A DNA stretch of 45,642 nucleotides, taken from Acidobacteriota bacterium. Its GTDB lineage: Bacteria; Acidobacteriota; Vicinamibacteria; Vicinamibacterales; CAVVIG01. Position numbers and translations under genes: made by a program. Position 1 is the stretch's first letter; each line of letters opens with the position of its first letter. Below the pieces are notes generated by a model that was not told where the DNA came from, ran no database searches, and worked only from the letters and a program-made list of their open reading frames with translations. Location: contig QHWJ01000337.1 in assembly GCA_003222535.1 (NCBI GenBank), positions 1-45,642 on the forward strand, written 5' to 3'. Below, piece after piece: positions 1-45,642 of this stretch.

Positions 1-341
1 TCGGTGCAGTCGGCGTGTACGGCGTGGTCAGCTATTCGGTTGCTTCCCGGACGCGCGACATCGGACTTCGTATCGCGCTGGGCGCTCTGAGAGTCGACGT
101 CATGCGTTGGGTATTCTCCACCGGCATGCAGCCGGTCTTGATCGGCCTCGTGATTGGTTTGGGAGCGACGATCGCCATCGCCACGGTCCTCAGGAGCTTA
201 CTCTTCGGGATCACGCCGACCGATCCGCTCTCCCTCGGCATGGTCGTCATTGTGCTGTTGGTTACTTCTGGAGTGGCCTGCTACCTACCGGCGCGTCGCG
301 CCGCGGCGCTGGACCCGATGACTGCACTCCGTCATGAATAG
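1..341 (+). CDS. ADOP-family permease, C-terminal end (partial)
   Basis: The reading frame is open from the left edge (first full codon at 3) and stops at 339-341, so only the last ~112 residues are here. They form the final FtsX-type membrane domain. The visible pattern is a TM helix with 'GVYGVVSYSV', the cytoplasmic turn 'RTRDIGLRIALGA', two more hydrophobic helices, 'LLFGITPTDP', and the closing 'YLPARRAAALDPMTALRHE'. This is almost the same ending as the complete ADOP permease at 1389-4115. The family is described as Acidobacterial duplicated orphan permease: MacB/FtsX-like proteins without a cognate ATPase gene beside them, function largely unknown. The two copies are separated by about 1 kb holding a tRNA relic, so they are not one operon. 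Confidence 0.9.
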   Translation, partial: GAVGVYGVVSYSVASRTRDIGLRIALGALRVDVMRWVFSTGMQPVLIGLVIGLGATIAIATVLRSLLFGITPTDPLSLGMVVIVLLVTSGVACYLPARRAAALDPMTALRHE

Positions 342-581
342 CTGCTAAAGAGGGAGTGCTGCATTCCGACGGTCGCCAAGAAACGTCCTATGGTGGCGGC
401 GGTCGCTGGTACGGTCGTGTTGAGACTTCTGGCGACTTCCAGACACTGATGGGTCGCCGTTCGACCTCAAATGCGCGCACAACGAGCTGCTCCTCGATAT
501 TCTTGAAACACCATTCTCTTGGCGGCGATTCCGTGTCGTAACTTGCCCCGGAAACACCGCGAGGACCGAAGGGCGACATTT

Positions 582-605
582 GCGGGTTCAAATCGTGTCC
601 GCAAG
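582..605 (+). repeat. Inverted copy of the tRNA T-arm sequence
   Basis: GCGGGTTCAAAT at 582-593 is an exact inverted copy of ATTTGAACCCGC at 667-678 in the tRNA relic, and CCGCAA at 599-604 mirrors the TTGCGG at 655-660. The segment does not fold into a T arm, because its 3' strand CGTGT does not pair with GCGGG. It is either a decayed second relic in opposite orientation or chance similarity. Confidence 0.35.
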
Positions 606-654
606 ATCGCAGCGCCGCAACTGTTGCAGCGATTGAGCTTTTATCGAACGGATT

Positions 655-693
655 TGCGGGGGCGGGATTTGAACCCGCGACCTTTGGGTTATG
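655..693 (-). pseudogene. tRNA-Met (CAT) 3' half, relic
   Basis: Read on the minus strand, the segment gives an anticodon loop CTCATAA (anticodon CAT), the 3' side of the anticodon stem (CCCAA), a variable region (AGGTC), a perfect T arm (GCGGG, loop TTCAAAT, CCCGC) and the acceptor 3' strand CCCCGCA plus discriminator A; no CCA is encoded. The 5' half is missing. Where the complementary TTGGG of the anticodon stem should stand, the sequence reads CACCCC, and no D arm or acceptor 5' strand follows. The break therefore lies exactly at the anticodon. Tyrosine-recombinase elements typically use tRNA 3' halves as attachment sites, so this may be an att scar. No integrase gene is visible in the window. 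Confidence 0.8.
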
Positions 694-1002
694 AGGGGGT
701 GTCGCTGTCGTCGCCGAGGGCCGCCGGAGAATCGTCGGCGACAGCCCGAGCAGCAAGTGGCCGGCGCCCGAGTAATTCTTCGCGAGAGTGCACGGGTGCT
801 TCTCGCCGCGGACCTACGGGCCAGCGGCCTCGAAGCAGCTCCACGTGACCCGGGCCATCGTGGAGGAGTGGCGATCGATCGCCGCGAGAGATGGATCGAA
901 GCTACGCGGGTTCGCGAATGCTGTCAACCTGAGCGCGACTGACGCCGCGACGAAATGCGTCATGGTTCGGTTGTGTCCCAGCCCCGGCAAGATACTGGCA
1001 AG

Positions 1003-1036
1003 ATACGTGTTGACTATCAACATGTCAGCGTATATT
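1003..1036 (+). promoter_or_regulatory. padR promoter with candidate operator palindrome
   Basis: TGTTGA-CTA-TCAACA (1008-1022) is a perfect 6+6 inverted repeat, enclosed by ATACG (1003-1007) and CGTAT (1029-1033). A -35-like TTGACT (1010-1015) lies inside the palindrome and TATATT (1031-1036) could be the -10, with 15 bp between them. Transcription would then start a few bases before the ATG at 1051, giving a nearly leaderless mRNA. PadR proteins usually repress their own promoter through a TGT/ACA-type dyad, so autoregulation is a reasonable inference. Confidence 0.5.
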
Positions 1037-1050
1037 TTGATGGTCGACGC

Positions 1051-1392
1051 ATGGACTCCGACCAACCCGCTGGCGAGGTCCCCTACGGTACCCTCGATCT
1101 GATGGTCCTCAAGACGCTCCAGGTCATGGGCGCGCTACACGGGTACGCGATCGCCAGACGCATCGAGCAGGTCGCCAGGGGCTCGCTCGCGCTGAACCAG
1201 GGCACAATCTATCCCGCGCTGCTGCGGCTCGAGCAGAAGGGCTGGATCGCGAGCAAATGGGGCGTCAGCGAGACGAAGCGGCGCGTGCGCTTTTTCACCA
1301 TCACCCGCGCCGGCCTCAGGCAGCTCGCCGCGGAGCAGCGCGCGTGGGCGCGGACCGTCGCGACGCTGAACCGCCTGCTGGAGGAGTCATGA
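1051..1392 (+). CDS. PadR-family transcriptional repressor
   Basis: 113 residues when started at the ATG at 1051. The longer upstream frame has no family similarity and would run through the promoter. The body is a PadR winged helix: 'LDLMVLKTLQ', 'GYAIARRIEQ', 'NQGTIYPALLRLEQKGWI', and the wing ending 'RRVRFFTITRAGLRQL', followed by a short C-terminal helix. PadR proteins bind DNA as dimers and usually respond to small aromatic or drug-like ligands. The stop overlaps the start of the ADOP permease (ATGA at 1389-1392), a coupling seen very often in Acidobacteriota. It probably controls itself and the permease through the palindrome at 1008-1022. Confidence 0.92.
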   Translation: MDSDQPAGEVPYGTLDLMVLKTLQVMGALHGYAIARRIEQVARGSLALNQGTIYPALLRLEQKGWIASKWGVSETKRRVRFFTITRAGLRQLAAEQRAWARTVATLNRLLEES

Positions 1393-4115
1393 CGGTGCTC
1401 CGCGTGCTCCTCGCACGGCTCAGGGGGCTCGTGAGTCGCGGCCGAGCAGACGCGGCGCTCGACGACGATATCCAGGTACACCTGGAGCTGCTGACGCGCG
1501 ATTACATCCACCGCGGGCTTTCATCCCGCGATGCGCAGGCCGCCGCGCGACGCGCGTTCGGCGGCGTCGATCAGGTGAAGGAGGCCTACCGCGATCAACG
1601 TAGCCTTCCCGCGATCGAAACGTTCCTGCAAGACCTCCGATATGCGGCACGGATGCTCCGCCGCGATCCAGCGTTCGCGACGGTTGCGATCATCTCGCTG
1701 GCGACTGGGATCGGCGCATCGACCGCCGCGTTCAGCGTCTTCAACGCCGTGATGCTGCGCCCACTGCCTATAACCGACCCCGATCGGCTCGTCCTGCTCC
1801 AGCCACAGCGTCGCGGCGAGGAGTTCATCCTGGTCAATCCGATCTATGAGGAGCTCCGCGGGCGTCAGACCACGCTGTCGGGCATGTTCGCCGCCAACGA
1901 CACGCCGTATCTGAAAATCACCTTCGAGGATGAACCGGCACCGGCTTACGTGCACGCCAGTCTCGTCTCCGGCAGCTACTTCGCCGTGCTCGACCTCACA
2001 CCACACATGGGACGGCTTCTCACCGAGCAGGACGACCAGCTTCCGGCCACTGCGTCGGACGACCGCTGTGCCGCAGTCATCAGCTATCGATTGTGGGTCC
2101 GCCGCTTCGGCCAGGACCGTGCCGCTATCGGCCGGACGTTGCGAGTGGGAGACAGTAGGTGTGCGATCGTCGGGATCGGTCCGGCCACGTTCGAGAGTCA
2201 CCAGACCGGCTTCACGCCGGACGTCTGGCTTCCTTTGCGACCGCTCACGGATCGGAAGCTGCTCGCAAGCCGCGGGATGGCGTTTTTCTCCGGCGTGATG
2301 GGCCGACTGGCGCCGGGTGTTGAGATCGCGCAGGCCGAGGAGGAGCTCACGACCCTGTATCAGCAGGCGCAGGCTGCTCAACCACAACCGCCCGCCGCTG
2401 CGCGTCAGCCGCAGACGACGCCAGCTGATTTCACGATTCGCTTGGCGTCCGGCGCGCAGGGCTTCGACAAGATCCGCCGTCCGTTCAGCACTCCGCTCGT
2501 CATGATTCTGGCCGTCGTCGGCGTGGTGCTGCTCGTTGCCTCGGTGAACGTGGCGAACCTGCTGCTGGCGCGAGGCGCCGCGCGGCTGCCGGAGCTCGCC
2601 ACGCGCGCCGCGCTCGGCGCCGGGCGCTGGCGTCTCGTGCGGCAGCTCGCGACCGAAGGTCTGATGCTCGCTGCGCTCGGCGGGCTCCTCGGGGTCGGGC
2701 TCGCGTGGATGACGATCCCGGTCCTGACCTCGCAGATTTCCCTCGGCTACGTAACGCTGACCGACGCGCGTCCCGATGCCCGGGTGCTCGGCCTCGCCCT
2801 CGCACTGACCGTGACCGCGGCGGTGGTGGCCGGTGTCCTGCCGGCGCTCCGTCTGAGCCGGACGACGCTGCAGTCCGGGTTGGCGTCCGGTAGCCGCACG
2901 ACGATCGCTTCAGGCCATCGGTTGCAACGGCTACTCGTGACCGCGCAGCTCGCGATGTCACTGCTGCTCGTCAGCGCGGCCGGCCTGCTCCTGCGCACGA
3001 TCGTCCACCTGGCTGGCGTCGATCCGGGCTTCACGCCAGCGCACGTCGTCATGCTCAACGTCCGCGACGAAGCCCCACAGCCTTCCTTCGGTGACGTTGA
3101 CGACGCGATCCGGAAGGCGCGGCGGGCCGAGCGGTACCGGGTCCTCGACGAGCGTCTCAACTCGGTGCCGGGCGTGCAGGCGGCGAGCGTCTCGTGGCTC
3201 GGCTTGTTCAGCATGCAGGATCTGTGGCTGCCACTCATCGATCCCGATCGGGCGGACGACCGGCCGAATGCACGCGTGGACTACGTGTCGGCGCGCTACT
3301 TCGAGACCATGGGCATGCAGATCTTGCGAGGCCGTGGCTTCCGCGATACCGATCGCGAAGGGATGCCTCGCGTCGCCGTCATCAATCAGACGCTTGCACG
3401 CGTCAGGTTCGGCGCGGGAGATCCACTCGGCCGGCGCGTCGCGCTTGACTATCGAGGCGAACAGCAGCGTCCTTTCACCATAGTGGGCGTCGTGCGTGAT
3501 TCCAAGTACAACGATGTCAGAGATAGCCGCCCCAATCCGATGATGTGGATGCCGATCGCGCAGGCGCCGTTTCCGATCTCCTCGATTTCACTGCGCACTC
3601 TGCCCGGCGCGGAGGCGTCCGTAGCGCGCCGCGCCGAGGAGGTGCTGCGGGCGACAGATCCCGACATCATGGTGCGGAGCACGACGACGCTCTCCGCGCA
3701 GATCGCGGGAAAGACGTCGCGCGAGCGCCTACTGCTCGGGCTGTCCTCCGGATTCGCGGCGCTGGCAATACTGCTGGCAGCCGTCGGCCTTTACGGCACG
3801 CTCGCGTACATGGTGAATCGCCGCACGCGTGAGATTGGCGTTCGACTCGCGTTCGGCGCCCGCGGCGACACCATACTACGCATGGTCGTCGGCGATGCGC
3901 TTCGGCTGGCGGCCGTCGCGCTGGTCGTCGGCGTACCACTGTCGCTCGCCGTCGGATATTCGCTCCGCGCGTTTCTTTTTGGCGTCACGCCCACCGATCC
4001 CGTGGCGATGGCAGGGGCGTGCCTCGTGCTGACGATCGCCACGCTGCTCGCCGCGTACCTACCGGCGCGACGCGCCGCTGCGGTCGATCCGATCGTCGCG
4101 TTGCGCTACGAATGA
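1389..4115 (+). CDS. ADOP-family (duplicated MacB/FtsX) permease
   Basis: 908 residues from the ATG at 1389, which overlaps the padR stop. Residues ~1-75 form the ADOP N-terminal prefix ('DDDIQVHLELLTRDYIHRG'). A first TM helix near 95-115 ('ISLATGIGASTAAFSVFNAV') is followed by a MacB_PCD periplasmic domain, then an FtsX TM bundle ('VNVANLLLARGAARLPELA' at ~395), a second MacB_PCD and a second FtsX bundle ending 'YLPARRAAAVDPIVALRYE'. Inner-membrane location is certain from the helices. MacB relatives move peptides, lipids or drugs with an ATPase partner; no ATPase gene is adjacent. The PadR partner suggests induction by a toxic ligand, which is inference. Confidence 0.93.
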   Translation: MTVLRVLLARLRGLVSRGRADAALDDDIQVHLELLTRDYIHRGLSSRDAQAAARRAFGGVDQVKEAYRDQRSLPAIETFLQDLRYAARMLRRDPAFATVAIISLATGIGASTAAFSVFNAVMLRPLPITDPDRLVLLQPQRRGEEFILVNPIYEELRGRQTTLSGMFAANDTPYLKITFEDEPAPAYVHASLVSGSYFAVLDLTPHMGRLLTEQDDQLPATASDDRCAAVISYRLWVRRFGQDRAAIGRTLRVGDSRCAIVGIGPATFESHQTGFTPDVWLPLRPLTDRKLLASRGMAFFSGVMGRLAPGVEIAQAEEELTTLYQQAQAAQPQPPAAARQPQTTPADFTIRLASGAQGFDKIRRPFSTPLVMILAVVGVVLLVASVNVANLLLARGAARLPELATRAALGAGRWRLVRQLATEGLMLAALGGLLGVGLAWMTIPVLTSQISLGYVTLTDARPDARVLGLALALTVTAAVVAGVLPALRLSRTTLQSGLASGSRTTIASGHRLQRLLVTAQLAMSLLLVSAAGLLLRTIVHLAGVDPGFTPAHVVMLNVRDEAPQPSFGDVDDAIRKARRAERYRVLDERLNSVPGVQAASVSWLGLFSMQDLWLPLIDPDRADDRPNARVDYVSARYFETMGMQILRGRGFRDTDREGMPRVAVINQTLARVRFGAGDPLGRRVALDYRGEQQRPFTIVGVVRDSKYNDVRDSRPNPMMWMPIAQAPFPISSISLRTLPGAEASVARRAEEVLRATDPDIMVRSTTTLSAQIAGKTSRERLLLGLSSGFAALAILLAAVGLYGTLAYMVNRRTREIGVRLAFGARGDTILRMVVGDALRLAAVALVVGVPLSLAVGYSLRAFLFGVTPTDPVAMAGACLVLTIATLLAAYLPARRAAAVDPIVALRYE

Positions 4116-5077
4116 CGGCTCGCCCGATTGCCGCTTAACGGCGTTCCCAATCCGCCTTCAGCACCCGGCGCAGATAGATATCGACCGACCCACCGGGACC
4201 GGCCGTTCGTGGCGGATGCGCTGGAGTCCGCGGTAATTACGGTCATCGTCGATGCTGTCTTCCGGCGTACAAGGGCTGCCGCCATTTCCCGATTCGTTGG
4301 CCATAGCATCTAGAGCAACTGTAATATTTGATGGATCTGCTTTTGACCGCTCATGTCGCGCACAGCGCGCGATGCGCGCTCGAAACGCTTTCGCCTCGAC
4401 TCCGCATCGTCACGTTGCGGAGGCGACGTCCTGGGCCACTCTCGCGGGGGATGTACAACGGGTGCCGCACGATTCCGCGTGGCCCTTGAAAAACGTGTCA
4501 AGCGTTTTCTGGCTCTTCACCGAAGTGAATGCACGGTTTCTGCGACTCGAGCGGTGGGTGGCGGCGGTGAAGCTTGTCGCCGCTATGTCCGGGGTGTGGA
4601 CGGCGGACTAGGCGCGTGCGCGGCGCGAAAGTCCGCACGTGGGACGATGCGCCGTGGGCAGAGCATCCGGTGACGCTGCGCTATGTTCGCCTCGTCGCGG
4701 GGATCCGCGGGCACAGGCCCTGCACGTGCGCGCCGGGCGGCGGGGCCAAATGAGATGCCGACTTCGCTCATCATTTGCGATCATGCGCCCTGGCGAGCCT
4801 TCGAGCGCCACCCGCGTCACGTGCGCCCGGTGATGGTCGTGAAGTTCGGCCGCCGTCCGGCGTCGGCCTCGAGGAACGCGTGAAATCGAGATATCGTCGT
4901 TTTGCGCGAGCCCCTCGCTCTTTGAAGTACGGTCCACAGGCGTCGCCGTGGGATCATACCGGGGGGTCGGCGCGTGGACGGAATCAGTCCTGACGAACGC
5001 CGATCAGGCGAGGAACTCTTGTCGACTTTCGGGACCCCCTTCGCACTAGAATCGTCCGACTCGAATAAGGGGGTGCC
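4116..5077. other. Gap without a supported gene; possible decayed ORF
   Basis: No intact gene. Several overlapping frames of 60-119 codons occur on both strands without family signature. The only stretch that reads like protein is in the frame covering about 4616-4750 on the plus strand ('VRTWDDAPWAEHPVTLRYVR', then to a stop near 4750). It has no start codon and is preceded in another frame by 'RWVAAVKLVAAMSGVW', which hints at a frameshifted old coding region. I cannot name its family. Confidence 0.45.
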
Positions 5078-5977
5078 ATGCTCTCCAGACGACACATGCT
5101 CCTGACGCCTGCTGTTCTGCTCGCCGCGCGCACCGCCGACGCTGCGGGTGGCAAGATGACGCTGGCATTGCACCAGAACACGTCGGCGCGGGCCGGGTTC
5201 AGGCCGTCGCTCGAAGGGTGGGCGAAGGCCGGGATCACGCAGGTCGAGATCACCAACAACCTGCTGGACGACTACCTGAAAACCGAATCGCTCGCCGCGG
5301 CCCGCCGCGTCTTGACCGACCTCGGACTGACGCCCGTGTCCGGCGCGTGTGGCGTCGCCGGGCTCATCGAGCCGAATCCCAATCGCGCGGCGTCGCTGGA
5401 CCGTTTCAAGCAGCGGTGCGAGATGTGGGCCACGCTCGGCCTGACGCACATTTACTCCACGACGGCCTCGACGATCAAGCCGACGGCGGACGACTACAAG
5501 GCGGCCGCGGACAACCTGCGCGAGGTGGGCGAGGTGGCCCGCCAGTTCCAGCAGACAGCCATGTTCGAATTCGTGCGCACGTCGACGTTTGCGTCGACGT
5601 TGACGACGCTGCTGTCGATCACCCGGGCCGCGGCGCAACCGAACGTGGGCCCGCTGTTCGACTGCTATCACTTCTGGTCGGGTCTCAACAAACTGGAAGA
5701 CCTGGACACGCTGCGGCCTGGCGAGATCAAGCACGTGCACTTCCAGGACGTGCCCGACATGCCGCGGGAGATGCTTGACCAGACGACGCGCGTCATCCCG
5801 GGAGACGGCGTGACGCCGCTCACCGCCATCCTGCGCAAGCTTGCGGACAAGGGTTACGCAGGCCCCCTTTCCGTCGAGCTCTTCCTGCCCAAGTTCCAGC
5901 AGGGCGATCCGTTCGAGGTGGCGCGCGAGATCAAGGCGAAGAGCGAGGCGGTCATGCGCCGGGCCAAGGTCATCTGA
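5078..5977 (+). CDS. Sugar phosphate isomerase/epimerase-like TIM barrel, secreted
   Basis: 299 residues; ATG at 5078 with an AAGGGGG Shine-Dalgarno at 5067-5073. The N-terminus 'MLSRRHMLLTPAVLLAARTADA' is a short signal with an Arg pair, Sec- or Tat-like. The rest fits the xylose-isomerase-like / AP_endonuc_2 TIM barrel (IolE/IolI/Hyi relatives): 'AGITQVEITNNLL', 'RFKQRCEMWATLGLTHIYS', 'LREVGEVARQF', 'NVGPLFDCYHFWSG' and 'IKHVHFQDVPDMP' carry the typical His/Asp metal-ligand positions, and the C-terminal 'GYAGPLSVELF' supplies the last Glu. The usual reaction is metal-dependent isomerisation or epimerisation of a keto-sugar or inositol derivative; the exact substrate cannot be read. A 22-bp gap to the next gene suggests one transcript. 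Confidence 0.85.
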   Translation: MLSRRHMLLTPAVLLAARTADAAGGKMTLALHQNTSARAGFRPSLEGWAKAGITQVEITNNLLDDYLKTESLAAARRVLTDLGLTPVSGACGVAGLIEPNPNRAASLDRFKQRCEMWATLGLTHIYSTTASTIKPTADDYKAAADNLREVGEVARQFQQTAMFEFVRTSTFASTLTTLLSITRAAAQPNVGPLFDCYHFWSGLNKLEDLDTLRPGEIKHVHFQDVPDMPREMLDQTTRVIPGDGVTPLTAILRKLADKGYAGPLSVELFLPKFQQGDPFEVAREIKAKSEAVMRRAKVI

Positions 5978-5999
5978 TTCATTGAAGGGAGCAGCGGTT

Positions 6000-7355
6000 A
6001 TGACGACTCATCCCGTCTGTCGATCGCTTGGACGCGACGGTTGGAAATACGTCGCGGCCGTCATGCTTGGCGCGGTCCTGCTGACCGCCGATCCGACGCG
6101 TGCGCAGCAGGGCGAGCACTGGGTCGGCACGTGGGCGGCTGCCGGTGTTGGACGGCCGCAGAATCCTCCGCCGCCGGCAGTGCCGCCCGCGCCTCCGTCC
6201 GGTCAGGCCCAGCCGGCGCAGACGGCCCCTCCTTCTCCCGCGCCGTTCATGCACTTCGACAACCAGACGCTGCGGCAGATCGTTCACACGAGCATCGGCG
6301 GCCGCCGCGTGAGGGTCGTGCTGAGCAACTCGTTCGGAACCAGTCCGCTGACGGTCGGCGCTGCTCACATTGCGTTGCGCGACAGGCAGTCGGCCATCGT
6401 GCCGGCGTCCGGCCGTGCGGTGACGTTCAGCGGCCGCCCAACGATGGCGATCCCGGCGGGCGCGGTGTTGTTCAGCGATCCGGTCGACCTGGGGGCGCCT
6501 TCCATGGCCGACCTGGCGATCGATCTCTATCTGCCTGCGAGCACGAATATCCCGATGCCGCTGACGATCCATGGCGGGGCGCTGCAGACCAGCTACGTTT
6601 CGGAGACCGGCAATCACGCCGGAAAGGCAGCCTTCCCGGTCGTCGCGACCACACAGAGCTGGTTCCTCTTATCGCGGGTCGAGATGATGGCGCCGCAATC
6701 GGTCGGTGCGATTGTCGCGTACGGCGACTCGATTACCGACGGCGCGCGATCGACACCCGATACGAACAACCGCTGGCCAGATCATCTGGCTCGGCGGCTG
6801 CTCGCGCTGCCGGCGCCGATGGCTGTGCTCAACGCGGGCATCGGTGGGAACCGTGTGCTGACAGAAGGCGCCTTCCAGGCCGGCGTGAATGCCGTTGCGC
6901 GGTTCGATCGTGATGTGTTGCAGCAGTCCGGCGTCACGCACGTGATCGTGCTCGAAGGGATCAACGATATCGGCAATGCGCGGGACAATCCCACGCCCAC
7001 CGCCGAGGATCTGATCGCCGCACACAAGCAGCTCATCGAGCGGGCGCACACTCGAGGGCTCAGGACTCTGGGTGCGACGCTGACGCCGTTCGAAGGCGCC
7101 GCCTATTTCACTCAGGTCGGCGAAGCCAAGCGTCAGGCGTTGAACCAGTGGATTCGCACCAGCCGCGCATACGACGGCGTGATCGATTTCGACGAGGCGA
7201 CTCGTGACCCGGGCCATCCGACGCGCTTCCTCCCGCAATACGAATCCGGCGATCATCTGCACCCCAGTGATGCGGGCTACCGGGCGATGGCCGATGCGAT
7301 CGATCTCGCGCTGTTCAAGGTCGCTCCCGCTGTCACGCGAACGGCTGGAAGGTGA
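6000..7355 (+). CDS. Secreted SGNH/GDSL hydrolase
   Basis: 451 residues from the ATG at 6000, preceded by GAAGGGA at 5984-5990; the longer frame upstream lies inside the previous gene. A basic N-terminus and a hydrophobic helix ending 'ADPTRAQQ' form a signal peptide. A Pro-rich linker (~53-82) and a beta-rich N-terminal domain (~85-230) precede the SGNH domain. Its blocks are block I 'GDSITDG' (Ser244), block II 'GIGGNR', block III 'GINDIG' (Asn322) and block V 'DHLHP' (Asp418, His421). The family hydrolyses acyl or acetyl esters on sugars and lipids. Architecture resembles extracellular carbohydrate esterases; the substrate is not readable. Likely cotranscribed with the isomerase-like gene upstream. 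Confidence 0.92.
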   Translation: MTTHPVCRSLGRDGWKYVAAVMLGAVLLTADPTRAQQGEHWVGTWAAAGVGRPQNPPPPAVPPAPPSGQAQPAQTAPPSPAPFMHFDNQTLRQIVHTSIGGRRVRVVLSNSFGTSPLTVGAAHIALRDRQSAIVPASGRAVTFSGRPTMAIPAGAVLFSDPVDLGAPSMADLAIDLYLPASTNIPMPLTIHGGALQTSYVSETGNHAGKAAFPVVATTQSWFLLSRVEMMAPQSVGAIVAYGDSITDGARSTPDTNNRWPDHLARRLLALPAPMAVLNAGIGGNRVLTEGAFQAGVNAVARFDRDVLQQSGVTHVIVLEGINDIGNARDNPTPTAEDLIAAHKQLIERAHTRGLRTLGATLTPFEGAAYFTQVGEAKRQALNQWIRTSRAYDGVIDFDEATRDPGHPTRFLPQYESGDHLHPSDAGYRAMADAIDLALFKVAPAVTRTAGR

Positions 7356-7387
7356 GATGAAACAGCTCCGTCGGCCACGGTTCTTCT

Positions 7388-8662
7388 TCAGCGCAAGTCT
7401 CGAAAGAAGGCGCGAATGTCGCCGACCAGCAGGTCCGGCTGTTCCATCGCCGCGAAGTGGCCGCCGCGCGGCATCTCCGTCCACCGCGTCAGGTTGTAAC
7501 GCGCTTCCACCCAGCGACGGGGCGGCGTGGTGATTTCCTTCGGAAACAGCGCGCAGGCCGTCGGCACGGCGACTTTTCCCGGCACGGGGCCGGCAATGCG
7601 GTTCTCGTAGTAGATGCGCGCTGAAGATGCCGCTGTCTGGGTCGCCCAGTAGATCGTGATGTTCGTGAGCAGTTCATCCCTGCTGAACCGGCTTTCGACA
7701 TTGCCTTCGCAGTCGCACCATGCGTGGAACTTCTCGACGATCCACGCCGCCAGTCCGGCGGGCGAGTCGTTCAGGGCGTAGCCCACCGTCTCCGGCTTCG
7801 TCGCCTGAATCTGGCTGTAGCCGCGCTCGTTCTCCATGTAGGCGTTCCGCTCCTGCATGCGCTGCAGTTCCGCGGCGGGGACGCCGGCGTTCGGGTCGGC
7901 GCCCGGCGGCGCCGGGGCGGCGCAGAAATTGAGGTGCAGTCCGGCGACATGGCTCGCGTCGTTGAGCGCGACGATGCGGCTGATGATGCCGCCCCAGTCT
8001 CCACCCTGCGCCCCGTAGCGCGTGTAGCCGAGACGCGCCATGAGCGCGGCGATCGTCTTCGCCATTCGCTGCGGGTTGTAGCCGGGCGCGCGCGGCTTGT
8101 CCGAGAACCCGAAGCCGGGCAGCGACAGGGCCACGACGTCGAACGCATCTTCGGCGTGGCCGCCGTATTTCACCGGATCGGTCAGCGGTCCAATCACTTT
8201 CGTGAACTCGACGAACGAACCGGGCCAGCCGTGCGTCAGCACCAGCGGCAAGGCATGCGGCTCCTTCGAGCGTTGATGGATGAAGTGAATGTCGAGACCG
8301 TCGATGTTCGTCTTGAACTGATCGAACTGGTTGAGCCGCCGCTCCTGCGCGCGCCAGTCGAACGCGTTGCGCCAGTAGGTGACGAGCTCCTTGAGATACG
8401 GCAGATTCGTTCCGTAGTCCCAGCCGGTTCCGTCGAGGCCGTCCGGGAACCGCGCCTGCGCCAGGCGCGCCTTCAAGTCGCGCAGGACATCGTCGGCGAC
8501 ATGAATCTTGAAGGGCACGAGGGCGGCTCGATCCGATGTGCCCTGGGGGCCGGAGCGCGGCGACGAGCGCCGCGCCGTCCGGGGATCGGCGGTCGCGGCG
8601 GCCACGTTGAGCGCCATCATCACGACCACGAGCGGGGTGGCTGCGTTGCGCATGTGATCCAT
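7388..8662 (-). CDS. Epoxide hydrolase (EPHN-type alpha/beta hydrolase), exported
   Basis: 424 residues; ATG at 8662, with a second in-frame ATG at 8653 as alternative. An N-terminal hydrophobic segment ('LVVVMMALNVAAA') suggests export. The EPHN N-terminal region spans ~48-155 ('FKIHVADDVLRDLKARL', 'WDYGTNLPYLKELVTYW'). The alpha/beta-hydrolase core then shows the oxyanion motif 'HGWPGS' (144-149), the nucleophile Asp222 in 'GAQGGDWGG', lid Tyr residues near 351-352, a Glu near 376 and His402 in 'GGHFAAMEQPDLL'. This is the full microsomal-type epoxide hydrolase set, so hydration of an epoxide to a diol is the expected reaction. The 5' end overlaps the upstream coiled-coil gene by 43 bp, implying translational coupling. 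Confidence 0.92.
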   Translation of the reverse strand: MDHMRNAATPLVVVMMALNVAAATADPRTARRSSPRSGPQGTSDRAALVPFKIHVADDVLRDLKARLAQARFPDGLDGTGWDYGTNLPYLKELVTYWRNAFDWRAQERRLNQFDQFKTNIDGLDIHFIHQRSKEPHALPLVLTHGWPGSFVEFTKVIGPLTDPVKYGGHAEDAFDVVALSLPGFGFSDKPRAPGYNPQRMAKTIAALMARLGYTRYGAQGGDWGGIISRIVALNDASHVAGLHLNFCAAPAPPGADPNAGVPAAELQRMQERNAYMENERGYSQIQATKPETVGYALNDSPAGLAAWIVEKFHAWCDCEGNVESRFSRDELLTNITIYWATQTAASSARIYYENRIAGPVPGKVAVPTACALFPKEITTPPRRWVEARYNLTRWTEMPRGGHFAAMEQPDLLVGDIRAFFRDLR

Positions 8663-8976
8663 TCCACGGACGCTGGTTCTAACTCGAGGACGATGGCGTC
8701 GAGTCTTCCGCCAAGCCCTTCGGCGAACTTCTTCATGTCGTCGCGCAGCTGCTCCATCTGCACGTCGAACTTGCGGCCCTGCGCGTCGATTCTGCCGCCG
8801 GGGGTGACGCCCTGCGCGTCGATTCTGTCGCCGAGCCGCGTCTCCACAGCCGCCAGTTCGGTGGCCAGGCCGTCGAACCTCGTCTCGAGTCCGTCGAACC
8901 CGATCTCAAGCCTGTCGATCTTCGTCTCCAGTCTCTCAGGGCGTTCCAGCATCCCCGGGTCTCCCGTGGCCGGCAT
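8620..8976 (-). CDS. Small coiled-coil protein
   Basis: 118 residues from the ATG at 8976, which has an AGGGAGGA Shine-Dalgarno about 10 bases upstream; a longer frame reaches 9066. Residues ~12-95 are a continuous heptad pattern ('ERLETKIDRLEIGFDGLETR', 'LRDDMKKFAEGLGGRLD') with a repeated 'RIDAQG' unit, typical of small bacterial coiled-coil proteins of unknown function. There is no signal peptide in this version. It overlaps the epoxide hydrolase start and is probably its upstream operon partner. The function cannot be inferred. Confidence 0.65.
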   Translation of the reverse strand: MPATGDPGMLERPERLETKIDRLEIGFDGLETRFDGLATELAAVETRLGDRIDAQGVTPGGRIDAQGRKFDVQMEQLRDDMKKFAEGLGGRLDAIVLELEPASVEWITCATQPPRSWS

Positions 8977-9168
8977 CGTAGCATCGTCCTCCCTCGTTAG
9001 ACGATGCGAATGGCGTTCCACCGCAAATAGGGCGGATTCCATAACGAAGGCGTAGACGAGCACCACCGCACGGCCCGTGCGCGCGTCGAGGGCCGAAGAC
9101 GCCGACCGGCGCCAGCGGTCCGATGAGCAGCAAGCTGTAGACGATCAGGTCCCGTCGTGACAGACTGC
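8977..9168 (-). pseudogene. Possible frameshifted membrane-protein fragment
   Basis: On the minus strand one frame reads 'SRRDLIVYSLLLIGPLAPVG' and, after a single-base shift near 9090, a neighbouring frame continues 'ALDARTGRAVVLVYAFVMES', both hydrophobic and protein-like. The second frame runs on into the coiled-coil ORF. This could be a decayed two-helix membrane protein, or the coiled-coil gene could once have had a membrane-anchored N-terminus. Evidence is limited to amino-acid character, so confidence is low. Confidence 0.25.
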
Positions 9169-9275
9169 GCCGGAGCGCCTATGCGTGCGGCCCCATCCAT
9201 GCAGACGAACAGTCTGACCCTGCAAATCCCGCCGGCCGGCGTCTGTTCCGTCGGCGCCTCGCCGCCCAGGCCGGC

Positions 9276-9575
9276 GTGCTGACGAGAACGCGCGTGCGGC
9301 TCGCGTTTGCGATTGCCGTAGCGGTCGACGTGTGCCAATGGGTCCTGGGCCCCGTGGGATGGGCGTTTGCCGACGAGATCCTCGACGTCGTGGCCGCGGT
9401 TCTGATCTCGTGGGCGATCGGGTTTCATCCCCTGCTGCTGCCGGCGTTCGCTCTCGAGTTCCTCCCCGTCGCGGACATGCTGCCGACGTGGACCGGATGC
9501 GTGGCGCTTGTCGTGATGCTTCGCCGAAGGCAGGATCCCGCGCCACCGGGCCCAGGCCCGGTCATCGATGTCTGA
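9276..9575 (+). CDS. Small integral membrane protein, unknown function
   Basis: 99 residues with a GTG start at 9276; the same frame is open further upstream without ATG, so the start is uncertain. Three hydrophobic segments are visible: 'LAFAIAVAVDVCQWVLGPVG', 'ILDVVAAVLISWAIGF' and 'LLLPAFALEFLPVADMLPTW', the last followed by 'CVALVVMLRR'. The motif 'FLPVADMLPTWTGCVALVV' resembles small conserved hypothetical membrane proteins found in many Gram-negatives. No enzymatic residues are apparent and no operon partner is obvious. Confidence 0.65.
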   Translation: MLTRTRVRLAFAIAVAVDVCQWVLGPVGWAFADEILDVVAAVLISWAIGFHPLLLPAFALEFLPVADMLPTWTGCVALVVMLRRRQDPAPPGPGPVIDV

Positions 9576-10611
9576 GCGCGCCTGCTCCCGTTCTGTCCGT
9601 GTCTCGCTCCAGACCGCCAGTTGAGAAGTCTGGCGTCGCAACCGAATGCAGCCAGAAGACAGCTTCTAAAGCCCACCGGCCAACACTTGCTTCATTCGCT
9701 GCGACATTGGCTTTGGAAGACGTCTGGTGGATGGTGCGCCGCCGACGTAGCGAAAGACTTCGGGGCGCATGACAAAAATGTCTGGAGTGTCCGCCTTCAT
9801 CGGTTCTCTGTCGCGTACGGCTGAAGCCGCATATTACGGGACGCGATTTCTCACGCGCTCTTCAGCCCTGTCGTTACGGCAGCGGCGAGAGGATAGCGGG
9901 AGCACCAACGGCAGCGGCGCGGCTACGGTCATGGCGAGCCTGTCATGTCGCTATCGGCAATCGGGTTGTTCGGCTCTGGATCGCGTATGGCATCGGCGTA
10001 GCGAAGGGATGCATGACACTTTCTTGCAACATGTCTGCAACGACGACGCAAACTGAAGCGTCGCAAGACACTTGACCGATTGCCTCACGCGAGATCACGA
10101 GAATCCCCCAGATTCACACGATAATCCCGACTCAGAGCTCTTGGCCCATCGGTTGCTATGGCGACTGCGACTGTCACATGGGGAACACACAATATGAACA
10201 GAAGTCGGGAAACGCGCAACAAGAACTCGGCATCTCCCCTCACTAACGGAGCATGAGCAACAGGGCGACTGAGAAGTTGCCCGTGTTCACAGCGTCCACA
10301 TCTGGTGTGTTGATGCCTGCCTGACGCAGGCGAGACCATCAGGCTGCAACCGTTCTACCGTCGCATCCAGAGTGTTTCACGCAAGTAGTTCGCGACCTTC
10401 CGGTCGTAACGTCGGGAGTGTGTTTACTCGAAAACGTATTGGAACCGTACGTCAGTGGTGGCGCGGACAGAGGACATCCCGATGAGCGACGTCGAACTCC
10501 AGGCGCAAGACGGAGCGGGCGCGATACGGAGATGAAGAAGGCCTGCTCGCGAAGATCCAGTGATGAATCAGGTCGAATTCCCGCACGGAATACGGACGTC
10601 GAGCTGCTCCG
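9576..10611. other. Gene-free stretch ahead of the glycan locus
   Basis: I see no supported gene in this kilobase. Base composition is lower in GC and codon bias is absent. A short degenerate relative of the 23594 repeat lies at 9788-9834 (GAGTGTCCGCCTT then ACGGCTGAAGCCG). A small hairpin GCCTG-ACG-CAGGC lies near 10319-10331. The long minus-strand frame that covers 10339-13257 is a shadow of the GH-GT2 gene. Confidence 0.6.
9788..9834. repeat. Degenerate copy of the TIR-bearing repeat
   Basis: GAGTGTCCGCCTT matches the left terminus of the 23594-23788 element (GTAGTGTCCGCCTT), and ACGGCTGAAGCCG matches its right end (AAGGCTGAAGCCG). The middle is missing, so this would be an internally deleted, decayed copy. 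Confidence 0.4.
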
Positions 10612-13188
10612 ATGCATGAAGCGTATTTGCGCGATGTGAGTTCGATCGGAACCAGGGAGCAGGGCCGCGTCCTCGTGGGTGCGCCGCTCCGGACCCCGTG
10701 GGCACCGCCAGGATTGTCCGAACCGCCTGGCCGGCGCCGCCCGGCCATTCAAGGTAAATCCCTGGTCGCCGGCGACCAAAAGCTGTATGTGCGCGGCGTC
10801 ACCTATGGAGCGTTCCGTCCTGATGCAAATGGAGCCGAGTATCACGACCTCGACATCATCGAACGCGATTTCGCCCAGATGGCGGCCAACGGCTTCAACG
10901 CGGTGCGAATCCCCCACACCATGCCGCCGCGCTCGCTGCTCGACGCCGCATATCGGCACGGGCTCTGGGTGATGGTGGGCCTGTCCGCCGAGCAGTACCT
11001 CGGGTTCGTCATCGACCGGCGACGGGATGTGAACCCCGATCGTGTGGTGCGCGACCGAGTACGTCAGTGCGTCGGGCATCCGGCGCTTCTGGCCTACTCG
11101 CTCGGCAACGAGATCCCGACGCAAATCGCGCGTTGGTACGGTCACCGGCGGGTCGAGGGCTATCTGAAGCAGCTCTATTCGACGGTCAAGAACGAGGACC
11201 CCGAGGGACTGGTCACCTATGTGAACTACCCCTCGACGGAATACCTCGAGCTCCCATTCCTCGATCTCGTTTGTTACAACGTGTACCTCGAGAAACAGCC
11301 GGCTCTTGAAGCGTACCTGTCGCGGCTGCAAAACATCGCCGCAGACCGCCCGGTGATTCTCAGTGAAATCGGGCTCGACGCTCTTCGTAACGGCGAGCTC
11401 GCGCAGGCACGCAGTCTCGATTGGCAGATCCGCACGGCCTTCGCCGGCGGCTGTGCCGGCATTTTCGTGTTCGCGTGGACCGACGAATGGCACCGAGCTG
11501 GAGCCGAAGTAGACGACTGGGCCTTCGGCATCACGGACCGTGAGCGCCGGCCCAAGCCGGCCCTCGCCGCCGTTCGTAACGCCCTCGCCGAGGTGCCTTT
11601 CCCTGACCAGGCGTGGCCACGCGTCTCGGTCGTCGTTTGCACCTACAACGGATCGCGGAATATTCGCGGCTGCCTCGAGGGACTGTCGCGCCTGAACTAT
11701 TCGAACTTCGAGGTCATCGTCGTGGACGATGGCTCGACAGACGGCACGCCGGACATCGTGAGCGAATGCGATGTTCGGCTCATTCGGACTGAGAATCGCG
11801 GGCTGAGCAGCGCGCGCAATACGGGCATGCGCGCGGCCACGGGCGACATCGTCGCCTACATCGATGATGACGCCTACCCGGATGCGCACTGGCTGATGTA
11901 TCTCGCGGCCACCTTCGGCAGCACGAAACACGCCGGTGTCGGTGGCCCCAACATCGCGCCACCGGATGACGGGCCGATCGCCGATTGCGTCGCCAACGCA
12001 CCGGGTGGGCCCATGCATGTGCTCCTCTCCGACCGCGAGGCGGAGCACATTCCCGGCTGCAACATGGCGTTCCGTACGGAGTGCCTGGAAGCGATCGGCG
12101 GGTTCGACCCGCAGTTCCGCGTGGCCGGCGACGACGTGGACGTGTGCTGGCGGCTGCGAGAGTGTGGCTGGACTCTCGGGTTCCACCCAGCCGCCGTGGT
12201 CTGGCACCATCGGCGCAACTCGGTGCGCGCGTATTGGAAGCAGCAGCGGGGGTATGGGAAGGCCGAGGCGCTGCTCAAGAAGAAGTGGCCGGAGAAGTAC
12301 AGCGTTACAGGGCAGCTGACATGGGCGGGTCGAATCTACAGCCGCGGGCTCACGAGCGCTTTTGATTTCCGGAGAGGGCGTATCTATCACGGCAGGTGGG
12401 GCGCGGCGCCGTTCCAGAGGTTGTACCAACCGGTGCCTCGCACGCTCTACTCGCTGTCGCTGATGCCCGAATGGTACCTTGCGATTCCCGTTCTCGCGGT
12501 GCTCTCCGGGCTCGGCATGCTGTGGCGGCCACTCCTGCTTGCCCTGCCGCTGCTGGCCTTCACAACAATCGCGCCCGTGGCTCAGGGTTGGTTGAGCACG
12601 AGCTGCGTGAACTTCCCAAGCGCGCTGCCCCGTCCCATGGCACGACTCCGGCGACTCGTCCTTCGCTGTCTTACCGCGTTGCTCCACGTGGTCCATCCTG
12701 TCGCGCGCCTCTGCGGCCGGCTGCAGGGAGAATCGTGTACGCGGCGGCACGGCGTGCGGCCGCGCTTGCCGATGCCAGGGGCCGTCGCGCGGTGGACCGA
12801 GCGTGGCGAAGCACCGGACGTGCGCCTGCGGCGCGTGGAGCAGACGCTCCGAGCCGACGGAGCCCTGGTGCGCCGGGGCGGTGATTGGGACCAGTGGGAC
12901 CTGGAAGTCGCACGCGGCACCCTCGGCACTGCCCGCCTGATCATGGCCGTCGAAGATCACGGCGCCGGCAACCAGCTCGTACGAATACGCTGGTGGCCGA
13001 CCGTGTCGATGACCGCGCTGGCGCTGACCGCGACGACAACGGCCCTGGCGCTTGCGGCGGGTTTCGACGGAGGCTGGTCCGTCGCCGCGATCCTCGGGAT
13101 TGCGGCGGCGTGGGTGACTGTACGCGCTGGCTGGCAGTGCAGTGCAGCGGTTGCCGTCATCGAGCTCGCCGTGTATGAAGAAGGGTAA
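10612..13188 (+). CDS. Clan GH-A glycosidase-like domain fused to GT2 glycosyltransferase
   Basis: 858 residues from the ATG at 10612; no strong Shine-Dalgarno, so the start is provisional. Residues ~50-330 are a GH2/GH5-like TIM barrel: 'YVRGVTYGAFRPD', 'GFNAVRIPHTMPP', acid/base Asn166-Glu167 in 'SLGNEIP' and nucleophile Glu252 in 'PVILSEIGLDA'. Residues ~336-590 are a GT2 (GT-A) domain: 'RVSVVVCTYNGSRN', Asp372-Asp373 ('VDDGSTDGT'), the DXD-like Asp418-420 ('IDDDAYP'), 'GGFDPQF', Asp507-508 ('AGDDVDVCWRL') and 'QQRGYGKAE'. The C-terminal third has TM helices near 625-665 and 805-840. A membrane-anchored enzyme that both polymerises and trims or transfers a glycan is plausible; the direction of the GH domain is inference. 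It opens the forward carbohydrate locus. Confidence 0.85.
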   Translation: MHEAYLRDVSSIGTREQGRVLVGAPLRTPWAPPGLSEPPGRRRPAIQGKSLVAGDQKLYVRGVTYGAFRPDANGAEYHDLDIIERDFAQMAANGFNAVRIPHTMPPRSLLDAAYRHGLWVMVGLSAEQYLGFVIDRRRDVNPDRVVRDRVRQCVGHPALLAYSLGNEIPTQIARWYGHRRVEGYLKQLYSTVKNEDPEGLVTYVNYPSTEYLELPFLDLVCYNVYLEKQPALEAYLSRLQNIAADRPVILSEIGLDALRNGELAQARSLDWQIRTAFAGGCAGIFVFAWTDEWHRAGAEVDDWAFGITDRERRPKPALAAVRNALAEVPFPDQAWPRVSVVVCTYNGSRNIRGCLEGLSRLNYSNFEVIVVDDGSTDGTPDIVSECDVRLIRTENRGLSSARNTGMRAATGDIVAYIDDDAYPDAHWLMYLAATFGSTKHAGVGGPNIAPPDDGPIADCVANAPGGPMHVLLSDREAEHIPGCNMAFRTECLEAIGGFDPQFRVAGDDVDVCWRLRECGWTLGFHPAAVVWHHRRNSVRAYWKQQRGYGKAEALLKKKWPEKYSVTGQLTWAGRIYSRGLTSAFDFRRGRIYHGRWGAAPFQRLYQPVPRTLYSLSLMPEWYLAIPVLAVLSGLGMLWRPLLLALPLLAFTTIAPVAQGWLSTSCVNFPSALPRPMARLRRLVLRCLTALLHVVHPVARLCGRLQGESCTRRHGVRPRLPMPGAVARWTERGEAPDVRLRRVEQTLRADGALVRRGGDWDQWDLEVARGTLGTARLIMAVEDHGAGNQLVRIRWWPTVSMTALALTATTTALALAAGFDGGWSVAAILGIAAAWVTVRAGWQCSAAVAVIELAVYEEG

Positions 13189-13324
13189 GCGACCGGGTAA
13201 CAGATTCCTGTTGGCGTGCTGTTCACGCGAAAGCAAGAGCACCATGCCGCGGGTCATGCGGGCACTGTCAGAGAGCGGCGTGGTCGTCGACGTGATCCAT
13301 CCGCCGGCCAGGGCGATTCAGTGA
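13175..13324 (+). pseudogene. N-terminal fragment of an ATP-grasp protein
   Basis: A 49-residue frame starting at an ATG that overlaps the end of the GH-GT2 gene by 14 bases. Its sequence ('RFLLACCSRESKSTM', 'RVMRALSESGVVVDVIHPPA') lines up with the pre-ATP-grasp N-termini of the two enzymes at 27430 and 28345: compare 'ALSESGVVVDVIHPPARAIQ' with 'VLSERGVKLDLLRPEERMVD' at the same distance from the start. The frame then stops and no ATP-binding domain follows in any frame. It is best read as the surviving head of a third ATP-grasp gene. Alternatively it could be a genuine small protein derived from that domain. Confidence 0.55.
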
Positions 13325-13371
13325 CCGGCGCCAAAGCTTGCCTTGGTGGCTGTGCGCGAGGGATTCACACG

Positions 13372-15960
13372 ATGTCCGGCTTCAAGTTAGTCGTCATCAG
13401 CGTCGTTACGATCCTCATCTGTCTGCTGGCAGCCCGCGGGGAAACGTCGTCGCAAGCCGGCGTCGCTGTCTCTGGCTCCATCGTCGACGAAAGCGCGGGA
13501 GTGATTCCCGGCGCGACAGTCAACCTGCTAGGTCAGAACAGCGCCACGCGGAGTACAACGTCGAAGGCCGACGGAGCATTCGGCTTCGAGGGTGTCGCGC
13601 CGGGCACTTACGTGCTCAGGGCCGAGATCGCCGGTTTCGAGACGTATCAGACCACGATCGTCGTGGGCCAGGAGCCAGTTGCTCGCTTGAAGATTACGCT
13701 GCGGGTGCGAGCCCTGGAAACAGACGTCACGGTCGAAGCGGACGAGCCGGCCGATGCATTTTCAACATCGGCCAGCAACGGCGCGACGCTGAGGATGGAC
13801 GACGACTTTCGTCGTGCGCTTCCCATTGTCGCCAACGACTTCCTGGGCGTGGTCGGGAATTTCTTTTACCCGGCCGCCCAAGGCTCGCAAGGCAACTCCG
13901 TCATCGTTGACGGTGTGGAAGGCGATCAGATCGAAGTGCCGTCGGCGGCCATCGGCACCGTCAGACTCAATCGAAATCCCTACTCCGCCTTGTACCAGCA
14001 TCCGGGGCAGGCGCGGGTCGAGGTTTCGACGAAGCGCGGCCGGAGAAGCCGGTACGACGGGGCGTTCGAGATGTCCGACAGAAATTCTCTCTTTGCCGCG
14101 CGGAACGCGTTTGCGACTTCGACCGAGGATTTGAACCGGCGTCTCCTGCAGCCCACGTTCGGCGGTCCGCTCCCGGGCAAGAAGTCCTCCTTTTACTTCA
14201 CGGCTCAGCGGTTCGTGCACGACGAAAGCGCAGTGGTCAATGCGGAGACGCCGACGGGCACGGTTGTCGCGAACGTGCCGACTTCCCATGATCACAACAG
14301 TGTTTTTGCGCGGATCCAGGCGTGGCCGGACGCGCTCAATACGATGACCGGGACGTACGGTTTCAGCGGCCACGATTATTCGAACCGGGACGCCGGCGGT
14401 TTCAACCTGGCTGAGCGGGGCGTCGCCGCCGGGCGGCAGAAGCACACGCTGACTCTCAGCCATCGTCTGCTCCGTGCGTCCAATTGGCAGAATGACTTCC
14501 TGTTTGGTTTCCTCGATCAGGAAGACCACGCGGGGAGCGCCGCGACCGCCCCGGCGATCGATGTGAACGATGCGTTTTCGTCCGGGCCGTCGCCGTCGTT
14601 CACCCGGGCCAACAGACGATCATTCAATCTCGAGAACACCGCCAGGTATCTGGGTCGCGCCGGACACTCGCTGTCGTTTGGCGGCCGGCTGAGGACCGAT
14701 CACGTCGACGCCTTCGACGCCTCGAATTTTGCCGGCACATACGAGTTCGCCGACCTCCAGGCGTTTGCTGGCAGGACGCCTCTGTTCTTTCGCGTCAATC
14801 GAGGTGATCCGAACGCCGCGTTCAGCGTGTCTGCGGCGAATGGATACGTGCAGGACGAGATCCGCGTCAAGTCGCAGCTCACACTGACCTTTGGTCTGCG
14901 CTACGACTGGCAATCGACGACGAGCGACCGCAACAACTTCGCGCCGCGGTTCGCGTTTGCGTTCGCTCCCGAGAATCACAAGAAAACGATCGTTCGCGGC
15001 GGAGCGGGCATCTTCTATGATGATCTGACGCGCTCGGCGATCGAGAAATCGCTGCTCCTCGACGGCGCCCACCTCCGTGAAATCGTCATTTCCGACCCGT
15101 CTTTCCCTAATCCCTTCTCGAGCGGCGCGGACGTCTCACGGCTGCCGAGCACGGTCCGTGTGGCGCCCGGCATTCGATCCCCCTATTTGTCGGAGGCCAG
15201 CTTGGGCGTCGAGCGGGAGCTCGATCAAAGAAACAGGCTTACGGCGGAGTACTCGTGGTTCCGCGGAACCCATTTGTTCCGCTCCCGCAATATCAACGCG
15301 CCGCTTCCCGGCACGGATCTGCGACCCGACCCGGGCTTTCTCAACATCAATCAGATCGAGTCCTCGGCGTTCTTGCACAGCCAGGCGTTGACTATCAGCT
15401 GGCGAGGGCGCTCCGGCAGGTTCTTTCAGCCTTACGCCCAGTATGTCTTTTCCGAAACGACGAACAACATGTCGGGGACATTCTCGGTTCCAGCGAACAA
15501 CTACGATTTGCGCGCGGAAACAGGGCCGGCCGACGACGACGCGCGACATCGTTTCAACATGATCGGTGTCGTGGCGCTCCCTCGAGGCTTTCAAACGGGC
15601 CTGGTCCTGTCGGTCAGCAGTGGACTGCCCTACGACATCACAACCGGATTCGACGACAACAACGACACGGTTGCCAACGACCGGCCCCCCGGCATCACGC
15701 GGAACACCGGTCGCGGAACGGGAACCGCGCAACTCGACGTGCGGATTTCAAAGAGTTTTGCAGTTGTACGCGTTCAGGACGGGGGGCAGGCGCAACGGCG
15801 CGACACGTTCGACCTCATCGTGGACGTGTTCAACGCGATGAATCGAACCAACTTCAAAGCCATCGTCGGGGATATGAGCTCTCCATTCTTCGGCCGTGCC
15901 AACGTAGCCGCGCCGGCGAGGACAGTTCAATTCTCCGCGAGATACACGCTTCGACGTTAG
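13372..15960 (+). CDS. TonB-dependent-receptor-like outer-membrane barrel with carboxypeptidase-like N-domain
   Basis: 862 residues from the ATG at 13372, with GCGAGGG about 9 bases upstream; the longer frame overlaps the ATP-grasp fragment. A signal peptide ('LVVISVVTILICLLAARG') is followed by a CarboxypepD_reg-like beta-sandwich (~28-110, 'GSIVDESAGVIPGATVNL', 'GVAPGTYVLRAEIAGF'), a plug-like segment ('SQGNSVIVDGVEGDQIEVP') and a long C-terminal barrel with alternating aromatic strands ('FGLRYDW', 'SLGVERELDQRNRLTAEYSW', 'VDVFNAMNRTNF'), ending in 'SARYTLRR'. This is the acidobacterial 'Oar/TonB receptor-like' layout. It probably takes up or exports a large polymer at the outer membrane; no TonB box is clear. 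It sits within the glycan locus, in the same direction. Confidence 0.88.
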   Translation: MSGFKLVVISVVTILICLLAARGETSSQAGVAVSGSIVDESAGVIPGATVNLLGQNSATRSTTSKADGAFGFEGVAPGTYVLRAEIAGFETYQTTIVVGQEPVARLKITLRVRALETDVTVEADEPADAFSTSASNGATLRMDDDFRRALPIVANDFLGVVGNFFYPAAQGSQGNSVIVDGVEGDQIEVPSAAIGTVRLNRNPYSALYQHPGQARVEVSTKRGRRSRYDGAFEMSDRNSLFAARNAFATSTEDLNRRLLQPTFGGPLPGKKSSFYFTAQRFVHDESAVVNAETPTGTVVANVPTSHDHNSVFARIQAWPDALNTMTGTYGFSGHDYSNRDAGGFNLAERGVAAGRQKHTLTLSHRLLRASNWQNDFLFGFLDQEDHAGSAATAPAIDVNDAFSSGPSPSFTRANRRSFNLENTARYLGRAGHSLSFGGRLRTDHVDAFDASNFAGTYEFADLQAFAGRTPLFFRVNRGDPNAAFSVSAANGYVQDEIRVKSQLTLTFGLRYDWQSTTSDRNNFAPRFAFAFAPENHKKTIVRGGAGIFYDDLTRSAIEKSLLLDGAHLREIVISDPSFPNPFSSGADVSRLPSTVRVAPGIRSPYLSEASLGVERELDQRNRLTAEYSWFRGTHLFRSRNINAPLPGTDLRPDPGFLNINQIESSAFLHSQALTISWRGRSGRFFQPYAQYVFSETTNNMSGTFSVPANNYDLRAETGPADDDARHRFNMIGVVALPRGFQTGLVLSVSSGLPYDITTGFDDNNDTVANDRPPGITRNTGRGTGTAQLDVRISKSFAVVRVQDGGQAQRRDTFDLIVDVFNAMNRTNFKAIVGDMSSPFFGRANVAAPARTVQFSARYTLRR

Positions 15961-16013
15961 GGGATCGAATAGGGAATGGCTTGTCGCGATCGGACGTCCG
16001 CTGGCGGCCCACC

Positions 16014-16118
16014 TTCCCGATTCTCCGATGCTGCGGACATTCACTGCCGCGCTGGCTGTTTCTCGAGGACGCCAACGGCGAACCGTATTCGCGACTGATG
16101 GGGCTGACAGGGCGATGA
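16014..16118 (+). pseudogene. Internal fragment of an APH-type kinase
   Basis: A 34-codon stretch without its own start, ending at a TGA (16116-16118) that overlaps the ATG of the ABC-kinase gene. 'PRWLFLEDANGEPYSRL' aligns with 'HCWIFIDEAVGDSYSRL' of the APH domain in that next gene, and the preceding 'FPILRCCGH' with its 'VPSLGYHG'. The hit covers the hinge after the kinase N-lobe; the catalytic loop is absent. I read it as the remains of a separate phosphotransferase gene that once stood in front of the ABC gene. Confidence 0.5.
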
Positions 16119-18874
16119 CGACATCCCGCCATGGCGACTTCGCGCTCTATCGACGGCTGGCGCGCCACACGCGCTCGTCATGGCCCTCGATCATCGCGAC
16201 TTTCCTGGTCGGCCTGCTCGCGGCGCCGCTGGCGCTTCTCACACCGCTGCCGCTGAAGATCGCCGTCGACAGCGTCCTGGGCTCTCGCCGGCTGCCACAC
16301 TTTCTCGATGCCCTGGTCCCGGCGGCGGTCACAGGCTCTCCAACCGTCCTGCTCGCGTTCGCGGCGGCGCTCACCATGCTCATCGCGCTCGTGAGCCAGC
16401 TGCAGGCGCTCGCCAGCAAGTATCTCAGCGCCGCCGCCGGCGAACGCCTCGTCCTCGACTTTCGCAACCGGATCTTCCGTCAGCTGCAACGGCTCTCCCT
16501 GTCCTACCACGACTCGGGAGGAACGGCCGACTCGGTGTACCGCATCCAGAACGATGCCCAGGCGATCAGATCCCTTGTGATCGACGGGTTCATCCCCTCG
16601 GTGAGCGCCTTCATCACGCTCGTCTCGATGATCTACGTGATGATCCGGATGGATTGGCAGCTGACACTTCTCGCTCTTGCGATCTCACCGCCGATTCTTC
16701 TCGTGACGCAGGCATATCGCCCGCGCCTGCGCAGCCAGTCCAGAGAAGTGAGGAAGCTCGAGAGCGCGGCGATCGCGGTTGTCCACGAGGTGTTGAGTGC
16801 CCTCCGGGTCGTGAAGGCGTTCACACAGGAGGAGCACGAAAGCGAGCGCTTCATTCGCCGTTCGGACGAAGGAGTGCGCCGCCGGATTCACCTCGCACTC
16901 GCCGAGGGCAACTTCGGCCTCGTCGTGGGATTGGTCACGGCCGCGGGAACCTCTGCCGTGCTCTTCGTCGGCATCGGTCACGTGCGGTCGGGTGTGCTGT
17001 CGCTTGGAAGCCTGCTGCTCGTGATGGGTTACTTGGGAAAGCTCTACGATCCGGTCAAGACCATCAGCCGGAAGGTGGCGACAGTCCAGGGACACCTTGC
17101 CGGCATTGAGCGCTGCTTCGCCGTGCTCGACGAACCAACCGATGTCGAAGAGCGGCCCGGCGCGCAGCCGCTGGTGCGGGCCCGCGGGAACATCGCCTTC
17201 CGGAACGTCTCGTTCAGTTACGGAGAGGATCGTCCCGTTCTGCACGATGTCTCGTTCGACGCCGCAGCCGGCACACGGCTGGGGATCGTGGGCGCGTCCG
17301 GCGCGGGAAAGAGCACCCTGATGAACCTGCTCATGCGCTTCTACGACCCGACAGCCGGTTCTGTCCTGCTCGACGGCGTCGACCTCCGCGATTACAAGCT
17401 GGAGGATCTCCGCCGGCAATTCGCGGTCGTGCTGCAGGATTCGGTGCTCTTCTCCACGAGCATCGCCGAGAACATCGCGTACGGCAACCACGGGGTCGGC
17501 CGCGACGCGATCGTTGCCGCGGCGCAGGCTGCGAACGCCCACGATTTCATCGTCCGGCTCCCGCGCGGCTATGACACACAGGTCGGCGAGCGCGGTGGGC
17601 AGCTTTCGGGCGGCCAGCGCCAGCGCGTCGCCCTTGCCCGCGCTTTCCTGCAGAACAGCCCGATCCTCATCCTGGACGAGCCGACGAGCGCGGTCGACAC
17701 GGAGTCGGAATCGGCGATCCTCGCCGCGATCCGGCGACTGATGCACGGTCGCACCGTGCTGGTCATCACGCATCGCTCGAGCATGTTGGAGGGCTGCGCG
17801 GCCCTCCTTGCGATCGAGAACGGCCGCGTCGTCGCCGACGTCACACGGTCTCTGGTCAGCACCAGCTCCCCGGTTGCGCCGTCCGCCGCGAGCAAGCGAC
17901 CGTCGAACGTGATGAACCACCCGGCCGCTCAAGCCTGGCGGCAACTGTATCCGCGTGCGGAGCCGCTCCAGATTACTCCGCTGCGAGTGCGGAAGCGGAA
18001 GAACAAGATCTATCGCATCGAGATCGCCGGTCGTTCCGCCGTTGTCGCCAAACGCTGTGGGAAGGAGGGCGCGCTGGTCGAGCGCGCGGTCTACGAACGG
18101 GTCCTTCCACGTGCCGCCGTCCCATCGCTCGGCTACCACGGATTTCTCGAGGAGCCGGATGGGGAGCATTGCTGGATCTTCATCGACGAGGCCGTCGGCG
18201 ACAGCTATTCCCGCCTGCTGGCGGGACATCGCGCCGAGGCTGGCCGGTGGCTCGGTTTACTCCACTCCTCCGCGGCGGACGTGGCGATCAATGGGCACCT
18301 ACCCGATGGAGGACCGCGCCGCTACCTCGACATCCTGCAGGCAACCTGCGATTTCATGCAGCAGCACCTGGACAATCCGGTCCTGAGGCCGGACGACGTC
18401 GTGTTGCTCGAAAGGAATCAGGCACACCTCCGCGATATCGCCACGCATTGGGACCGGCTGGAGGCAGTGTGCCACGGCGCACCGAAGACGCTGGTGCACG
18501 GCGACTTCAATGGAAAGAACCTGCGAGTGAGATCCGAGAACGGCCGCACCACTGTGGTCGTGTTCGACTGGGAGGATGCCGGTTGGGGCGTGCCCGCCGT
18601 CGATCTGGCGCAGGCGGTGCTATTCAGCAGGCTCTCGGCCAGTCCGGACATCGCGACCTACTGCTCGACGGTCCGGGAGCGCTGGCCGAACGTGAGTGCC
18701 GAGGCCATGCAGCGGCTCGCGCATTGCGGATCGGCCTTTCGCGCGCTGGCCGCCCTGTCCTGGGAGTCGCCGAACCTGGCGAGTGACTGGGCGCATGCGT
18801 GTGCGACCGACCTGCAAGTGTACGTGACCGAACTGGACGATGCCCTCGAGCGCCTTGGATGGATCAAGCCATGA
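16115..18874 (+). CDS. ABC exporter fused to an APH-fold phosphotransferase
   Basis: 919 residues from the ATG at 16115 (a longer frame upstream belongs to the kinase relic). Residues ~15-325 are a six-helix ABC_membrane domain ('FLVGLLAAPLALLTPLPLKIAVD' region onward). The NBD at ~345-585 has Walker A 'GASGAGKST' (~393), 'LSGGQRQR' (~497), Walker B 'ILILDEPTSA' (~517) and H-loop 'ITHRSS'. After a linker, ~620-915 is an aminoglycoside/choline-kinase-like fold: 'NKIYRIEIAGRSAVVAKRCG' (N-lobe Lys), 'WIFIDEAVGDSYS', catalytic 'VHGDFNGKNL' (~794) and metal-binding Asp in 'VFDWEDAGWG' (~819). Both halves keep their catalytic residues. A lipid-linked or soluble glycoconjugate could be phosphorylated and exported by one protein; this is inference. 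It heads a five-frame overlapping operon. Confidence 0.9.
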   Translation: MTTSRHGDFALYRRLARHTRSSWPSIIATFLVGLLAAPLALLTPLPLKIAVDSVLGSRRLPHFLDALVPAAVTGSPTVLLAFAAALTMLIALVSQLQALASKYLSAAAGERLVLDFRNRIFRQLQRLSLSYHDSGGTADSVYRIQNDAQAIRSLVIDGFIPSVSAFITLVSMIYVMIRMDWQLTLLALAISPPILLVTQAYRPRLRSQSREVRKLESAAIAVVHEVLSALRVVKAFTQEEHESERFIRRSDEGVRRRIHLALAEGNFGLVVGLVTAAGTSAVLFVGIGHVRSGVLSLGSLLLVMGYLGKLYDPVKTISRKVATVQGHLAGIERCFAVLDEPTDVEERPGAQPLVRARGNIAFRNVSFSYGEDRPVLHDVSFDAAAGTRLGIVGASGAGKSTLMNLLMRFYDPTAGSVLLDGVDLRDYKLEDLRRQFAVVLQDSVLFSTSIAENIAYGNHGVGRDAIVAAAQAANAHDFIVRLPRGYDTQVGERGGQLSGGQRQRVALARAFLQNSPILILDEPTSAVDTESESAILAAIRRLMHGRTVLVITHRSSMLEGCAALLAIENGRVVADVTRSLVSTSSPVAPSAASKRPSNVMNHPAAQAWRQLYPRAEPLQITPLRVRKRKNKIYRIEIAGRSAVVAKRCGKEGALVERAVYERVLPRAAVPSLGYHGFLEEPDGEHCWIFIDEAVGDSYSRLLAGHRAEAGRWLGLLHSSAADVAINGHLPDGGPRRYLDILQATCDFMQQHLDNPVLRPDDVVLLERNQAHLRDIATHWDRLEAVCHGAPKTLVHGDFNGKNLRVRSENGRTTVVVFDWEDAGWGVPAVDLAQAVLFSRLSASPDIATYCSTVRERWPNVSAEAMQRLAHCGSAFRALAALSWESPNLASDWAHACATDLQVYVTELDDALERLGWIKP

Positions 18875-19077
18875 CAACAACGGTCTGCCTGGTGCCGGCG
18901 CCGACCATCGGCTACCCGCGCGGAGGCGGGCACTTCCGGGAGTACTTGAACCGGGCTCTGGCGCTGCGCGCTATCGGATGCCGAGTGATCTGGCTGCAGG
19001 GAGTAGTGGCCCACTGGTGGGGAGGGACGTTCGAAGCAGGTGAGAGCCGGAGGCGGTTGGTGAGTGATGGCGATTGA
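18871..19077 (+). pseudogene. N-terminal fragment of a glycosyltransferase
   Basis: 68 residues. The ATG overlaps the ABC-kinase stop (ATGA at 18871-18874) and the end overlaps the next kinase start. 'TIGYPRGGGHFREYLNRALA' and 'GCRVIWLQG' match the first 45 residues of the glycosyltransferase at 20822 ('NFPEGGGHFWVYMQYVQG', 'GCDVYWLEQ'). The GGGHF nucleotide/substrate loop is conserved but the acceptor domain and the entire second Rossmann domain are missing. It is probably a truncated paralogue whose coupling to both neighbours survives. A role as a small regulatory or decoy subunit cannot be excluded. Confidence 0.6.
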
Positions 19078-20134
19078 GATGGGCGAAACGGTTGACGCAT
19101 ACGAGCGGATCGAACGGTCGCTCGAGGAGCGGCGGGAACCGGGCGCGACGGAGCTGCGCGATCTCGTGCGGCGTCTGCTCAATGGCGCCGCAGGGTCCGC
19201 ACAGACGCTCGACCTCGAGCGCCTGAAAGCGGGAGTGTACCGGCTGCGAATCGGCGGCGGTCCCGTCCGAACGCTCGTGCTGAAATGTCTGAAGCCGGCG
19301 ATTGCGCAAACGGACCGTCTCGTTGCGGAGCGGTGGTTGCCGGCGCTCGGTCTCGGCGACCGCTGTCCGCGGCTCTTGGCAGGCGGAGCGCAGCGTGACG
19401 GATGCTGGGTCTGGCACGCATATGAGGACGCAGGCGATGACACGCTCGGGCGGCGACACGAGCCGTTACACCTGAACGCAGCCGTTACGCTGATCGCCGA
19501 GCTCCACACGCGCGCCGCGACGCACCCGCTCATGCCCGAGATCCGCTGGCGCGCTCGGGACTACGGCGTGCACTTCTTCACATCGAACCTGCGCGATGCC
19601 ATCGGCGCGCTCGAAGCGCTGGCCGCCCTTCGCCGCCCCGTGCCGCCCGAGTGCGCTCAGGCCCGCGCGCGCGTGCTGGAGCGCTTGTACGAGCTTCGCG
19701 AAGATGCTCCCCGACGCGTCCAGGTCATGGAGCAGGCCGGAGGACCGGATACGCTCCTGCACGGCGATCTCTGGCCGAAAAACGTTGTCGTGACCAGGGC
19801 AGGCGTGGGCGTGTGGGCTCAGCTCATCGACTGGGATCACGTCGGCGCGGGGCCGTTCAGCTACGACTTGTCGACACTCCTCTATCGCTCCTCACCCGAG
19901 GAGCGGCCGTGGATCGTGCAGCGGTATCGCGAGGCCGTGGCGCGTGCGGGCTGGCATCTTCCGGAGGTTGGAGAGCTGAACCTGCTGCTGCATACGGCCG
20001 AAACAGCGCGCCATGCGCATTGCATCCTCTTCGTTGCCCTCGCGCTCCTGCACGATGACGCCGAGTGGGCCCCGCAAGAGCTCGTGTATTGGGACCTTTA
20101 CTTCGCGGCGCTCCGCCCGCCGCTGGAGGAATGA
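19067..20134 (+). CDS. APH-family phosphotransferase (small-molecule kinase)
   Basis: 355 residues from the ATG at 19067; an in-frame GTG directly before it (19064) is an alternative, and GGAGG stands 13 bases upstream. The fold is aminoglycoside/choline-kinase-like: N-lobe 'VYRLRIGGG' and 'RTLVLKCLKP' (ATP Lys), hinge 'CWVWHAYEDAGDDTLGRR', the helix 'LIAELHTRAATHP', catalytic loop 'LLHGDLWPKNVVV' (Asp234) and metal Asp255 in 'LIDWDHVGAGPFSYDLSTLL'. All key residues are present. Given deacetylase and glycosyltransferase neighbours, phosphorylation of a sugar or aminosugar is more likely than antibiotic resistance, which is inference. The gene overlaps the glycosyltransferase fragment and is 7 bp from the deacetylase gene. 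Confidence 0.88.
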   Translation: MAIEMGETVDAYERIERSLEERREPGATELRDLVRRLLNGAAGSAQTLDLERLKAGVYRLRIGGGPVRTLVLKCLKPAIAQTDRLVAERWLPALGLGDRCPRLLAGGAQRDGCWVWHAYEDAGDDTLGRRHEPLHLNAAVTLIAELHTRAATHPLMPEIRWRARDYGVHFFTSNLRDAIGALEALAALRRPVPPECAQARARVLERLYELREDAPRRVQVMEQAGGPDTLLHGDLWPKNVVVTRAGVGVWAQLIDWDHVGAGPFSYDLSTLLYRSSPEERPWIVQRYREAVARAGWHLPEVGELNLLLHTAETARHAHCILFVALALLHDDAEWAPQELVYWDLYFAALRPPLEE

Positions 20135-20141
20135 GGCTCCC

Positions 20142-20825
20142 ATGAAGTGGCTCATCGTCACCGCCGACGACTTCGGCATCACGAGCGGAATCAATCGCGG
20201 CATCATCCAGGCGCATCGCGAGGGCATCCTCACGAGCACGAGCCTCATGGTGGACAGGCCGGCCTGCGAGCAGGCGGCCGCGCTCGGGCGTGCGTGCGGG
20301 ACGTTGAGCGTCGGACTCCATCTCGAGCTGGACCCCGGGAAGCCTGAACGCATTCACGAGGAGATCGAGCGCCAGCTTGGGCGCTTCTTCCAGCTCGCCG
20401 GCGCTAGGCCCACCCACGTGGATTCTCACCATGACGTGCATTACGACCCGCGCGTCCTGCCTCACGTGCTCGCGTGGTCGGAGCGGATCGGTGCGCCCGT
20501 GCGCGGTTACTCGAGGGCCCGCCACTTCTCGAAGTTCTACGGTCAATGGGGCGGCGAAGCGCATCTCGAACAGGTCGGCGTCGAGAGCCTTCTTCGGATG
20601 TTCGACCGAGAGGTCCGCGATGGGGTGACCGAGTTGACCTGTCATCCCGGCTACGTCGAACCAGGATTTCCTTCGAGCTACGCCACGGAGCGGGAGGAGG
20701 AGCTGCGAACGCTCTGTGACGACCGCGTGCACCAGGCTGTTCTCGAAAAAGAGATTTGCCTCATCGGCTTCCGCGACTTGTCCGCGCTCGCGACAGGCAT
20801 CTCCGTGGCTGAGGGAGCGAGATGA
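20142..20825 (+). CDS. ChbG/YdjC-type carbohydrate deacetylase
   Basis: 227 residues; ATG at 20142, GAGG five bases upstream. The family signatures appear in order: 'IVTADDFGITSGINRGI' with the metal-binding Asp pair, 'SVGLHLELDPG' (His), 'PTHVDSHHDVHYDPRV' (Asp/His/His) and 'ELTCHPGYVEPG' (His). Members are metal-dependent deacetylases of N-acetylated sugars: ChbG acts on chitobiose, HpnK on hopanoids. The protein is cytoplasmic, with no signal. The likely role here is to free an amino group on a glycan intermediate before phosphorylation or glycosylation. It is coupled to the downstream glycosyltransferase by an ATGA overlap at 20822-20825. Confidence 0.92.
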   Translation: MKWLIVTADDFGITSGINRGIIQAHREGILTSTSLMVDRPACEQAAALGRACGTLSVGLHLELDPGKPERIHEEIERQLGRFFQLAGARPTHVDSHHDVHYDPRVLPHVLAWSERIGAPVRGYSRARHFSKFYGQWGGEAHLEQVGVESLLRMFDREVRDGVTELTCHPGYVEPGFPSSYATEREEELRTLCDDRVHQAVLEKEICLIGFRDLSALATGISVAEGAR

Positions 20826-22045
20826 TCACCGCGGTGATCTCGGTGTACAAGGTCGCCAACTTCCCGGAGGGTGGCGGCCACTTCTGGGTATACATGCAGT
20901 ATGTGCAGGGGCTGCTGCGCCTCGGGTGCGACGTCTACTGGCTCGAGCAGATCATGCCCACTCCGGATCCAGAGGGGGAGACACGCAAGCTCGCGACGTT
21001 CATCGAGCGCATGAAGCGGTTCGGGCTCGAGGGGAAGACGCTGCTCTACGCGATCGACCGCGGGCGGGAAGGAGACGCCGGTTCATTCCGCTTCTTTGGA
21101 TGCACGTCGCCCGAGGCCGAGGCGGTACTGCGGCGGGCGGACCTGTTGCTGAACTTTCACTACGCGATCGACCCTCGCCTGCTCACCTCCGCCCGGCGCA
21201 CGGCGCTCGTCGACATCGACCCGGGGCTGCTCCAGTTCTGGATGAGCACAGGACAGCTCGCCGTTCCGCCGCACGATCATTACCTCACCACCGGTGAGAC
21301 CGTCGGGACGCCGGACGCCCGCTTCTCCGATTGCGGCTTGCCCTGGATCCACATCCGGCCGCCGGTGTGTCTCGACCTGTGGCCGTTCATGGCCGATCCG
21401 CCGTCGGAGGCGTTTACGACCGTCTCCAGCTGGATGACCAGCGACTTCCTGAAAGTGACCGAGAACGGAAAGACGTTCCTGCGCGAGAACACGAAGCGGA
21501 TCGCGTTTCTCCGGTTTCTCGATCTCCCTCGCCACACGCGCCAGCCGCTCGAGCTCGCGTTGTACCTGGTCGACAGGGATGCGAAAGAGAGGGCGCGCGT
21601 CGAAGGTCACGGGTGGCGGGTACGTCATTCGCGAGAGGTCGCGGGCAGTCCCGAGGCGTACAGGTCGTACATTCAGCGGTCGCGCGGCGAGTTCAGTTGC
21701 GCCAAGCCCTCGTGTAGCGGTTTTCAAAACGCGTGGATCAGCGACCGGACGCTGTGCTACCTGGCCAGCGGCAGGCCCGCCGTCGTGCAGCATACGGGTC
21801 CGAGCGCCTTTCTGCCCGACGGGGAAGGCCTGTTTCGCTTCACGACTCTGGAGGAGGCCGCCGATGGACTGGAGAGGGTCAACGCCGATTACGAGCGGCA
21901 TTGCCGCGCCGGCCGGGAGATCGCGGAAGCCTTCTTCGACGCCGAGCAGGTCGTGGCCAGAATCCTGAACGAAACGCTCCGTTCGAATCCGCGGAGTATG
22001 AACGACCCGGTGCCACGATCGCAGAACGAGGCGACCGGCGTCTGA
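20822..22045 (+). CDS. GT-B glycosyltransferase, CgeB/YkvP-like
   Basis: 407 residues, ATG overlapping the deacetylase stop. The N-terminal Rossmann domain starts 'VISVYKVANFPEGGGHFWVY' and contains 'LLNFHYAIDPRLL' and 'TALVDIDPGLLQFW'. The C-terminal domain has 'GEFSCAKPSCSGFQNAWISD' followed by 'RTLCYLASGRPAVVQHTG' and 'GLFRFTTLEEA', the typical Glyco_trans_1_2/CgeB pattern in which the donor nucleotide is bound by the loop before 'YLASGRP'. The donor and acceptor cannot be read. It is the last gene of the coupled forward operon. A truncated homologue of its N-terminus occurs at 18871. Confidence 0.85.
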   Translation: MITAVISVYKVANFPEGGGHFWVYMQYVQGLLRLGCDVYWLEQIMPTPDPEGETRKLATFIERMKRFGLEGKTLLYAIDRGREGDAGSFRFFGCTSPEAEAVLRRADLLLNFHYAIDPRLLTSARRTALVDIDPGLLQFWMSTGQLAVPPHDHYLTTGETVGTPDARFSDCGLPWIHIRPPVCLDLWPFMADPPSEAFTTVSSWMTSDFLKVTENGKTFLRENTKRIAFLRFLDLPRHTRQPLELALYLVDRDAKERARVEGHGWRVRHSREVAGSPEAYRSYIQRSRGEFSCAKPSCSGFQNAWISDRTLCYLASGRPAVVQHTGPSAFLPDGEGLFRFTTLEEAADGLERVNADYERHCRAGREIAEAFFDAEQVVARILNETLRSNPRSMNDPVPRSQNEATGV

Positions 22046-22140
22046 AGCGATCGCGCGGTGATCGTGCCAACGCGCCGGTGACTTTGAGTGTCGAGCGCCT
22101 CGACGGTCGCTTCTGTACGATCTCGAGAAGCGGAGATCTG

Positions 22141-23496
22141 CTACCCGCGAATGGAATCGGGCGATGGATGGACCGAAGGCGCATGGCCGGCTAAAGCCGC
22201 ACGGACGACGAGCGTGCCACCCCGGTTGCTATTCTTCATCTCATATAAGCCGCGGTCGGCTGCCTGAAGGAGGCGGTCGACGCGTTCGCCGTCCCGCGGG
22301 TACACCGCTACACCTGCACTCGCTGAGAGGGACGGCACCTCGGCCTCAACAGCCAATTGCTCGCAGACGCGCTGCGCGACGCCGCGCGCTGCTTGTGTTT
22401 CAGTTTCGACGAGGATCATGCCAAACTCGTCCCCACCGAACCGGGCGGCCGTATCGATGGATCGACAACTGGCCCGGAGGATGTCGGCGAGGCGGCAGAG
22501 AGCCCGGTTGCCCACCAGATGGCCGTGACGATCGTTGATGCTCTTCAGATCATCAAGGTCGAGCATGACCACGGCAAACGGCCGGTTGGTGCGCTGGGAC
22601 CGCTGCACCTCCTCGTCCAGCACTTCGATAAAGCGACGATGGTTGGCCAACCCCGTCAATGAGTCGCTCACCGCCAGGCGCCGCAGATCCTCTTCGACCT
22701 GCCGGTGTTGTTTCACGAGCGCCGCGACGGCCAGGGTCATCACCGACATGAGTCCGGTGAACGCCTGCAACAAGAGGATGGACTGATGCGGCGATTGCCG
22801 GATGAAGGGCCCGAAACCGTAGAGCGTGCCCCAGATGGCGATCCCCGACAACAGCATGGTGGCCGCGGTCGACGGAATGAGACCGCCGAACACGCCGAGG
22901 CCGATCAGCATCAGCCCCAGGAACAAGACCGCGGGTTCTGAGATCCGGCCCGTCCAGAGTCTCACGGGCCGTGTGCTCCAGAGGACGAGCGGCGGGGCCA
23001 CGACCAGGATTCCGATCATGTCTCCCATCCACCATTCCGACCAGATGGCTCCGTACTGCGACCAGTCCGCGAAGCCACTCAAGGCAAGGCAGGTGACACC
23101 GATTGTGGCGCTGACCACGGTGCTGCTCATGCCCGCGAGAATCGCGAATCGAAAAATGTTCTCTTCGCGATCGAAGACCTCGCCACCGTGGGCGAAGCGG
23201 TTGACCAGATATGCGCCGACGGCCGCTTCCAGAGTGTTGCCCGTCGCGATGCCCAGGGAGGTTGCAGCGTTGCCGGCCGTCGTCAGGTTCACCATGAATG
23301 CGGCGACGAGGATCACGGGCCATACGCGATACCCGATGACCAGAAACGCCGCCAGCGCGATGCCGGCGGGCGGCCACACCACCGTCGCGCTGGGATTGAC
23401 GTTCGCCAGCCTGAGCCCAAGCTTGCCGCCGACCACGTACGCGGCGGCAACGGCCACGACGGCCGCCAGGGTCTTGAAGGATCGTGACTGAAACAT
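22141..23496 (-). CDS. MASE1-GGDEF diguanylate cyclase
   Basis: 451 residues. Residues ~10-262 are a MASE1 membrane sensor of about eight helices ('NPSATVVWPPAGIALAAFLV', 'WWMGDMIGILVVAPPLVLW'). A short linker ('HRQVEEDLRRLAVSDSLTGL') leads into a GGDEF domain with 'VVMLDLDDLKSINDRHGH' (metal/phosphate site) and an intact active site 'GGDEF' (354-358). The inhibitory I-site RSID (345-348) is also intact. It should make cyclic di-GMP from two GTP and be product-inhibited. The gene is convergent with the glycan operon (95 bp apart), so a role in controlling surface polysaccharide is attractive but unproven. Confidence 0.95.
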   Translation of the reverse strand: MFQSRSFKTLAAVVAVAAAYVVGGKLGLRLANVNPSATVVWPPAGIALAAFLVIGYRVWPVILVAAFMVNLTTAGNAATSLGIATGNTLEAAVGAYLVNRFAHGGEVFDREENIFRFAILAGMSSTVVSATIGVTCLALSGFADWSQYGAIWSEWWMGDMIGILVVAPPLVLWSTRPVRLWTGRISEPAVLFLGLMLIGLGVFGGLIPSTAATMLLSGIAIWGTLYGFGPFIRQSPHQSILLLQAFTGLMSVMTLAVAALVKQHRQVEEDLRRLAVSDSLTGLANHRRFIEVLDEEVQRSQRTNRPFAVVMLDLDDLKSINDRHGHLVGNRALCRLADILRASCRSIDTAARFGGDEFGMILVETETQAARGVAQRVCEQLAVEAEVPSLSASAGVAVYPRDGERVDRLLQAADRGLYEMKNSNRGGTLVVRAALAGHAPSVHPSPDSIRG

Positions 23497-23593
23497 CCCG
23501 GAATCTCCGTCGCGAACTCGGGGAAGTCGGAGACTGAGGCGAGATTTTACGTCGACTAGAGGGCGATTGAGCCTGTGAAAGAATAAGAATCCC

Positions 23594-23788
23594 GGTAGTG
23601 TCCGCCTTTAGCCGTTCACGCGACACCGCCGCACGGCATTCGACCAGAAACGCCCGCCAGCTCGGCCGTATGCCCAGAGCAGGCGGGCGTTTCCAGGAGG
23701 CCGACTCTGTCGGGTCCGGCTGACCGCCGTCGCCACGGCTATGGCGGTCCGCCGAAGCTTCACGCGAAGGCTGAAGCCGGACACTACC
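23594..23788. repeat. 195-bp MITE-like repeat with terminal inverted repeats
   Basis: The left end GGTAGTGTCCGCCTTTAGCC (23594-23613) and the right end, read in reverse complement (GGTAGTGTCCGGCTTCAGCC, 23769-23788), form ~20-bp imperfect terminal inverted repeats. Inside is a perfect 12-bp stem, GAAACGCCCGCC (23647-23658) with GGCGGGCGTTTC (23682-23693). No ORF of note lies inside and no clear target duplication flanks it. A related core (GGCGG-CCGCCGAAGC) recurs at 44201-44216 and a short relic at 9788. It fills most of the 420-bp gap between two reverse-strand genes, where nothing else is seen. Confidence 0.7.
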
Positions 23789-23915
23789 AGATTGAGGGTT
23801 TTTTCACACGCTCTATTTGTCCGCCGGTGCGCCACGAAAGGGTCAAGCCCAATCCCTGACCGTCGCCTCGCTCCTCGTCTTCATCGACGCCGGCTGCCAT
23901 TCGCAGACGAACAGC

Positions 23916-26165
23916 CTACAGCCGAAACAGGTAGCTCAGTTTGACGAAGAACTGGCGGCCGGTGTTGAGAACCGAGTCCGTGCGACGAACCGTTGATATC
24001 TGCCCCGAGTCGATCGTGAGGTTCTCTCGGCGGTCGGTATATCCAACGTAGACGGCGGTTCCAGGATTGAGGAGGTACGTGAACAGCAGATCCCCCTGCA
24101 GCCGCTTTTCGCGCTCGAGCGACACGAGCGTCACGTTGGGGAGCACTGTCGCGTAATCGAGAATCCAGCGCAGGGACAGGGGACGTGAGAACTGGTAGTT
24201 CAACTTCCACCGGGCAATCCCATTGACGAATGCATTGCGCGAAAGGCTCCCCGCAGGGAGCGTGAAGCCAGGACGCGCGTCCAGGCGGTTGTCGATGTAG
24301 GTCTGCTCGAGGGCCAGGCGTGCCGACGGCCGGAGCGCCAGCGTCAGATCCACCTCCCGCGCATCGGCGAGCGACGGCGCAAGACCGGGAGCCGGGTCGA
24401 AGTTGATCGCGGTCCCTTGCGTGTAAGTCGCCGAACCGGCCAGCCAATTGAGCCATTCGGTGCGCAGCGTGAGCGTGGTCATCTGCCTGCGGAAGCCGAT
24501 CTCCTCGAACAGCTCAAAAGCCTGTTCGTGTCCGATCTCGAGCTTCGTCTCGCGGATGAAGTCGATCTTGAACCGGCTGTCGATTCTCCAGTCCTGCACC
24601 CGCCCCGCGCGATCCCGATTCCACACGGTCGAGAGCGTGGGCCCGTACTTGACGACCGGGCTGTCCCGCGGCCGCCAGCGATACTGCGCCTCCTGCTCGA
24701 TCTGACGGATGTCCACGCGCTTGACGAACCCGAGTTGAGAGCGGAATCCGGGACCCAGGTCGGTGTAGCGCGCCACGTATCCGAAGTGTCTCCCGTCGTG
24801 CGCCAGTTCCAGCAGCGCTCCCGGCCCGGTGATCGACTGTCCGTTGATCGGGCGCGTTGTGCCGTGCATCGCCTGTCCGGAAAAGACCCAATTCGGATTC
24901 AGCTTGAAGCGCGCATCGGCCGAGACGACGCGGTTGGAGCTCGGACCGAAGTCCCGGCTCGTGGCAAGGAAGCCGATGCTGGATTGTTCGCCGAGCTCCC
25001 GCCGCACGCTCATCACCCCGTCAATCGTCCGCGTTCCCCGCAGTGGATCCCCCGGGGGCCCCAGCCGGCCGGACGCACGGTCGTCGATCGCGAGGCCTCC
25101 CATGGCCCAGCGGCCCGCCTTTCCCGTGAGGCGGACCCCGAACTGGGGATCGGCGACGCGGCGCGAGAAGAACAGAGTCGCCGGCGTCTGGAAGAAGCCG
25201 GCGTTCTCGAGGAAGAACGGCCTTCGCTCGGGGAAGAACACTTCGAATCGCTGGTTGATGGTCACTTGCGGCTCGTCGGATTCCACCTGGCTGAAGTCAG
25301 GGTTCAGCGCCAGGTCGAGCGCGAACGCGTCGCGCAACACGATCTTCGAGTCTACACCACCCCGGATCTCGCCCTGGCTCGCGAAGCCCGCGCCCGACGG
25401 CGATTCCGTGTCGAGGTATTGCGCGTTCGTGGACATTCCATAAGGGATGAACTGCAGGTTGCGGCCCGGAGAAATGTTCTCCAGGCCGATCGCCCGCGCG
25501 AATTGCGGGACGAACCCCTGAACGCGCTTGGTGATGTACGGCCAGTACGACTCCTCGTTGTTGCGTTGGATGACCCGTCCCAACGCGATCCCCCAGCTCT
25601 GTTCCGACGTGCTCGGGAAGCGGAGGCTCCTGAACGGAATCCGCATCCGGACGGCGTAGCCCGAGTCTGTGAGCCTTCCCTCGGATTCCCAGAGCGTGTC
25701 GAAGCTGTCGTCATCGTCCTGGCCTTCCGTGAAGATCCCGTCGAGCTGAACTCCGAGCGGATTGACGGCGAAATAGTACGCGCGCTGGCCGTCGCGGAAC
25801 GTATCCAGGTAGACGAACACGTGGTCGTCGCTCGAGATCGCTTCACGTCTGGACAAGTGCGACCGAATCTGCTCCGGCTCGTCCTCGCAGGCGAAAACGA
25901 CGTACAGATTCTGGTCGTCGTACGACACGAAAGCCGTCGTCTTCCGGCTCACGGGAACGCCATCGCCAGGGTCGCGCTGGCGGAAGTCCGTGAGCCGACC
26001 CTTCATCCCGGCCGGCCCGTTCAGGAGCGACTCCAGCGCCGGAGGTGGATGTCGAGGGATCTCGAGCGTCGGCGCGTCGGCTCTTGCGATTTCCGGCGTC
26101 AGGAGCACGACGGCCGACAGGAGAACCAAGCCTCCCCTCCTTCGAAGTCGCCGGGCAATCGTCAT
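23916..26165 (-). CDS. CBM9-like/DUF5916 outer-membrane protein
   Basis: 749 residues from the ATG at 26165, whose ATGA overlaps the MFS stop; the longer frame lies inside the MFS gene. A signal peptide ('LVLLSAVVLLTPEIARA') is followed by a carbohydrate-binding family 9-like beta domain (~60-215: 'KTTAFVSYDDQNLYVVFACE', 'DDHVFVYLDTFRDGQRAYYF', 'YAVRMRIPFRSLRF'). A DUF5916 barrel comprises the rest ('LNPDFSQVESDEPQVTINQR', 'FFPERRPFFLENAGFF', terminal 'RQFFVKLSYLFRL' with a C-terminal aromatic/Leu end). Such proteins are placed in the outer membrane and are often next to polysaccharide or peptide-handling genes. Here it is the last gene of the ATP-grasp/MFS operon and could be the outer-membrane exit or receptor for its product. 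Confidence 0.9.
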   Translation of the reverse strand: MTIARRLRRRGGLVLLSAVVLLTPEIARADAPTLEIPRHPPPALESLLNGPAGMKGRLTDFRQRDPGDGVPVSRKTTAFVSYDDQNLYVVFACEDEPEQIRSHLSRREAISSDDHVFVYLDTFRDGQRAYYFAVNPLGVQLDGIFTEGQDDDDSFDTLWESEGRLTDSGYAVRMRIPFRSLRFPSTSEQSWGIALGRVIQRNNEESYWPYITKRVQGFVPQFARAIGLENISPGRNLQFIPYGMSTNAQYLDTESPSGAGFASQGEIRGGVDSKIVLRDAFALDLALNPDFSQVESDEPQVTINQRFEVFFPERRPFFLENAGFFQTPATLFFSRRVADPQFGVRLTGKAGRWAMGGLAIDDRASGRLGPPGDPLRGTRTIDGVMSVRRELGEQSSIGFLATSRDFGPSSNRVVSADARFKLNPNWVFSGQAMHGTTRPINGQSITGPGALLELAHDGRHFGYVARYTDLGPGFRSQLGFVKRVDIRQIEQEAQYRWRPRDSPVVKYGPTLSTVWNRDRAGRVQDWRIDSRFKIDFIRETKLEIGHEQAFELFEEIGFRRQMTTLTLRTEWLNWLAGSATYTQGTAINFDPAPGLAPSLADAREVDLTLALRPSARLALEQTYIDNRLDARPGFTLPAGSLSRNAFVNGIARWKLNYQFSRPLSLRWILDYATVLPNVTLVSLEREKRLQGDLLFTYLLNPGTAVYVGYTDRRENLTIDSGQISTVRRTDSVLNTGRQFFVKLSYLFRL

Positions 26166-27433
26166 GGTCTTGCGGCCCGTGACGCACCGATCGGCGGCAG
26201 GCACTCGAATCTCCGCCGCGTGTTCATCGAGGCGATCAGGACTGTCGCATAGACCTCGGTGATGACCGCGAGGAGGATCCGCACGCCCAGAACGACTGGT
26301 ACGCCCCAGGCACTCCACAGCAGGCCGGCGAGGATCGGCCCGCCTATCTCGCCCGCATCCTCTGCGAGACACATGAGGCTGATGATTTGAGTGCGGCGCT
26401 TCTTTTCGAAGCTGGAAACGTCGGCCATGAGTGCCCCCCAGGCGGGCTTGAACGCAGCTTTGCCGACGTCGTCCACGACCTTGCCCAGCGTGATACCGGC
26501 GAGGTTCGGGAGCGCCACGAACAGGATCGACGAGAGCGTGTTCGCGATTCCTCTCACCATCAAGACCAGCTTCTGGCTGACGTTATCCGACAACCAGCCA
26601 AAGAGCGGTCCCGAGAACATGACCACGAGAGTCGAGGCGGTGTACACGACGCCGGTCTCCGTCTCGCTGAGGCCGGCATACTGCGTGGCGAGAATCGGCA
26701 ACAGGCCGCGCAGCATCTGTGCAGTGCCGCTGATCAGGGTGCCGAGCCCGATGTACGAAAGGATAACGAGTGACGATGCCGACGCTCTGCTGCTGTTTCC
26801 GGCGTCCCAGGTTCCCGGCACGGCCCGCACGAGCTCCAGCCGATCGTCTGCTGACTCGCTCGTCGCGCTCCTCTCCTGGACGTATCGCCCGACGATGAAG
26901 ACCGGCAGGATGGACAGCACGAAGGCAGCGACGAAGACCAGCGAGTAATTGGACGCGGTCAGTCCGAGCAGGATCCCGGCGAGGGCGCTGCCGAGCGACC
27001 CTCCCACGCTCTTGGCCGTTGAGTACCATCCGAACGCCGCAGCGATCCTCTTCTGCCCCCCGTGTTCCGCAAGCAGCGCGTTGAGCGCCGGATCACGCAG
27101 TGACTGCGAGATCCCGTAGACGGAGCGCACCGTGAGCAGCTGCCAGGGAGAGCTGACGAACGCCAGCGCCAGCGAGACGACGCTGCGCAGCGCGGTGGCG
27201 GCCGTGAAGCTCGGTTTGAGTCCGACGCGATCGGCGAGCACACCCATTGCCGGCTTGAGCGCCATCGCAACGACCAGGTTGATCGACGCGAGGATTCCGA
27301 TCTCCGTCAGGTGCATCCCGAGGTGATACGCGTACAGCGGCAAGGCGAAGCTGAGCATGCCGAAGCTGAGTCGGGACAGAAACCCTTCGGCGACGATGGC
27401 GATCAGGGCCAGATTACCGGAGCGTGGTTTCAT
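26162..27433 (-). CDS. MFS transporter
   Basis: 423 residues with twelve predicted helices in two bundles. The conserved loop between helices 2 and 3 reads 'KPAMGVLADRVGLKPSFTAA', the equivalent second-half loop 'SGPLFGWLSDNVSQKLVLM', and a central hydrophilic loop (~190-225) divides the halves. The substrate is unknown; the helix-2/3 motif is that of drug/metabolite exporters. Both ends overlap neighbours by ATGA (27430-27433 with the ATP-grasp gene, 26162-26165 with the DUF5916 gene), so it is translationally coupled. The position between ATP-grasp enzymes and an outer-membrane protein suggests export of a small product made by them. Confidence 0.92.
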   Translation of the reverse strand: MKPRSGNLALIAIVAEGFLSRLSFGMLSFALPLYAYHLGMHLTEIGILASINLVVAMALKPAMGVLADRVGLKPSFTAATALRSVVSLALAFVSSPWQLLTVRSVYGISQSLRDPALNALLAEHGGQKRIAAAFGWYSTAKSVGGSLGSALAGILLGLTASNYSLVFVAAFVLSILPVFIVGRYVQERSATSESADDRLELVRAVPGTWDAGNSSRASASSLVILSYIGLGTLISGTAQMLRGLLPILATQYAGLSETETGVVYTASTLVVMFSGPLFGWLSDNVSQKLVLMVRGIANTLSSILFVALPNLAGITLGKVVDDVGKAAFKPAWGALMADVSSFEKKRRTQIISLMCLAEDAGEIGGPILAGLLWSAWGVPVVLGVRILLAVITEVYATVLIASMNTRRRFECLPPIGASRAARP

Positions 27434-28299
27434 TGGCCGGCCGCTGCGGCCGTCTCAACCGGCGTCAACCTGGGGAAATCCTCGAAGGCGTAGGCCTCGA
27501 TGTAATCCGCGACAAGGGGCGCAGCCTCCGGCACGCCCCTGTAACTGGGGAAGTAGTTCAGATCGACGACCACCGGCCCGTCAAGACCCTCAATCATGTC
27601 CAGACCATAGAGGCCCAGCCCGCTGACTTCACCGCAACGTAGAGCGATCCGGCGCACCTCGTCGCTGACCGGGCAGGGGATCCGTTGGAGCGATTTGCCG
27701 TTCTTCGCACACTTGCCGTGAATTGCAGAAGACTGACGTGCGGCGAACACCTCCGAGCCGATGACGTACACCTTCAGCTCTTCTCCGCTGCCGGGCACGA
27801 ACTCCTGGACGAGGACTGGCCGCCGTGGCGATGGAACGGACGCCAGCTGACGCGGCTCGTTCACGATATGGACGCCGTTGCCCCGGCGTCCGTCGAACGG
27901 CTTCATGACGAGCGGCCTCTCGGCGGCGACGACGGACAACAGGTTCAGATTGCCCGTCACCCACGAACGCGGAACGGGAACTCCCGCTGCGTGTAATCGC
28001 CGCGCGGTCATGATCTTGTTCTGCGCGGCAATGCAGGGGAGGTACGGGTTGAGCAGTCGTGCGCCTTGCAGATGCAGCACTCCGGCCAGACTCAGCCACA
28101 GATCGGTATGTGACTTCAGGATGTACAAGTCGTGGTTGACCGAGAGCTCCTCCGGCCGGAGGAGCATGCGCTCCGCGATGCCGATCTCGATATGAAAGCC
28201 CCGTCCTCTGAGGATGTCGAAGACGCCGACGAGGACCTGGTTCGGTGATCGGGAATTGTTGCGGAACGCCAGCATGAAATACAGTCGCGCGCGTCGCAT
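27430..28299 (-). CDS. ATP-grasp enzyme (RimK/ITPK-like), copy 1
   Basis: 289 residues. An N-terminal Rossmann-like pre-domain ('VLVGVFDILRGRGFHIEIGI') is followed by the ATP-grasp fold: 'IAAQNKIMTARRLHAAGVPV', 'PLVMKPFDGRRGNGVHIV' (Lys and the Gly-rich loop), 'VLVQEFVPGSGEELKVYVIG' (hinge) and a metal-binding end 'VVVDLNYFPSYRGVPEA' with Asp-x-Asn. That last motif is like inositol-tetrakisphosphate kinases ('DINxFPxYxG'), while the overall layout resembles RimK ligases. The protein could therefore be a carboxylate-amine ligase or a polyol kinase. It follows copy 2 by 45 bp and overlaps the MFS start. Confidence 0.85.
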   Translation of the reverse strand: MRRARLYFMLAFRNNSRSPNQVLVGVFDILRGRGFHIEIGIAERMLLRPEELSVNHDLYILKSHTDLWLSLAGVLHLQGARLLNPYLPCIAAQNKIMTARRLHAAGVPVPRSWVTGNLNLLSVVAAERPLVMKPFDGRRGNGVHIVNEPRQLASVPSPRRPVLVQEFVPGSGEELKVYVIGSEVFAARQSSAIHGKCAKNGKSLQRIPCPVSDEVRRIALRCGEVSGLGLYGLDMIEGLDGPVVVDLNYFPSYRGVPEAAPLVADYIEAYAFEDFPRLTPVETAAAAGQ

Positions 28300-28344
28300 A
28301 ATTTTGGTCCGCTCGAATTCGATCCATGGACTGGCGAAGTCGAA

Positions 28345-29157
28345 TCACGCACTCTCGCTGAGCTGGAGCTCACCTCGCATCGCACGCGTTCCAGCCGCAA
28401 CGATGTAGTCGGCCAGGACGCGAGGCGCGTCAGGTACTCCCATGTAGCTTCCGAACTTCTGCACGTCCACGACGTACGGCCGGCCATCGCTCACGACCGT
28501 GTCCAGGCCGTATAAGTCGATCCCGAAAACGGCACCGCAGCGGAGCGCAACGTCCCGCAGCTCCGCGCTCAGATCGAACGGCTGGCCCAGTTTGTCCTCG
28601 TACTTCTCGATCGGCCAGATTCGCCTGATGCCGAAGAGCCTGCCTCCGATGCAGTAAATCTTGCAGTCCGGCCCGTCCGGTGGGTGGTAGCGCTGCGCCA
28701 GCATCAGGCCGTCGAGTTTCAATCCGTCGAGCTCCTGCGGTTTTCGGACGATGTGGATGCCTGCGCCGCGAGAACCGCGATAGGGTTTGAGAATGAGGGG
28801 ACCGAACTCGAGGAGCGGCCGGAAGTCGCTCGGATCGCTCGCCACGTAGGTATCGGGCGTCGGCACCCCGGCCTCTTTGAGCATCCGGGTCACGATGATC
28901 TTGTTTCGCATCATCGCGACTGTCGGGTACGGGTTCAGCGTCGCGGCTCCAAGCGCATGGAGTGCTCCAGCCACGCTGAGTGCCAGCTCGGTCCCCGACT
29001 TGAGAATGTACAGATCGTTCTCGACCCGCAGGTCCGCCAGGTCGACCATCCGCTCCTCGGGGCGAAGCAGATCGAGCTTCACGCCGCGCTCGGAAAGGAC
29101 GCGGAAGGTTTCACCGATGACCGGGTTGACCCAATCGAGAATCACGCCGATTCGCAC
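28345..29157 (-). CDS. ATP-grasp enzyme (RimK/ITPK-like), copy 2
   Basis: 270 residues with a GTG start at 29157 and a strong AAGGAG five bases upstream. It is a paralogue of copy 1: pre-domain 'ETFRVLSERGVKLDLLRPEE', 'AMMRNKIIVTRMLKEAGVPT', 'PLILKPYRGSRGAGIHIVRK' and 'DCKIYCIGGRLFGIRRIW'. The metal site reads 'VVDVQKFGSYMGVPDA', with Gln in place of the Asn found in copy 1, which may alter or weaken catalysis. Paired ATP-grasp genes with one divergent active site suggest successive additions or a heteromeric enzyme; this is inference. It is the first gene of the four-gene reverse operon (29157-23916). Confidence 0.85.
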   Translation of the reverse strand: MRIGVILDWVNPVIGETFRVLSERGVKLDLLRPEERMVDLADLRVENDLYILKSGTELALSVAGALHALGAATLNPYPTVAMMRNKIIVTRMLKEAGVPTPDTYVASDPSDFRPLLEFGPLILKPYRGSRGAGIHIVRKPQELDGLKLDGLMLAQRYHPPDGPDCKIYCIGGRLFGIRRIWPIEKYEDKLGQPFDLSAELRDVALRCGAVFGIDLYGLDTVVSDGRPYVVDVQKFGSYMGVPDAPRVLADYIVAAGTRAMRGELQLSESA

Positions 29158-29162
29158 AGTGG

Positions 29163-29168
29163 CTCCTT
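29163..29168 (-). promoter_or_regulatory. Shine-Dalgarno of ATP-grasp copy 2
   Basis: AAGGAG on the minus strand, five bases before the GTG at 29157. It decides the GTG start, since no ATG of comparable quality lies nearby in the frame. Confidence 0.7.
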
Positions 29169-29376
29169 ACAAAAAACTTCTTCGAGTAGACAGACTCCCG
29201 CCGAGACGGCCCGAGAAATCGCAACCGTACGCTGAGTCCGAGGATCGTCAAAACCTTGGATACGACGGCGGAAAGCGGCCCGCACGCAATCGCAACGACG
29301 ACGTCTGGTGGTTCAGCCCCGCGTCGAGGCGAAGATCAAATCACCAGGCGCGGAGGTCGTGAACGCGGGAATCGTC

Positions 29377-29454
29377 TCAATCGGCGTTCGCGTTCGCGCT
29401 CCGCTTGAGGATTAGCAGGCGGAACTCTGGCGGCGCTTTGTAGATACCTTTCAT
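29377..29454 (-). CDS. Candidate small peptide upstream of the ATP-grasp pair
   Basis: A 25-residue frame with an ATG at 29454 and a purine-rich GAAGGGCGGGC directly upstream. The peptide opens 'MKGIYKAPPEFRLLILKRS' and ends in an Asn/Ala run. It is in the same direction as the ATP-grasp operon, ~220 bp before it. ATP-grasp ligases sometimes act on short ribosomal peptides, which makes it worth noting. There is no further support; it may be chance. Confidence 0.22.
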   Translation of the reverse strand: MKGIYKAPPEFRLLILKRSANANAD

Positions 29455-29662
29455 GCCCGCCCTTCAACGCACGTCCAAAACACATAGCCGATCCAGTAGC
29501 AATGCGAGGGCCAATCGCACGACCGTTTTGATTCGCTTGGAAATTCCGAGGAATTCTCGCGATCTCCGGTGAGCGGTCGGACCCGGTGTTTTTGCGAAGC
29601 GCGTCTGTTGCGTCTTCGTTGCGGACATGTTACGTGGATGTGATGACTGGCTTCGCTACATC

Positions 29663-30106
29663 CTACGGCTGCCTGGGCCAGCCTTTGGGCGGGATCCAGG
29701 GACCGCCATTCGGTCCGACTTCGTCGGGTCTCCCGGGCGGCAACACTTTGTCGGCCCTCGCCCTGACGTAGGTATAGAGTTGCGTGATCTGTTTCTCGTC
29801 GAGCAGCTTCGCCCAGGACTGCATGGTGCCGTCGTCGCTCCCGTTTTGCACGATCCGCAGAAACTCCTTCAGCGGCAGCTTGCCGTTTGGATCGGTCAAA
29901 TCCGGCGCCAGCGTCGTCCCAACCGCGTTCGTTCCATGGCATCTGAAGCAGTAGACATGCCACCATTTCCAGCCGTTGTAGACGCTCTGGTATATCTCTC
30001 GAGACTTCTGCGCGGCCGCTGCCGGCTGGCTCTGAAGTTCGGCGGGGGCAGCCATGATCCCTGCAGATGCTGCGAGCAGGGCGATCACGCCGGCTCTCCA
30101 GATCAT
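29663..30106 (-). CDS. xoxG: XoxG-like cytochrome c
   Basis: 147 residues with a signal peptide ('GVIALLAASAGIMAAPA'). One haem-binding site 'CFRCH' (Cys53, Cys56, His57) and a likely axial Met95 in 'DDGTMQSWAK' define a small periplasmic class-I cytochrome c. Near the end 'LYTYVRARAD' is the usual terminal helix, followed by a Pro/Gly-rich tail. It is the third gene of the set xoxF-xoxJ-xoxG and should take electrons from the PQQ dehydrogenase. The start overlaps the xoxJ stop (ATGA, 30103-30106). The symbol is assigned by context more than by sequence. Confidence 0.85.
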   Translation of the reverse strand: MIWRAGVIALLAASAGIMAAPAELQSQPAAAAQKSREIYQSVYNGWKWWHVYCFRCHGTNAVGTTLAPDLTDPNGKLPLKEFLRIVQNGSDDGTMQSWAKLLDEKQITQLYTYVRARADKVLPPGRPDEVGPNGGPWIPPKGWPRQP

Positions 30107-30933
30107 TTCGCGTCGACCCTTCGATCGAGAAGAGGCACTCCGTAGTCCTTGAGGATTTTGCTGATTTCGGCGCGCCTTCTGCCGATCGCCTTTTCCACTC
30201 GGGCTCTCAGCGCGTCATCACCGCGCCTGACGCCCACTGAGATGTCGAACGCGAAGGGAAGATCCCCTTTTCCGGATGGGATGGGGACCACCACCAATGG
30301 GACCCGCTGGTGCGCGACAAAGTATCCGGCGGCGGGCCCCCACACGATGGCTGCATCGATCTTCCCGTTGGCGACGGCATCGATGATCGTGCCCGGTGGA
30401 TTCTGCCTGGAGTAAAACGTGTCGAACCCGATCACGTTGTCGACGACGCCCCTTTTTGCCAGCTCGTGTACGGGAGGGGGATTGGTGTAGTCGTCGCCGA
30501 GGAGATGTACGCCGATCCTGATTTTCTTGAGAACCGGATCGTCGAGAGATGTGATCTGAAGTCCCTTGCCTTTGGGATACACAAAGACATAAGAAGACCG
30601 GTAGTACGGCGTCGTGGTCCGAACCAGGTCGTAGCCGGCAGGCACACCGATCACGACGTCGCAACGCCCCTCCTTCAACGTGGCGTTCATGGTGTTTCGG
30701 ATGAATCCCCGGCGTTGTCCCCACCAGATGTAGCTTGGAGACGCGCCCAGTTCTCTGGCGAGCACGTCAGCGATCTTGTTCTCGAAGCCCTCCAACTGCC
30801 GGTTGGAAAACGGGAGGTTCTCCGGATCGGCACACACACGGAACTGCTTTTTTCCGTCTCCGAGAGCGGAGCAGGGGCAGAGCAGACACCACGCCACCAG
30901 CATGCCGGCGGTCGCGCGTGTGATCTGCCCCAT
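30103..30933 (-). CDS. xoxJ: XoxJ-like periplasmic protein (quinoprotein-associated)
   Basis: 276 residues; signal peptide 'AGMLVAWCLLCPCSALG'. The body is a periplasmic binding-protein fold (SBP_bac_3 type): 'QFRVCADPENLPFSNRQLEG', 'FENKIADVLARELGA', 'CDVVIGVPAGYDLVRTTTPY', 'ANGKIDAAIVWGPAAGYFV' and 'FAFDISVGVRRGDD'. This is the hallmark of the 'quinoprotein dehydrogenase-associated substrate-binding protein' that accompanies xoxF and mxaF. XoxJ is thought to help activate the dehydrogenase rather than transport a solute. It lies between xoxF (25 bp) and the cytochrome gene (overlap). Confidence 0.9.
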   Translation of the reverse strand: MGQITRATAGMLVAWCLLCPCSALGDGKKQFRVCADPENLPFSNRQLEGFENKIADVLARELGASPSYIWWGQRRGFIRNTMNATLKEGRCDVVIGVPAGYDLVRTTTPYYRSSYVFVYPKGKGLQITSLDDPVLKKIRIGVHLLGDDYTNPPPVHELAKRGVVDNVIGFDTFYSRQNPPGTIIDAVANGKIDAAIVWGPAAGYFVAHQRVPLVVVPIPSGKGDLPFAFDISVGVRRGDDALRARVEKAIGRRRAEISKILKDYGVPLLDRRVDAK

Positions 30934-30958
30934 GAGTCTCAGGTTCGTTGACGGGTCG

Positions 30959-32716
30959 TCATGGAAGCGAGAACACCGTCAAGACACCACCCTGGTTGCT
31001 GAAATTGGCCACGTCTCCAAACGCGCCAAGCGCTCCAAGTCCCGCCGTCGGATCCTCCGCTCCGATGTCGGCGGCGACTCCGATGCCCGACCATCCGCCG
31101 ATGCCCGAGAGCACCGCGATGTACTGCTTTCCGTCGGGTCCCACATACGTCATCGGATTGCCAATGATTCCAGATGGCGTCTTGAACTTCCACAAAGCCT
31201 CACCTGTCTTGGCATCGACCGCTTTCAGCCAGCCCTCCATGGTGCCGTAGAAGACCACGTCACCGCCAGTGGCGAGGGCGCCTCCCCAGTTCGCCAGACT
31301 TTCCTTCACGCCCCAGACCTTCTTGTTCGTCGTCGGATCCCAGGCCATGAACTCGCCCCTGTTGCCGCCCGGACCGGCGTGGCTCACCACGATCGCCCCC
31401 ACGTAGGGCTGGCCCTGCTGGTACTTGACCTCCACTCCTTCATAATCCATGCAGAGATTGTTGGTCGGCACGTAGAACAGATTGGTTCTCGGGGAGTAGG
31501 CGACAGGCTGCTGATTCTTGCCTCCCATCGCGGAGGGACATATGTCCTTCGTGTTTTTGGATGCGGACGTTCTCTTCTCGGGATTCTCGATGGGCTTGCC
31601 GGTCTTCAGATCCACCCCCGTCGCCCAGGTGACCACGACGAACGGGTCGGCCATGAGCAATTCACCGGTGACCCGGTCCAGCACGTACGCAAAGCCGTTG
31701 CGGTCGAAGTTCACCAGGGTCTTTCGCTGTTGTCCTTTGATGGTGAGATCAACCAGGACGTTCTCGTTGATGCCGTCGTAGTCCCAGGCATCGTGCGGCG
31801 TCTTCTGATAGGCCCATTTCGCCTTCCCGGTATCGGGATCCCGCGCGAAGATCGTCATCGACCATTTGTTGTCGCCGGGCCGTTGATCCGGATTCCAGGA
31901 CCCGGGGTTCCCGCTGCCGTAGTACAGGAGGTTCAGCTCCGGATCGTAGCTGTACCAGCCCCAGGTCGTCCCGCCGCCTCGTTTCCACTCATCGCCCTTC
32001 CAGGTCTCAACCGAGCCTGGAAAACCAACTTCTGCCTCCGGGCCCGTGCTGTACATGCGCCAGACCTGCTTGCCGGTCTTCACATCATTCGCGGTAAGGA
32101 ACCCGCGCACGCCAAACTCGCCACCGCTGATCCCGGAGATCACCTTGTCTTTGATCACAATGGGTGCGGCGGTGACGGTCTGGCCGTTCTTGTAATCTCC
32201 CTGTTGAACTTTCCACAGCTCCTTGCCCGTTTCGGCATCGAGCGCGACCGTCGTGGTATCCAGCTGATTCTGAAAAAGCCGGCCGTCTGCATAGGTCAAG
32301 CCCCGGTTCACCGTATCGCAGCACGCGATCGGAATGACCCGCGGATCCTGTTTCGGGACGTATTTCCATTTGACCGGTGCCCCTTCCTTTGTCAAGTCGA
32401 GGGCATAGACGATGTTCGGGAAAGGCGTGTGGACGTACATGGTGCTGCCGACCACCAGCGGTCCACCCTCGTGTCCCCGCAGCACGCCTGTCGAAAATGA
32501 CCAGGCGGCCCTGAGAGTCTTCACGTTGTTGGTGTTGATCGCACTCAGCGCGCTGTACCTTGTCGAGGCGAAATTCTTGTTTGGCATCCCCCATTGCTTG
32601 TCTTCCTCTTTTGCCTGGGATGCACTGCCTGGGGCTTGAGCACCATTGTCCATGCAGGCGGTTGTGATTACCGTGAGCACGGCCGTCGCGAGGAGCAGCA
32701 TCGATAAGCGTTTCAT
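30959..32716 (-). CDS. xoxF: PQQ-dependent methanol/alcohol dehydrogenase, lanthanide (XoxF) type
   Basis: 585 residues from the ATG at 32716 (GGAAGGGA upstream). After a signal ('[18 protein letters not shown]') comes an eight-bladed quinoprotein propeller with repeated '[10 protein letters not shown]'-type blades. Diagnostic residues are the adjacent Cys132-Cys133 pair ('[10 protein letters not shown]') that stacks on PQQ, and '[12 protein letters not shown]' with catalytic Asp312 and the second Asp314 that coordinates a lanthanide in XoxF enzymes; calcium enzymes (MxaF) lack this Asp. The reaction is oxidation of methanol or another primary alcohol in the periplasm, passing electrons to the adjacent cytochrome. 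Alcohol range is not readable; an ethanol-preferring relative is possible. It starts 1 bp after the hydrolase stop. Confidence 0.9.
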
Positions 32717-32717
32717 T

Positions 32718-34082
32718 TCATCGTCCCTTCCTGCCGACGCGGCTATTCTCAGTTCTGCTCTTACCACTCCTGGCCTTGGGGAGTATGTTCTCGCCGGCCC
32801 AGTTCAGGATGACGTCCGCGACCTCGAGGTTATTCGTCCCGAGCATCATCATGTGCGTCGTGCCATTGAAGATCGGGTTCCCCAACTCGTCGAGCTTGAT
32901 GTAGTCCGCCTTCGCCGTGCCCTGCCCGGCCGTGCGTCTGGCTTTGATGGCGTTGACGGTCGTGTCGCACACCTCACTCGTCGCCGTGTAGTCGCCCTTC
33001 AGCGCCATGTAGGGGATCTTGTCGAAGTCCTCCGCCTTCAGCCCGCTGTTCGGGAGCGAGCAGGACCCTTCGATCGTGATGAGCCCTTTCAGCATGTCCA
33101 GGTGACCGCGTTCCTTCAGGATGCGGACCATGTGATGGCCCATGATGCCCGATTGCGAATGGGTGGCTACGACGGCGCCGCCGAGCCGCTCGACCAGCTC
33201 CGCCAGATCTTTCGGGGTCCATGTATTGGCGGGGGAGATCTCGGTCGGATCGCACGTGGCACAGGTGGAGCCGGGCAGCGTGACCTCCGCGTTGGGAACC
33301 AACTGCTTGTAGTACTCGAGCGCGTAGTAATTGCTGGGTCCTGCTGGAGCCTCGGCGATGGCCCCGGCGCGCGAGACGATGTTGGCGTCCGCGGAGAGCG
33401 GGTAGGCGGGGTAGTAGCCTTTGCCGTGACTTGTGTCGGTCGGCGGGTCGCCCGGATCGCCGTGGCGGATCAGTGTACCAGTGAGAATGTTCGATCCTGC
33501 CGGGCTGAGATGTCCGAACCACGCGGTCCAGGCGCCGTTGTCGGTGATTCTGCCGAAGCCGGGCATCCGCGCGGTCCCGTTCGTGATGTCACCGTTCCGG
33601 ATCATGGCGGCGGCTTCATGGATGACGGACTCGTCGAACCCCGAGCGTCCGCGTCCCGCCTGATCGACGATGTAGGTGGAAATCCCCTGACGCACGAAAT
33701 ACGGCGCCCAGCCTTCGCGTCCGTCGGGGGTCGACTCCAGACACGCCGCCGTATGCGTGGACCCGTGCACCATGATGACCGGTGGCATGTTCGGTTTCTT
33801 GTTCGCCGGTACCTGGAACTGCACGTACATCTGGCCGATGGTGATCTGGTTGGGGGCCGGCGCCTGATTCGGGTTCGGCGGGGCTGGCGTGGCATAGGTG
33901 GTGACCTTCGGTACGCCGCCGATGAAGAAGCTGCCCTGGTCCTCGATGACCAGCGGTTTCTTCAGGAATTTCCTTGTCTTGCTGCCCTCCTGCGCCAGAA
34001 CGCTCGCCGTCGTGGTGACGAGGAGGACGGCTGAACACAGCCCCCCGCCGACTCGCTGCAGAAAACGACGTTCACGCGTCAT
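32718..34082 (-). CDS. Secreted alpha/beta hydrolase, upstream of xoxF
   Basis: 454 residues from the ATG at 34082, which has a near-perfect AAAGGAGG Shine-Dalgarno. Signal peptide '[18 protein letters not shown]'. The core has '[17 protein letters not shown]' (oxyanion His-Gly), nucleophile Ser309 in '[16 protein letters not shown]', and His410 in '[14 protein letters not shown]', giving a complete triad with an acid that I place near Glu338 ('[10 protein letters not shown]'). The Cys pair in '[11 protein letters not shown]' may form a disulfide. It resembles secreted esterases of unknown substrate found in soil bacteria. Its stop is 1 bp from the xoxF start, so it is the first gene of this four-gene operon. 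It could liberate an alcohol for the dehydrogenase (inference). Confidence 0.87.
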
Positions 34083-34181
34083 GGAATCCTCCTTTGTATG
34101 GGTGAGCGGCGGAGGCCCGGAACGGCGCGGGCGCCCGAGTGGACGGAGGCTACGCCTCGCGACCGGGCGTGTCAAACTTGG

Positions 34182-34190
34182 TGCTACAAT
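34182..34190 (+). promoter_or_regulatory. Candidate extended -10 promoter
   Basis: TGC-TACAAT at 34182-34190 matches an extended -10 element in the divergent gap, on the strand of the 34312 gene. No clear -35 is seen, and the leader would be ~115 nt. Confidence 0.3.
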
Positions 34191-34311
34191 TCCGCAGACA
34201 TCTTCGGAAGGCGGTATCCTCGCACGTCCCCGGTTCGCTGCGATGGCTCGCGGGCGTGGTGGGGCGGCTGGCTGCTACGGGCGAAACGTCGTGGCTGATG
34301 GACTATCTCAG

Positions 34312-35268
34312 ATGCGCGATCTGACCAGACGCGTGAAGATACTTTGCACCCCAGCGCGGGTGCCGCGCTGGGGACCCCGCTTCTGCACCCCAGCGCGCGT
34401 GCGGCGCTGGGGAGCCCGCCTTGGCGTGGCGAGCGCCATCATCGTCGTGGGTCTGACGGTCGCGACGGCCGCCGGCCGGCAGACATCCCCCGCCAGGCCA
34501 TTTCCTGCCTACAAGGCGCCGCGCCTGGCCGATGGTCATCCCGACTTGAACGGCCTGTGGCAGGCGTTTGTGACCGCGAATATCGACCTCGACGACCACG
34601 AGGCGCAGTCGGGACCGCACCCGGAGCTGCTGGGCGCCTACGGCGGGTGGCCGGCGGGACAGAGCATCGTGGAAGGCGGGGAGATTCCGTACCAGCAGTC
34701 GGCGCTGGCCAGGAGGAAACAGAACCTCGAGAATCGGATGAAGGTCGACGTCAGCGACGACAAGAAGTGGCACGACCTCGGCGATCCGGAATTCAAGTGC
34801 TACATGCCGGGCGTGCCGCGGGCGACCTACATGCCGTTTCCCTTTCAGATCGTCCAGGGATCGAGTCCCTACATTTTGATCGCGTACGAATTCACGAGCG
34901 CGACGCGCACCATTCGGATGAACTGGAAGGGAGACGCGCCGACCGACTCGTGGATGGGATGGTCGCGCGGACGCTGGGACGGCGACACGCTGGTGGTCGA
35001 CGTCACGGGACAACGCGAGGAGACCTGGTTCGATCGCGCGGGAAACTATCACAGCGACGCGCTTCACGTTGTCGAGCGGTACACGCCGGTCAGTCCGTAC
35101 CACCTGATGTACGAAGCCACGATCGAGGATCCGAAGGTTTTCACACGGCCCTGGAAGATCGGCTTTCCGCTCTATCGCCGGATGGAGAAGAACGTGCAGC
35201 CGTTGGAGTTCAAGTGCGTGCCCTGGACCGAGGAGCTGTTGTTCGGGAGGTTTCGGAAAACACCGTGA
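34312..35268 (+). CDS. Secreted protein, acidobacterial unknown family
   Basis: 318 residues from the ATG at 34312. The N-terminus is unusual: before the hydrophobic signal helix ('GVASAIIVVGLTVATAAG') there are two 13-residue repeats starting 'CTPARV', encoded by tandem palindromic DNA (34345-34412). The mature part has 'APRLADGHPDLNGLWQA', the opening of a secreted family abundant in Acidobacteriota, then 'PEFKCYMPGVPRATYMPFPF', 'RWDGDTLVVDVTG' and 'LMYEATIEDPKVFTRPW'. It is paralogous to the next gene, which has the same order of blocks. No catalytic signature is known to me. It starts a three-gene run (32-bp and 5-bp gaps). Confidence 0.75.
   Translation: MRDLTRRVKILCTPARVPRWGPRFCTPARVRRWGARLGVASAIIVVGLTVATAAGRQTSPARPFPAYKAPRLADGHPDLNGLWQAFVTANIDLDDHEAQSGPHPELLGAYGGWPAGQSIVEGGEIPYQQSALARRKQNLENRMKVDVSDDKKWHDLGDPEFKCYMPGVPRATYMPFPFQIVQGSSPYILIAYEFTSATRTIRMNWKGDAPTDSWMGWSRGRWDGDTLVVDVTGQREETWFDRAGNYHSDALHVVERYTPVSPYHLMYEATIEDPKVFTRPWKIGFPLYRRMEKNVQPLEFKCVPWTEELLFGRFRKTP
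34345..34412 (+). repeat. Tandem palindromic repeat inside a coding start
   Basis: Two copies of a 39-bp unit (34345-34383 and 34384-34422). The first holds an 11-bp perfect stem CCCCAGCGCGG/CCGCGCTGGGG (34349-34373, loop GTG), the second a 9-bp stem CCCCAGCGC/GCGCTGGGG (34388-34412). The 39-bp period is 13 codons, so the reading frame is kept. Confidence 0.85.
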
Positions 35269-35300
35269 CGGATCCGTCCAGATGTGAGAGCAGGCATCCT

Positions 35301-36386
35301 ATGAGGTATCGATTGCGAACGTCGATGGTCGTCCTGGTGATGTTGCTTGTCGCGCTAGGCGCGGTCGCGGAACAGGCGCCGCCGGCAAAACCGGCCTCCC
35401 CCGCCCCGCCCGCGTCTGCCGTGCCGTCGAAGCCCGCCCCGAAGCGGCCTGCGCCGCCGAAGGCGTGGACCCCGACTCGTACGCCGTGGGGCGATCCGGA
35501 TCTGCAGGGCGTCTGGAACGACGCGACCAGCACGCCGCTTCAACGCCCCAGCGCGCGCGCCGGCAAAGACGTGCTCTCAGACGAGGAGGCGAACGAGTTC
35601 CAGCAGGAGCTCGCCTTCGATCTGACGCGCGATCGGCGCGATGGAGGGCCCGAGGTCGACGTCAACCGCGCGTACAACGATCACTGGATGGACGCACGCA
35701 GGCTGAAGATCACCGCGGACCGCCGCACCTCGCTGATCGTGGATCCGGCCGATGGAAGAATTCCTCCGCTGGTGCCTCTCAGCCCCGAGCGACAGAAGGC
35801 ACGGGCCGCCCGCGCGGACGCGAATGCCCGCTTCAACGCCGGCATGCCTTACAGCCCCGAGGAAATGTCTTTGCCCGTGCGGTGCATCATCCGCACCGAT
35901 TCACCGCCCTACCTGCCGACGATCTACAACAATGATTTTCAGATCTTCCAGAGCCCCGGGTTCGTGGTGATCGCGCCGGAGATGATCCACAGCGCACGCA
36001 TCATCCCGCTCGACGGCCGGCCGCACCTCGGCAAAAACCTGCGCCAATGGCTGGGAGACACGCGCGGCCGCTTCGACGGCGGCACGCTCGTCATTGAAAC
36101 CACTAATTTCAGGACCGACGATGGCGTGGTGTTTCAGGGGGCGAATCCCGCGACCTACAGGATCACGGAGCGCTTGACGCGCGTGGCGCCCGACACGATC
36201 AGCTATGAGTTCACGGTCGAGGATCCGACGACCTGGACCAGACCGTGGACCGCCTTGATCCCGTGGACCAGAATCGATCCGGCCGAGCAGATGTACGAGT
36301 ACGCGTGTCACGAAGACAACTTCGATATCGTGCACCTCCTGAGTGGCGCGCGCACGCGCGAAAAGAACGGGGAAGGCAAGAGGTAA
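35301..36386 (+). CDS. Secreted protein, acidobacterial unknown family (paralogue)
   Basis: 361 residues; ATG at 35301. A clear signal peptide ('SMVVLVMLLVALGAVAE') is followed by a Pro/Ala/Lys-rich linker (~27-57) and then 'TPTRTPWGDPDLQGVWNDAT', the family opening. Further shared blocks with the gene before it are 'PVRCIIRTDSPPYLPTIYNN', 'FQIFQSPGFVVIAPEMIHSA' (in place of 'FQIVQGSSPYILIAYEFTSA'), 'GRFDGGTLVIETTNF' and 'YEFTVEDPTTWTRPWT'. Two conserved Cys residues recur. The repeated 'DGxTLVV(E/D)T' and 'Y(E)xTxEDPxxxTRPW' segments suggest a beta-rich domain. Function unknown; probably periplasmic or surface-located. Confidence 0.82.
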   Translation: MRYRLRTSMVVLVMLLVALGAVAEQAPPAKPASPAPPASAVPSKPAPKRPAPPKAWTPTRTPWGDPDLQGVWNDATSTPLQRPSARAGKDVLSDEEANEFQQELAFDLTRDRRDGGPEVDVNRAYNDHWMDARRLKITADRRTSLIVDPADGRIPPLVPLSPERQKARAARADANARFNAGMPYSPEEMSLPVRCIIRTDSPPYLPTIYNNDFQIFQSPGFVVIAPEMIHSARIIPLDGRPHLGKNLRQWLGDTRGRFDGGTLVIETTNFRTDDGVVFQGANPATYRITERLTRVAPDTISYEFTVEDPTTWTRPWTALIPWTRIDPAEQMYEYACHEDNFDIVHLLSGARTREKNGEGKR

Positions 36387-36391
36387 ACGCG

Positions 36392-36817
36392 ATGCGGACA
36401 AAGCTGTGCGTTGTCGTTGCTGGTCTCGGCCTCCTTGCCGCGCTGACGGCGAAGCCGGTGGTGGCCCATCATGCCTTCGGCGCGGAATTCGACGCGAAGC
36501 GGCCGGTCAAGTTCAAGGGCACCGTCACGAAGATGGTCTGGGTCAACCCGCACGCCTGGATCTACGTCGACGTGAAGAAGGCCGACGGCAGCGTGGAAGA
36601 GTGGATGGTGGAAGCCGGGACGCCGAACACGCTGCTCCGGCGGGGGTTTACGAAGCAGTCGCTGCAGGCCGGCACGGAGATCACGGTCGACGGGTATCAG
36701 TCCAAGGATGGGTCTCTGAGAGTCAACGGCCGCGACGTCACGCTGCCGAACGGCCAGACGCTCTTTCTCGGCTCGTCCGGTACTGGCGCTCCCTACGACG
36801 AGAAGACCAAGAAATGA
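36392..36817 (+). CDS. DUF6152-family secreted protein
   Basis: 141 residues; ATG at 36392, five bases after the previous stop, with purine-rich AAGAGG before it. Signal peptide 'VVVAGLGLLAALTAKPVVA' is followed at once by 'HHAFGAEFDAKRPVKFKGTV' and 'VWVNPHAWIYVDVKKADG', the hallmark of DUF6152, which is a small OB-like beta barrel by its pattern. The end carries 'GRDVTLPNGQTLFLGSSGTG'. The conserved His-His at the mature N-terminus could bind metal. It is repeatedly found next to the secreted family of the two preceding genes in acidobacteria, so they probably act together outside the cytoplasm. Confidence 0.9.
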   Translation: MRTKLCVVVAGLGLLAALTAKPVVAHHAFGAEFDAKRPVKFKGTVTKMVWVNPHAWIYVDVKKADGSVEEWMVEAGTPNTLLRRGFTKQSLQAGTEITVDGYQSKDGSLRVNGRDVTLPNGQTLFLGSSGTGAPYDEKTKK

Positions 36818-36829
36818 ACAGGGACCCTG

Positions 36830-37873
36830 CTACGGCCTCACCCTGACGTACTTCTGCAGCCGTTTGGGTGCAGGCTCCCCACCGTACACGTTGCCGTCCT
36901 TGTCCACCGCCACGAACTCAGCGCCATTCCCAGGGGTGACGCGTGGATCGCCCCACGGATACAGGATGAAGGCGCTCATCCACCCGGTTCTCGCGTCACC
37001 GATCCGGATCCCCATCTCCCAGCCCGGATTCTGCACATCGTCGGACTCCGAGTCGGCCACATAGATCTGGTCCCTGCTGTCGAAGAAGATTCCGCTCGGC
37101 TTTCCGAACTGCGTCCACGTCGCCAGCGACTTCCCCTCCTGATCGAAGATCTGAATCCGGTTGTTCCCGCGGTCACCCACGAACACGCGGCCCCTGGAAT
37201 CGATCGCGATCGCGTGCAGAGTGTGGAACTCGCCCGGCGCCCAGCCGGTCTTTCCCCAGTCCTTGATGAACTTGCCGTCCTTTGAAAACTTCACCACGCG
37301 GTTGTTCCCGTTGTCGACGTGACCATCGGCGACGAAGATGTCTCCGTTGGGAGCGACGGCGATATCGCTGGGGGAGTTGAAGTGATCGGGGCCGCCTCCG
37401 GCTACTCCCGGCGTACCCAGCGTCATCAGTACTTTTCCGTCAGGGCTGAACTTGACGACCTGCTGACCGCGCTTGTCGCCTTTCGGGGTCCGGTTGGCGG
37501 CTACCGCGTCGGTGATCCAGACGTTGCCGTCCCTGTCGACATCGAGTCCGTGCGGCCAGATGAACATGCCGCCGCCGAAGCTCTTGAGCACGTTGCCGTC
37601 CTGATCGAACTCGTAGACCGAATCGGTCTTCGAATCCCGGCATTCGTCACCGAACCGGGCCTGATCGTACAAAGGATCGCATCGAATGATGGCCCAGATG
37701 CGGGTGCCGCCGGGAGCGATTCCGACCTTTCCGACGGCTCCCATCTTTCTGCCGTTCGGAAGCTTGGCCCAGCCCTCGACGATGCGATACGGATTCGGGA
37801 GAACCTGCCCGAGGACAGCTCCTCCATTGAGAGCCAATGCGACCACCAGTCCGAATCGTTGTGCATTTCCCAT
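36830..37873 (-). CDS. Secreted NHL-repeat six-bladed beta-propeller
   Basis: 347 residues from the ATG at 37873, with AAGGAG upstream; the longer frame has no similarity. A signal ('RFGLVVALALNGGAVLGQ') precedes NHL-type blades: 'DGNVLKSFGGGMFIWPHGLD', 'VDRDGNVWITDA', 'FNSPSDIAVAPNGDIFVADG', 'FHTLHAIAIDSRGRVFVGDR', 'NRIQIFDQEGK' and 'EFVAVDKDGNVYGG'. Such propellers either bind ligands or, in peptidyl-hydroxyglycine lyase relatives, catalyse amidating cleavage; no lyase-specific residues are obvious here. Cys residues in 'IIRCDPLYDQARFGDECRDS' may form a disulfide. It faces the DUF6152 gene with 12 bp between the two 3' ends. Confidence 0.9.
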   Translation of the reverse strand: MGNAQRFGLVVALALNGGAVLGQVLPNPYRIVEGWAKLPNGRKMGAVGKVGIAPGGTRIWAIIRCDPLYDQARFGDECRDSKTDSVYEFDQDGNVLKSFGGGMFIWPHGLDVDRDGNVWITDAVAANRTPKGDKRGQQVVKFSPDGKVLMTLGTPGVAGGGPDHFNSPSDIAVAPNGDIFVADGHVDNGNNRVVKFSKDGKFIKDWGKTGWAPGEFHTLHAIAIDSRGRVFVGDRGNNRIQIFDQEGKSLATWTQFGKPSGIFFDSRDQIYVADSESDDVQNPGWEMGIRIGDARTGWMSAFILYPWGDPRVTPGNGAEFVAVDKDGNVYGGEPAPKRLQKYVRVRP

Positions 37874-38040
37874 GGCTGCACTTCTCCTTTCCTGGCGTGT
37901 CTCGCCCGTTGACGATACGAAATGGTGGCTCAATCCGCACAGCCGGCGGCCACCGCTAACGCCTGGCACACCTCGCGCATCTTTGAAGGGCCGGCATGAC
38001 CAGACCCATCTCGGCGAGCGGTGCTTTTCGACTGGCAAGA

Positions 38041-38649
38041 TTACAGTGCTGCCCTTCGTGCGGCTTTGCAAGGAGCTCGAGCTTCCGTAGGTCCCTTCCC
38101 GTGAAACGCGTCCGTTTCCAACTGAGCAAAAAAACGTTTCACGGCGGCCAGGGCCAGCGCCTTCGAGGTGGCGATGCGCGCCTGCTCGTCGCGGATGCCG
38201 CCGACGCTGATGCGCAGGAACGTATCGCCGCAGAGGACATAGAGTGCGCCGGCGAAGCCATTGCCCGTCCAGTAGGCTTCTTCGCCGACGCCGGCAATCG
38301 GGCGTGCCCGGGTGTCGCGCTCCTTCTCCGCCTTCTCCGGTCCGGTGGAATGAAACTGCTGGCGCCAGTACTCTCGCGGCGTCAGCGTGGAGCCGCCCGC
38401 CGCATTCGCGCGAGCAACCATCAGGCTGACGGATCGCGCCGAGGAAGTGCCGAAGACGCACTGCGACGTCAGCAACGCGCCGGCCGCCTGCGTGCCGCCG
38501 GGTTTGCGTTCCTTCACCGAGCCGCCGAGAACGGCTTCGACCTCGGCGCTCGTGAGCAGCGCGCAGGCGTCCGCGGCTGTCGAAGACGCGGCAGCGCGCT
38601 GGCCGTCATCGGCAACCAGCGAAACGGCGAAGAGAATGACGAGCAGCAA
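38041..38649 (-). CDS. Small secreted protein, DUF3558-like
   Basis: 202 residues with a TTG start at 38649, the only start codon before an in-frame stop at 38662-38664. The signal-like 'LLVILFAVSLVADD' lacks the usual basic residues because the heptad repeat begins immediately upstream. The mature part opens 'ADACALLTSAEVEAVLGG', the typical start of DUF3558-like lipoproteins, then 'TSQCVFGTSSARSVSLMVA', 'PIAGVGEEAYWTGNGFAGAL' and 'TFLRISVGGI'. Two to three Cys probably pair. Function unknown. The 5' end may have been lost or altered when the repeat expanded, so expression is uncertain. Confidence 0.7.
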   Translation of the reverse strand: MLLVILFAVSLVADDGQRAAASSTAADACALLTSAEVEAVLGGSVKERKPGGTQAAGALLTSQCVFGTSSARSVSLMVARANAAGGSTLTPREYWRQQFHSTGPEKAEKERDTRARPIAGVGEEAYWTGNGFAGALYVLCGDTFLRISVGGIRDEQARIATSKALALAAVKRFFAQLETDAFHGKGPTEARAPCKAARRAAL

Positions 38650-38650
38650 T

Positions 38651-38779
38651 TGAATTAGGAATTAGGAATTTGGAATTTGGAATTCGGGATTCGGAATTTG
38701 AAACTTGGAATTCGGCACGTGCGACGGTTCGAACCTGGTTGCGAATTCCAAATTCCAAATTCCAAATTCCGAATTCCTA
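38651..38779. repeat. Inverted array of GAATTTG/GAATTAG heptads
   Basis: The left arm (38651-38714) repeats seven-base units GAATTAG, GAATTTG and GAATTCG; the right arm (38742-38778) repeats the complement (CCAAATT, three in a row). A 27-base centre contains the palindrome GGTTCGAACC. The arms can pair into a long AT-rich hairpin. It fills the gap between two reverse genes and touches both the stop of the BNR gene and the TTG start of the next. The unit is not separated by spacers, so it is not CRISPR. Confidence 0.85.
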
Positions 38780-40462
38780 AGTGCCGTCGAACGCCTTGAA
38801 GAGCCCGAGGCCGCCAACCTGGCGCGCGATGGTCGCCAGCGCGTCCTGCGCGCTCGCAGGACCCGTCGAGGCATTCTGCCTCGGATCCGTGACACACGAG
38901 CCGGTGCAGCCGTCGGCATAGCCGACGAGCACACGGCCGGTTCTGTCGACCGTGATGTCGTTGAAATCCAGCAGATTGCGGCAGGGATTGCTGCCTCCCT
39001 GGTTCCAGATGCAGCCGCGCTGAACCGGATCCGACGGCGTCGCGTCGGCGGTGGTCCACGAACCGCCGCCGTCGTAGGTGAACGCCACGTACAAATGCCA
39101 CACGCCGGGAAAGCCGGACGCCTGCGTGTCGCCCGCGGTCCGGGTGCCGAGGAATGCGAATGCCGCGCGATCATCGTCGCCGGCGATCACCTCGGCGAAT
39201 TCGGCATTCCGAACCCTGAACGGCGTGCCGGCATCTTTCGACGTGGTCCAGTGCAGCCCGCGATCCTGCGAGACCGAAATCTTCGCGTGACCATCGCCGT
39301 TCACATACCCGAAGTAGATGGTGTTGTTCGCGCCGGCGGCGATCGACGGATCGCTGCCCGGATTGAGACTGGTCGCGTCGGGAACGGTGCGAACGACCCA
39401 CGACAGCCCGTTATCTGTGGACACAGCCACGCCGGGCCGATCCACGTTGTTTTCGTCGAAGCAGTCCTCGTTGGGAACGTACACCGTGCCGTCCGGCGCG
39501 ACTCGAACGTGGCCGTGCAGACCGCCGCACGTCCCGGGCGCGATCGGCACGTCGACGCCGTCTACGCTCGCAAAGGTATAGATCGGGATGCCCGGTCCGA
39601 ACGTGAGCCCGCCATCGTCGCTCCTCGAGCAGAACGCGGTGACGATATCCTGCGAGCAATAGTAAATCGCGTGCGGGTACTGGGTGCGGGTCAGAGGCGC
39701 CGGCGACGCATACGGTCCGCCTCCGACCGTCTGATGATCCACGCCCGCCGGCTGACCAGACCCCTGCGTCGGCAGCCATGTCTCACCATCGTCGTCGGTG
39801 AACGACAGCTCGCTCGTCACGAGGTTGAGCTGTGACGAGAACGTCCGGTTCGGTCCGCCAAGACGACCGTCGTCGGTAAAAAGGATCGGATCCAGGCTGA
39901 CGCGCGCAAATGGCGAGCGCTTGTCGGCCCAGATCGCCGTGGCGGGCTTGACACTGTCGTCGAATGTGACGCGAAGCGTATGGTTGCCCGCTTCGATGAA
40001 TACGTTGCCGGTTTTCCAATCGACACCGATCGAGGGCTCGCCGGCATCGTGTCCGGCGGCGGTCGTGGATCCGACTGCTGGCGTGATGCAGTTGGGAGGC
40101 GGCGTCGGTGACGGCGGAACCGTGATCGGGCAATCCTCGGGAGCGAAATAATTCACGAACGTCGGGGCGCCGGACGGCGGCCGCGCCATGGGAGCGGTCG
40201 GCCGCGCTGCGACGGTCAAGCTCGCCACAGCATGCACCGGAGTCGGCAGGGGCGAGAGCGCCGCCATCGATCGGATGTGCCAGAGGCCATCGAGGCCCGC
40301 AATCACGGGCTTGAATTCCCAGTGCACCGGACCGGACGTACTGCTGACAGAATCACCGGACGACTGAGCCGCGACAGAATTTCTGTCACCAGTGGATAAC
40401 GTCACAACCGCGACGAAAAGAGCCGTGGAGAGAAGAACGAAACGCCGCGAACGCATTCGCAT
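38777..40462 (-). CDS. Secreted sialidase-like BNR/Asp-box beta-propeller
   Basis: 561 residues; ATG at 40462, signal 'RRFVLLSTALFVAVVTLSTG'. A Pro/Ser-rich N-terminal region (~35-135) with a probable Cys pair is followed by a propeller with at least five Asp-box (BNR) turns: 'SFTDDDGETWLP', 'SRSDDGGLTFGPG', 'VSTDNGLSWVV', 'VSQDRGLHWTT' and 'FTYDGGGSWTTAD'. Cys in 'APGTCGGLHG', 'EDCFDEN' and 'GCTGSCVTD' could stabilise it. The fold is shared by sialidases and by many non-enzymatic binding proteins; the sialidase Arg triad and Tyr nucleophile are not identifiable, so enzymatic activity is doubtful. The last codons run into the heptad repeat. Confidence 0.85.
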   Translation of the reverse strand: MRMRSRRFVLLSTALFVAVVTLSTGDRNSVAAQSSGDSVSSTSGPVHWEFKPVIAGLDGLWHIRSMAALSPLPTPVHAVASLTVAARPTAPMARPPSGAPTFVNYFAPEDCPITVPPSPTPPPNCITPAVGSTTAAGHDAGEPSIGVDWKTGNVFIEAGNHTLRVTFDDSVKPATAIWADKRSPFARVSLDPILFTDDGRLGGPNRTFSSQLNLVTSELSFTDDDGETWLPTQGSGQPAGVDHQTVGGGPYASPAPLTRTQYPHAIYYCSQDIVTAFCSRSDDGGLTFGPGIPIYTFASVDGVDVPIAPGTCGGLHGHVRVAPDGTVYVPNEDCFDENNVDRPGVAVSTDNGLSWVVRTVPDATSLNPGSDPSIAAGANNTIYFGYVNGDGHAKISVSQDRGLHWTTSKDAGTPFRVRNAEFAEVIAGDDDRAAFAFLGTRTAGDTQASGFPGVWHLYVAFTYDGGGSWTTADATPSDPVQRGCIWNQGGSNPCRNLLDFNDITVDRTGRVLVGYADGCTGSCVTDPRQNASTGPASAQDALATIARQVGGLGLFKAFDGT

Positions 40463-40591
40463 GGCCCACCTCCGGCCTGAATCCCTGATGTGTCATACAC
40501 GAGCTGGCCCGAAATGGCTGGCTTCAAGCAAACGTCATTCCAAGTTCGCGCGACAAACGGTTTCAGAACGTCGGTGAAGGCGCTGAGACTG

Positions 40592-40945
40592 TTAAGCGCT
40601 TGAGATGAAGCGCTTGCAGAGCCACGAGTGAAGAAAATGGGTTCCGGGAGCGCGCGGATCCTCGATGGTCCAGTGTTCTCGAACGAAACGGCGGCCGTCG
40701 AGGACTGTACAGTTGGTGTGGCTCGACGAGGTGTCGCGGCCTTCACACAATTCGACAACGACGGAGCCTCCGAACGAACCCGTGCCGGTATCGCGCGGCG
40801 CCGGAGCGTGGACGTGGACGTTCCCGACTCCACTCGCATACCTGAACGCACCAGAGTGGTCCGGCAGGATCCTGGTTCCCGATTTCGAATGGAACACAAC
40901 CACTGGATCCACCCGCTCGAACCAGGCCGACAACCCCGCGATCAT
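40592..40945 (-). CDS. Hypothetical protein, 117 aa
   Basis: An intact frame with high third-position GC and protein-like composition: 'WFERVDPVVVFHSKSGTRIL', 'FRYASGVGNVHVHAP', 'GSVVVELCEGRDTSSSHTNC', 'HWTIEDPRAPGTHFLH'. There is no signal peptide, membrane helix or family that I recognise. It has alternating His ('NVHVHAP') and four Cys. It stands alone between the BNR gene and the decayed intron/diguanylate cyclase region. The start at 40945 is the first ATG and has no strong Shine-Dalgarno. It is either a small cytoplasmic protein or a piece of a larger lost gene. Confidence 0.45.
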   Translation of the reverse strand: MIAGLSAWFERVDPVVVFHSKSGTRILPDHSGAFRYASGVGNVHVHAPAPRDTGTGSFGGSVVVELCEGRDTSSSHTNCTVLDGRRFVREHWTIEDPRAPGTHFLHSWLCKRFISSA

Positions 40946-41230
40946 GGACGGCTCCTCTGTGAACGCGCCCGGCCCATTCCAGGCGGTCGCACGGGAGCGT
41001 ATGGGAGGATCGGTGATCGAATTGGTGGGAAAATCCCGGACGCGCGGGCGGGGATCATCGCGTGCGTCTACGGTTGTCTACGGTCTGCCGCGAACCGGTT
41101 TCGTCGTATGCTGTTGATGCTCAGACGCTTGGAGGTGAGAGTCCTCTACCCGGCCTGAGGGAGATGAAGGGTCAGCGACAACGCAAGGGCTGCCGCCGCG
41201 AGCGAGGTCTGAAGGAAGCGCAGTGCAAAC
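40946..41230. other. Gap holding a group II intron 5' relic
   Basis: No gene. The only recognisable content is the intron-like segment 41062-41230. The rest is short open frames without signature. Confidence 0.5.
41062..41230 (+). mobile_element. Group II intron 5' fragment (domain I)
   Basis: 41062 begins GTGCG, the usual 5' end of group II introns. Further on, GGTGAGAGTCC (41135-41145), CGCAAGGGCTGCC and GGTCTGAAGGAAGC with GTGCAAAC (ending 41230) follow the order of conserved domain I segments seen in bacterial introns with a maturase (GTGAGAGTCC, CGCAAGGGTGTCC, AATCTGAAGGAAGC, GGCAAAC). After 41230 the similarity stops. There is no maturase/reverse transcriptase ORF and no domain V/VI. 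It is a truncated, immobile remnant. This is recognised from memory of the family, not from a search. Confidence 0.6.
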
Positions 41231-41275
41231 GTGCGAGTGGATGGACAAATTACTTCAGCGGGTCAGCGTACGTCA

Positions 41276-41976
41276 GTGAGCACAGCTTCCGAGCCGGTCC
41301 TCGATATTCCGTCGCCGACACCGGACCATCTGAAGCAGAAACTGCGGCTGCGCAGGTTCCTGTTCGCCAGCGCGTTCTCCGTGCTGTATCTGATTGTCCT
41401 CGGCGCCTTCCACATGCAGGACAAGATCGGCCGCGCGACATTACTGCAGGCGTGCTCGATCGTCGGCGCGTTGATCATTGTCTTCTCCGGCGTGTTTCGC
41501 GCGGGACTCAATCTCCGATTTCCCGACCCGAGCCTGACAGGGTGGCAGCTTCTGGCATCGGTCTTCACGATGCTTTACATCGTCTACCGGGCTCCGGACA
41601 CACGGCTGGTCTTCACCGCATTCTTTTTCGTCGCGTTCATGTTCGGCATGCTCCGCCACAGTGGCGTGAAGCTCGCCGTGCTCGGCTCGGTCTCGCTCTT
41701 TTCTTTTGCGCTGATGTCTTTGGGCGCTATGGCGGCGAGGAGTTTGTCCAGATCTGCCGGCACACCACGTTGGCGGGGGCGGTCGCCAACGCGGAGCGGC
41801 TGCGCGAGCGAATCGGCGCGCTCGACGTTCCCGTTCCACACTCGATCGGTCGCCTGACGGTATCGATCGGCGTGGCGCAGTACAAGCCGGGTGAAACCAT
41901 CATGCAGACCTTCGCCCGCGCCGATGGGGCACTGCACAAGGCGAAGCAGCGGGACCGCGACCGGGTGGAATGCTAG
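41276..41976 (+). pseudogene. Broken membrane diguanylate cyclase
   Basis: The first frame (from a GTG near 41276, possible from 41231) reads 'LRLRRFLFASAFSVLYLIVL' and has about five more hydrophobic helices to ~41720. Near 41725 a different frame begins directly with the end of a GGDEF domain: 'DVFGRYGGEEFVQIC', 'AVANAERLRERIGAL', 'LTVSIGVAQYKPGET' and 'FARADGALHKAKQRDRDRVE', stop at 41976. The first half of the GGDEF domain, the linker and probably some helices are missing, and the join is out of frame. It is therefore a deletion pseudogene of a membrane-anchored cyclic di-GMP synthase; the GGEEF site itself is intact but not readable from the start. Confidence 0.8.
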
Positions 41977-41977
41977 T

Positions 41978-44113
41978 TCATCGAGCGGGCAGCGTGAAGG
42001 CCACGTACTCGCCTGAATAGTTGCCGCCGCTGATCGCCACGACGATGTACTGCTTCCCGTCCACGAGATACGTCATCGGCGAGGCGCTCTGCGGCGCCGC
42101 CATCCACACCGCGCCGACTTCCTTTCCCGTCGCTTTCTCGTACGCCCTGAGCATGGCGCCGCGTGGGTGCTCGGGAGTCGTCGTGAGCTGCGGGTCGCCC
42201 ATCACGACGAGCGTCTTCGTCACCATGAGACCGATGCCACCGGTGCCCGCCTGTCCCGTCCGGGGAATCGTGAGGCCCTTGAGCGCCGGGTGATTGCGGA
42301 CATTGTCCGGCGTGTCGCCGTGCGGCACCTGCCAGACGATCTCGCCGCGGTCGAGATTGATCGCGGCGATCGTTCCATACGGTGGTTTGAGAATCGTCAA
42401 GCCGTCGACGGTCAGTCCACCACCGCCACCACCGCCGCGACCGCCGCCTTGCGCGGGGGCGGCCGCCGGCGCCGGTGGAGCCGCGGCTTGCGCCTGCGCG
42501 CGCGGCGAGTCGGCCGCGCAGCAGTCACCAGGTCCCAGGACCTCCTGGAATGGCCGCCCGGCGACACCCGACACGTAACGGATATCCGAGAAGCGTGGAG
42601 GCGGCGTGACGAGCGACGTCGCGGTGATGCCGACGTTGTTCGCGTTGGCGATGATGGTATGCGTCTCCGGATCGTAGGCTACGCCCGGCCAGTTGGTGCC
42701 GCCGACCGCATTCCCCATGTTGATCGCGCCGAGGATGCCGTTGACGTCGCCGAGCACCGCCGGGTTGTACATCCAGGGCGCGACCCTGTACCGCTCGAGA
42801 TTCTTGAGCGCCTGCGCCCGCAGCTCCGGTGTGAAGTCGATCAGATCGTCGGGCACCTTGAGCGAGTTGCGGGCATACGCCGGCGGTTTGGTCGGGAACG
42901 GCTGCGTCGGGCTCGTCTTCTCCCCGGGCACGTCGGACTGCGGTACGGGACGCTCCTCGATCGGCCACACGGGCTGCCCGGTCACCCGGTCGAAAACCCA
43001 GAGGAAGGCCTGCTTGCCGGGGACCGCCACCGCTTTGATCGCGCGCCCGTTCACGGTGATGTCCGCCAGGATCGGCGCGGACGACATGTCGTAGTTCCAG
43101 ATCGGATGGTGCACCAGCTGGAAATGCCACTTCCGCTGGCCTGTTTTGAGATCGACGCACACGAGGCTTTCGGCAAACAGGTTGTTCCCGGGCCGATGGC
43201 CGCCGTAGAAGTCCGAGGTGGGCGTCTCCACCGGCAAGTACACCAGGCCCAGCTCCTCATCGACTGTGATTTGACTCCAGACGCCCGTGTTCCCGTTGAC
43301 CGCCCACGACTCGTTCTCCCACGTGTCGCTGCCGAACTCGCCGGGGCGAGGGATGGTGTTGAACGTCCACAACAGCTTGCCCGACCGCGCATCGAACGCG
43401 CGCACGAGGCCCTTCGTGTTGTTGTGCGTCGACACCGTCGCGCCTTCCCGCATCGAGGAGCCGACAATGATCACATCCTTGACGACGGCCGCCGTGGAGT
43501 GCACGCCGATCTCGCCGGTCTCCAGATCGATCGGCTCGCCCTTGCCCTTGACCGCGCCGACCTTCAAGTCGACGATGCCGTCCTTGCCGAACGACGGGAT
43601 CATCGCGCCGTTCTTCGCGTTGAGCTCGACGAGCCGGTAGCCGGTCGTCACGTAAATGACCCGGTCGTCGCCGCTTCCGTCGGTCCAATACGACACGCCG
43701 CGCCCCGAGAGCTGCCGCGGCGCGATCGCCGCCCGTCTCCCTTCGCGGAGGCTGTGCGCCCAGATCATCTCGCCGGTCCTGCCGTCGAGCGCGACCACGG
43801 AACGGCGTGTGCCGCCGGTGGTGTAAAGCACGCCCTTGATCGCGAGCGGCGTTCCCTCCAGCTTGTACTCAGGGCGCGGTCCCAGGCTGTCGGTCTTGAA
43901 ACGCCACGCCACTTCGAGCTTGCCGAAGTTGGTGGCGTTGATCTGATCGAGCGGGGAGTACTTGGTCCCGCGCACGTCCGCGGTGTAGTGGGTCCAGTCG
44001 CCGTTGGCCGTCGAAGGCTGGCGCGGGGCGCCCGCCCGATCCTGGCCCGATAGTCCCGTCGAGATCCCGGCCAGCACCGCGAGCAGCCACAGGAGCTTCA
44101 AGCTGCGTGTCAC
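41978..44113 (-). CDS. PQQ-dependent dehydrogenase (glucose-dehydrogenase-like propeller), periplasmic
   Basis: 711 residues; GTG start at 44113 with AGGAGGGG upstream. Signal 'LLWLLAVLAGISTGLSGQ'. Blades of the quinoprotein fold are evident: 'DWTHYTADVRGTKYSPLDQI', 'VVALDGRTGEMIWAHSLREG', 'VRAFDARSGKLLWTFNTIPR' and 'LVCVDLKTGQRKWHFQLVHH'. The layout is the membrane-glucose-dehydrogenase type without the N-terminal membrane helices. Oddities are Asn in 'VHHPIWNYDMSS' where related enzymes usually have 'WDxD', and a low-complexity Ala/Pro/Gly insert (about residues 540-565, 'GGGRGGGGGGG'). The vicinal 'CCAADS' precedes that insert. The substrate is probably a sugar or polyol. Not adjacent to a cytochrome. 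Confidence 0.85.
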   Translation of the reverse strand: MTRSLKLLWLLAVLAGISTGLSGQDRAGAPRQPSTANGDWTHYTADVRGTKYSPLDQINATNFGKLEVAWRFKTDSLGPRPEYKLEGTPLAIKGVLYTTGGTRRSVVALDGRTGEMIWAHSLREGRRAAIAPRQLSGRGVSYWTDGSGDDRVIYVTTGYRLVELNAKNGAMIPSFGKDGIVDLKVGAVKGKGEPIDLETGEIGVHSTAAVVKDVIIVGSSMREGATVSTHNNTKGLVRAFDARSGKLLWTFNTIPRPGEFGSDTWENESWAVNGNTGVWSQITVDEELGLVYLPVETPTSDFYGGHRPGNNLFAESLVCVDLKTGQRKWHFQLVHHPIWNYDMSSAPILADITVNGRAIKAVAVPGKQAFLWVFDRVTGQPVWPIEERPVPQSDVPGEKTSPTQPFPTKPPAYARNSLKVPDDLIDFTPELRAQALKNLERYRVAPWMYNPAVLGDVNGILGAINMGNAVGGTNWPGVAYDPETHTIIANANNVGITATSLVTPPPRFSDIRYVSGVAGRPFQEVLGPGDCCAADSPRAQAQAAAPPAPAAAPAQGGGRGGGGGGGLTVDGLTILKPPYGTIAAINLDRGEIVWQVPHGDTPDNVRNHPALKGLTIPRTGQAGTGGIGLMVTKTLVVMGDPQLTTTPEHPRGAMLRAYEKATGKEVGAVWMAAPQSASPMTYLVDGKQYIVVAISGGNYSGEYVAFTLPAR

Positions 44114-44343
44114 GTCCCCTCCTCGTGATCCATTGTCACATGTAACGCCTTGGCCGGTCCCAAAGCCGCAGGGCGAGGCTTTCCGCCTTCGCTGAAGCTA
44201 CGGCGGACCGCCGAAGCCTTGGCGGAGGCTGGTCAGCCGCGCCGAACGGCAACGTGTCTGTCTACGCTCGTGGTGAGCCTGTCGAACCACGAGCCCCTAC
44301 TGGTGGCTCGTCCTTCGACAAGCTCAGGACGAGCGATTTGTTC
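44114..44343. repeat. Palindromic repeat cluster
   Basis: Two tandem hairpins: CTCGTGGT/ACCACGAG (44267-44293) and GCTCGTCCT/AGGACGAGC (44306-44334), whose loops carry CTGTCGA or TCGACAAGCTC. A repeat related to the 23594 core lies at 44198-44236 (CTACGGCGGACCGCCGAAGC and on). The second hairpin ends ten bases past the stop of the PEBP gene (44344) and could help end its transcript. Confidence 0.7.
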
Positions 44344-44973
44344 CTACCTGTGGAAGCGCGCGACGAGAACGGCTTTCCCGAGGACGTGGCCGTCCATCGC
44401 GTTGACCACGGCCGTACGCGTTTCGGCCGTTTGTTGCGGCGTGCCCTGTGGCACCTCGAGCCTCGTGTCCAGCGCGTACAATTCGAAGGTGTAGTGATGA
44501 TAGGGACCCGCCGGCGCGCCGGGCCCCATGTAGGCGTTCGATCGGAGGCTCACCTGGCGGCTGCCGTCGGGCAACTCGCCCTGCGCGACGTTTTCCGGGA
44601 GACCCGTCGCCGTCCCCGGGATGTTCCAGATCAACCAGTGCGTGATGTCCATCTTCGAGCCCTTGTTGAGGACGGGCTCGGGATCGTGCATGAGCAGCAC
44701 GAAGCTCTGCGTGCCGGGAGGCACCTGCGACCACTTGAGCTCCGGCGATGGCGCGGTCGCGCCGGCGGCCTGCGTGTACTTGTCGGGGATGACGCCGCCG
44801 TCCTCCCATGCCGTCGACGTCATGATCAGAGGGGGCGTCGCAGGTCCACGACCGCCGCCTCTGGCCTGCCCGCCGCCCCCGGGCGCTTGCGCGATCGCCG
44901 GAGTTGATCCCAGCGCCCACAACGTCGCCGCGGCCAGCAGGCATTTCGCCGATCGCATCACGTTTCTTCGCAT
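44344..44973 (-). CDS. YbhB/YbcL-type PEBP protein, secreted
   Basis: 209 residues from the ATG at 44973, preceded by GAGGAGAAAAG; the longer frame (44994) lacks a good site. Signal 'CLLAAATLWALGSTPAIAQ', then a Gly/Arg-rich linker (~37-50). The PEBP domain starts 'MTSTAWEDGGVIPDKYT' and has 'SPELKWSQVPPGTQSFVLLM' followed by 'HDPEPV', 'THWLIWNIPGTATGLPE' and 'GPYHHYTFELYALDTRLEVP', the conserved Asp-Pro and His ligand-pocket residues. Bacterial YbhB proteins are of unknown role and may bind small anions. It is the outermost reverse gene, divergent from the SWIM/helicase chimera. Confidence 0.93.
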   Translation of the reverse strand: MRRNVMRSAKCLLAAATLWALGSTPAIAQAPGGGGQARGGGRGPATPPLIMTSTAWEDGGVIPDKYTQAAGATAPSPELKWSQVPPGTQSFVLLMHDPEPVLNKGSKMDITHWLIWNIPGTATGLPENVAQGELPDGSRQVSLRSNAYMGPGAPAGPYHHYTFELYALDTRLEVPQGTPQQTAETRTAVVNAMDGHVLGKAVLVARFHR

Positions 44974-45035
44974 GGCTTTTCTCCTCGCGCGCACGTCGCG
45001 CGTACCGCGGCTATGTTACATAATCCGCGCGTGAG

Positions 45036-45642
45036 ATGGCGCATCTGCGCGGCATTGTGACGCAGGCCCTGGCCCCGGTCCTGACACCCCACGGCCGCCT
45101 GCTGCTCGCGCCGGTGGATGATGCGCCGGCCCTGGCGCCGGATCAGTCGCGCAGGATCGAGGAGTCTTTTGCGCGCGGATCCGGTCACGGGCTCCTGCGG
45201 CTCGGCGCGGCAGAAGTCGGGAGCGTGCTCCCGCCCGTGTTCGGCTACTGGCGGGAATTCTCCGCCCGCTTTGTGACAGCCGTGTGCACGCTGTCGGACG
45301 CCGGCGATCGCGGAGTGCTGGCTGCCAGGACGTTCTGGGGCAAAGCCTGGTGCGACAGCCTCGAGCGCTACAGCGACTACGCGAATCGGCTGCCACGCGG
45401 CCGGACCTACATCCGCAACGGATCGGTCGTCGATCTGCAGATCGCGCCGGGGAGAATCGGTGCGATGGTGAGCGGCTCAGACCTCTATCGGATCGAGGTG
45501 AAAGTCGCCGCCGTAACGAGGGCCAGATGGACTGCCATCTGCAGGGATTGTGCGGGCGCCATCGACTCGCTCGTCGAGTTGCTGCAGGGACGGCTCTCGC
45601 CGGGCGTGATGGCGCGCATGTGTCAGGAGAAGACGGGTCTGT
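45036..45642 (+). CDS. SNF2-helicase N-terminus fused to SWIM zinc-finger protein (partial, chimera)
   Basis: Open from the ATG at 45036 to the right edge, 202 residues visible. Residues 1-~83 ('GIVTQALAPVLTPHGRLLLA', 'LPPVFGYWREFSARFVTAVC') are like the extreme N-terminus of bacterial SNF2/DEAD helicases. From ~93 on, 'RTFWGKAWCDSLERYSDYAN', 'RLPRGRTYIRNGSVVDLQIA' and 'CRDCAGAIDSLVELLQGRLS' are those of the separate SWIM zinc-finger protein usually encoded just downstream of that helicase. The helicase ATPase region and the SWIM protein's own N-terminus are missing and the frame stays open, so this appears to be an in-frame deletion fusion. The SWIM Cys/His cluster itself would lie beyond the edge. 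Confidence 0.75.
   Translation, partial: MAHLRGIVTQALAPVLTPHGRLLLAPVDDAPALAPDQSRRIEESFARGSGHGLLRLGAAEVGSVLPPVFGYWREFSARFVTAVCTLSDAGDRGVLAARTFWGKAWCDSLERYSDYANRLPRGRTYIRNGSVVDLQIAPGRIGAMVSGSDLYRIEVKVAAVTRARWTAICRDCAGAIDSLVELLQGRLSPGVMARMCQEKTGL

Follow-up and report, generated by a model that had tools for sequence, protein, structure and literature searches.

A helicase-SWIM fusion at the end of an Acidobacteriota contig, probably the remnant of an SNF2 helicase-SWIM operon

The intact SNF2 helicase-SWIM pair

The closest described system is the SsoRad54-like pair, in which a SWI2/SNF2 ATPase is SWIM-associated and which is named in PMC5512222; a second paper deals with another SWIM protein (PMC3747172). 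As a reference for this pair we used the closest intact operon (genome G013), in which a helicase of 920 residues (L031 2352-5111) is followed after a few bases by a SWIM protein of 309 residues (L031 5118-6044). The helicase contains DUF3670, an SNF2-related domain (PF00176, residues 423-727) and a Helicase_C domain (PF00271, residues 745-855), and its best match in the PDB is 1z63, a Snf2/Rad54 family helicase. Its neighbor scores 20.1 bits for the SWIM zinc finger (PF04434; cut-off 19.6), with C163, C165, C172, and H174 as finger residues. Judging by these families, the intact pair may serve repair or defense against invaders by remodeling DNA-protein complexes. Membership in Zorya (ZorD), DISARM (DrmD), or Dpd (DpdE) was rejected because the G013 helicase falls below the curated family cut-offs (285 of 1500 bits for ZorD, 75.6 of 950 for DrmD, and 30.8 of 500 for DpdE). 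Its PADLOC matches are confined almost entirely to the shared ATPase core, and the SWIM protein matches the candidate family PDC-S62 weakly and partially.

The first-pass annotation of this DNA held that the helicase and SWIM genes normally lie next to each other in that order, and we found the intact pair at 77 of 100 loci (80 from a scan of genome contigs and 20 fetched, with two duplicates among them, L081 of L033 and L070 of L038). The remaining loci comprise 15 with too little upstream sequence (including that of G089), 7 with other arrangements, and 1 with the helicase half only. Where head and SWIM part lie on one contig, they are about 2.7-3.5 kb apart from start to start (order, class, and phylum match tables, by eye), except in G089 and in the genome studied here (G000). 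Any match at all was found in 37 out of 162 genomes of the order and 45 out of 193 of the class, and in a phylum sample matches occurred in 79 of 396 genomes, many of them distant SWIM relatives at about 35%. Presence is thus patchy across the order.

The window, meaning the whole stretch of DNA that was analyzed, is the entire contig C41 (45642 bases) of G000, an assembly of 450 contigs and 8.06 Mb that is 95.5% complete, and consequently there is no sequence to the right of its edge. Both halves of the fused gene at that edge derive from a pair of the SsoRad54-like kind, with an orthologous helicase head followed on one strand by the orthologous SWIM body, the order that is usual for the pair. 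Unlike that pair, the window has neither the ATPase core (SNF2-related and Helicase_C domains), which is missing entirely, nor SWIM residues 1-42, and it stops short of the finger.

The fused reading frame and its missing stretch

The fused open reading frame spans 45036-45641 on the plus strand, reaching the contig end at 45642, and runs off the contig with an open 3' end after 202 codons. Its first part (45069-45323, plus strand) corresponds to residues 3-87 of the G013 helicase ortholog (81%, E 6.4e-41) and its second part (45312-45641, plus strand) to residues 43-152 of the G013 SWIM protein (81%, E 1.1e-57). On these alignments the homology to a helicase head and a SWIM protein is far beyond chance, which bears out the initial description of an SNF2 helicase start followed by SWIM sequence. 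The join had been placed at residue 83, near position 45290; protein and DNA alignments to G013 instead put it near residue 93-96 (45312-45324, plus strand), about ten codons further right. At the DNA level, window positions 45070-45322 align with L031 2359-2611 and positions 45324-45640 with L031 5256-5572, so that the switch from helicase to SWIM lies between 45322 and 45324. Relative to the G013 operon, a net 2643 bp (881 codons) are absent and the frame is kept.

With the fusion as query against 100 genomes (its own and relatives), matches appeared in 25 genomes and as two separate sets: fusion residues ~4-97 match SNF2 helicases at the N-terminus of their long frames, most of which have ~900 residues or more, and fusion residues ~84-202 match shorter downstream frames. 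Trees were built separately for head and tail from the 78 loci having both parts (L081, L070, and short-match rows excluded), and the window was sister to G013 both times, with support of 0.71 and 0.79. An origin of the halves in different lineages was rejected, given that G013 is the nearest relative of both. We also rejected the idea, which the first-pass annotation had considered, that SWIM proteins normally include the first ~83 residues: an alignment of nine relatives shows a different, conserved SWIM N-terminus that is about 45 residues long and ends at a TFWGxAWC stretch. The window retains this stretch as TFWGKAWC, preceded by helicase sequence.

Neither an intact helicase ortholog nor, elsewhere in the genome, a SWIM finger was found in the G000 assembly (E<=0.001), and we therefore rejected a location of the missing parts on a different contig. 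The best other helicase match (contig C105) is a different SNF2 protein, with 43% over the ATPase core. A search for a second, complete locus likewise found none, but only a second, frameshifted SWIM remnant (C345:17006-17328). This remnant is adjoined on the opposite strand by a DNA methylase-like gene of 716 residues (PF01555; L032 7479-9626, from C345).

Pfam gave no match to the 202 codons of the fusion, an Rfam scan of 44000-45642 found no match, and a PDB search with the fusion returned chance-level matches only (E 0.57 or worse). Elsewhere in the window, a diguanylate cyclase (41231-41976, plus strand) appears internally deleted: its membrane part is followed, in a different frame, by no more of the GGDEF profile than positions 74-161 of 161. 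No intact ortholog was found; relatives of the membrane part occur in 2 of 59 other genomes searched, as longer proteins with another architecture.

A probable deletion remnant and its alternatives

We propose, with a probability of roughly 0.6, that the fusion is the remnant of an SNF2 helicase-SWIM operon left by a chance in-frame deletion. The ancestor would have had the usual pair, an SNF2 ATPase of ~920 residues and, directly after it, a SWIM zinc-finger protein with some 250-310 residues. A single illegitimate deletion of about 2.6 kb, without a long repeat at its ends, would have removed the whole ATPase core together with the start of the SWIM protein, the frame being kept by chance. 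With the ATPase gone, the pair would be unable to work as before, and the fused gene is thus most likely a non-functional or decaying leftover. An in-frame deletion of most of the helicase and the SWIM head had been suggested from the start, and it fits every comparison made here, including the absence of a long word common to both genes at the join. The proposal draws on the homology of both halves, the missing stretch, and the shared nearest relative, on the lack of an intact ortholog or finger in the same assembly, on the second SWIM remnant there, and on the patchy presence of a pair that is intact at most loci. It also draws on comparable remnants in relatives (G089, L132, G298, L092, G416, G498, and G029).

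Three of these remnants resemble the window in that a piece of the helicase is joined to a 5'-truncated SWIM gene, and differ from it in their join points. In G089, helicase residue ~122 is joined to SWIM residue ~126 out of frame; L132 has two deletions, frame changes, a stop in SWIM, and an out-of-frame join. In G298, helicase residue ~880 is joined in frame to SWIM residue ~131 and the finger is present, whereas the window sequence ends before it. At this last join (L154, contig C8 of G298), short stretches of the helicase and SWIM proteins of relatives resemble each other (IDxLI / IDSLV). Other loci have lost different parts: only the last ~25 helicase residues precede an intact SWIM gene in L092, the SWIM gene is truncated at its 5' end in G416, and G498 has a frame-broken head only. 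Helicase residues 1-87 are absent from G029, a genome assembled as a single contig of 7.48 Mb, which shows that fragmented assemblies are not the only ones in which sequence is lost at the head boundary. L072 retains helicase residues 720-920, and L100 has lost residues ~355-487 in frame. In L077, the identity of the helicase to G013 rises abruptly from 60% to 82% across a frame break filled with Ns (5264-5269), which suggests a mosaic contig.

Two observations speak against a deletion remnant. The first is that a positive sign of decay is absent: no stop interrupts the frame, and at columns conserved at >=90% the window deviates in only 0 out of 17 head and 2 out of 54 tail positions. These departures are within the ordinary range of the other rows (seven broken or cut rows, L032, L132, L035, L036, L034, L071, and L072, were excluded), so either the copy is young or constraint on it persists. 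Changes at second codon positions are somewhat more common in the window than in G013 when both are compared with the same outgroups (for example, 16 versus 9 for the head against L037), which may be a weak hint of relaxed constraint. The second observation is the closeness of the join to the contig end (only ~320 bp), since errors of assembly are likelier there.

This position is also a reason to consider that the organism has an intact operon and that the contig ends in a chimeric join, an explanation that we regard as unlikely though it deserves real weight. The SWIM gene is a habitual assembly breakpoint: G037 and G038 also break inside it, and contig C2 of G010 ends at the same codon as the window, with an exact 67-base overlap with contig C102 (L033 end and L034 start) that points to a branch of the assembly graph in conserved sequence. 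The in-frame join of G298 likewise lies ~150 bases from a contig end, and most loci of relatives (77 of 100) are intact. However, at the join the helicase and SWIM genes of seven relatives share in-register runs of about six bases at most, and in six relatives the longest exact word common to both whole genes is at most 15 bases and does not lie at the join, which makes a k-mer collapse hard to see. Both sides of the join also point to G013, and the missing helicase core is on no other contig of the assembly.

Less probable still is a functional fusion, in which the helicase head tethers the SWIM protein to the former partner of the helicase or competes with a helicase. The first-pass annotation had thought of a working SWIM protein with a helicase-recruiting head, and the comparisons do not support it. 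The preserved frame, the conserved residues of the window copy, and the finger-bearing in-frame join of G298 would all fit such a role, but only two of the four helicase-SWIM joins inspected are in frame (the window and G298, not G089 and L132), which chance, at 1/3 each, easily gives. The openness of the frame is itself weak evidence, since the antisense strand is open across these bases as well (45016-45642, the entire fusion stretch) in this G+C-rich DNA. Moreover, the fusion has lost the ATPase and the conserved SWIM N-terminus, and its SWIM part stops 11 residues short of the first finger cysteine (position from the alignment of relatives), so that no finger lies within the contig sequence. 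The same join was seen in no other genome of the 100-genome, order, class, and phylum surveys, in which G000 is the sole genome of its genus. With a mean pLDDT of 37.7, the AlphaFold model of the fusion was uninformative and we set it aside; its input alignment (A1, 90 rows) combined the fusion with 49 of the 75 usable helicase-head fragments and 40 of the 86 usable SWIM fragments. That in-frame fusions such as those of the window and G298 are produced and maintained as regulators or decoys that act on SNF2-SWIM complexes without an ATPase seems very improbable to us. A decayed module, the other possibility raised in the first-pass annotation, is most likely the better reading than a functional protein.

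Implications for the SNF2-SWIM family

As this gene pair often lies at contig breaks, a fusion that appears in a metagenome assembly needs reads to back it. Should the fusion be functional after all, it would mean that a helicase head and a SWIM protein can act without the motor. If the deletion remnant is real, it would be one of several cases in which a common and little-studied bacterial SNF2-SWIM operon independently lost its ATPase, and would add to the picture of a patchy and easily lost module.
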